The position numbers were made by a program, and so were the translations under genes. A stretch of DNA of 35,812 nucleotides, taken from the IMG/VR virus record IMGVR_UViG_3300021963_000010, positions 1 through 35,812 of that record; one strand, given 5' to 3'. The notes under the pieces are model-generated. The model did no database searches and was not told the origin of the DNA. It saw only the letters and a list, made by a program, of their open reading frames with translations. Each line of letters begins with the position of its first letter. The first letter of the stretch is position 1. This DNA comes from a virus. Below are positions 1-35,812 of the stretch, piece after piece.

Positions 1-127
1 TCGCGGTGGTCGGAAATAACGCCTACTACGCCATCAGGCGAACCTTCGGCGCTGGCAAAGTCCAACGGGTCAATTGAAGTGCCGTCCAACAATTGGGTCA
101 CCCAAATTTTTTGACTATCAGGCTCGT
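1..127. repeat. Terminal overlap repeat, left copy
   Basis: Bases 1-127 are identical to bases 35686-35812. The length of 127 equals a common maximum assembly k-mer, so this is most simply the overlap left when a circular contig is cut open. The reading frame of the DNA-stabilisation gene continues unbroken through it, which supports circularity. Confidence 0.95.
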
Positions 128-578
128 TGTAGACAAAATACCCATCCAAGTAGGCAACTGTGACCGCGCCGGTAAAGTCAGGATCAAGAATCTGTCCAAA
201 CGCGCCGGTAGTTTCGTTATAGATGTATCCCGCAGGATTGCAAGCAAAGAAAATTTGCGTGCCGTTGTCAGCAATGGACACCGGCCCTGTGCCCGAAACA
301 GTGCCCAGCAATTGCGGTGTAGCGGTCAGGCCGGTCAGCTTATAAACTTCATTGCCTGAAACAACATAGAAGTCGCTACCATTGGTTTGGTGCGCCCACA
401 ACGCTCGGATCGGGCCAGTGCCTACGGTCTGTAAAAACTCAAGGCCAGGGGCGCGATTTAAAAAGCCGGGTTCTTTGCCGCCTTCGGGGATGGCCTCGGG
501 GAACAGGTTGACCATGCGGTTGTCCGCAGCGTTGATACTGCGGGCAACGTAGGCCGAACCGAGGATAGGTGTCTTCAT
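1..578 (-). CDS. Packaged DNA stabilisation protein (P22 gp10-like), N-terminal part
   Basis: This is the N-terminal part of a gene that crosses the ends of the linearised circle; the rest is at 34728-35812. Joined, it gives 511 residues, and P22 gp10 is 472. The start ATG at 578 overlaps the stop of the upstream HAD-like gene as ATGA. I translated the section by hand from 578 to about 301 without a stop, and it stays in frame with the C-terminal part. The opening has the hallmark of this family: a short N-terminus followed by NMVNLFPE-like and PGFLNRAPGL-like segments. In P22, gp10 sits below gp4 and plugs the portal after packaging. The position directly after the gp4-like gene fits that role. 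The function assignment is by family recognition and context. Confidence 0.85.
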   Translation of the reverse strand, partial: MKTPILGSAYVARSINAADNRMVNLFPEAIPEGGKEPGFLNRAPGLEFLQTVGTGPIRALWAHQTNGSDFYVVSGNEVYKLTGLTATPQLLGTVSGTGPVSIADNGTQIFFACNPAGYIYNETTGAFGQILDPDFTGAVTVAYLDGYFVYNEPDSQKIWVTQLLDGTSIDPLDFASAEGSPDGVVGVISDHR

Positions 579-820
579 GGCGAATCCTGAAAAATCCACG
601 AGGGGGAATCGTCAATCCAAATATCAGCTTTAAAAACTGTAGCTTTGGCTTTTCTGCCTGTGTACACAACATCCACTGGAGCGGATTCAATTGGTTCACT
701 TGCATAGCGCATAGTGACAATTTTTACGGTATGACCGCGATCTTGCGCTAACTGAACAAAATCATCCCACAACGCTGGGTCGGCGGTGTAGGTTTTGTCG
801 TAATCAAGCGCAATCAACAT
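575..820 (-). CDS. Small HAD-like phosphatase-fold protein
   Basis: An 81-residue protein with a DYDKTYT motif at residues 6-12, which matches the DxDxT nucleophile motif of the haloacid dehalogenase superfamily. A second motif, IVTMR near residue 34, recalls HAD motif II. The DIWIDDSP segment near residue 67 carries the paired acidic residues of motif IV. There is no room for a cap domain, so this is a minimal catalytic core. It lies between the gp4-like adaptor and the gp10-like plug and overlaps the latter by 4 bases, so it is translated with virion genes. The substrate is unknown. Small phage HAD proteins are known, but a structural role is equally possible. Confidence 0.7.
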   Translation of the reverse strand: MLIALDYDKTYTADPALWDDFVQLAQDRGHTVKIVTMRYASEPIESAPVDVVYTGRKAKATVFKADIWIDDSPSWIFQDSP

Positions 821-822
821 AA

Positions 823-1539
823 TCAGTAGTTCCCAGCGTAGATGTTAAATCTTTGTCTAGTCGCCACGATTGCATATGGCATCGACATTACATCATCAGG
901 GTTGTTGATGCGCTTCAAGTTGCGCTTGCTAGTCATAGCAATGCGCTGCACTTGGGGACTGGGCTCCACGCCAAACTCAGGCGCAATTTCCATCGCCAAA
1001 TTGTACGTAAAGGCACGCAGGTAGCCAGGTGGGAACAGGATGTTGGTAGCCAAGTCGGCGGGCTGGGTTAACTCTTCAACGCTGATAAAGTGCCACTCCA
1101 AATCCCGTGTAGGCTTGGGGTAAATGTACATATCCACATCAGGATATGCCATGTTGATAAACAGCACTTGCGGGTATGTAGATGTAACCGTCTTAACGGC
1201 AATACCGTCGTACTGCTGCTGGTTAATCATTTTTATGCCAAAGCTGACATTGGTGCTTGCATCTCTGTAGTAGGTTGCGTCGTCCAGCAAGATGGGCCGG
1301 TTGCCCACAAAGTCGCCTGTTGGGCCAAGAGTGCGGTTAATAAAACCCGCAGGCCAAGTAAACACCTGATCCTGAGTGCTGAACACCGACAGCCGCTCGG
1401 TGTTCCAGCTATCAATCATCTGATTGAGCGCCATCAGACTATCTTGCGACACTGACGCGGAAGTAGTTTCGCCTTCGGCCAGCACGCCAAGCAATCGAAG
1501 GGCTCGGTTAATCTGATCGCCAGCAGTGTATGTCGCCAT
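823..1539 (-). CDS. Head-to-tail adaptor (P22 gp4-like tail accessory factor)
   Basis: A 238-residue protein whose N-terminal helix-rich half (residues 1-60, ending WNTERLSVFS) and following FTWPAGFINRTLGPTGDF segment are typical of P22 gp4-type adaptors. These bind the portal as a ring and extend the tail channel. P22 gp4 is 166 residues, so this member is longer, mainly at the C-terminus. An AAGGAG ribosome site lies 7 bases before the ATG at 1539 and overlaps the end of the preceding 61-residue gene. The following gene starts 2 bases after this one ends. The position between coat and gp10-like genes agrees with the assignment. A cell-wall hydrolase activity has been reported for P22 gp4; I cannot see it here. 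Confidence 0.82.
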   Translation of the reverse strand: MATYTAGDQINRALRLLGVLAEGETTSASVSQDSLMALNQMIDSWNTERLSVFSTQDQVFTWPAGFINRTLGPTGDFVGNRPILLDDATYYRDASTNVSFGIKMINQQQYDGIAVKTVTSTYPQVLFINMAYPDVDMYIYPKPTRDLEWHFISVEELTQPADLATNILFPPGYLRAFTYNLAMEIAPEFGVEPSPQVQRIAMTSKRNLKRINNPDDVMSMPYAIVATRQRFNIYAGNY

Positions 1540-1541
1540 GA

Positions 1542-1727
1542 CTAGGCTCCTTCGGGTTCGGTTCTACGACGGCGCTTTACTTCCAGTGCGTTAACAGGAG
1601 CCGCCTCAGAGACTTTGGGCGTATCAAGAGTATATCGCGTCCAGCCGTTCTTTTCATCGTAAACGGCTTCAAGTTCCATAGTCGCTACTTTGCGACCATG
1701 AACAGGGTGTGATAGATAAATGTCCAT
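1542..1727 (-). CDS. Small hypothetical protein between coat cluster and adaptor
   Basis: A 61-residue protein, charged, with a basic RRRR cluster near residue 52 and no membrane segment. I do not recognise a family. It lies between the decoration-like genes and the gp4-like adaptor, and its 3' end overlaps the adaptor's ribosome-binding site. No Shine-Dalgarno is visible before the ATG at 1727; instead, a GC-rich hairpin (1734-1754) ends a few bases upstream. That hairpin may limit its translation, or the true start may be the ATG at 1679, which would leave 45 residues. A structural role is inferred only from location. Confidence 0.6.
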   Translation of the reverse strand: MDIYLSHPVHGRKVATMELEAVYDEKNGWTRYTLDTPKVSEAAPVNALEVKRRRRTEPEGA

Positions 1728-1733
1728 ATTGAA

Positions 1734-1754
1734 AAGGGGGCTTGTGGCCCCCTT
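1734..1754 (-). terminator. GC-rich hairpin with short T run, leftward terminator or attenuator
   Basis: An 8-bp stem AAGGGGGC/GCCCCCTT with a 5-base loop, followed on the minus strand by TTTT. It lies in the 36-base gap after the 86-residue decoration-like gene. The short T run suggests partial termination, which would lower adaptor and plug expression relative to coat. Confidence 0.55.
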
Positions 1755-1763
1755 CCCTTTCGT

Positions 1764-2024
1764 TTAAGACGAAGCCATGATCCCCAAAGACTTCAGACCC
1801 GTAATAATGCCATTGACATTAGTTTGCAGGGCAGAAATCTGCGAGGTGGTCAGAGCGCCGACAGTAGCGGTGGTGAGCGTTGAGAAGTTCAGTGAAGTGA
1901 GCGCCGCGAGTTGGTTAGTAGGAGTAGCACCGAAAAATCCGGCAGTACCACCTGACTTACCCATCACCGCAGCATCAAGTTGCTGGTCTTCGTAAGCAAC
2001 ACCAATTGATTTTGTATTAGGCAT
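1764..2024 (-). CDS. Probable capsid decoration / head-fibre-like protein
   Basis: An 86-residue protein. Residues 8-33 include a VAYEDQQLDAAVMGKSGGTA segment that I associate with small head-fibre-like proteins beside phage coat genes. The C-terminal half is a heptad-like ALTSLNF / ALTTSQISALQ / INGI-type helix, as expected for a trimeric coiled coil. It has a good ribosome site, AAGGA, 6 bases before the ATG at 2024. It follows the coat and a second decoration-like gene, separated by a tetraloop hairpin. The role as an outer capsid fibre is inference from composition and place. A tail chaperone is a less likely alternative. Confidence 0.6.
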   Translation of the reverse strand: MPNTKSIGVAYEDQQLDAAVMGKSGGTAGFFGATPTNQLAALTSLNFSTLTTATVGALTTSQISALQTNVNGIITGLKSLGIMASS

Positions 2025-2042
2025 ATTGTTTCCTTAGTAAAC

Positions 2043-2056
2043 GGGGCCGAAGCCCC
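2043..2056 (-). terminator. UUCG-type tetraloop hairpin between decoration genes
   Basis: On the minus strand this reads GGGGC-TTCG-GCCCC followed by GTTTA. The 5-bp GC stem closed by a UUCG loop is very stable, but the T run is short. It may be a weak terminator or an mRNA 3'-end stabiliser downstream of the coat and 140-residue decoration genes. Confidence 0.5.
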
Positions 2057-2064
2057 ATCCAAGT

Positions 2065-2487
2065 TTAGGCTACGCGATACACAGTGTACGCAGCATCGCC
2101 GGTCTTGCGGAACAAGAATTGCGCCGCGCCACCAACACCTGCTGCACTGCCGGTAATAGCAACAACCAAGTTGCCAACCGCAGTAATGCCAGTTCCCACA
2201 GCCATCGTAATCAGGCCAGTTGAAGTGCCCAAGTTAATGACGGTCAACTCAAACGTGCTGTTGACTTTTGCGTTGGTGAACACCGCGTCAATTGCCGTAG
2301 CAGTAGGCATGGTGTACGTTGCCGCCGTGGTAGATGGATTACCTACCAAGACGCCACCAGTAATTTGTGCAACGGTCAAAGTGGCCGTAGCAGTCGCCGT
2401 ATTAGGCGCTGCTTGAACGCCCATAACGATTTCATTGGTGTTGCCATCAGTAAACTGATATCCACCGCCAGAATTAGGAATAGCCAT
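2065..2487 (-). CDS. Probable capsid decoration protein
   Basis: A 140-residue protein, rich in Ala, Thr, Gly and Val with almost no charge. It has alternating beta-type stretches such as LTVAQITGGVLVGNP and FELTVINLGTSTGLITMAV, and a C-terminus ending in TVYRVA. This composition suits a small beta-sandwich or beta-tulip protein that coats the capsid surface. It starts at 2487 with an AAAGGA ribosome site about 8 bases upstream and directly follows the coat gene. It is probably made at high levels with coat. A minor tail protein is the main alternative. I do not recognise a named family with certainty. Confidence 0.65.
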   Translation of the reverse strand: MAIPNSGGGYQFTDGNTNEIVMGVQAAPNTATATATLTVAQITGGVLVGNPSTTAATYTMPTATAIDAVFTNAKVNSTFELTVINLGTSTGLITMAVGTGITAVGNLVVAITGSAAGVGGAAQFLFRKTGDAAYTVYRVA

Positions 2488-2516
2488 GATAAATTTCCTT
2501 TAAAAAGAATTACTAA

Positions 2517-3725
2517 TTAACCCCAGATGCGGCAGGCCATCTGTGGACGAATGGTGCTGTAGCCATACAGAACATCAATACGGCAAGGCATACGGTCGTT
2601 GTTGATGTCGTACTGACGAACAACGCGCAAGCTGATACCGTTATGAACCGCACGAGCAGCCATGTCAACGCCTTGGGGCAGCAACAAGTCAGCAGTAGCA
2701 AACGTGATAGCGTCCTTGTGATAGACCAAGTTCTGTGCATAAGCAGTAGAAGCGGTGCCCACAAAGGTCACAACAGCGCTAGCTACTGGCAGGGCTGTCA
2801 TGGTAGCCAGTGCGTGAGTAGCGGAGTACATGGGAGCCACAGTCACAGTCCAATCGCCAGACGAAGCGGTTGCATCAGCCAAAGCCACAAACTGAAACAG
2901 CGAACCAGTGGTTTCACGGGTTTGCGGGTTTACAGAAGAGCAAGCTGCAACGGTAAACACATCACCGGCTTTGATGGTCGTGGTAACCGAGCCTTGGGTC
3001 AAAACAAGGGTAGACGAACCTTCAGAAGTCACAGTTGTTTTCACAGTGGTAGCAGCCGTAGCATCACGCGAACCAGTGGTGTGTTGTTTGATGGATTGGC
3101 TCATGTTGATTTCTTCAAATCCCAATACGCCAGTGCCCATCATGCCGTTTTTGAATTGGCGAGACACGGTGTCGGTGGGGTTGAACAAACCTTTCATGCC
3201 TTCCACCAGTCCAGCGTTTGCAGCGGGGTTAACCGTTGCATAGCGGGGCGACATTACGGCAGCGTTTTCGTTCAGTTTTTGTTGCGCTTGCAACAGAACC
3301 AAAGAAGTGGCTGGAGTAGTGCCGGGGGTGCCGACAGTGTTACCGATGGTTTTGTACGCATTGGCAACATCAGCATCAATGCTGGAGGCCAACTGGCTGA
3401 TACGAGGCTTGAGAACACGCTCTGCGAAATCATCCAATTGCATGGTCAATTCGGCAGAAGTGAAGTTTACGCCGATATGCTTTTGCGAAGCGACAGATAA
3501 AGTGGTGTACTGTTCGTTGTCGTCCTGAACTTGCAGGGCGGCACCGTCAGTGACCAAAGCGCGGTCAGGCAGACGAATACGCAAAGTAGAACCAATCTTG
3601 GCACCTTCAACAGCGAAGCTGTCGTCGTACTGACGGTTTACGTTACGGGTAATCACCAGGTTGTTCTCGAGGATTTCGAGAGCTTTCCGAGTAATCATGT
3701 CAATGGTTAGGATACTATTAGCCAT
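2517..3725 (-). CDS. Major capsid protein (P22 coat gp5-like)
   Basis: A 402-residue protein; P22 gp5 is 430. The N-terminus (ITRKALEILENNLVITRNVN, residues 11-30) and the following sections around TLRIRLPDRALVTDG and VNFTSAELTMQLDDFAERVL are strongly reminiscent of P22-type coat proteins, an HK97-fold family with an inserted domain. The alanine- and threonine-rich middle (about residues 220-330) probably holds the insertion domain. Its position immediately after a scaffold-like gene and before decoration-like genes is the expected order. The ribosome site is AAGGA about 8 bases before ATG 3725. It would form the icosahedral shell by co-assembly with the scaffold. Confidence 0.9.
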   Translation of the reverse strand: MANSILTIDMITRKALEILENNLVITRNVNRQYDDSFAVEGAKIGSTLRIRLPDRALVTDGAALQVQDDNEQYTTLSVASQKHIGVNFTSAELTMQLDDFAERVLKPRISQLASSIDADVANAYKTIGNTVGTPGTTPATSLVLLQAQQKLNENAAVMSPRYATVNPAANAGLVEGMKGLFNPTDTVSRQFKNGMMGTGVLGFEEINMSQSIKQHTTGSRDATAATTVKTTVTSEGSSTLVLTQGSVTTTIKAGDVFTVAACSSVNPQTRETTGSLFQFVALADATASSGDWTVTVAPMYSATHALATMTALPVASAVVTFVGTASTAYAQNLVYHKDAITFATADLLLPQGVDMAARAVHNGISLRVVRQYDINNDRMPCRIDVLYGYSTIRPQMACRIWG

Positions 3726-3746
3726 GAAAAAAGTCCTTAAAAAAAG

Positions 3747-4508
3747 TTAGCGGTTTTGCGCTTCCCACTTCTTACGCTGGCGTGCCCTTTCGGCTTCAAT
3801 CCACTGCGAATCCGTCATGGTCTTGGTAGACCTGGGATCAGTAGTGTCATAGGCCGGTGATCCAGTGGATCGGGCAGTGACAGGCGAAATCGGCGCTGGC
3901 GCGGATGTCGTACGTTTCATTGGTGGATCAGACGCCAATTTGGCCTCAATCTTTCCAATTTCCTTTGCCTGTGCAAGCGGGGCTAGGCGAGATATACGCT
4001 CTGCGTCTTTGGGGTTAGTTCCGAGGTAGTAAGCTAACTCAGGCCCAACATCCGAAGACCGAATCGTATCGGCCATTACGTCCGTAATCGGCAGCTTGGG
4101 GTTGTACGCGACTTGTTCGAAGTCGTCGTACTTAGCGCGGGCTTCCTCTTCCAGATCGTGATAACTCTCAAGAACTTGCGAGTGCTGCTTGGCCGCTTCG
4201 CGCTGCGCGATCAGTTGCTCTGCCTTTTGATAGGCCAACGCATCGGCGTAAGCCTCTGGCGTTTCAAACTGATCGACAGACTGTGCTGCCGGAGCCCTCA
4301 AGGTTTGCGTTTCCGCAACCCTCTGTGCTTGTTCCCGTTCCCACTTTCGTTGCTCTCTTGCGAGGCGTTTTCCAATAGCTGCATCAAGTTCCTCTTGCGA
4401 GAAGGTCTTGGGTGCTTCTGCTTCCGGCGCTTTAACTTCAGGTTCAGGTGCAGCCGTTGCCACCTGTTCCGGCGCGGGGTCTACTACCGCTAGGTTTTCT
4501 TCTGACAT
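3747..4508 (-). CDS. Capsid scaffolding protein
   Basis: A 253-residue, highly charged, helix-rich protein. Residues 1-35 are acidic and proline-rich, residues 36-75 form a charged helix (FSQEELDAAIGKRLAREQRK), and the middle is coiled-coil-like. The C-terminal 20 residues are a basic helix (WIEAERARQRKKW). In P22 the scaffold's positively charged C-terminal helices bind the coat protein, and the same design is visible here. It lies directly upstream of the coat gene with a 21-base gap. No clear Shine-Dalgarno precedes ATG 4508; there is an A-rich tract instead. A protease fusion is not seen, so release without proteolysis, as in P22, is likely. Confidence 0.82.
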   Translation of the reverse strand: MSEENLAVVDPAPEQVATAAPEPEVKAPEAEAPKTFSQEELDAAIGKRLAREQRKWEREQAQRVAETQTLRAPAAQSVDQFETPEAYADALAYQKAEQLIAQREAAKQHSQVLESYHDLEEEARAKYDDFEQVAYNPKLPITDVMADTIRSSDVGPELAYYLGTNPKDAERISRLAPLAQAKEIGKIEAKLASDPPMKRTTSAPAPISPVTARSTGSPAYDTTDPRSTKTMTDSQWIEAERARQRKKWEAQNR

Positions 4509-4529
4509 TTTTTCGATTCCAAAGAATCC

Positions 4530-4545
4530 CTGGTGATCGCACCAG
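4530..4545. other. Hairpin in fibre-scaffold gap
   Basis: CTGGTG-ATCG-CACCAG is a perfect 6-bp inverted repeat with a 4-base loop. On the minus strand it is not followed by a T run, so it may be an mRNA processing or stabilising element separating appendage and capsid messages. A second small palindrome, CAGCATTATGCTG, adjoins it at 4556-4568. Confidence 0.4.
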
Positions 4546-4560
4546 TACGTTTTTTCAGCA

Positions 4561-5526
4561 TTATGCTGGAATTTTTGTTTCTAGCGCCGCAATACGGGCG
4601 GTTAGGGTTGTAATAAGAGCTTGCTGTTCTTGGATTGCGGCGGTCAGGGTAGCAATCAAAAAGCTGGTGTCGATGCCTTGGTACTGCGGGTTACCATCAG
4701 CGTCAACAGCGTCTTTCTCGCCTGTTACGCAGTCAGGTACAACCGCTTGCAATTCGTGAGCAATAAAACCTTGACCGTCAGAACCGTCAGATTTCCAGTT
4801 GTATGTGACTGGGTTAAGCTGTGCAATTTTTGTTAATGCACCTGTCATTGGTGCAATATTTTCTTTTAGGCGGTAATCTGAAGTAGTGTTATAGGATGTT
4901 GTTGTGCCGCCAGTTGTAATTGTTCCTACATTTGTAGCGCCGTAAAAGAATGCAACCATTGAGCCCGTAGTACCTAACCGATAAACGCTTATTGACTGTG
5001 TACTGTTAGCAGAAAAAGTGCCTACGCCGCCGCCGCTAATCTCTGCGCCAAGCGTTGTTCCATTTGGCGTACTTGTAGTCCCCACCCGCAAGTCAGTCCC
5101 ATTAAAATTGATAGCACTACCAGTAGTCAATACGCTTGCGCTGCTTGCATAAACAACACCGTTAGCAGTAAAACTGGTTAGATTAGTCCCGCCGTTTGCC
5201 GTTGGTAATGTTCCGCTTACATGGGTTGTAAGACCAACCTTACCCCAACTTGGCGCAGTGGTTACGCCACCCGAAATAAGCGCATTTCCTGTAGCTACAT
5301 CGGCGAGTTTAGATAGTGTGGTACTAGCACTAGCGTATAGCAAATCGCCTACCGCATAGGTTGTTTGCCCCGTGCCACCTTTGGCTGCGGTGATAGTGCT
5401 AAGACCTGGCGTTAAATCAGAAATTGCAAGTTTTACCGTTGCGCTGCTTTGAACAATGGGCAAAACTTCTGTTCCCGCAACCGGCGTACTTGCGGAAGTA
5501 AGAGCCGAAATTTTTGTGTTAGCCAT
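4561..5526 (-). CDS. Tail fibre with C-terminal S74 intramolecular chaperone
   Basis: A 321-residue protein. The first 130 residues hold fibre repeats of the type AAKGGTGQTTY and TANGGTNLTSF. The C-terminal 110 residues form a Peptidase_S74 (endosialidase-type) chaperone: SDYRLKENI at 216-224, NPVTYNW, GFIAHELQ at 253-260, then a coiled coil at the end. In this family the Ser and Lys of the SDxRxK motif (here Ser216 and Lys221) drive self-cleavage after trimerisation. The mature fibre would therefore be about 215 residues. The ribosome site is AAGGA 6 bases before ATG 5526. It lies between tailspike and scaffold, so it is likely a second receptor-binding protein. The receptor is unknown. Confidence 0.85.
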   Translation of the reverse strand: MANTKISALTSASTPVAGTEVLPIVQSSATVKLAISDLTPGLSTITAAKGGTGQTTYAVGDLLYASASTTLSKLADVATGNALISGGVTTAPSWGKVGLTTHVSGTLPTANGGTNLTSFTANGVVYASSASVLTTGSAINFNGTDLRVGTTSTPNGTTLGAEISGGGVGTFSANSTQSISVYRLGTTGSMVAFFYGATNVGTITTGGTTTSYNTTSDYRLKENIAPMTGALTKIAQLNPVTYNWKSDGSDGQGFIAHELQAVVPDCVTGEKDAVDADGNPQYQGIDTSFLIATLTAAIQEQQALITTLTARIAALETKIPA

Positions 5527-5539
5527 TAAATATCCTTAA

Positions 5540-7285
5540 TTAAAGAAATGGACGGTTTACAACAATTCTAAAATCACTTGATGCAATGTCTACCGCGCCG
5601 CCTGTTAAATTAGCAAGAACTAGCTTTACCGTATTTGTTCCTGAAACATAAGCTGTAAGCGTTAAGCCTTGTAAATCTATGCTGCAAGACACTGTAGCAA
5701 TGTCGCCTAAAAGGGCTTCTCCAACAGTTACCGACACAGAAGTAGAAGCGCCATTTGCTACGGACGCAGGGTTCCAAGTGTATTTAGTTGTTTGATTCCA
5801 ACCATAATAGGATTGTGAAGACGCGGGGGCTTTAAACTCACCCAAAACATTATTGCGTAAATTATTACCCGTAAAATTTACGTTTGTAATTACGCCATCA
5901 AAACCAATACCATAATTTTGCGTACCACCAGGAAAGGCTGTTTCAAAACAAGTGTTTCCCGTAACAGTGCTGCCACTTGCTCCCGCGCCTAAAGCGATAC
6001 CAAAAGTGTCTGCCGTCCCTGTATAAGTTCCGTTGTTATAGCAAACATTTCCTTGAACAGTAGAGTATGAAGAACCTAGAAAAATGCCTGCGCCGCTTAC
6101 ATTGGAACAAGTATTTCCTACGACACTATGATACCCGCCAAATATTTCTAGCCCTTGATTAGTGAAACCATCGCTATCAAGACCCGTATAGTTTCCAAAA
6201 CAAGTATTACCGATAAACTTACAGTAAAGAGAATTTTGGTTTGTAGGTTGACAAGAAATGCCAGCGCCATATTTCCAAGCAGAAATATGATTCCCAATAA
6301 AATTTAAATAATGACCTTGAGTTAATATTCCTGCATTTGTGCAAATGTTGTTTGTTATATTGCCAAAAGTACACACCCCATCTGCGCCCGAAATCAAAAT
6401 GGATTCATTTACACCTTGTGCACTGGCTACAGTTTTTGTAAAAGTGTTATTGTCCGCAGTAAAATTAGTTGCATTATTAAAAGCTAAAGCAACAAAAGCA
6501 AATTTAATAAAATTACAATTTCTAATTACTAAATTAGAACAAGATTTAAATTGAACTAAAAAGTTAGTAGATACTGCGCTTAATTCACCGCCATCAAAAG
6601 TAATATTTTCAATGTTTATATTGGTTTTACTTTCCCCGTAAAATATTCCGTTAGTGTAGGTAGCTTTTGCTTTAATTGTGGCGTTTGAACCGTAGATATA
6701 AAGATTGCTTACACAAGTCACTTGTGAAATTAAATATGTGCCGCTAGGAAAAAATAATGTTTTTCCGGTTGAAGCATTTATAGCGTTTTGAACTGCGGCG
6801 GTGTCATCAGTTGTGCCGTCGCCAGTTGCGCCAAAATCTTTTACAGAAACAGTTTCGCGCAATTTGGCTTGTACTGTAGTTGCTGTAGCGCCAGTGCCAG
6901 AAGATATATAGCCTACAAGAGATGAGCCAGACTCTGCGGCCAAAGATGCTTCAAACGCTGTTAAAGCAGCATCAGATGCAGTTGGATCGTTTATCCCGCT
7001 AACATTATCGTAAGTGGCTATCAATACATCGGTGCTATCTTTTAGCACAAATTTATAGCTAACACCCGCAGTAAGCCAGTTTTCACCGCCATCAGGCACT
7101 CGGCCAGCCGAGTCCAATACGATAGGGTTTGTACGTGGCGTGCTGCCTGAACTAGTAGTGTAAGTAACCGCAGGTGTAGTTGTCCCCGCAGCATAACTGT
7201 ATAGCTTGCCACCAGACAGAATTACACCGTTATTGGTAAAAAATTGGGCCGCAACGCCGCCCACGGGGGAGAGAAAGACGGCCAT
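5540..7285 (-). CDS. Tailspike with pectate-lyase-type beta-helix
   Basis: A 581-residue protein. Residues 1-100 resemble phage head-binding domains (GGKLYSYAAGTTTP, then DSAGRVPDGG). Residues 147-170 (SVKDFGATGDGTTDDTAAVQ) are the classic start of the pectate-lyase-3 right-handed beta-helix. Residues about 170-500 contain repeated GNT/GNxC turns typical of helix rungs, and a short C-terminal beta domain follows. It probably binds and may degrade host surface polysaccharide. The beta-helix coding part is notably AT-rich (about 5880-6700) against the flanking genes, a sign of recombination. The ribosome site is AAGGA 8 bases before ATG 7285. Catalytic residues cannot be assigned by eye. Confidence 0.85.
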   Translation of the reverse strand: MAVFLSPVGGVAAQFFTNNGVILSGGKLYSYAAGTTTPAVTYTTSSGSTPRTNPIVLDSAGRVPDGGENWLTAGVSYKFVLKDSTDVLIATYDNVSGINDPTASDAALTAFEASLAAESGSSLVGYISSGTGATATTVQAKLRETVSVKDFGATGDGTTDDTAAVQNAINASTGKTLFFPSGTYLISQVTCVSNLYIYGSNATIKAKATYTNGIFYGESKTNINIENITFDGGELSAVSTNFLVQFKSCSNLVIRNCNFIKFAFVALAFNNATNFTADNNTFTKTVASAQGVNESILISGADGVCTFGNITNNICTNAGILTQGHYLNFIGNHISAWKYGAGISCQPTNQNSLYCKFIGNTCFGNYTGLDSDGFTNQGLEIFGGYHSVVGNTCSNVSGAGIFLGSSYSTVQGNVCYNNGTYTGTADTFGIALGAGASGSTVTGNTCFETAFPGGTQNYGIGFDGVITNVNFTGNNLRNNVLGEFKAPASSQSYYGWNQTTKYTWNPASVANGASTSVSVTVGEALLGDIATVSCSIDLQGLTLTAYVSGTNTVKLVLANLTGGAVDIASSDFRIVVNRPFL

Positions 7286-7296
7286 AATTTGTGTCC

Positions 7297-7794
7297 TTAC
7301 GCGCTAATTGCGGCAACTTTATCTTGGAAGGCTTTAACGCGAGTTTGCAGCGCGGCTTCTTGCGCTTCCAAAGATGCGCTCAAAACATCCAAATTGGCTT
7401 GCGTTTGCTGTTGGTGCATCTCACGGGTGTCAGATGTTTTTTCACGCGCATCTAAGGCCGCTTCACGCGCTGCGCTAACGGCTTCAAAAGCACTAACACT
7501 GTTGGCTAAGGCAGCTTCACGCGCCTTGAGATCAGCAGTCTTGGCTTTGGCCGCAGCTTCCATATCTTTGGCAGACGCAACCATAGCCGCAGCCTGGTCT
7601 TGCGCGGTAGCCAATTCTTCAGCGGCTTTAGCCCGGTCAGCGGCAGCATCTTGCACCGCAGACATCGCGCCTTGACGCTGGGCCAATTCAGCTTGCAAAT
7701 TAACCAAGGTGGTCAAGTCAGTAGGAAGCTGTTTTTGAATGTATTCAATCAAATTTGAGTGGCTCATTGAGCCACCTTCGCCATGAAAGTCCAT
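7297..7794 (-). CDS. Alanine-rich coiled-coil protein of the tail module
   Basis: A 165-residue protein that is almost entirely coiled coil from residue 35 to the end: alanine-rich, with EELATAQDQAAAM and REAALDAREKT type heptads. Residues 10-34 carry a conserved-looking SHSNLIEYIQKQLPTDLTTL segment. An AAGGAG site 6 bases before the ATG at 7794 supports this start over the internal ATG ten residues later. It lies between a 101-residue appendage protein and the tailspike. A trimeric stalk or adaptor role is possible, but function is unknown. Confidence 0.7.
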   Translation of the reverse strand: MDFHGEGGSMSHSNLIEYIQKQLPTDLTTLVNLQAELAQRQGAMSAVQDAAADRAKAAEELATAQDQAAAMVASAKDMEAAAKAKTADLKAREAALANSVSAFEAVSAAREAALDAREKTSDTREMHQQQTQANLDVLSASLEAQEAALQTRVKAFQDKVAAISA

Positions 7795-7803
7795 AACGGC
7801 TCC

Positions 7804-8109
7804 TTACGAGTAATAAGTAATGTTCAGCTTCGCGCTGGCAGTTTGCTCAATGAACTTGATTTGAGTCAAGTCGCCATCGTATTGCAAAGTGACACCGGCA
7901 GCAAGGGGCATTCCAACGCTAGCGGTTGGGGCCACACCGTCATCGCGCCAGCGAACGGCTTGAGTCTCTGGCGTAATGATAGCAATACGGGGCGACCCCG
8001 CAAGGCCACCAATGTTTTTCTGGGGTACGGTCAAGGCCGTAGCTGCGGACAAGCTGGTGATCTGCTGGTAGCCCAGGACAGAGGTAATAGCTTTAAGATT
8101 AAGCGCCAT
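7804..8109 (-). CDS. Small virion-associated hypothetical protein
   Basis: A 101-residue protein, mostly beta-type sequence with no charge clusters. Segments such as PRIAIITPETQAVRWRDDG and LQYDGDLTQIKFIEQ suggest a small beta-sandwich fold. Similar proteins accompany phage tail and fibre genes in my memory, without a known role. The ribosome site AAGGAG lies 6 bases before ATG 8109, which overlaps the stop of the upstream gene by one base (TAATG). Function is unknown; a structural role is inferred from context. Confidence 0.65.
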   Translation of the reverse strand: MALNLKAITSVLGYQQITSLSAATALTVPQKNIGGLAGSPRIAIITPETQAVRWRDDGVAPTASVGMPLAAGVTLQYDGDLTQIKFIEQTASAKLNITYYS

Positions 8110-8444
8110 TAAAATCTCCTTCTTTCGGTAAATGACCGAAGTGTGATCAATAACTGATCTGTGACAACAACAGGGGCTGGGCCGCCGCTGTACGTGATAA
8201 CCGCAGGCACGCCGGTTGTAGTATACGTCCCAAAATCGCCTGAAAGCGATTTGCTACGCAAAAGTGTGGCCGATTGGCCTGTAACTGTATAGCTTCCGCT
8301 GTCAGCCGAAACCACTTTAGACCGTAAAATGATAGCTGATTGGCCTGTAGTCGCATAGGTGCCGTTGCTGGCCGAAAGCGCGTATGCGTTTACCAACCCG
8401 CTAGTAGCAAGCGGTTTGGCAGATACAGGGTAAAGGCCAAGCAT
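8109..8444 (-). CDS. Repeat-containing tail-module protein
   Basis: A 111-residue protein built from three tandem repeats of about 22 residues. They begin GTYATTGQSAIILRSK, GSYTVTGQSATLLRSK and GTYTTTGVPAVITYS. The repeats suggest a beta-strand solenoid or fibre shaft. The C-terminus (LLITLRSFTERRRF) is basic. It is coupled to the following gene by a TAATG overlap. Nothing identifies an enzymatic role. It probably belongs to a tail appendage. Confidence 0.62.
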   Translation of the reverse strand: MLGLYPVSAKPLATSGLVNAYALSASNGTYATTGQSAIILRSKVVSADSGSYTVTGQSATLLRSKSLSGDFGTYTTTGVPAVITYSGGPAPVVVTDQLLITLRSFTERRRF

Positions 8445-8450
8445 AGTACG

Positions 8451-8621
8451 TTAAGTGGTAGTCGTAAACCAAGAATATTGCGGGTATGCTACGGAGTAAT
8501 TTATTACTGGGTCAATTGCAACTTGCAAATATTTTTGCACAGTTACAGTGTTGTACGCTTGATTTAACGTAGGGTTGTTGTTGGTTGGGTCGTCGTAGAC
8601 CGTATAAGTTAAGGCTGCCAT
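8451..8621 (-). CDS. Small 56-residue tail-module protein
   Basis: A short reading frame from ATG 8621 to TAA at 8451-8453. It begins MAALTYTVYDDPTNNNPTL and ends in YSWFTTTT. It fills the gap between two coding regions, starting 1 base after the stop of the upstream 358-residue gene. The sequence is polar and Tyr/Thr-rich with no membrane segment. No family is recognised. Its tight packing in the operon supports it being real. Confidence 0.6.
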   Translation of the reverse strand: MAALTYTVYDDPTNNNPTLNQAYNTVTVQKYLQVAIDPVINYSVAYPQYSWFTTTT

Positions 8622-8622
8622 G

Positions 8623-9699
8623 TTATGAAGTCTGCATTAAAATACCCCACATTGCAGTTCCGCAATTGAAGTAAGTGTAAGTATTACCGTTGACCAACAC
8701 CGTATCACCAGTATTTCCTAAAGCTGGCCCCGTCCAATAAGCGTTAAAAACGCCAGTAACATACATTGTGGGATAACCAAATTGCCCAGGTTGCACATAA
8801 ATTGGGGATACTTGATAAACAGGCGATCCTGTGGATGTAATGCTGTTTTTTCGTTGAACGTATGGAGTAGATAGCCACCAATTTTGTGCGTTTGAATATC
8901 CACCGCCGTAGCTGTTTGCTACAGCTTCAACAGGGCCGTAAACTGTACCAGTGTTTACATCCGTAATGTTCATCACGCAACTTGAAAATGTAGCGCCGTT
9001 TTGTGCTGAAGAAGCAACTTGAGGTATTACTGAAGATAGAACCGTAGTTTTCACGTTGGTTGCGTCATTACCATTTCCGTTTTGCCAAACTACAACTGGG
9101 GCAGTTGAATAAAAACGATGTGGGTCAGTCATTGACGTTTCCCAAACAGCTTGCATTCCTTTGCCCTCATTAATAATACATATGCCCCTTGGCGTAGCTA
9201 TTAAATGGTATGTGGTAGAAGCAGTAAATTGTATTGCGGTGACTTGTACAGCAGTAAAAGCAACACTGCTAGTTGTGTAGACTTTAACCCCCTCATTTGT
9301 TGCAACGCCTACAGATGTTACAGACCTTGCACCTGTTAAATTCATCCATTGGTTGGTTGTACTAGGTGTTGTAAAACCTTGTGCAGCAGGGGAGAGTGTT
9401 ATGTATTTAAGCGTAGAACCCTCAAGGCAAGGCGCTGAACATGACCACAAACTTGGAGCAACGCTGCTGGTAGCGTAATCAGAAACGGATGTAGATGGAG
9501 CAGCTCCTTGATCTGCTGTTACAGTAGAACCAACATACGTCCACCCAGCAGCAGTTGCATCAACAACAACTGAAGAAGCAGAATTAAACGCATAAAGTAA
9601 AGATGTTGCGGGGGTAGCAGCCGTAAGCAGGCGAACAATGTCGCGTATGAAATACTGACTCGCAGACGCAGTGGATGGGGTAACAAGTTTTACGTACAT
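8623..9699 (-). CDS. Hypothetical tail/appendage protein
   Basis: A 358-residue protein rich in Ser, Thr, Val and Gly with beta-type alternation throughout. Features are FIRDIVRLLTAATPATSLLYAF near the start, a Cys pair at SCSAPC about residue 92, and a VNGNTYTYFNCGTAMWGILM C-terminus. It resembles beta-rich minor tail proteins encoded beside fibre genes, but I do not recognise a specific family. It lies within a block of tightly packed genes between portal and tailspike. A structural role in tail or baseplate is inferred from position only. Confidence 0.62.
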   Translation of the reverse strand: MYVKLVTPSTASASQYFIRDIVRLLTAATPATSLLYAFNSASSVVVDATAAGWTYVGSTVTADQGAAPSTSVSDYATSSVAPSLWSCSAPCLEGSTLKYITLSPAAQGFTTPSTTNQWMNLTGARSVTSVGVATNEGVKVYTTSSVAFTAVQVTAIQFTASTTYHLIATPRGICIINEGKGMQAVWETSMTDPHRFYSTAPVVVWQNGNGNDATNVKTTVLSSVIPQVASSAQNGATFSSCVMNITDVNTGTVYGPVEAVANSYGGGYSNAQNWWLSTPYVQRKNSITSTGSPVYQVSPIYVQPGQFGYPTMYVTGVFNAYWTGPALGNTGDTVLVNGNTYTYFNCGTAMWGILMQTS

Positions 9700-9701
9700 T
9701 T

Positions 9702-9890
9702 TTACATCCTTGAAATACGGCTATCTTGCGGTACAGTGCCATCTGTCGTGACAAAGTACAAAATTTGAGTAGATCCATCAACAATGTAGTTGTAGCTGGT
9801 TACCATAATTTCAGATAACTCATCTGCCGTGCCATTAAAAATGTACACAACATCAGTGCCAAAATATGCTTGTATCTGTTCGGGCGTCAT
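9702..9890 (-). CDS. Small 62-residue hypothetical protein
   Basis: A 62-residue protein of mixed alpha/beta character, starting MTPEQIQAYFGTDVVYIFNG. It is acidic and has no membrane segment. It is spaced 2 bases from both neighbours, in a compact tail-gene block, which argues it is translated. Function is unknown. It might be a small assembly factor for the neighbouring tail proteins. Confidence 0.55.
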   Translation of the reverse strand: MTPEQIQAYFGTDVVYIFNGTADELSEIMVTSYNYIVDGSTQILYFVTTDGTVPQDSRISRM

Positions 9891-9892
9891 AG

Positions 9893-10585
9893 TTATATAG
9901 GTGTGTATGTGTAGTCTATTTGAACTTTTAATCCCGCGCCGGGATATGTAAGCCCTACGTTAGTGATGTCAAGGTATATGTAGGTTTGCGCGACAAGTTT
10001 AGTGGTATCAGCAATAACGTAACTTGTGCCATTATTTGGTATTACTAAAGTACGCAATAAAGTAGAAGTGCTATAGCCAGTAGTTCCATACTTTACGGGT
10101 ATGCTAATACTACCGCCTCTTGTTGCGGTAGTAACTGTAGCGGTAAATTTGCTTAATGTGATTGCTTGAGGAATCAACCAACCGCCGCTGTTAGATATAC
10201 CAAGTGTTCCATTAATATTAGATTGTTTAACTAAAATTGCTGTGCCGTTGCTAATAACAAGTGCTTGCGGTACAAGCAACTTTGACAAAAGGGCAGTTGG
10301 GGCAGTAACAAAAATGTTTTTTGTACCTGCGGAAAAACTTACTTTGGCCGTAGTTCCAAGGCTATTAGAGTAAACCGTGTCTCTAGTAAGTGTCGGGCCG
10401 GTAGTGCTGTAAGTACCAAGTCCTACTTCCCATTCTGTAGTACCAACAATGGTGTAATAAGTTGAGTTGCCGTTTCCAACCGCAGAAAAAGCCTGAAAAC
10501 CAGTTACTGCGCCTAAAAGCGTAACAGACCCCGTACCTGTGACAGCGGTAGTTTCTTGAACCCTGTCAACTAAAAAAACTGCCAT
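9893..10585 (-). CDS. Tail-associated beta-rich protein
   Basis: A 230-residue protein. The N-terminal 100 residues (MAVFLVDRVQETTAVTGTG, YYTIVGTTEWEVGLGTY, LTRDTVYSNS) form a pattern I know from many phage tail or appendage proteins of otherwise unknown function. The C-terminal half is Thr/Val/Ser-rich beta sequence, with little charge, resembling carbohydrate-binding or trimer-forming modules. It is immediately adjacent to the 136-residue gene upstream. A role in a fibre or baseplate network is likely but not proven. Confidence 0.65.
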   Translation of the reverse strand: MAVFLVDRVQETTAVTGTGSVTLLGAVTGFQAFSAVGNGNSTYYTIVGTTEWEVGLGTYSTTGPTLTRDTVYSNSLGTTAKVSFSAGTKNIFVTAPTALLSKLLVPQALVISNGTAILVKQSNINGTLGISNSGGWLIPQAITLSKFTATVTTATRGGSISIPVKYGTTGYSTSTLLRTLVIPNNGTSYVIADTTKLVAQTYIYLDITNVGLTYPGAGLKVQIDYTYTPI

Positions 10586-10996
10586 TTATGTTCCTTGGAA
10601 CACGCCATTGGTAGCGTCTAGGGTCACCGTAACTGTTTCGCCAGCGGCAACTGCTTGGCTAGAACCATAGTCCCAATAGCCTACGGGCGTGCTGGTTGTA
10701 GAGTCCCAAAGAATGGCGTAGCGAAAAGTAAACCCCGAACCAGTAGCAGTCCAAACAGCAGGGCTGGATAACACTAATTTGTAAGTGCCGCTGGTTTGAG
10801 TGGCGCTTGTTGTTGTAGCTGCGTTGCCGCCTGCGGTATACCCGCCCGCCGTAGCTAAGTCAGTTGTACCCGCAGTAAAGGTGGTATCGGCTGCGTTAAC
10901 CGTTGCGGCTAAGGCTATCTTCCAGGCATCTGTCCCAGAATTAATGCCCTCTAACAGCGGCTCTATCGCAGCGGTGTATTTGTTGTATGCCGCCAT
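10586..10996 (-). CDS. Conserved phage tail-module protein
   Basis: A 136-residue protein starting MAAYNKYTAAIEPLLEGINS. The helix-like first 20 residues are followed by beta-rich, Thr/Ala/Gly-rich sequence, ending in VTVTLDATNGVFQ. Related proteins occur beside portal and tail genes of podoviruses and siphoviruses in my memory, without assigned function. It directly precedes the 230-residue tail protein with no intergenic bases. It is probably structural. Confidence 0.65.
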   Translation of the reverse strand: MAAYNKYTAAIEPLLEGINSGTDAWKIALAATVNAADTTFTAGTTDLATAGGYTAGGNAATTTSATQTSGTYKLVLSSPAVWTATGSGFTFRYAILWDSTTSTPVGYWDYGSSQAVAAGETVTVTLDATNGVFQGT

Positions 10997-11005
10997 ACCG
11001 CAGTC

Positions 11006-11374
11006 TTACGCCAAAAAGCGCAGTTTATAAAGCGTGGTTAGGTACAACTCAACAATGTTGTCAATAAGTTGCTGCAACGAAGAATCAGATTTGTCTACCA
11101 CCTCGTAACGGCACTTTTCAATATCATCTAACTGGTTTTGCAAAAAGTCGATGATATTGGCCGTCTTGGTAGCCGAATGCAGCGTGATTGGCCCCATCAG
11201 GCCATGACGGCCTTGGTAGGCTTCGGCAAAGGCGTCTGCGTGGTCAATGATGCTGTCGTAAAACGTATTAAGCGCAACGTGCTTGGAATAACTGCGAGTG
11301 TTCAAGTGGACGCTGTGGGCCACATCACGGGCCAGGAATAGCATCCCGACAAAATCGGCGGCTTTGTACATCAT
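11006..11374 (-). CDS. Helical protein coupled to portal (DUF5856-like, tentative)
   Basis: A 122-residue, all-helical protein with histidines and acidic residues along helices: LARDVAHSVHLNTRSYSKHV, FYDSIIDHADAFAEAYQG, and C-terminal LQQLIDNIVELYLTTLYKLR. The spacing of His and Asp/Glu recalls ferritin/Dps-like four-helix proteins. From memory, a phage family of this look is DUF5856; I cannot verify this. Its ATG at 11374 overlaps the portal stop as ATGA, so it is co-translated with portal. A metal-binding or assembly role is possible. Confidence 0.7.
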   Translation of the reverse strand: MMYKAADFVGMLFLARDVAHSVHLNTRSYSKHVALNTFYDSIIDHADAFAEAYQGRHGLMGPITLHSATKTANIIDFLQNQLDDIEKCRYEVVDKSDSSLQQLIDNIVELYLTTLYKLRFLA

Positions 11375-13542
11375 TGTGGTTGCTCCATACCTTCTTGTGG
11401 CATCTCAGCGCCAGTATCTACATCACGCCCAGGCATCTCGGTAACTAGGTCACCAGAAGTGATCATGCCATGGACGGTGCCTAAAACAATATCTTGAATC
11501 TGCTCTGGCGACATACTGGCCTGCACAGCGGAAATCCGCTGGGTTTCAGCCTGGTACGCTTTGACCGTTGCCTCAAAGTCTTTGCGGTGCATATCCTGCG
11601 CCTCAATGGACTTGCCAGCATTGATGATCATCTGGTGCATCTGCTCCATCTCTTGGCCCATTGCTTGGATTTGCTGCTCTGCGGCCTGCAACTCGGGCGG
11701 CTTGTCGCCGTCTTGCATAAGTTTGGGGTCAATGGTCTTGGCAAAACGCTTTGCCATCTCTTGGGCACCAGGCCAATCCATGTTTTTGACAAACAGGTCA
11801 CCGGCCACTTGCCATAGCTGGGGGTTACCTTGCAACAGTTGGCCCATCGCCTCAAGTGCCTCTTGGCGCTTGGTTGCGTAACCTGGGCCGGTGGTAGCGA
11901 CCACATCGTATTTGCCCACGCCAGGGTTGTAAATCTTATCAATCACGATGCCTTGCTGATCCACGATCTTCTTGACCGGCTCGGCCTGCATCGGGTCAAT
12001 CTTGACCATGCTGGTTTCGCCATCTTCGCCAATAATGCGGGCAATCCGCTGCGTATCGTAAATTTTGGGGATCAGGTCAATCAATTGCCGTGTCAGATAC
12101 CGCACACCACGGGCCAAGTTGTCGCCAAAGTGGTACGTCCCAACATCACCCTCACGCTGACGGGCCATGATAGCCCTGCCACTGCGCTCGTTAGATGTCA
12201 TGCCCAAAGAAGCGTTATATTGGCCTGTGGATGCCTTAATGTCTTCAGAAGCTCCAGCTTTAGCCTGCAAAAGCCCGCTGGAGGCCATTGGCGGCTGCGC
12301 CCGCTGGGGTAGTGGCAGCGTAGCGCCCGCGCCGTCTGTAACGTCTGGATTGACCTCCAAATACGGCCAGTTGGTCGTGTTGGCGGTCTTCCATTGGTTT
12401 TCGTAGCCCTCAAACTGGCCGCCGTAGCCAATAAATGGCGCTTTGGGGGCCAAGGCCAGCATTTCTGCCTCTTGGGACACCCAATAGTTGTACATCCGCT
12501 GGGCGTCCTTGGCGTTTCGCACCAAGCCGGACACGTACAGACGACCGTCAACCTCAAATTCATTGCCCACAATGCGGACAATTGGGATGTATTTTCCCGC
12601 CCACTCGCGTTCCTCTAAGATTTCGTAGCCGTTTATCTTGCAATACTTGATCCGTGGCCGGTCAGACTGCCGAGTTTTCTTGGGTTTGCCGTAAATGGCG
12701 CGTAATTGCTTGTCTTCGGGCGTTCCTTCAAAAGCCGTGGCGTTGCCAGGGTACAAATTGAGCGTGCCCTTGTCGTAATCGACGTAGTAGTAGTCAGCAA
12801 TGCGAATAGTGTCCTCATTGAGCCACTGCGATAGGTTTTGATCGCCCACACCGAGCGTTTGCAAGGTGGTAATAGGCGCTGAGTCGGGATACATCCGCTG
12901 GTAATCGTCTTTGGAGATGTCCTCGGTCACAAAACACCACTTGGCGTCCGCGCCGCACGGATCTTGGATGGTTGGGTCCATGTACACCGAGAAACTATTG
13001 CGAACTCGGCCAATTTTGATGTCTTGGTCAAAGGTATTGTCGTCGCAATATTCGGTCAGGATTCGGATGTAGCCTTCTCCGTAGGAGACTTGGTTTTCGC
13101 AGGCGGTGTCGTAAGCGACATCTGCGTCCGAGATGTATTCAATATGTCTAACCATGCCGTTGAAGACTTCGGCAACGTCAATGTCGGCCTTGTCGTCGGC
13201 TGGAATAACTTTGCCTGTTGGGCGGTTTTGTCGTTGGTCATTAGTTACTTGCCGTACGTGTTGCGGCAGTTTGTTGATGGTAAGGCACGGGCGGGCGTTG
13301 ATGGTCTGTCCCTGCACCGCGCCGCGGGTTGCCAGCACATCAGCAGGCCACTGCCAATGATTGTCTGGGCTGCCAGCGTAGAACTTTAGATCGTCAATCT
13401 CATCCTCGCGGGACTCAGACAGCGCCGATATTGCCATATCCAAGCGGCTGCGGGCAGTTGCCAGTACGTTGGAGTCGTCGTCCTTCTTACCGCCACCATT
13501 GGCAACATTGCCCGCCGCCACCATGCCTGTGTAATCAGCCAT
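11371..13542 (-). CDS. Portal protein (P22 gp1-like)
   Basis: A 723-residue protein, nearly the 725 residues of P22 gp1. The N-terminal segment contains SRLDMAISALSESREDEIDD, then FYAGSPDNHWQWP and RPCLTINKLPQHVRQVTNDQ, typical of this portal family. Residues around 440-470 include the NERSGRAIMARQREGD motif seen in related portals. The last 120 residues are a helical, Gln/Met-rich stretch that could form the long barrel known in P22. It would form the dodecameric ring that binds terminase, scaffold and the gp4-like adaptor. It lies two genes after large terminase, as expected, but far from its scaffold and coat partners. Confidence 0.9.
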   Translation of the reverse strand: MADYTGMVAAGNVANGGGKKDDDSNVLATARSRLDMAISALSESREDEIDDLKFYAGSPDNHWQWPADVLATRGAVQGQTINARPCLTINKLPQHVRQVTNDQRQNRPTGKVIPADDKADIDVAEVFNGMVRHIEYISDADVAYDTACENQVSYGEGYIRILTEYCDDNTFDQDIKIGRVRNSFSVYMDPTIQDPCGADAKWCFVTEDISKDDYQRMYPDSAPITTLQTLGVGDQNLSQWLNEDTIRIADYYYVDYDKGTLNLYPGNATAFEGTPEDKQLRAIYGKPKKTRQSDRPRIKYCKINGYEILEEREWAGKYIPIVRIVGNEFEVDGRLYVSGLVRNAKDAQRMYNYWVSQEAEMLALAPKAPFIGYGGQFEGYENQWKTANTTNWPYLEVNPDVTDGAGATLPLPQRAQPPMASSGLLQAKAGASEDIKASTGQYNASLGMTSNERSGRAIMARQREGDVGTYHFGDNLARGVRYLTRQLIDLIPKIYDTQRIARIIGEDGETSMVKIDPMQAEPVKKIVDQQGIVIDKIYNPGVGKYDVVATTGPGYATKRQEALEAMGQLLQGNPQLWQVAGDLFVKNMDWPGAQEMAKRFAKTIDPKLMQDGDKPPELQAAEQQIQAMGQEMEQMHQMIINAGKSIEAQDMHRKDFEATVKAYQAETQRISAVQASMSPEQIQDIVLGTVHGMITSGDLVTEMPGRDVDTGAEMPQEGMEQPQ

Positions 13543-13543
13543 A

Positions 13544-13693
13544 TTATTTCTTTTTCATTGGGGCTGGTTTAGCGGCTTCGCGCTTAACCGAATAAGCAAT
13601 TGCCACGGCCTGCTTCACCGGCTTACCGGCGGCCACTTCAGCTTTGACGTTAGCCCTAAAAGCTTTGGGGGAAGATGATTTAACCAGTGGCAT
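13544..13693 (-). CDS. Small basic protein between terminase and portal
   Basis: A 49-residue protein starting MPLVKSSSPKAFRANVKAEV and ending in KPAPMKKK. It is strongly basic and alanine-rich. The ATG at 13693 lies just after the terminase stop codon (13695-13697). A longer frame starting upstream at 13789 would overlap the terminase by almost 100 bases and is less likely. The sequence GKPVKQAVAIAYS recalls a small family often found beside phage terminase and portal genes. It could bind DNA or portal. Function is unknown. Confidence 0.65.
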   Translation of the reverse strand: MPLVKSSSPKAFRANVKAEVAAGKPVKQAVAIAYSVKREAAKPAPMKKK

Positions 13694-13694
13694 T

Positions 13695-15218
13695 TTAAGA
13701 CCCCATCCATGATGTGTTAATGCTGCTGCCCTGCGAATTAATCCTGCGGGCTGGTTCAGTATACTCGCGGTGAGCCACGGGAAAAGCAAACGTCACGCAC
13801 AGCGCGTCGGCGGCGTCCGGTGATGCTAACCCTCTTGCTCTCATCTCTTTTTTCCCTTCTAGGAAAATAGTGCCAGAAGAATCCGGCTTCTTGGCCGGCC
13901 CAGTTAAATCTGCCCGTAACTGCCTGTCGGTGGGAATACTAGCAGATTTTAGCCAGTTCCTCATATCATTCCACATTTCAGCGCGTTTATTGCCAAATGC
14001 AATCGGGTGCTTGGCCTTATTGCCAAAGTTAATCCCTCGCACCTTATACCGCTGCTCGGTCAGCCGGTCTAGGATGCCGTACCCCAAACCACCCTCATCA
14101 ATCACGGTCAAAGTCGGCTTATATTCCTCAATGGCCTCAATCACCCTTCCCACTATGGTCATAGTATCTTCACCCTGGTAACGCTTAATCGCCACCAGGT
14201 CACGCCCCTGCCTCACCACAATCACAGTTGCGTCGGCGCCCCCTCGAGCCGGGTCAACCCCCACAATAATGGGAGCTGTCATATCCTTGTACTTGGGCCG
14301 CTTCATAGCATCATCAACCAACGTCGGCCCAATGAACTGGTCTTCCCCAGCCGAAGGAAACTCGCCATAAACCTCAATCTTGGCCTGGCTGGAATTCTCC
14401 CCATACTCAGCAATAATCTGCTCGTACACCGCCTTGTCGGTGTCCTCCACCGTCCTGGCGTCCACCACCCGTGACTTCCAAAACGCACGTTTAGCGTTAA
14501 AGCACTCAAAGAAGTACCCGCTATTGCGGCGCGGGTTGGAGAACGCAAACCAGTACCTGTCGGGCGTGTTCTCAGTAAAAAACCCAGCGCCCACATCCCA
14601 GATCGCATCAGGAATACCGCTACTCTCATCAAAGATCAGCATCATGCCGTCCTGGTTATGCACACCAGCATAAGAATCAGGATTCTCTTCCGACCACAGT
14701 TTGCCCTCGCAGGCCCAGTACCTGGTGCCCTTCTTTAAGTCCTTCTCCACAATATCCGTCAACCATTTGGCAGGCACTAGCTTGGTGGCGCTAATCTCCC
14801 ACCAGTGCGAGTTAATCAGCATCGCTGACCACTTTGTGAGCTCTGCCCAGGTCACCGACCTCAACTGATTCTCGCTATTGGCGCTCACCACTACCGAGCC
14901 GCCAATGCGGGTGGTCAGCATCCAAAGAACCAACCAACTAACAAGCGCTGACTTGCCAATGCCTCGCCCGCTGGATACTGCTGCCCTGATAGTGTCAAAG
15001 TCAACCTTGCCCTGCTGCGCCTTAATGTGCTCAGTCACATCTCGCAGCACCTCCCGCTGCCATTTGCGAGGGCCTGTAAACCGCGCCAGCGGCGTGTTCT
15101 TCACGCCCCAAGGGAACGCATACATCACAAACCGTTCCAAGTCATCAGCAACAGCCGGTGACCATAACTCGGTCATCAGCTTCTGTTCTTCCTCGCCTCG
15201 GTAGATGGGCAGTTGCAT
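13695..15218 (-). CDS. Terminase large subunit
   Basis: A 507-residue two-domain packaging motor. The ATPase part has a Walker A-like GRGIGKS at residues 84-90 (Lys89) and a Walker B MLIFDES with Asp197 and Glu198. The coupling motif SNPRR starts at residue 227. The nuclease part is RNase H-like: Asp322 in VGVDPARGG, Asp374 in TVIDEGGLG, and Asp468/Asp471 near the C-terminus (SPDAADAL). It uses ATP to drive DNA into the prohead and cuts the concatemer. Its start shares a base with the stop of the preceding gene (TAATG). P22 uses headful packaging; the same is plausible here but cannot be read from this sequence. Confidence 0.92.
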   Translation of the reverse strand: MQLPIYRGEEEQKLMTELWSPAVADDLERFVMYAFPWGVKNTPLARFTGPRKWQREVLRDVTEHIKAQQGKVDFDTIRAAVSSGRGIGKSALVSWLVLWMLTTRIGGSVVVSANSENQLRSVTWAELTKWSAMLINSHWWEISATKLVPAKWLTDIVEKDLKKGTRYWACEGKLWSEENPDSYAGVHNQDGMMLIFDESSGIPDAIWDVGAGFFTENTPDRYWFAFSNPRRNSGYFFECFNAKRAFWKSRVVDARTVEDTDKAVYEQIIAEYGENSSQAKIEVYGEFPSAGEDQFIGPTLVDDAMKRPKYKDMTAPIIVGVDPARGGADATVIVVRQGRDLVAIKRYQGEDTMTIVGRVIEAIEEYKPTLTVIDEGGLGYGILDRLTEQRYKVRGINFGNKAKHPIAFGNKRAEMWNDMRNWLKSASIPTDRQLRADLTGPAKKPDSSGTIFLEGKKEMRARGLASPDAADALCVTFAFPVAHREYTEPARRINSQGSSINTSWMGS

Positions 15219-16597
15219 TACTTCTTACGCTTCTTCTTGATGATCTCGTTGATGCTGTCAATCTGATCTGCAATAGAAGCTGGGGCTGGGGCCGCTAATA
15301 AATCAGGCGCTGCAACTCCCATAGTCGCGGCAATGGCAGCACTCTTACGGAATGGGTCAAAGGCGGCAAAGCGGGAACGGATGTTTTCTGGCTCTCTTGT
15401 TACATATTCGGTTATATATCCATGTTTATTTGTTATAGATTCTGGATTTTTTAATAACAAAGGAATAATATTGGCAGATTCTTTGTAATTTGGAAAATCT
15501 GTCATTGCATAAGCATTTGCGCCACTTGCGGAAGGAGAACTATATTCACCAGAACCATACCATCCTTGATCAGTTGCACTTCCTCTTTTATTTTTATCAA
15601 ATGCAAGAAAATCATTTGTTGTCCCATGATAAGCATCAGTATCAAACCCCATCGCCGCAGCCCTTTGCTCTGCCGTATTGCCAGCGGGCAATCCCAACCC
15701 ACCTTGCTCAATCGGCAATGCAGCGCGTTGCTGGGCAAGGTCTAAGGCTGCTTGTTGGGGGTAGGGTGATTGATTGGCTCTAATGTATTTGCCGCTATTG
15801 CTAAACGCTTTTGTGTATGGCGTTTGCTGCAAATTTGCTTCCTGCATTGCACTTTGAACTGCTGGCCTACCTTGAGAAAAAATACGCTCTTTTTCTTGCA
15901 TAGACAAATCTTCAATCATTTTTGCTTGCCTTGCGCTTTGAATAGCATCACGTTCAGCTTTTGGGATAGATAATGCCATTTTTTCTAATGCTCCTAACTC
16001 ATTAGAAAAATCATCACCTACGTCATACACAAACTGACTCTCTTTTGGCCCTTTACTGTGGCCGGAAAATCTAAATGGCGACTCAAATTTTGCCCCAGTA
16101 ATTGGGTCTAAAACAGTTACATACGAACTTGGGCCAGCTTTACTACCACTATGCTCTACAGAAGCAGACAATCCCATTTCTTTTGCTTTAGCCGCAAAAT
16201 TTTCTGCATGACTTTGAATAAGTCTAGCTTGATCTTGTCTAGTTAACCCACTTGGTAAATTCATCAATGGATTATCACCAACACTTTTAATCCCCATCCC
16301 TACAGGCAATCCCTTGGTAAATCTAGCAGCAGGCAGTACACCAAGCGCAGTTCCAACAGGAAACCCGTACTCAGCACCCTGGCGTACTGCAGCCATGTTT
16401 GGATCAAGCACGCTTCCCGCCATCTGATCGGGCGCCGTTCCCACTACCCCGCCAAGAAATCCATACAACTGCGGGAACTGCTGACGCAAATACGATTCGC
16501 TTGGGCCTTGCAGCATCTGCGTGCCCATCAGGTTGCGCGGACCATACGCCAAGCTGTTCGCTGGGCGCGGGGCTAGTGCGTTTGTGTAGACGGGCAT
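15218..16597 (-). CDS. Polyvalent-type protein with ADP-ribosyltransferase-like C-terminal domain
   Basis: A 459-residue protein. Residues 1-110 are Ala/Gly/Pro-rich and low in structure, and residues 120-200 form a small unassigned alpha/beta region. Residues 321-415 match the ADP-ribosyltransferase domain of phage polyvalent proteins: YHGTT with His324, GSATDQGWYGSGEYSSP at 339-355, then TEYVTREPENIRSRFAAFDP. The likely triad is His324, Tyr352 and Glu397. The C-terminus is a lysine-rich tail (IIKKKRKK). Related proteins such as P1 DarB-type or T4 Alt-type enter the host with DNA. It is coupled to the large terminase by a one-base overlap. Injection and target are inference. Confidence 0.72.
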   Translation of the reverse strand: MPVYTNALAPRPANSLAYGPRNLMGTQMLQGPSESYLRQQFPQLYGFLGGVVGTAPDQMAGSVLDPNMAAVRQGAEYGFPVGTALGVLPAARFTKGLPVGMGIKSVGDNPLMNLPSGLTRQDQARLIQSHAENFAAKAKEMGLSASVEHSGSKAGPSSYVTVLDPITGAKFESPFRFSGHSKGPKESQFVYDVGDDFSNELGALEKMALSIPKAERDAIQSARQAKMIEDLSMQEKERIFSQGRPAVQSAMQEANLQQTPYTKAFSNSGKYIRANQSPYPQQAALDLAQQRAALPIEQGGLGLPAGNTAEQRAAAMGFDTDAYHGTTNDFLAFDKNKRGSATDQGWYGSGEYSSPSASGANAYAMTDFPNYKESANIIPLLLKNPESITNKHGYITEYVTREPENIRSRFAAFDPFRKSAAIAATMGVAAPDLLAAPAPASIADQIDSINEIIKKKRKK

Positions 16598-16798
16598 AGG
16601 GTAGTTTTTACCACAGTTTCATAAAATAAAAAATTGTTCGTGGACGCACCGTTTCCGTGACCTTTCGCCATCGGCCCTACCCGGGGGCGGGTCGGGCGCG
16701 GCAGGGCCAGGGGACAGGGCCAGCGGGTAAAGTTATCCACAGGTACTGCACAGGCCAAACAACTTAACATAATGCCCGTCGTATAAAGTAGAGCCGAA
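16598..16798. other. GC-rich non-coding gap with DnaA-box-like site
   Basis: No convincing gene lies in this 201-bp gap. It contains a GC-rich core with CAGGGCCAG at 16702-16710 and again at 16715-16723 (13-bp period). Next to it is TTATCCACA at 16733-16741, the exact DnaA-box consensus. A related TTATCAACA lies at 16809-16817 inside the end of the small terminase gene, in the same orientation and with the same GG after it. Candidate roles are pac-like site, origin element or promoter region for ART/terminase/portal. Confidence 0.45.
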
Positions 16799-17317
16799 TC
16801 AGACAGGGTTATCAACAGGCCGCGGGGTGACGTCGGTCACGTTGTCCAGCGTCAGCACCCGTGCCTTGGCTGCCTCGAGCGCGTCGATCACGCTAATGCG
16901 CTCGTCCCTCACCGTCATGTCAATGCGGTCACCGTAAGTGCGCGGCTTCAGCTTGGACGCGATCCACTTGCGCGCATCCACCTGCATCCGCTTCTGCTGC
17001 ACCCAGGCAGACGCCATAGCGCCTTCTAAACCCTCTGGCATGGGTTCGTCAGACAGTTGCAGTATCTCGTCTGCTAGCTTGTCTGCGCGGTCTTGTACGG
17101 CCTTCTCGTAGGCTGCGGTTAGCTTGGGATCCTGCGCCAGCATGGCTTGAAAAACAGTCCAGTTTGGCATATTGTCTTGAGCCAGCACAGTAGACACGCT
17201 TTTGCCTGCTGATACCTGGGCAACGATCTCCAGCCAAACTGGATGCTCCGGCGGCCATTTCACCGGCCTGCCCATGATTGCACCGTTTTTTGTAGTCTTT
17301 TCAGCCAAAGTCTTCAT
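16799..17317 (-). CDS. Terminase small subunit
   Basis: A 172-residue protein by this start. It opens with a basic tail and an HTH-like DNA-binding region (GRPVKWPPEHPVWLEIVAQV, then VLAQDNMPNWTVFQAMLAQD). The middle ends in ARKWIASKLKPRTYGDR, a motif I associate with Sf6/P22-type small terminases. The start is chosen at ATG 17317 because AGGGG lies 5-6 bases upstream; the adjacent ATG at 17320 is too close and the frame continues to 17401 without a ribosome site. It would recognise the packaging site and hand DNA to the large subunit. Unusually, the ADP-ribosyltransferase-like gene separates it from the large subunit. Confidence 0.78.
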   Translation of the reverse strand: MKTLAEKTTKNGAIMGRPVKWPPEHPVWLEIVAQVSAGKSVSTVLAQDNMPNWTVFQAMLAQDPKLTAAYEKAVQDRADKLADEILQLSDEPMPEGLEGAMASAWVQQKRMQVDARKWIASKLKPRTYGDRIDMTVRDERISVIDALEAAKARVLTLDNVTDVTPRPVDNPV

Positions 17318-17402
17318 CATTACCCCTGCGCGTGTGCGTAATTTAACTAAATGTATGCAAAAAGCGCATAACGTTGCCCATTTTGCGCAACCCATTGCCA
17401 AT

Positions 17403-17438
17403 TGTGTCGCGTCCAGAATACCTGTGTCGCGTTTAGAA
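17403..17438. repeat. Two 20-bp-period direct repeats upstream of small terminase
   Basis: TGTGTCGCGT occurs at 17403-17412 and 17423-17432, and the AGAA that follows each copy is also conserved. The 20-bp period places both copies on one helix face. They lie in the 133-bp gap before the small terminase gene, so an activator or repressor site is likely, and a packaging site is possible. Confidence 0.55.
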
Positions 17439-17450
17439 CATTCCCGTTTA

Positions 17451-18092
17451 TCACTTTACAAATGCCTTTGTGTCAAACAGCTTTGGCATTTTGCTTGGTG
17501 TCGTCATATCCAGGTCGTTGACCATATCCTCAAACCCGCTAGGCCCACCGACCTTAACCAGTTTGCTGTCAGGCCATTGTCGCTTGATCTCGCTGATTTT
17601 GCCATCTGCCTGGCGTGCCATGATTATCGCAATCTCTGCCGCCGTCCAGACTTCCCTGTCCGTTGTCCCAGGCCACTGCTGGCAGTAAAGCCGTTTAGAG
17701 GCCTCATCTGGCACGATAACGAAAACAGTACCATCTGCCTGCTGGTGCTCAATCTGTCGCAGATTAGGCAGTTTTGATACGTTGTTGGCATTAGCCCAAG
17801 CCTCCATCGCGTCATAGGCTTTGCACATACCCTTGACCGCCTTGTCCAGCTTCTGGTCGTTGCGTTCTTCTTGTGCCTGCCAAACCCGCTCCAGTTGCAG
17901 CCACACCTTTTCCCGCAGCTCGGTATCCACCAACCAAACCAGCCTATCAATACCCCACTTTGCGTCATGGGTATTCTTACGGTTTGCCAGCTCCACCATG
18001 ACAGCGTTTTTAAACACCTCAAACTTGTCCGCTGGATATGCTGGCATGGTCGGATGGTTAATCGCCAAAGATTTAAGTTTCTTAGTCACCAC
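17451..18092 (-). CDS. Hypothetical protein downstream of the repeat array
   Basis: A 213-residue, largely helical protein. It has tryptophans in regular helical positions (KWGIDRLVWLVDTELREKVW, VWQAQEERND, MEAWANANN) and a C-terminal lysine-rich region ending in DTKAFVK. It is not recognised as a known enzyme. It lies between the iteron-like array and the small terminase. The array sits directly upstream of its start, so it could be a protein that binds those repeats or one regulated by them. Both are speculation from position. Confidence 0.6.
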   Translation of the reverse strand: MVTKKLKSLAINHPTMPAYPADKFEVFKNAVMVELANRKNTHDAKWGIDRLVWLVDTELREKVWLQLERVWQAQEERNDQKLDKAVKGMCKAYDAMEAWANANNVSKLPNLRQIEHQQADGTVFVIVPDEASKRLYCQQWPGTTDREVWTAAEIAIIMARQADGKISEIKRQWPDSKLVKVGGPSGFEDMVNDLDMTTPSKMPKLFDTKAFVK

Positions 18093-18125
18093 TTGGTTCT
18101 CCGATTCTGGGCATTAGGCGGAGGT

Positions 18126-18168
18126 ACAAATGGGGAGCGTATCTAAAGATATACGCTCTCCCATTTGT
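18126..18168. repeat. Long imperfect palindrome at edge of iteron array
   Basis: A 17-base arm (18126-18142) pairs with an 18-base arm (18151-18168) with a single-base bulge and an 8-base loop. The outer arms contain the repeat unit in inverted orientation, and the inner arms read GAGCGTAT/ATACGCTC. There is no adjacent T run on either strand, so it is not an ordinary intrinsic terminator. Confidence 0.7.
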
Positions 18169-18304
18169 CCCACTCCCGCCAAATCTGTGCCTTTTCCATA
18201 TTTCTCCCATTTGTCCGCCCATTTGTCCTCCATTTGTCCCATTTGTCCCAAACCCATATTTCCCCCATTTGCGTCAATTGCTCCCATTTGTACCCCATTT
18301 GTCC
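18126..18304. repeat. Iteron-like array of CCCATTTGTCC repeats
   Basis: The 11-mer CCCATTTGTCC recurs at 18160, 18206, 18218, 18238 and 18294. Close variants occur at 18229 (TCC start), 18264 (TTTGCGTC) and 18283 (TTTGTACC). A reverse-strand copy is at 18126-18135. GCCAAATCTGT occurs twice (18178-18188 and 18308-18318), flanking the denser part. The region lies just after the primase-helicase gene and before a 213-residue gene. Tandem short repeats beside a primase-helicase resemble iterons of replication origins; a transcription operator is an alternative. Confidence 0.7.
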
Positions 18305-18333
18305 GTAGCCAAATCTGTAAGTTATAAAGCACC

Positions 18334-20322
18334 CTAAAAGTCGCTATCATTTTGGTCACCATCACTATAAATCGCCCACACAAAAGGATCGAAAACCTCT
18401 ACCTTTTTGGCGTTCTGAAGGCTCTGCACGCACCTTGTAAACCGCTTCTTGACGCCTGTTTTGTCGGTCTGGGCCGCTTCAAACGCTTGCTGCCACTGCT
18501 CAACATGAACCGATTTATTGCGTTTTCCGTCAATTAGCCGCATATCCCCGTGATCTGCAATTGCCTTGTGAAGTGCGTCCAGAGCGATCTTTTGTGTACC
18601 GCCAGCACCTGATCTTGATGGCGGTACAGGCTTTGGTTTGTGCTGCTCGTCGATCATTTCCTGGCATTCCCTGACCGCTAAAGAGAAGTTTTCCTCCAGC
18701 CCGAGGGCGTTGTCCTGACCTTGATTGATGTTGACCTGGACCATCTCAAAGCCAAATTTAAGGTTGTCCTGGCCGTCCTTGCTCTTACTCAGGGTGATGA
18801 TTCCGGTCCCTGCCACGCCTTCTTTGCGCTCGGTTTGCTCCAGCTTTACGATCTCAAGTTGACTGTCCAAACTGCCCAGGAGCGAGCTATGGCCCCGCAG
18901 ACCTTTACTTTGGTCTTTGCCTGAGTGATGCAAAACCATCAAAGCGCAGTTAAGTTTTCGCTGAATCCGTCCACAGTTATGGATGAATGCGCCCATGTCA
19001 GCGGCATCATTCTCTTGACCCCCGCCAAATGCCCTGGCTAATGTGTCTATCTGCACCAGGCGCAGCTCTATGCCCGTGCGCTCTATAAGTTCGTTTATGG
19101 ACTCCATCAGTAGGTTGAAGTCATCTGGGCTGCTGCGCAGGTTAAGCTGGTAGCGGATAACGTATATTTCTGCACCAGGCTTAGTCTGGTGGTTGATCTT
19201 GCAAGCGCGGATACGGGCGCCAATGCCGCCCATACCCTCCCCGCAGATGTACAGGACGGCGCCAGGGTTGCATATTTCGTTGCCCATCCACGGCCTGCCG
19301 GTGGCTATTGCCTCGGCCATATCGAGCGCGTGAAATGACTTGTATGAGCCAGGTGGTCCAAACAATGCAGAGAAACCCTTGACAGGTAACACGTTCTGGA
19401 TAATCCATTCAACCTTCTCATCCTTGATGGTGTCCCACGCCTCAATGTTGAGCAGTTGCGGAGTCGGGTTAAAGGCTTCTGATGGCACTGGTTCGGGTTC
19501 GGCCACCTTGGGCTGCTGCGTGATTACTGGGGCTTGCCTTGCCAGTTCCGCGAGTTCCTTGCGCGTTCCTTTGGCGTGATACACCCACTCGTAGGCATCA
19601 TCACCCTCTACCATCAATCCAAGGTCGAGATATCTGATTGACTTGACCACGGGTAACAGATGAGCAATTGCGCGTTTGGCGTAAGATATCCCTGGCTCGT
19701 CATTGTCAGGGATTACCACGACATTTGCGCCTGCGAAGTATTGGGTTATCTCAGTAGGCCAACTGCCTGCACCAGTGTGTGAAGTGGTGGCAATGGCGCC
19801 GATACTTGTTAATGCGTCCGCGGCCTTCTCGCCTTCCACCAGATAGATGGCGCGGCCTGATTGCTTTGCGTCGATAAGCTCAGGCAAATTGAGGGGAACA
19901 ATTCTGGTGTCCTTTAACCCCGCTATCCGCTTGCCTTGCGCGTCAACTCTATGGATAGAGTACGTCTTACCCTTTGCGTCATTAGTCTTGTACCGGCGCT
20001 TGGTAAAGAGTTCCGTGCCATCCTCTGCGCGGTACACCCATTCCTTTTCCAGTACCTTGTCCTGGTGCTGGGTAAAACTGATCTCCTCGCGCTTGGGCGT
20101 TGACTGCAATAGGTTGCGTTCCCTTACCGCGTCAAACACCTCCCGCTGATCGCATCCAGCATGGCAGTGGAATAAAACCTTGCCGTCACTTTCCGTGATT
20201 GAGAGGCTGGGGTTCCTGTCCCCGTTGCCGCTGCCGTGACCAGGTACAGGGCATGAAGCAACCCACTGCCCATTTACCATCTTGGCGTTACCCAGCGCCT
20301 TGGCTATTGTTTCTGTGTCCAT
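18334..20322 (-). CDS. Primase-helicase with zinc finger, TOPRIM and RecA-like domains
   Basis: A 662-residue, three-part replication protein. Residues 24-57 form a zinc-binding motif (Cys24, His29, Cys53, Cys57). Residues 160-210 form a TOPRIM domain, with VEGEKAAD around Glu163/Glu165 and the DND at 206-208. Residues 315-470 form a RecA-like or RepA-like ATPase, with Walker A GPPGSYKS at 322-329 and Walker B around VQIDTLAR (Asp426). It ends in a helical region. It would prime lagging strands and unwind DNA at the fork. Position beside the repeat array suggests initiation there. The upstream terminator insulates it from the rest of the replication block. Confidence 0.88.
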   Translation of the reverse strand: MDTETIAKALGNAKMVNGQWVASCPVPGHGSGNGDRNPSLSITESDGKVLFHCHAGCDQREVFDAVRERNLLQSTPKREEISFTQHQDKVLEKEWVYRAEDGTELFTKRRYKTNDAKGKTYSIHRVDAQGKRIAGLKDTRIVPLNLPELIDAKQSGRAIYLVEGEKAADALTSIGAIATTSHTGAGSWPTEITQYFAGANVVVIPDNDEPGISYAKRAIAHLLPVVKSIRYLDLGLMVEGDDAYEWVYHAKGTRKELAELARQAPVITQQPKVAEPEPVPSEAFNPTPQLLNIEAWDTIKDEKVEWIIQNVLPVKGFSALFGPPGSYKSFHALDMAEAIATGRPWMGNEICNPGAVLYICGEGMGGIGARIRACKINHQTKPGAEIYVIRYQLNLRSSPDDFNLLMESINELIERTGIELRLVQIDTLARAFGGGQENDAADMGAFIHNCGRIQRKLNCALMVLHHSGKDQSKGLRGHSSLLGSLDSQLEIVKLEQTERKEGVAGTGIITLSKSKDGQDNLKFGFEMVQVNINQGQDNALGLEENFSLAVRECQEMIDEQHKPKPVPPSRSGAGGTQKIALDALHKAIADHGDMRLIDGKRNKSVHVEQWQQAFEAAQTDKTGVKKRFTRCVQSLQNAKKVEVFDPFVWAIYSDGDQNDSDF

Positions 20323-20346
20323 TTATTCGTTCTCGTTATTCGAGGG

Positions 20347-20379
20347 AAAAAAAAAGCCGGTGGAGATCAACCCACCGGC
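20347..20379 (-). terminator. Strong intrinsic terminator
   Basis: On the minus strand, an 8-bp stem GCCGGTGG/CCACCGGC with an 8-base loop is followed by nine T residues. It lies between the ssDNA-binding-like gene and the primase-helicase and is the clearest terminator in the window. It may require antitermination for downstream expression. Confidence 0.9.
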
Positions 20380-20394
20380 GCGTTCAATCAACGC

Positions 20395-20985
20395 TTAAAA
20401 AATCTCGTCATCCTCAATGATCGGTACTGGCTTTGGCGCCTGCTTACGCACCGGCTGCTCAACGGGTAAATGAACAATTGCGCCTGGCTCTGCCTCAAAC
20501 TCCTGTGTATCGGCATCCAGCCCCGCGGGACGGGCAACCCAACCCTTTAATACGAAGATAGGAATGCGAGTCGTACCCTTGCCGATTTTCTCTGCCTTAG
20601 AGTGGCCGTACTCCAGCACTGGCAGCTTGCCAGGGTTAGCGGCACGCTCGGCAGCGCAGGCCTTATACATCTGCTCCAGACCCATGTTCGGGCCTACGCC
20701 GTTGGATGACCACTCAGCAGCACCGATCTCCTTGTTGTACAGGACAACCTGGAATCCACGTTTGTGCTCGGGTGACGGCTGCGGCCCTTTCTTACCAACA
20801 GATTCGTCTTGCACCCAATCGCGTACACCGACACCCAGCAACAGCCAGCCTGTCTTGATGTTGTCGATGTCGAACACCACTTTCTTTAGCGTGATTTCCT
20901 CGTTGTTGTTGTTTGTCCAGGCGTTTGCTTGGGGCGAAAAGCGGATGTAGTTACCAGAGCCGCTAGATGATGATAGATTTAGCAT
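20395..20985 (-). CDS. Probable single-stranded DNA-binding protein
   Basis: A 196-residue protein. The first 100 residues are beta-rich with conserved aromatics (TGWLLLGVGVRDW, FQVVLYNKEIG, EWSSNG). The C-terminus is a disordered, proline-rich linker ending in the acidic IIEDDEIF. An acidic tip with a terminal hydrophobic residue is the hallmark of SSB proteins, where it recruits partner proteins. The N-terminal region (NYIRFSPQANAWTNNNNE) is not a canonical OB-fold by eye. It lies in the replication block beside a nuclease and a primase-helicase. The call is inference from the acidic tail and context. Confidence 0.65.
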   Translation of the reverse strand: MLNLSSSSGSGNYIRFSPQANAWTNNNNEEITLKKVVFDIDNIKTGWLLLGVGVRDWVQDESVGKKGPQPSPEHKRGFQVVLYNKEIGAAEWSSNGVGPNMGLEQMYKACAAERAANPGKLPVLEYGHSKAEKIGKGTTRIPIFVLKGWVARPAGLDADTQEFEAEPGAIVHLPVEQPVRKQAPKPVPIIEDDEIF

Positions 20986-21005
20986 TTGCGTTTAGCTTTC
21001 AGTTT

Positions 21006-22097
21006 TTAGAGTTGAAGTAGGGTTGTGCTTTCGCCTAACCCACGGGATTTGGATAGTGTTAAACCACTGCTTACTTTCTTGGTCACACTATCCAAAACTT
21101 GTTTCCTGTCCTTGCCCAGAATCTTGTCTGCGGCAGCAGGCGTAATGATTGATGTCTCGTATATTTGTTCCTCTGGAACACCCATCTCTAGCAGTACCTT
21201 CAGCGCTTTAATGTCATCTGTCCACTGCCTAGTAGGACGTTTAGGCGCCATCTGCCAGCCGCGCAGTACACCGCCAGCCTCCAGCGTCTTGGTGGCCTGC
21301 TTGCGTAGCGCAGCAATGAAGTCCTCCACCAGTTCAGCCTTGTCCAGTAAGTCAGATACCTGGTCGGGCGTCAGGGTTGCAATGTCAGCAGTCACGGGGA
21401 CCGCAGCCAGCGCCTTGGTCTGCGCTGGGCAGATCATCTTAGCGGGGCAGTATTGGCAAGCATCCTTAGATGGTGTGGGTTCTGACCGGCCATCCTTGGC
21501 TGCTGTTACTGCCGGTATCAATACGTCTGCCTTCCACTGTAGCAACTCGTCACCCGTCATCTCGTGATGGCGGTTCTCGCCCGTCTGGGGCTGGACAATG
21601 GTAAGGCCCACCTTGTCAAATACCTTGACCAGCTTTTGCATTACGCCAAGCGCGTAAATCTTCATCTGGGCTGAGTCAGCGTCCACCCAGCCCCGTCCTG
21701 TTTTAAGGTCAGCAATCACAAGCACTGACTTTTCTAGGTTGTACGCAACAACGTCCGCAGTGCCGCCGACCTTGGCCAACGAGTCCTCGTAAGCTACGCC
21801 ATACTGCTCAACCTTAACCGTGCCTAGTTCGCTCTCTAGCCCAGCCACCATGCGTATGTGCGCCAACGCGAATTCAGCGTTCTCTCGCGTCATTGTGATG
21901 CCTTCAATGACCTTACCAACATAGTCCATTGGGTCTTGATCTAGCTGCCAGCAAGTCTCGGCCAGGGCATGGATGGCAGTGCCTATCTGCGCGGCCTCAC
22001 CACTTGGCTCGTAGGGTACTGTTTCAGATAAGCGTGCTGATGCGGGGCAAGCAATCCAGCGTGCGGCTGCTGATGGGCGTAGGGATAACTGTTTCAT
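21006..22097 (-). CDS. PD-(D/E)XK nuclease, DUF2800/Cas4-like
   Basis: A 363-residue protein. The opening LRPSAAARWIACPASARLSE with Cys17 is typical of DUF2800/RecB-Cas4-like phage nucleases. The GGTADVV segment (Asp115) and VIADLKTG (Asp130, Lys132) form the PD-(D/E)XK active site. The cluster CQYCPAKMICPA (Cys214, Cys217, Cys223), together with Cys17, would bind an iron-sulfur cluster as in Cas4/AddB. Such enzymes act on DNA ends and support recombination or replication. It follows a 65-residue protein with an ATGA overlap and precedes the ssDNA-binding-like gene. No SSAP gene is evident. Confidence 0.82.
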   Translation of the reverse strand: MKQLSLRPSAAARWIACPASARLSETVPYEPSGEAAQIGTAIHALAETCWQLDQDPMDYVGKVIEGITMTRENAEFALAHIRMVAGLESELGTVKVEQYGVAYEDSLAKVGGTADVVAYNLEKSVLVIADLKTGRGWVDADSAQMKIYALGVMQKLVKVFDKVGLTIVQPQTGENRHHEMTGDELLQWKADVLIPAVTAAKDGRSEPTPSKDACQYCPAKMICPAQTKALAAVPVTADIATLTPDQVSDLLDKAELVEDFIAALRKQATKTLEAGGVLRGWQMAPKRPTRQWTDDIKALKVLLEMGVPEEQIYETSIITPAAADKILGKDRKQVLDSVTKKVSSGLTLSKSRGLGESTTLLQL

Positions 22098-22291
22098 TCG
22101 TCGCTTTCGTTTATGAGTAATTGATAGGCAAGGTTTCTTACCTCTGCGGATACGTGCTGGCCTAAGTCCTCGGGCATGACCAGGCGCTTTAAGAATTGAA
22201 TCTTTGCGCGGGCTTGTGTGCGCTCCTGGTCCAATTGCGTGCCTAGCGACACCGCCAGTTCGCGCAAGCCTTGTATGTCTTCAATGTTCAT
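22094..22291 (-). CDS. Small helical protein of the replication operon
   Basis: A 65-residue protein starting MNIEDIQGLRELAVSL, helical and charged, probably coiled coil in the middle (QLDQERTQARAKIQ). The ATG at 22291 overlaps the resolvase stop as ATGA; an alternative GTG start at 22309 lies deeper in the resolvase. Its end overlaps the nuclease start by 4 bases. The tight coupling implies a small partner or regulator of nuclease or resolvase. I do not recognise the family. Confidence 0.6.
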   Translation of the reverse strand: MNIEDIQGLRELAVSLGTQLDQERTQARAKIQFLKRLVMPEDLGQHVSAEVRNLAYQLLINESDE

Positions 22292-22767
22292 TTGTTCGCT
22301 TTCAGCCACCAGGCGCCGATGAGCACGGCATCAGCGCGCCCGTCATCCTTGACCCGTGCAAATTGCTTTTGGTGGCTTGGATACAGCTCGCAAGCTCTGG
22401 AGCGTGATGCGTCCTTGCCAAGTCCACGGCCTATGCCCTTTGTCCAGACGCTAGGCATCACGAAGGTGGCCGGCAACTCATAAGCCGCAAGAATGCCTTC
22501 TATAAGGCCAAACGAACGCCCAAAGCTAAACATTGACGTAACCCCTTGCCCTGGCATTGCGGAAACGCGCTCAACGACAACGTGACTAGGATCATATTCC
22601 TTGAAGATGCCAGCCAAAGCGGACGCTGAAATCTGCCGCTTAGTCTTGGCGTTGCGTACAAGTTCATGCGTTGGCGTGTCAATGATGTCGTGCAGGGTAT
22701 CGCCGATAAACACGGCAATGGCGCCACTTAGACCTGGGTCAATAGACATTACGATCTTGGCGCTCAT
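22288..22767 (-). CDS. RuvC-like Holliday junction resolvase
   Basis: A 159-residue protein, close to the size of RuvC. It has the RuvC signature: SIDPGLSGAI with Asp10, VVVERVSAMPGQG with Glu66, and DDGRADAVLIG with Asp142/Asp146. The MFSFGRSFG segment at about 79-87 is also typical. RuvC-type enzymes cut four-way junctions in concatemer or recombination intermediates, which is needed before packaging. It is translationally coupled to the HTH protein upstream and the small protein downstream by 4-base overlaps. Confidence 0.9.
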   Translation of the reverse strand: MSAKIVMSIDPGLSGAIAVFIGDTLHDIIDTPTHELVRNAKTKRQISASALAGIFKEYDPSHVVVERVSAMPGQGVTSMFSFGRSFGLIEGILAAYELPATFVMPSVWTKGIGRGLGKDASRSRACELYPSHQKQFARVKDDGRADAVLIGAWWLKANK

Positions 22768-22970
22768 GGCTGCTTTGCCGCTATCAGCGCGTCCACGGCC
22801 TGCTCCAACTTCATAATGTTGCTGTACAGCGGGATGGTCTTGCCGGTGCTCCAGCGCGATAGCTGGGCAGGGTCAACGCCAGCGGCATACGCTATATCGT
22901 TCATCTTGAACCCATTTTCCTTGGCTCTGAGGCGTATTGCCTCGATTGCTTGCTCTGTTGACGAAATCAT
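22764..22970 (-). CDS. Cro/CI-type helix-turn-helix regulator
   Basis: A 68-residue protein with an XRE-type HTH at residues about 22-45 (MNDIAYAAGVDPAQLSRWSTGKT), followed by a helix for dimerisation. It is the first gene of the leftward replication operon, directly beside the divergent promoter region. It probably binds palindromes there and controls its own and the rightward operon. There is no second-domain sensor, so it is more Cro-like than CI-like. The ATGA overlap couples it to the resolvase. Confidence 0.82.
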   Translation of the reverse strand: MISSTEQAIEAIRLRAKENGFKMNDIAYAAGVDPAQLSRWSTGKTIPLYSNIMKLEQAVDALIAAKQP

Positions 22971-23151
22971 TGTGCCTAACCCCTTTAATTGACGAATGCG
23001 TTCATTCTAGGTGTGTTTTTTGACTAGAAAAGCAATTTATTTGCATTACTAAGGGTAAACACCTACTTAAATCAGTTGATGAAGTAGTCAATTCATGTAA
23101 GATGTTAGGCATCAACAACCCGCCGCAAGGCACAAACTAGGAGTAAGCACC
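22971..23151. promoter_or_regulatory. Divergent control region with palindromes
   Basis: A 181-bp AT-rich gap between oppositely directed operons. It carries inverted repeats: TAGGTGT (23008-23014) with ACACCTA (23059-23065), TTGACTA (23020-23026) with TAGTCAA (23085-23091), and CTACTT (23063-23068) with AAGTAG (23082-23087). A leftward -10-like TAGAAT lies at 23004-23009. The third palindrome covers the rightward -35. The layout suits autoregulation by the adjacent HTH protein. Confidence 0.65.
23076..23103 (+). promoter_or_regulatory. Candidate sigma70 promoter for the rightward operon
   Basis: TTGATG at 23076-23081, a 16-base spacer and TAAGAT at 23098-23103 resemble -35 and -10 hexamers. 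The AAGTAG/TAGTCAA palindrome arms lie in the spacer, which suggests repression by a bound regulator. Confidence 0.5.
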
Positions 23152-23382
23152 ATGAAAAATCCCAAAGTTTTTGTTAATAACAGCGGCTCTGAAACCGTTT
23201 TAAAATTTCAGTTTGGTTTTTACAGTTTCAAATCTGTGCAAGAAATTTTTCCCGAATGCCGGTATTTGTTTCCTTGGCGTGATTTCAATGGAGAGCAATA
23301 TCTTCAAGTTGCAATTCCATCTCATGTGGCAATGCGCCACGGAATTGAGCATCACAACACTTTCAGTTTGTTAGTAAGTTAA
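23152..23382 (+). CDS. Small early protein, first gene of rightward operon
   Basis: A 76-residue protein of mixed alpha/beta type rich in Phe and Ser (VLKFQFGFYSFKSVQEIFPE). It has a strong ribosome site, AGGAG, 8 bases before the ATG. As the first gene after the divergent promoter it should be the earliest made rightward product. There is no membrane segment and no recognised domain. Host take-over or anti-defence functions are common for genes in this position, but nothing in the sequence shows one. Confidence 0.65.
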   Translation: MKNPKVFVNNSGSETVLKFQFGFYSFKSVQEIFPECRYLFPWRDFNGEQYLQVAIPSHVAMRHGIEHHNTFSLLVS

Positions 23383-23389
23383 ACCAAAC

Positions 23390-23426
23390 GGGGCTACGGC
23401 CCCATCAATCCCGCAAGGGTCTTTTT
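23390..23426 (+). terminator. Paired hairpins after first early gene
   Basis: GGGGC-TACG-GCCCC (23390-23403) is followed by CCC-GCAA-GGG and TCTTTTT (23410-23426). The second stem is short, but together they may give partial termination, letting the first gene be expressed above the rest. Confidence 0.5.
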
Positions 23427-23439
23427 AGGAGTAAGCAAA

Positions 23440-23643
23440 ATGAATGCACATCAAGTAGGGCGAATTGATAAATTTAAGGTAACCCGTGATGCGGTTAAGC
23501 ACACAGAAAATTGTCTAGAGTCATGCCGTGGGTGGGATGTTGAAAGTCTTGGCTACAACATTGAATGCAATTTCCCCGAAATTGATTCGGACAAATGCGA
23601 ACGCATAGCCGCTGCTGTGATGCGTTCACGCGGATTGCTTTAA
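23440..23643 (+). CDS. Small early protein
   Basis: A 67-residue protein, mixed alpha/beta, with a Cys-containing segment (NCLESCRGWDVESLGYNIEC) and a helical end (CERIAAAVMRSRGLL). The ribosome site (AGGAG then TAAGCA) repeats that of the first gene nearly base for base, suggesting duplication of a leader. No family is recognised. It is probably translated efficiently in early infection. Confidence 0.6.
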   Translation: MNAHQVGRIDKFKVTRDAVKHTENCLESCRGWDVESLGYNIECNFPEIDSDKCERIAAAVMRSRGLL

Positions 23644-23660
23644 ATCTTTAGGAGATCACC

Positions 23661-23774
23661 ATGCGCTACCGCGAGCACTACACCATCCAACCCGTCACCC
23701 GCAAATGGGCAGAGATTGCCCTGGCCCTGGCCATCGGAGTCGGGCTGGCCTTTTTCTTATTCATGGGAGTCTGA
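23661..23774 (+). CDS. 37-residue single-pass membrane protein
   Basis: A short frame beginning MRYREHYTIQPVTRKWAEIA. Residues 18-36 form one hydrophobic segment (IALALAIGVGLAFFLFMGV), with a basic N-terminus expected in the cytoplasm. AGGAG lies 6 bases before the ATG. Length and topology suit a small inner-membrane regulator such as a superinfection-exclusion or defence-inhibiting protein, but this is speculation. Confidence 0.6.
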   Translation: MRYREHYTIQPVTRKWAEIALALAIGVGLAFFLFMGV

Positions 23775-23775
23775 T

Positions 23776-24021
23776 ATGTCCGAGTCAATGCAAAAAGAGA
23801 TTGATGCCGTCGTGGATGAGCTGTCCCCGCAACCAGGGCAAATTGGCATCCTGACTACGCACGAGCTGCGCGCGCACCTGCGGATGGCGGCAACCAAGGG
23901 CACGCTAATTGGCTGGGTCGGCGCCGAGAGGCTCACAAGCGCTAGGTACAAGCAGGACTACGACAACCTGGCCCAGCACTGCAAAGACCTTGAGCTTGAA
24001 ATCATGGAGTTAAAAAGATGA
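23776..24021 (+). CDS. Small early protein, coiled-coil C-terminus
   Basis: An 81-residue protein from ATG 23776, chosen over an upstream ATG because it lies directly after the previous stop and has GGGAG about 7 bases upstream. The middle (HELRAHLRMAATKGTLIGWV) looks alpha/beta and the end (NLAQHCKDLELEIMELKR) is a coiled coil. The last 4 bases overlap the next gene as ATGA. No family is recognised. Confidence 0.62.
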   Translation: MSESMQKEIDAVVDELSPQPGQIGILTTHELRAHLRMAATKGTLIGWVGAERLTSARYKQDYDNLAQHCKDLELEIMELKR

Positions 24022-24515
24022 CAGCGCAGCCAGCTAGGTACTTTGCCTTTGGCCCTTACAAGGCCGAAGCCATTGGCCCCAATGGATGGTGGGGCGTCAA
24101 AAACAAAAACGGGTTTAACTGCCTTACGTTCACTGACCGCCCAGGCCATGTGTTTGCCCTTGAGGCCGAGGCCAAAAGCCTAGCCGAGGAGTGGAACAGC
24201 GGCAAGGTGTTTGAGTATGAGACAGACCCGTATGAAGGGATTGTGTGGCCGCCGACGCACCCCAAAAACAATGCTTGGATGTCTATGTTAGTTTTAAGCC
24301 AACGGTTTGATTTTGCAACACGGTGTTGGGTTTCACCTATTGATGTTGATGCATACATAGCCGAAAACCCAGATGAATACGCCAAAGTGTTAGCACAAGC
24401 AGAAGAAGAATACGCCGAAGCATTGACGCATGAAGAATATTTAATTAAATACGGAGATGCGTTTAGCAAAATAAAAGCCGCCAAAGATTTTTATCTTAAA
24501 AAGTACGGCTGCTGA
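24018..24515 (+). CDS. Hypothetical early protein
   Basis: A 165-residue protein. Residues 1-60 are aromatic- and Gly/Asn-rich (YFAFGPYKAEAIGPNGWWGV, GFNCLTF). The central part has tryptophans and prolines, and the C-terminal 45 residues are acidic and helical (EEEYAEALTHEEYLIKYGD). It is coupled to the previous gene by ATGA. An acidic helical tail with an N-terminal beta domain occurs in several DNA-mimic-like phage proteins. I do not claim that here. Function is unknown. Confidence 0.6.
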   Translation: MTAQPARYFAFGPYKAEAIGPNGWWGVKNKNGFNCLTFTDRPGHVFALEAEAKSLAEEWNSGKVFEYETDPYEGIVWPPTHPKNNAWMSMLVLSQRFDFATRCWVSPIDVDAYIAENPDEYAKVLAQAEEEYAEALTHEEYLIKYGDAFSKIKAAKDFYLKKYGC

Positions 24516-24546
24516 AACTTGAACTACTAAAGGAAGCTAAATTACC

Positions 24547-24738
24547 ATGAAATTTATTAAATTCTTAAAAGACTATTACCGCGACCTGACGCCAGCCGAA
24601 GTGATTCAGCGCGAGCTTGCCCAGGCCCATCTAGACCGGCTTGAGGCTGAAGGGGCAGTAGAGTATGCCCAAGCAGTGCTAGACATGAATATGACCCGTA
24701 TAGAGCGTTTAAACACACGTTTAGGAGAGTACAAATGA
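24547..24738 (+). CDS. Small early helical protein
   Basis: A 63-residue protein beginning MKFIKFLKDYYRDLTPAEVI. The rest is a long charged helix (RELAQAHLDRLEAEGAVEYAQ), probably coiled coil. It has AAAGGA upstream, and its end overlaps the next gene as ATGA. No family is recognised. The organisation in a coupled chain of small genes suggests co-regulated early production. Confidence 0.6.
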   Translation: MKFIKFLKDYYRDLTPAEVIQRELAQAHLDRLEAEGAVEYAQAVLDMNMTRIERLNTRLGEYK

Positions 24739-24971
24739 AAGACAACATAGAGAAATCAAAAGAGTACACCCAGTGGCATCTTGTAACTGGCGGCTTTGCG
24801 CGTGATATGACTTTAAGAGACTACTTTGCTGGTTTAGCTATGCAAGTAGCATTAAAAGATCAATACGAAGATGGAGTATATGTTGGTGATTCTGACAGCA
24901 ACTCTGAAGAAATTGCAGCAATGTCGGCGTACATCATGGCAAACGCAATGATTCAGGAGCGTACCAAATGA
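24735..24971 (+). CDS. Small conserved phage protein
   Basis: A 78-residue protein with a central MTLRDYFAGLAMQVAL motif and a C-terminal MSAYIMANAMIQERTK helix. Small proteins with a DYFA..AMQ motif are common in accessory blocks of phages of many hosts, in my memory, without known function. It is coupled to both neighbours by ATGA overlaps. It is helical and without membrane segments. Confidence 0.7.
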   Translation: MKDNIEKSKEYTQWHLVTGGFARDMTLRDYFAGLAMQVALKDQYEDGVYVGDSDSNSEEIAAMSAYIMANAMIQERTK

Positions 24972-25192
24972 AGTACCGCAAAAAACCCGTGGTCATTGAG
25001 GCTACGCAATGGTTCAAATATGGTGACCACCCTGCTGTGTTTTATAACCACAACTCAGTTCCAACCATTAGAACATTAGAAGGTGAAATGTTTGTCCAAT
25101 CCAGCGACTGGATTATTACTGGTGTAAAGGGTGAACACTACCCATGTAAACCTGACGTTTTTGAAATGACTTATGAGGAGGTGGAGCAATGA
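24968..25192 (+). CDS. Small conserved phage protein (PGDYG-like)
   Basis: A 74-residue protein starting MKYRKKPVVIEATQW. It has a TLEGEMFVQSSDWIITGVKG core and a YPCKPDVFEMTYEEVE end. This sequence pattern is widespread in phages and prophages; I link it to the PGDYG-type family by memory. It is a compact beta-rich fold of unknown role. It overlaps both adjacent genes by 4 bases. Confidence 0.75.
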   Translation: MKYRKKPVVIEATQWFKYGDHPAVFYNHNSVPTIRTLEGEMFVQSSDWIITGVKGEHYPCKPDVFEMTYEEVEQ

Positions 25193-25410
25193 CTACCTGT
25201 TGTGACTACGGAAAATGCACCAATGGCCCAGACTGTCCGGTACGCAAGCAGCGGGTCAAGGAAATCAATGATGCGTATGCCAACGGTTTCAAGGACGCGC
25301 AGTTAAACGACCCAATAGACGACCTTGCCGACACGTTTAAAGCCTTGCTTACCTTGTTGACTGTGGTGCTGTGCGGGTGGATTGCTTTTTTACTTTTTTG
25401 GGGGAAGTGA
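25189..25410 (+). CDS. Cys-rich membrane-anchored small protein
   Basis: A 73-residue protein with Cys at 4, 5, 10 and 16 (CCDYGKC and GPDCPVRKQ), which may bind zinc. It also has a C-terminal transmembrane segment (LLTLLTVVLCGWIAFLLF). The N-terminus would face the cytoplasm. It overlaps its upstream neighbour by 4 bases and its stop shares one base with the next ATG. Function is unknown. Confidence 0.68.
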   Translation: MTTCCDYGKCTNGPDCPVRKQRVKEINDAYANGFKDAQLNDPIDDLADTFKALLTLLTVVLCGWIAFLLFWGK

Positions 25411-25844
25411 TGACAGGATATCAAAGCAAAAAGGCAGCGGCGCAGGACAAGCTAGACAGCATGGAACGTGAAGCATTGAAGCTGGCGCTAAAGGTATTGG
25501 AAGATTTGCCAGGATTTAGAGCAGATATTGACAACGCCATCACCGCCATTAAAGAAGCCTTGGCACAGCCAGCGCAGGAGCCTGTGGGAACCTTGAATAT
25601 CAGCCGTTACAAAGGCCATCTTGAAAACCACGACTTTGATTATTTTGGTGAGCTGTTTGATGGAACTTATTCCGTCTACACCGCCCCACCCGCAGCACAG
25701 CCACAGCGCCCGTGGGTAGGGCTGACGGATGAGGAAATTGATGTCATTTATGAGCAACATCACAACCAGTACGGAGAATGTGAATCACCTAACTTTGGTT
25801 ATGAACGCGCCATTGAAGCCAAGCTGAAAGAGCGCAATGCATAA
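25410..25844 (+). CDS. Hypothetical early protein
   Basis: A 144-residue protein from ATG 25410, whose first base is the last base of the previous stop. It begins with a helix (YQSKKAAAQDKLDSMEREAL). The middle holds a Pro/Gln-rich linker (ALAQPAQEPVG, and later YTAPPAAQPQRPW), and a C-terminal acidic helix follows (GLTDEEIDVIYEQHHNQYGE). Proteins with this linker pattern are common in phage accessory operons. A DNA-binding or partner-adaptor role is possible, but no domain is identified. Confidence 0.65.
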   Translation: MTGYQSKKAAAQDKLDSMEREALKLALKVLEDLPGFRADIDNAITAIKEALAQPAQEPVGTLNISRYKGHLENHDFDYFGELFDGTYSVYTAPPAAQPQRPWVGLTDEEIDVIYEQHHNQYGECESPNFGYERAIEAKLKERNA

Positions 25845-26172
25845 GTCAAATCACCACGCTATACGGATGCTGCTTCAGCAGTACCACGATGGCCTGACCG
25901 TTGCTGACATAGCCGAGCGGTTGGAGAAAGAACCTTCCCCTATGCGGCGTGCGTTAACTGAAATGCCTGATGCATATATAGACCGATGGATAGCCCACCG
26001 CAAACAATGGGTTGCTATCTGGTGCGTTATTGTTGCGCCAGAAGATTGTCCTAAACCAAGTAATAAACCAAATGTTAGACCTACCCAACTTCGCCGCTTG
26101 GAACCACGAAACGTTAGCGAAATTCGCTTTGGATTCGTACTTACGAATGCAAGCCCAACAGGACGCCATTGA
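25837..26172 (+). CDS. HTH-like early protein, possibly extended by frameshift
   Basis: A 111-residue frame. Residues 15-55 (YHDGLTVADIAERLEKEPSP, then RRALTEMPDAYIDRWI) resemble a winged HTH of small phage regulators. The following HRKQWVAIWCVIVAPEDCPK is the expected family ending. The last 34 residues look unrelated to it. A double stop, TAATAA, at 26061-26066 lies in another frame exactly before the next gene, so a one-base change may have extended the protein. It overlaps its upstream gene by 8 bases. Confidence 0.6.
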   Translation: MHKSNHHAIRMLLQQYHDGLTVADIAERLEKEPSPMRRALTEMPDAYIDRWIAHRKQWVAIWCVIVAPEDCPKPSNKPNVRPTQLRRLEPRNVSEIRFGFVLTNASPTGRH

Positions 26173-26251
26173 GCAACTGCGCGGCGACCTGAAGGACGCT
26201 ATGATAGAAATAAGGCGCGTTCATCAATACGTCGATTCTGCAATCCCTTGA
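26072..26251 (+). CDS. Small helical protein, last gene of rightward operon
   Basis: A 59-residue protein from ATG 26072, beginning MLDLPNFAAWNHETLAKFAL. Its body is a charged helix (QQDAIEQLRGDLKDAMIEIR). The start lies inside the upstream 111-residue frame, giving about 100 bases of overlap unless that frame is altered. An earlier ATG at 26012 would add 20 residues of unlikely composition. The end overlaps the convergent endolysin gene by 53 bases. The helical pattern recalls small conserved phage proteins found in accessory operons. Function is unknown. Confidence 0.6.
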   Translation: MLDLPNFAAWNHETLAKFALDSYLRMQAQQDAIEQLRGDLKDAMIEIRRVHQYVDSAIP

Positions 26252-26675
26252 GTACTTTGCCACCGGCCATGCAATATTTCAGAAACTCTTCGCCAGCGCT
26301 TTCTTTGTCGCCGCGAAGCAGTTTCTGACGAAGCGTTGAACGCTGGAGTGTTCCAAGGCCCACATTAAAAGAGAAGCTGACAAGCCCATCAAACATACCC
26401 TGTGTAAGAGGGACAGGGCAGAACTCCTCCACTCCTCGCTCAAAGCGCTGTAGGTCTGATGCAAGAATTCCATCGACTTCCTCTATGGTGAACTGGCGGT
26501 TATCTTCTGGTTGAAGCGGAAAAGCGTCCCGCTCCTCCAGCTTTAAGCGCCCTTGTTTTGGGTACAGTACATGACCCACGCCAACAGTCCAGAGCCGAGC
26601 TGGGCAACGATATGGGCGCTGCCTGGTGCCTTCGTGGTGTTTGATTACGCCAAGTGCTTTGCCTGAAACTTTCAT
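26199..26675 (-). CDS. Endolysin, GH24 lysozyme
   Basis: A 158-residue protein by the ATG at 26675, which overlaps the stop of the upstream gene as ATGA. Residues 15, 24 and 30 make the Glu-8-x-5-Thr catalytic arrangement (EGTRQRPYRCPARLWT), with Cys24 in place of the Asp of T4 lysozyme, a known variant in this group. GVGH follows at 32-35. The C-terminal FNVGLGTLQRSTLRQKLL segment is typical. It cleaves peptidoglycan at the end of infection. It has no signal peptide, so a holin is needed. Longer starts (up to 26744) are less likely. Confidence 0.88.
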   Translation of the reverse strand: MKVSGKALGVIKHHEGTRQRPYRCPARLWTVGVGHVLYPKQGRLKLEERDAFPLQPEDNRQFTIEEVDGILASDLQRFERGVEEFCPVPLTQGMFDGLVSFSFNVGLGTLQRSTLRQKLLRGDKESAGEEFLKYCMAGGKVLKGLQNRRIDERALFLS

Positions 26676-26824
26676 TTCTTTTGCGTTTGTACGCACCCGA
26701 CTTTGTAGCCTAGTTTTCGCCATTCCTTTGCGGCTTTTTGACAAGCAGACTCCGCCTCAAAGTAGCCAACAACAAGGATACTGTTCATGTTAATACCTGT
26801 AAGCAGCACAAGAGTCCAGATCAT
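26672..26824 (-). CDS. Small lysis-cassette protein
   Basis: A 50-residue frame from ATG 26824 to TGA 26672-26674. It has a hydrophobic N-terminus (MIWTLVLLTGINMNSILVVGYF) that could be a signal or anchor. The C-terminal part is helical (SACQKAAKEWRKLGYKVGCV) with two Cys. It overlaps the holin-like gene stop and the endolysin start by 4 bases each. Position and topology suit a spanin- or regulator-like lysis factor, but no family is recognised. Confidence 0.62.
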   Translation of the reverse strand: MIWTLVLLTGINMNSILVVGYFEAESACQKAAKEWRKLGYKVGCVQTQKK

Positions 26825-27336
26825 TTCCCAAAGGCTCGGCCCCCAAAATGGAATGCAATGATGCTGGCAAACAAGGCTTGGGTATTGCTGTTCCAGAGTT
26901 TTTCAGCCAACTGGGGAAACTCTACGCCGTGGTTGTAGCCGTAGATAAACAAGCCAACATCCACAAACACCAGCAGGAGGAAAAAGCCCAAAGTGATAAA
27001 GCTACGCACACCTGCACGCAGGTTCTTCATCCATTGGCTGGTGCCGTCATTGAGGGATTCATCGTGCTTGTAGATTGCGCTCATTTCAGCCGTCTGGGCA
27101 TTGACCAAATTTTCTTCTGACTTGGCCTTGGTTTCCATTTCTAGCTGGGCGCTGTGTATCTGCTCTATGCGCTCCTGTGCTTCAAAGCCCGCCTTGCGTA
27201 GCTCCAGTTCGCGCTCAATCTGCATCTGGGCCAGCGCCAGTTCGTGCTTCTTGTCCGCCCGGTCTTGGAAGAAATCCAGCAGCTTGGGCAAGCCGCCCAT
27301 CAGGAAGGAGATCAGTGTGGATAGGATAGTCAGCAT
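26821..27336 (-). CDS. Probable holin (GTA-type, coiled coil and transmembrane segments)
   Basis: A 171-residue protein. The N-terminus (LTILSTLISFLMGGLPKLLD) is amphipathic or membrane-seeking. Residues 25-80 are a charged coiled coil (HELALAQMQIERELELRKAG, then EMETKAKSEEN). Residues 105-140 hold a membrane segment (SFITLGFFLLLVFVDVGLF), and a final stretch (ALFASIIAFHFGG) may be another. This arrangement recalls phage and gene-transfer-agent 3TM holins. It lies directly before the endolysin in the operon. Holin function is inference. Confidence 0.68.
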   Translation of the reverse strand: MLTILSTLISFLMGGLPKLLDFFQDRADKKHELALAQMQIERELELRKAGFEAQERIEQIHSAQLEMETKAKSEENLVNAQTAEMSAIYKHDESLNDGTSQWMKNLRAGVRSFITLGFFLLLVFVDVGLFIYGYNHGVEFPQLAEKLWNSNTQALFASIIAFHFGGRAFGK

Positions 27337-27339
27337 GGG

Positions 27340-27693
27340 TTAGTCCTTCCCGGTCAGGGATTTGATTTTGTTGTTTACTGGGGTTTTTTCTTCAAGGATT
27401 GCAATGTGCATCCTGTTCTCTGCAATTTGATCGCGGTTACGTTGGATTTCTTCTTCCAAGTCTTGGCGTAGCTTTTCTCGTGCAAGCTCTGCCCCCGTGT
27501 TACTTGCTTGCTTGTTGTCGCTGGTAACGACCAAACTGATCTTACTGTTTAAGATGGTGACTTCATGGGCCAAATTTGATAAGGCCGACATCAAGTAAAC
27601 CACGCAGGAGAATAACAATGGCAATAAAGCAAACGTGATCTTTTCAATCAGTTGCCCTTTGGCTTCCATGTTCTGAATTTTTTCCTCACTCAT
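27340..27693 (-). CDS. Single-TM coiled-coil protein of lysis cassette
   Basis: A 117-residue protein. Residues 20-45 form one membrane segment (TFALLPLLFSCVVYLMSAL). The following periplasmic or cytoplasmic helix (TILNSKISLVV, then AREKLRQDLEEEIQRNRDQI) is coiled coil. It is encoded 3 bases before the holin-like gene and one base after the gene upstream. Topology suits an i-spanin or holin partner, but the family is not identified. Confidence 0.6.
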   Translation of the reverse strand: MSEEKIQNMEAKGQLIEKITFALLPLLFSCVVYLMSALSNLAHEVTILNSKISLVVTSDNKQASNTGAELAREKLRQDLEEEIQRNRDQIAENRMHIAILEEKTPVNNKIKSLTGKD

Positions 27694-28158
27694 TTACTTC
27701 CCCATCAAAAGTGTTGCCCACCAAATACAAAGGCCCAACAGCAGGATTATTAGCGCCCCGGCTATCAGCCACGTTATTAAGTCATCAATCTCTTCCCTGC
27801 GCTTCTTGGCATGGTTTTCTGCCAGTATTTCCTCAACCTTGCGTTGTTGGATGATCCTGTTGCGCTCCATCAGAAGCTGCTGCCAGAGGTCGGCGTTACC
27901 CGACATGACCATATAGTTGTTCAGTTCCCGCTCGGCATCTGCAAGCTGTTTGGCCTGCATGACAATCTCAAATGCGGCAGCCGTGTCAGACTTGGCAAAT
28001 TTAGGCTTGGCTGCTGCTTTTTGGACAACATCCTTGGCCTCAAAAAACTTCATTGCTTCCGCGCCAATGGCGTGGATGTCTTTACCCATTTTGATTGCTG
28101 CCTGTACCCCCTTTATTGCGGCCTGGGCAGTCGCAAAGGCGGTTACAGGGTCAATCAT
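27694..28158 (-). CDS. C-terminal TM helical protein
   Basis: A 154-residue protein starting MIDPVTAFATAQAAIKGVQA. Most of it is helical (residues 1-125, with ERELNNYMVMSGNADLW in the middle), and residues 130-150 form a membrane segment (LIAGALIILLLGLCIWW). Proteins of this pattern occur in podovirus lysis or internal-virion regions in my memory. It overlaps the 72-residue gene by 4 bases. A membrane role in DNA entry or lysis is possible. Confidence 0.62.
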   Translation of the reverse strand: MIDPVTAFATAQAAIKGVQAAIKMGKDIHAIGAEAMKFFEAKDVVQKAAAKPKFAKSDTAAAFEIVMQAKQLADAERELNNYMVMSGNADLWQQLLMERNRIIQQRKVEEILAENHAKKRREEIDDLITWLIAGALIILLLGLCIWWATLLMGK

Positions 28159-28373
28159 TTGTCTACTTTGTGATCCAGTTTGTCAAAAATCTTGCCTAGC
28201 ATTTCTTTGACTTCCCGCATATCGTCTTTGTAGTCTTGACGGGCAACATAAATTGTTGGCAGCTTGGACAAGTCGTTTTTAAGGTCTTGCACTGCTGTCC
28301 ACAGCTCACGCGCAAACCATCCGGCCACGGCCATGCACGCGCCCAGGATAAGGTTGATTGTTTGCTGATCCAT
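28155..28373 (-). CDS. Small N-terminal TM protein
   Basis: A 72-residue protein with an N-terminal membrane segment (LILGACMAVAGWFARELW), then a helical charged tail (TAVQDLKNDLSKLPTIYVAR). Short phage proteins of this plan, with GWFxRELW, are common near lysis genes. Its ATG first base is shared with the stop of the ejection protein upstream. Function is unknown; a holin-like or spanin-like role is likely by place. Confidence 0.65.
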   Translation of the reverse strand: MDQQTINLILGACMAVAGWFARELWTAVQDLKNDLSKLPTIYVARQDYKDDMREVKEMLGKIFDKLDHKVDK

Positions 28374-30163
28374 TATGGTGCCAATGCGTTTGCTGATGCT
28401 TTGCTGGGAGCCAAAGCGTTAAAGTTAACTGACTCGGCAACCTTCTTTTTAAGGGCGACGTTTTGGGCAATTTCCGCTGCTGTTTTTGCACCAGGGAATC
28501 TGATCGCTGCTAAAGCATCCAATCCGCGCAAAACAACATTGCCGGTATTAGACCAATTGACTGCCCTTGGGTCTTTGACTAAAGCATCTTGCACCGTGCT
28601 TTTCAGATCAAGCAAAGTATTGCGGCCTGTTTTACCAAACATATATTCCAGCTTGCCCTCACGATCCAAAGAATCAATAGCCGTCTTTAACTTTGCAAAT
28701 GACAATTCACCACTTGCGTTTTTAGTCATTTGATCTTTAAGATGCTGGATTGTTTGGCCTTGCAATTCTGCATAAGCCTGCTGCCCTTCTGGGCCACCTT
28801 TTTTCAATAGCTTGGTAACAGTCCGCATTTCTTCTAAGCTGCCATCTAAAACAACGTGATCAAATACATCACTTAGAGCAACGGCTCGATCAGCGTAGCC
28901 GCCTTTTGTGCCAAGCAATTTAGCTACTCTATAGTTGTTTTCAAAATCAGTAGCAAGTTGTTTGCGTGCCGCTCTGGCATCACGATATAAATCACCACCA
29001 GCGCCTTCGGTAGTCTGATCAATTAGCCCTTTTAAATCTCTACCGTAAGTAGAATTTGGCGTTCCAGGTTGCGCTTTTTTGCCAATGTTTTGATACACAT
29101 CTTCAAGCGCACGAATAGAAATTGTGCCTGTTCCATTAGGATCGTTAAGTTTTAATTGCTCCAATGTATCTTGCAAAATTGGTGCTAATGATGTTCTAGT
29201 TGTAGGCGTTTGTTTGTTGATGTAATCAACCAAGCCTTGATATGGCACTTCTTGCAATGTCTCACCAGCAACGTCTGCGGCTTGATATTTTGCTTTGTAA
29301 TTTTTAAATTTTTTATCAAATTCATTAACCAAAGCTTGATCAACAATGCTGCCAACTTTCTTGTAAGCCGTTGGATCAGCAAACTCAGCTCCAGTTTCGC
29401 CGGCCAACTTTTCAAATTGATCAACAATAGCTTTTTTCTGAGTTGCTTTTAATTCAAGAAGTGGTTTTCCAATTTCTGGGTTTTGCTTAACAATGTCTGA
29501 CTCAAATTGTTGCAATCCAAGCCCTGGCATTTGTTCGCCTTTTGTCAATGGGACGCCAAAGCGTTGAGCGCGTTCTTGACGCATCGTAGCGGCAGCCACT
29601 TCAGCAGCGCCCATGCCAGGCATGACGGCAGCAGGCTCACGTTGCATTGCGCTAACCATTGCATTCTTTATCGGAACTGTTACTGGCGCCACTACAGGGG
29701 CAAGCTGGTTAAGGCTTGGTTTTGCCAAAGCGCCTGCTGAAGCCAACAAATTAGTAGGCGCAATTCCAATTACGTTGCTAAGGACATCACCTACAGCTTG
29801 GACATTGCGTTGCGCTTCCGGCGTGCGAGGCTGATAGGTCATTGCCTCCTGTACGTTTCGAGCCGTTTGTTCACCAGCTTGGATGCCTTGTTGCGTACCA
29901 AAATTACCGCTAGTTAATGCACTAGCAACGCCAGCAATGGGAGCAACAACACCAGCAGCAAGACCCGAGGCCATTGCTGGTATTGTTTCAACATTGCCCA
30001 TAATCTTTTCATATAAAGATCGTTCTGGCGCGGCAACAGATTCTGCTGGCGCAAATAACTCTTTAGCTTTTGCAATGACTTGATCATCGGTTGCACCCGC
30101 TGGCCCTTCAATCTTGCGAATAACACCGCTAGGGTCGCGTACCTTGTAGATTTGAGTTGCCAT
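28373..30163 (-). CDS. Ejection (internal virion) protein
   Basis: A 596-residue protein from ATG 30163, which overlaps the stop of the gene upstream as TAATG; GGAGGG lies about 10 bases upstream. An earlier ATG at 30181 is unlikely because it would place that ribosome site inside the frame. The N-terminus (YKVRDPSGVIRKIEGPAGAT) is followed by a hydrophobic, Ala/Gly-rich segment (AMASGLAAGVVAPIAGVASA) that may cross membranes. The remaining 450 residues are long helices. Size and order fit the P22 gp20/gp16 class of proteins that leave the virion with DNA. Homology is not proven. Confidence 0.75.
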   Translation of the reverse strand: MATQIYKVRDPSGVIRKIEGPAGATDDQVIAKAKELFAPAESVAAPERSLYEKIMGNVETIPAMASGLAAGVVAPIAGVASALTSGNFGTQQGIQAGEQTARNVQEAMTYQPRTPEAQRNVQAVGDVLSNVIGIAPTNLLASAGALAKPSLNQLAPVVAPVTVPIKNAMVSAMQREPAAVMPGMGAAEVAAATMRQERAQRFGVPLTKGEQMPGLGLQQFESDIVKQNPEIGKPLLELKATQKKAIVDQFEKLAGETGAEFADPTAYKKVGSIVDQALVNEFDKKFKNYKAKYQAADVAGETLQEVPYQGLVDYINKQTPTTRTSLAPILQDTLEQLKLNDPNGTGTISIRALEDVYQNIGKKAQPGTPNSTYGRDLKGLIDQTTEGAGGDLYRDARAARKQLATDFENNYRVAKLLGTKGGYADRAVALSDVFDHVVLDGSLEEMRTVTKLLKKGGPEGQQAYAELQGQTIQHLKDQMTKNASGELSFAKLKTAIDSLDREGKLEYMFGKTGRNTLLDLKSTVQDALVKDPRAVNWSNTGNVVLRGLDALAAIRFPGAKTAAEIAQNVALKKKVAESVNFNALAPSKASANALAP

Positions 30164-31734
30164 TATGGAATAACCCTCCATTCACCGCCGCCAGCCGAAG
30201 TTTCTTCAATTGCTTTAGCGCCTGGGCCTGCTTGAACTTTCATTGCCTTAATGGCCAACTCACGCGCATTTTGCTTTTGCTTGACTACAGACGCATCATC
30301 ACCAGGCCGTGGGAAATACAATTTTTCGGCAGTTGAAAATTCATTTGGAGAAATAGCAGCACCAGATTCTTTTCTTAGTAATGCCGTAACAAAGTTAATA
30401 CGTCCGTTTAATACTTGTTGTTGCTCTGGGCTATAACCACCTAAAACTTGTGGCAAGACGTTATAGATATTGTCAACACCAGCGGCTAATTTATCGCCAA
30501 CAAAAGGAACTAAACCAACTACACCGCCAACCGTGCCGCCTATAACGCCAGTGTTTTTTACTCCTTTGTTTTCAAGGTCTTTAAGTGCAGCGTGAGAGTC
30601 TTTCATCCTCATGCCAAATGCAGTTGCATTGCCTTGGGATTCAGTCATTGGTTTATTGGCAGCACCCACCAACGGCGTTGCAGGCCCAACTCGGCCATCA
30701 GTAACGCCCACGGCGCCGCGGCCTCCACCGGATGGTGCTGCACCTGGTGCGCCAGCTATCATTACTGGGGTTGCCGTACCAGTGCGATTATCAATTGCAA
30801 AAATTTGTGTGGAGCCGTCTGCTTGTGACACTTCTTTAATTGTTTTGCCAGAATTAGCTTTTTCCCATGCAAATTTGTTTTGTTCAAATGTAAGACGTTT
30901 ACCCGCAGTGTCTGCCGTTAATTGCTCACCTGGCGTTATTTGCTTAGCAAAGCCTGCGCCGCCAATCTTCATGCCAAACGTAGGGCTAAATTGGTTTTTA
31001 TCTACAAAAAACTCAGTTTTTCCATCTGTCGTTTTTTCTGGAATTGGCGCTATTTTTTTAGCAAATTCTGTTTGCCCAATCATGGAACGTTCTATGAATT
31101 GAGCAATTGCTGCAGGACCACCAGCAACGGCAGCTTGAATATCGCCAATTGTTTTTTCTGGCGTAGAACCTTGCTCACGAAGCGTATCACCTAGTACGCC
31201 AGGTGCATGATTGCTTTGATGCCACGCCATAAGTTGATTACCAGCATCTGGGCTATTGGGATTAATTTCGTTCAACCTTTTTTTTGATTGATCCATTTGA
31301 AATTTAAACAATTCTATTTTTTTAAGCGCCAAAGCTGGGTTTTGAGCTGCAATTTCACCTTTTAGTTTTTTTAATGCTTCAGGTTGCGCTGCTACTTCAC
31401 CGGCTAACTTTTGTTGCGTAAGTGCTGCCGTAGCTTGTTCTAAACGTGTTTTTTCCAACGCAGGAATTTGCGAACCAGCGCCGCCAGTTGCCAAAGATTT
31501 ACGCACTTGTGCATAATCAATTTCACCTGTATCTGGATTTACTGCATTTCCATACGCTTGATTAAGCGCATTGGCTTGAAGATCAGCACGTTTAGCAGCC
31601 TCAAATTGGTATTGAGCCAATTGATTTTGCATACCGGCATTTTGCAATTGCTGCATTTTCCCGTATTGAACAAACGGGTCAACCGCCGGTTGAAATTGGT
31701 AGCCTTGTGCAATAAGTGCGTTTAGATCGGCCAT
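30163..31734 (-). CDS. Ejection (internal virion) protein
   Basis: A 523-residue protein, Gln- and Ala-rich and helical in its first 200 residues (YGKMQQLQNAGMQNQLAQYQ). The middle is Gly/Thr-rich, with GGTVGGVVGLVPFVGD near residue 400. The C-terminal region (ALLRKESGAAISPNEF, then YFPRPGDDASVV) is a motif I link to phage DNA-injection proteins. It lies between the gp7-like and 596-residue proteins. Such proteins may form a channel across the periplasm. A direct P22 counterpart cannot be fixed by eye. Confidence 0.76.
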   Translation of the reverse strand: MADLNALIAQGYQFQPAVDPFVQYGKMQQLQNAGMQNQLAQYQFEAAKRADLQANALNQAYGNAVNPDTGEIDYAQVRKSLATGGAGSQIPALEKTRLEQATAALTQQKLAGEVAAQPEALKKLKGEIAAQNPALALKKIELFKFQMDQSKKRLNEINPNSPDAGNQLMAWHQSNHAPGVLGDTLREQGSTPEKTIGDIQAAVAGGPAAIAQFIERSMIGQTEFAKKIAPIPEKTTDGKTEFFVDKNQFSPTFGMKIGGAGFAKQITPGEQLTADTAGKRLTFEQNKFAWEKANSGKTIKEVSQADGSTQIFAIDNRTGTATPVMIAGAPGAAPSGGGRGAVGVTDGRVGPATPLVGAANKPMTESQGNATAFGMRMKDSHAALKDLENKGVKNTGVIGGTVGGVVGLVPFVGDKLAAGVDNIYNVLPQVLGGYSPEQQQVLNGRINFVTALLRKESGAAISPNEFSTAEKLYFPRPGDDASVVKQKQNARELAIKAMKVQAGPGAKAIEETSAGGGEWRVIP

Positions 31735-31736
31735 GA

Positions 31737-32528
31737 TTAGCGTACTCCTGCTGGCATAGAGCTGTAATATTGCGGTGGCAAATATTGAGGGTTATAACTA
31801 GTTTGTGGCGTAGTTTGAACGTTGTAATTTGGCTGTTTAGCTAACCAATCATTAAAATTGTTTTGATTCTGATATGAACTTGCAGCCGTTTGAAGGCCTC
31901 CCGCCAAAGTATTTGCCATACCTAGTTGTCCAGCCCCAGCAGCTTGACCCGCAGCCATGTACGCTTGTCCAGCATTGGTGCCGTAATTCCCCGCAGCCGT
32001 ACCTTGGTTAGACGCCGCAGATTGCCCCATAGACATCAAGTTGCCCAAAGGTTGAAGTTGGTTTGAACGGTTTGTCTGGTAACGATTAAAGGCGTTTTGA
32101 TACTCTTGCGAACCCATATCTTGGCCGTAGCGAGTTGCGGCTTTTAAAGCGCCACCGGAGATCAAACCACCTCGAGCAGCCGCAGACCGCTCAAGTGCTT
32201 TCTGGCCTTCGCCCAATCGAAATGCGTAGCCTGGGTCTGCTTGGTAGTCTGACATGGCAAAGTCTTTGCCGTATTTGCCGTACCCGGCAGCGCCAGCGTT
32301 GCCGCCAAGCCCCAGCAATTCCATCAGCCGGTTTTGACCTGTTAGGCCGGCTTGGCGATAGGGTTCTTGCCCTGCCATTTGCTGATCAAACATTTGCTTT
32401 TGAAGGTCAGCCGCACGGTTGGCGGCGTCTGCTTGAGTGCTGGCGGCGCTTTTTGCGCCAGAAGATGCGATTACACCGCCAAGGAGGGCGCCACCCGCCC
32501 CAATCATTGCTGCTGTTATAAAACTCAT
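31737..32528 (-). CDS. DNA transfer protein (P22 gp7-like)
   Basis: A 263-residue protein. The first 35 residues (FITAAMIGAGGALLGGVIAS) are hydrophobic and Ala/Gly-rich and could insert in membranes. A helical stretch follows (ADAANRAADLQKQMFDQQMA), then DPGYAFRLGEGQKALERSAA and GGLISGGALKA, which are typical of phage DNA-transfer proteins. The C-terminus is Asn/Gln/Tyr/Pro-rich. It is the first of three ejection-type genes and overlaps the cupin-like gene by 4 bases. It probably enters the host envelope ahead of DNA. Confidence 0.78.
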   Translation of the reverse strand: MSFITAAMIGAGGALLGGVIASSGAKSAASTQADAANRAADLQKQMFDQQMAGQEPYRQAGLTGQNRLMELLGLGGNAGAAGYGKYGKDFAMSDYQADPGYAFRLGEGQKALERSAAARGGLISGGALKAATRYGQDMGSQEYQNAFNRYQTNRSNQLQPLGNLMSMGQSAASNQGTAAGNYGTNAGQAYMAAGQAAGAGQLGMANTLAGGLQTAASSYQNQNNFNDWLAKQPNYNVQTTPQTSYNPQYLPPQYYSSMPAGVR

Positions 32529-32962
32529 ATTGACACCTCAAGTGATTGATTTTTTATCTTGTTACCGATACCAAACATAGCGCGTGGATCGTCCTCAACT
32601 AATTCGGATTCCACATCTTCAACCGTATCTGATTCAACTCTGTGAAACGTCATGCACAACGCATCTGTTTCGGCATAAACTGCTCGTTTTGTTCCAGGGT
32701 TGCTGCATATTACTTGCGGCCCTGTAATCAGCTTGACGCCTTCATCCGTAGTAACCGCAACCGTTCCAAAAACAACCATGTAAAAGTGTTCTTTTTTGTG
32801 GACTTTGCCAACTATTAAACACCCCGCCGGACGCCAAACTTGACGGCAGTACATACCGCCGTGAAACAAATGCTCCGTAGGCGCTTCATACTGCTCATGT
32901 TTGGCAACTTCAATTTGCAAAGCCTCAACCTTTTGGCGCATATCTATTTGCAGATTACCCAT
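32525..32962 (-). CDS. Cupin-like virion-cluster protein
   Basis: A 145-residue protein with a beta-barrel pattern: GGMYCRQVWRPAGCLIVGKV, HKKEHFYMVVFGTVAVTTDE, then ITGPQVICSNPGTKRAVYAE and CMTFHRVE. The HKKEHF...G.V...G.....P.. spacing resembles the cupin metal-binding motifs. The C-terminal acidic tail is VEDVESELVEDDP. Similar proteins occur in P22-like aquatic phages by memory. It lies between the fibre-like gene and the gp7-like gene with 3-4 base spacing. An enzymatic or sugar-binding role is unproven. Confidence 0.68.
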   Translation of the reverse strand: MGNLQIDMRQKVEALQIEVAKHEQYEAPTEHLFHGGMYCRQVWRPAGCLIVGKVHKKEHFYMVVFGTVAVTTDEGVKLITGPQVICSNPGTKRAVYAETDALCMTFHRVESDTVEDVESELVEDDPRAMFGIGNKIKNQSLEVSI

Positions 32963-32965
32963 CAG

Positions 32966-34726
32966 TTACTCCAGCAACAGGTTGTTGTTAGACGCAGCCT
33001 GCATAATAATCCAATTGGTGCCGTCTGACACCATTGTCGCCCAATTCCCCGCCACACCCAGCAAGACCGCCGTACCGGCAGTTGTGCTGTCAATCGGCAC
33101 AATGTTGCTAGACGCCGAGTTAACCGCTTGGGCCTGCATATTCTTGACCGTGATGTACCGGCCCGCCCAGCTTGAGGCCGCAGGGAACGTCAGCGTCAAG
33201 GCCGAGCCGGTCTTGTTGTTGATGATCCAAGTGTCGGTGCCTGTAATGGTGTAGTCAGCCGTTTTGGTTATGACCGTGGACAACGGTACATAGTCCGTGT
33301 TCGCCACCGCAGCCGAAATGGCCGTGCCGTTGCCTTTGAGCAAGCCGGTGACAGTGGTTGTCAGGGTAATGGCTGGCGTGGTGGTGGCCGTAGCCACCGT
33401 ACCGGCAAAACCATTGGCTGAGACAACCGACACGCTTGTGACCGTGCCTGTGCCAAAAGTGGTGCCGGGGATGTTTTTCCAATACCCTAGCGCAGCGTCG
33501 TAGGCAATCAGGTCATTATTGGATAAAGCGCCAAACTGCACATTAGAGTCAGTGCCGCCAAGTTTTGATCCACGGGCAATTCCAACCTGAAAAGACCCAG
33601 AGCCGCCAGCGCCCGCTTTAATTACAAGGCCGACTTGCACTTTGATGTAAGGTGCAACAGGTTCAACTTTGGTGGGTTTGCCGGTAACGGGGTTGTACCA
33701 GATTGGGTCATCATCGGCCCAAACCTCACCAAAAGCGGTGCCGTTGGTTGTGACGCCGCGCACCACACCAAACGATGTGACACGCCCAAAACCATTAAGC
33801 GCCAAGGATTCAGTGGCTACGCCGACAATTGAATTGACATCTGTAATGCCCGCGATAGTAGGCGCAAACGTAATGACGCCGCTGGCGCCCACCGTGCCGG
33901 TGTGATAAACAATTTGCAGGGGTGAGTCTGTGATGGCCGCAGAGGCTTTGCCATAGACAAAAATCTCTTCACCCACTTGCTGGGTAATGTTGCCGTTGCC
34001 CATGCCCAAGTTCCATGCGCCCGTGGAGCCGTCGTACCACATACGGCCAGCAGCCAAGGTTACCGCCGAACCATTGCCCCAATCCAAGTACGGCGTAGTG
34101 CCATCAACAATGTACCCGCCAATGCTGTTGCTCCAAATTGGAATGCCAGCACCCTGGGACTTAAGAAAGTAGCCTGACGTACCCGCTGAAGTAAAGCCGT
34201 AAGCCGTGCCCGTGCCATAGGCAACTGCGCCCGCCGTGGGAGCGGCTGCGCCATTAGTACCGCCGTTAGCGATTGCAAGCGTTCCCGCAAGCGTAATTGC
34301 GCCTGTAGTGGCCGTGGCGGGGGTAAGGCCCGTACTGCCGCCAGACCAGCTTAAAACGCCGGTATTGGCAATCGTGACGTTGCCGGTTGCGCTAGACACC
34401 GAGATGCCCGCGCCCGCAAGATTGGACAAAACGCCCGTATTGGCAACAGTAATAGTGCCCGCGCCGTTAGTAACCGAGATGCCTGCGCCGTAACCCAGCG
34501 TGTTAAGCGTGTAGCCCGTGCCGTTACCAATCAGCAGTTGACCGTTGGTCGGGATTGTGCCTAGACCTGTGCCGCCAGAATCAACGGGGATAATTCCTGT
34601 GCCCGAGCCAAGAGTGGTGAACAGGCTATAAAACCAACGATACCACTCCCGCGAGACTGCGCCCGTGCGCTCGTCAATAATTGACACCCGTGGGGGCGTA
34701 ATATTGGTTTCGTTGCCTGTAGCCAT
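32966..34726 (-). CDS. Tail fibre or tail-needle-like protein
   Basis: A 586-residue protein. The N-terminus (PRVSIIDERTGAVSREWYRW) is the conserved attachment segment of a phage fibre family. The shaft is a long series of beta repeats (AGISVTNGAGTITVANTGVL, then AGISVSSATGNVTIANTGVL). GGTG/ANGGTN motifs are shared with the S74 fibre. The C-terminal part is beta-rich (WAGRYITVKNMQAQAVNSAS). It lies directly after the gp10-like plug gene, where P22 encodes its needle gp26. It could be a needle substitute or a third fibre. Confidence 0.7.
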   Translation of the reverse strand: MATGNETNITPPRVSIIDERTGAVSREWYRWFYSLFTTLGSGTGIIPVDSGGTGLGTIPTNGQLLIGNGTGYTLNTLGYGAGISVTNGAGTITVANTGVLSNLAGAGISVSSATGNVTIANTGVLSWSGGSTGLTPATATTGAITLAGTLAIANGGTNGAAAPTAGAVAYGTGTAYGFTSAGTSGYFLKSQGAGIPIWSNSIGGYIVDGTTPYLDWGNGSAVTLAAGRMWYDGSTGAWNLGMGNGNITQQVGEEIFVYGKASAAITDSPLQIVYHTGTVGASGVITFAPTIAGITDVNSIVGVATESLALNGFGRVTSFGVVRGVTTNGTAFGEVWADDDPIWYNPVTGKPTKVEPVAPYIKVQVGLVIKAGAGGSGSFQVGIARGSKLGGTDSNVQFGALSNNDLIAYDAALGYWKNIPGTTFGTGTVTSVSVVSANGFAGTVATATTTPAITLTTTVTGLLKGNGTAISAAVANTDYVPLSTVITKTADYTITGTDTWIINNKTGSALTLTFPAASSWAGRYITVKNMQAQAVNSASSNIVPIDSTTAGTAVLLGVAGNWATMVSDGTNWIIMQAASNNNLLLE

Positions 34727-34727
34727 G

Positions 34728-35812
34728 TTAAGCGTTGGTTGGGCTAAGTATCAATTCAGCGCCCATGATGGCTATCTTGTTGGGGTCGGTGCCGGACAGT
34801 TCATACACCCTGTCGCGCAGCTTTAACGTCATGCCCAGCCGACGCCAAAAAGTTCGGTGACCATACGCACCAATTTTGCCGATTGGCGACCAATGCTCGT
34901 TGCTCCAGGTATGACCGCCGTCATCTGACCAGCGCAACATTACTTGTGGGTCGCTACCTTGCGTTGCAATTTGGTCTGTAATTAAATAATCGTTAGACTC
35001 AGTAACTAAATAATTGTCATTTTCAGTTGTCAAATAAATAGTTTCCATTGGCAAAAACCCATTTATGCCAACGCCTGTTTCGCAGTCCAACTGCAAGCTG
35101 TGGTGCGCCGTGCGCTTAAGATTGTTCTGGCCGGTCGGCAGCGCCCTCCATGAACGCAACCACTTTTGGATGCCCCCGTTGTCAGCGTACACATCTAAAT
35201 CAAACCGATAGATGTTGCCGTTCTCAAAGTCGCCAACAAGAATGTTGCCGCCAAAGTTGCACTGGCAATTGCTGCGGTGCCGCATAAAGTTGCCGTTGTA
35301 AAAACCGGCGCGTTCATGCCAGACTTGAGTGGACACATCGTAAACCCAAGTGGCGTTGCCGGTGGGAAACGTCAGCACATAGAAAGCATGGCCTTCTTGT
35401 TGGTATGTGTACGCAATGGCGTCCGCAATGTTGCCGTATTGGGCAATGGCGTACTCAATGGCATGGGTAGAAACCCTAACGCCGGTATAACCGTTGGCGC
35501 GGTAGACAATACCTTGCCCCCGAGCGTCAGTGCCCAGCCAAAACAGACCGTTATCCAGCTTGGCGATTGAGAACGCAGCCACACAACCAATTTCGTTAAA
35601 CGCGCCTTGGATGCGTTGTAAAGGGAAATCAGCAGCGCCTGAGTCGTACCAGACTTCTACTGAATCTGTGCCAAAGACCCATAGTTCGCGGTGGTCGGAA
35701 ATAACGCCTACTACGCCATCAGGCGAACCTTCGGCGCTGGCAAAGTCCAACGGGTCAATTGAAGTGCCGTCCAACAATTGGGTCACCCAAATTTTTTGAC
35801 TATCAGGCTCGT
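34728..35812 (-). CDS. Packaged DNA stabilisation protein (P22 gp10-like), C-terminal part
   Basis: This is the C-terminal 352 residues plus the section in the terminal overlap. The apparent start (GTG at 35786) is internal; the real start is ATG 578 on the other side of the circle join. The sequence is beta-rich with propeller-like strands (VVGVISDHRELWVFGTDSVE, then DNGLFWLGTDARGQGIVYRA) and ends near LSGTDPNKIAIMGAEL. In P22, gp10 closes the portal vertex together with gp26. The next gene leftward begins 1 base after this stop, so it is co-transcribed with the fibre/needle-like gene. Confidence 0.85.
   Translation of the reverse strand, partial: EPDSQKIWVTQLLDGTSIDPLDFASAEGSPDGVVGVISDHRELWVFGTDSVEVWYDSGAADFPLQRIQGAFNEIGCVAAFSIAKLDNGLFWLGTDARGQGIVYRANGYTGVRVSTHAIEYAIAQYGNIADAIAYTYQQEGHAFYVLTFPTGNATWVYDVSTQVWHERAGFYNGNFMRHRSNCQCNFGGNILVGDFENGNIYRFDLDVYADNGGIQKWLRSWRALPTGQNNLKRTAHHSLQLDCETGVGINGFLPMETIYLTTENDNYLVTESNDYLITDQIATQGSDPQVMLRWSDDGGHTWSNEHWSPIGKIGAYGHRTFWRRLGMTLKLRDRVYELSGTDPNKIAIMGAELILSPTNA
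35686..35812. repeat. Terminal overlap repeat, right copy
   Basis: This is the second copy of the 127-bp sequence found at bases 1-127. See the left copy. Removing one copy yields a circle of 35,685 bp. Confidence 0.95.

Follow-up and report, generated by a model that had tools for sequence, protein, structure and literature searches.

The non-coding gap directly 3′ of the primase-helicase gene in a freshwater phage contig is, very probably, an iteron-type replication origin whose initiator is the 662-residue product of that gene. The contig, IMG/VR record IMGVR_UViG_3300021963_000010, was analysed over 35,812 nucleotides (the window). A previous sequence-only reading of the window had proposed that the iteron-like repeats in this gap may be a phage origin with its own initiator. 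Relatives keep repeats in the same gap, which supports binding sites for a protein of the phage itself and, most likely, an origin. That reading had named no initiator; covariation of protein and repeat sequences now singles out the winged helix at the C-terminus of the primase-helicase.

P22-like portal, coat and tail proteins were identified in the window with Pfam. All genes of the replication region are read on the minus strand, in the order DUF2800/PD-(D/E)XK nuclease, 196-residue unknown protein, primase-helicase, gap, 213-residue unknown protein and small terminase (TerS). The gap, correctly described before as non-coding and lying between the primase-helicase and the 213-residue protein, has a G+C content of 47% overall. 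A 459-residue protein encoded between the terminase genes (15218–16597, minus strand) gave an ART-PolyVal ADP-ribosyltransferase match (E 5.6e-5, sub-threshold for Pfam). Features of the region are as follows.

21006–22097, minus strand: DUF2800/PD-(D/E)XK nuclease (gene order)
20395–20985, minus strand: 196-residue unknown protein (gene order)
18334–20322, minus strand: primase-helicase, 662 residues, putative initiator (AAA_25, PHROG and RSF1010 RepA matches)
18373–18600, minus strand: predicted C-terminal winged helix, residues about 575–650, putative iteron reader (AF2, VIA-align, covariation)
18412–18456, minus strand: putative recognition helix, residues 623–637 (Mantel r 0.82 with iteron distance)
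18093–18333: non-coding gap, 241 bp, between the primase-helicase and 213-residue protein genes
18308–18318, minus strand: flanking box ACAGATTTGGC, start of array; relatives with long arrays have similar ACAGATTTGG or CATAGATTTGGC boxes
18294–18304, minus strand: iteron GGACAAATGGG, exact
18283–18293, minus strand: iteron variant GTACAAATGGG
18263–18273, minus strand: degenerate iteron with GCAAATGGG
18238–18248, minus strand: iteron GGACAAATGGG, exact
18229–18239, minus strand: iteron variant GGACAAATGGA
18218–18228, minus strand: iteron GGACAAATGGG, exact
18206–18216, minus strand: iteron GGACAAATGGG, exact
18178–18188, minus strand: second ACAGATTTGGC box, 5′ of the hairpin
18160–18170, minus strand: iteron GGACAAATGGG, exact, hairpin outer arm
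18124–18170, minus strand: hairpin, inverted iteron pair with inner stem GAGCGTAT/ATACGCTC and apex ATCTTTAG (fold z −9.4)
18124–18134, plus strand: inverted iteron copy, opposite hairpin outer arm
18109–18115, minus strand: AATGCCC motif, 3′ of the hairpin, shared by close relatives
17451–18092, minus strand: 213-residue protein next to the array (no useful family match)
16799–17401, minus strand: small terminase, ~0.7 kb downstream of the array

The repeat unit is given as GGACAAATGGG, in gene sense, because the genes are on the minus strand. Five exact copies of CCCATTTGTCC were found in the whole window, every one of them in the gap (at 18160, 18206, 18218, 18238 and 18294), in agreement with the earlier count. 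The variants noted at that time include one-mismatch direct copies at 18229 and 18283. In total, the gap contains seven same-strand copies of ACAAATGG and one inverted copy. The array lies within the gap, with its start corrected from 18126 to 18124, and extends to about 18318. Start-to-start spacings in its core are 12, 11 and 9 bases, as had been read (9–12 bases), and a spacing of 11 recurs at 18283/18294. The sequence GCCAAATCTGT occurs at the two places previously noticed, 18178–18188 and 18308–18318. An iteron origin is recognized by several short direct repeats, spaced at close to one helical turn, in non-coding DNA; here there are seven direct copies, with core spacings of 9–12 bp. Elsewhere in the window, CCCATTTGTCC with at most one mismatch is found only at 12576–12586 and 23589–23599; these sites are isolated and therefore probably due to chance.

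The top 9-mer of the gap is present in seven copies, compared with at most three copies of any 9-mer in other 241-bp stretches that do not overlap the array. Seven copies were reached by 0/2000 mononucleotide shuffles and by 3/2000 first-order Markov sequences; these control sets replaced dinucleotide shuffles (1/1000 at the observed value, 3/4 word lengths). A scan of the gap detected no σ70-like promoter or intrinsic terminator, comparison with known RNA families gave nothing near gathering scores, and no direct DNA match to the gap was found in annotated phages. GC skew, which had been suggested as a check on the origin, does not change course at the array and gave no origin signal.

With the primase-helicase as query, three scans of IMG/VR yielded about 150 locus identifiers, many of them for the same contigs fetched twice. 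The first set of relatives comprised 82 sequences (81 loci and the window) with 58 distinct gaps; the second comprised 42 distinct gaps and partially overlapped with the first. An array was present at the same place in every readable gap of relatives, and the hairpin was recognizable in nearly all. Comparison with related phages, the other check that had been suggested, bore out the location of the repeats and not their sequence, which varies by phage. The repeat is ACAAATGG in the window, GCCAAATGG in L022–L026, AAAAATGG in L018, ACGGAATGG or ACGAAATGG in L020 and L027–L032, TCAACGAATG in L051, TAGCCGACT in L069, TAGTCAACT in L075 and TGCATACA in L070, and further types exist. Since the direct copies and the hairpin arms of a given phage have identical or almost identical repeat versions, the repeats evolve in concert within a phage. 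Mixed arrays were found in a few relatives, for example L064 and L074–L091. The L064 gap contains mostly AACAAATGG repeats, yet the C-terminus of its protein is almost that of CCTACAAATGG-repeat phages; this locus is possibly an intermediate of iteron change. In a clade of 58% identity, the ACAAATGG core is common to two different C-terminal types, which counts against the proposed reader. A search of prophage and host contigs revealed no close relative and two weak matches, L092 (Mesorhizobium) and L093 (Methylotenera MAG), the latter of which reads like another primase type and was dropped.

The long palindrome with an inverted repeat copy, noticed in the sequence-only reading, is present, with the correction that the inverted copy, CCCATTTGTAC, carries one mismatch. 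As single-stranded DNA, the stretch with the palindrome (18124–18170) folds with −22.7 kcal/mol against a shuffle mean of −6.3 (z −9.4). An apex of the CTT[A/T]A type was found by one search in 50 of the 58 distinct gaps, and the eight missed gaps have CTTAG. The inner stems vary among phages with paired changes on both sides, while the apex is conserved. One locus of the second set, L123, is without such a hairpin.

The primase-helicase matches Pfam AAA_25 (E 1e-36), is without DUF927 or D5/Primase_Cterm, and has PHROG primase/helicase matches. Its primase half is of the Toprim type, and its helicase half gave a profile match to RSF1010 RepA (PDB 1g8y, E 1.7e-5). The full-length AF2 model was too poor outside the C-terminal domain. 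For residues 575–650, two AF2 runs gave an H-bb-H-H-bb secondary structure with moderate confidence (pLDDT 66). A Foldseek search with this domain returned no significant match (best E 0.12); the best rows of VIA-align were mostly winged helices (ORC1/Cdc6, MCM, CRP), with ORC1/Cdc6 first at Z about 9. The domain is predicted to be a winged helix, and a Toprim-type primase, a helicase and this predicted winged helix make up one 662-residue chain.

To relate protein and repeat type, iteron distance, calculated from the repeated 6-mers of the gap, was compared with protein distance in sliding segments by the Mantel procedure, mainly in 25 non-redundant close relatives. The primase-helicase followed iteron distance in residues 575–650 (r 0.64–0.86, Mantel p 0.0005, n = 25), these values being distance correlations on related sequences and the Mantel p leaving shared ancestry in. 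By segment, r was 0.76 for residues 575–591, 0.64 for 592–606, 0.86 for 607–622, 0.82 for 623–637 and 0.79 for 638–650. The remainder of the protein, with correlations near zero, is the internal control: 0.08 for residues 1–300 and 0.09 for both 301–540 and 541–560 (n = 25), with 40-residue windows inside 1–540 ranging from −0.05 to 0.24. The 196-residue protein (0.04) and DUF2800 (0.24) did not approach the values of the domain. In the pair L047 and L017, residues 1–540 are 95% identical, the winged helix is 55% different, and the iterons differ. In a second clade (n = 38) the pattern was weaker, with r 0.56–0.67 for the C-terminus and at most 0.20 for the rest. Thus, the winged helix of the primase-helicase is the sole protein segment that strongly follows repeat type, and by this covariation the array is matched in specificity to a cognate initiator candidate encoded in cis. 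The 213-residue protein, put forward earlier as a candidate partner of the repeats, was rejected as initiator: it gave r −0.06 to 0.22 with iteron type, its homologue in the second clade gave at most 0.11, and it has no family match of note.

The same pattern is seen in cultured Roseobacter phages, in what sequence comparison presents as a natural swap. Immediately behind the helicase gene, the repeats are TGTATAAA in CRP-821 and CRP-831 and ACTACAAA in CRP-823 and CRP-811; the inner hairpin AACCCTTTAGGGTT is common to all four. In residues 1–240, CRP-823 is nearly identical to CRP-821. Over the final 110 or so residues the pairs are CRP-823 with CRP-811 and CRP-821 with CRP-831, and the repeats group likewise. 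No origin is among the annotated features of the cultured-phage stretches. A term search of the roseophage paper showed the word “repeat” to be unused and gave no replication-origin passage; helicase variation among CRP phages (L167, L171–L173) is described there. Mosaic N- and C-terminal ends of the helicase in CRP phages could contribute to tree conflicts.

Covariation of this kind would mean recognition, an outcome that fits regulation as well as replication. The winged helix might bind the repeats as operators and switch the downstream 213-residue protein, terminase and structural genes, or shut its own operon, with no origin function. The array does lie between the replication genes and the terminase and structural genes, and covariation speaks for DNA recognition only. 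We consider such a role unlikely: the gap scan found no σ70-like promoter, long arrays and a conserved-apex hairpin with compensatory stem changes suit initiation better, as does a helicase-primase as the reader, and known analogues with the same layout are origins. It is barely credible that the small terminase reads the repeats as a pac site for packaging or as a cleavage site. The TerS gene is close (~0.7 kb downstream) and TerS distance is weakly correlated with iteron distance (r 0.32, n = 9), but at the same nine loci the winged helix reached 0.92; TerL gave −0.07, and the intervening 213-residue gene shows no correlation.

Joint transfer on a recombination cassette could also account for the covariation: the final part of the gene would travel with the array, and the protein need not read the repeats. 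Because the codons of the domain adjoin the array, linked exchange could give part of the signal, and synonymous distance in the domain correlates with iteron type too (0.43). As the whole explanation, linkage is very improbable. In close relatives correlation is weak or absent for the tail that links the domain to the array (residues 651–662, r 0.25), for the 3′ flank on the other side (0.20) and for the N-terminus of the 213-residue protein (0.08); the variation falls in a predicted DNA-binding fold; and two metagenomic clades and the cultured roseophages concur. In the second clade this control is uninformative, because the tail correlates there as well (0.59).

With the gap taken as an origin, firing would begin with physical binding of the phased iterons by the winged helices. 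The RepA-like ring helicase would assemble at the inverted iteron pair and open the DNA, and the hairpin, probably a melting or priming site, would melt or extrude. The Toprim half would make the first primer; the conserved apex may be the place, by analogy with RSF1010 RepB′, which primes at stem-loops. A host polymerase would extend the primer. Takeover by a host polymerase is proposed because the Pfam scan, which covered 20 window proteins (a subset of ORFs), revealed no DNA polymerase. Each phage appears to use a private replication address, since the repeats change in step with the C-terminal domain.

There are known cases of an initiator whose C-terminus recognizes an origin situated immediately behind the initiator gene itself. 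In SaPI Rep, as in SCCmec Cch2, the C-terminus recognizes iterons that follow the gene immediately (PMC7581432). The window phage shares with them a putative initiator helicase with iterons directly 3′ of its gene and, judging by position in relatives and covariation, reading by the C-terminus. Those helicases are of the DUF927 or D5/Primase_Cterm type, whereas here the helicase is RepA-like (AAA_25) and joined to a Toprim half; the protein is not homologous to SaPI-type Rep helicases (Pfam AAA_25 only), and the hairpin closed by inverted iterons is a feature of the window phage. P4 alpha, as summarized in PMC4234260, has a Toprim-type primase, a helicase and an origin-repeat-binding winged helix in one polypeptide. 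The window protein likewise combines a Toprim-type primase, a helicase and a predicted winged helix in one chain. Its helicase resembles RSF1010 RepA; a difference is the array immediately 3′ of the gene, accompanied by a hairpin with a conserved apex. In RSF1010, RepA, RepB′ and RepC are three separate polypeptides, and the origin has iterons and stem-loops for priming (PMC4234260); the window protein has a RepA-family hexameric helicase (1g8y, E 1.7e-5) within one 662-residue chain instead of a separate RepB′ primase and RepC iteron binder. ORF904 of pRN1 ends in a winged helix, and a stem-loop origin follows its gene immediately (PMC4234260). It differs in having an archaeo-eukaryotic primase and SF3 helicase, without iterons. 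In geminiviruses and CRESS viruses the apex of the stem-loop is conserved. Their virus-specific iterons are read by the cognate Rep and often differ between close relatives. The likeness is one of anatomy only: these are rolling-circle ssDNA viruses, and no nicking-endonuclease domain was seen in the window phage.

A literature search, with most subscription journals outside its scope, found no such helicase type in this role, no conserved-apex inverted-iteron hairpin and no exchange of a C-terminus-plus-iteron module. It is quite possible, if somewhat short of probable, that the window represents a widespread, undescribed class of phage origins, with a one-chain Toprim-RepA-winged-helix initiator and an iteron/hairpin origin just 3′ of its gene. 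The C-terminal domain and iterons would form an exchangeable, fast-diversifying specificity module, perhaps barring co-infecting relatives or satellites from each other's initiator, and the apex would be the priming site. For a group of uncultured freshwater phages, and for cultured roseophages without an annotated origin, the analysis provides an origin and an initiator that can be tested by experiment. It also provides a natural series of matched protein/DNA specificity pairs; therefore, both the rules of winged-helix recognition and the causes of origin-specificity diversification (incompatibility, phage interference, parasite escape) can be tested by domain/iteron swaps. Repeats and a CTT[A/T]A-type-apex hairpin directly 3′ of Toprim-RepA genes offer a route to finding origins.

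Comparable layouts were found in Rhizobium phage RHph_Y3_1 (CGTTCCCA) and Idiomarinaceae phage 1N2-2 (AATGTACC). By repeat count in distant isolates, arrays are clear in these two and in CRP-811, 821, 823 and 831, and weaker in CGphi29 and BcepGomr. An array directly downstream was not seen in MW202711, Vibrio 1.210.O, GB2A, Mae-JY30, Hyperion, M8CR30-2 and Rizwana, and the layout is therefore not universal. In MW202711 (L165, 2351–2700), five copies of CACGTTCA lie inside a repA-like gene, with 0 downstream. Microbacterium phage Hyperion (L176, 4501–4900) has five copies of GTGTGACA within the 3′ part of its primase gene, and its origin is possibly inside the gene rather than behind it. In Salinibacter phage M8CR30-2 (L177, about 6101–6450), CTGTGTTA repeats are located ~400–700 bp downstream of the primase gene.
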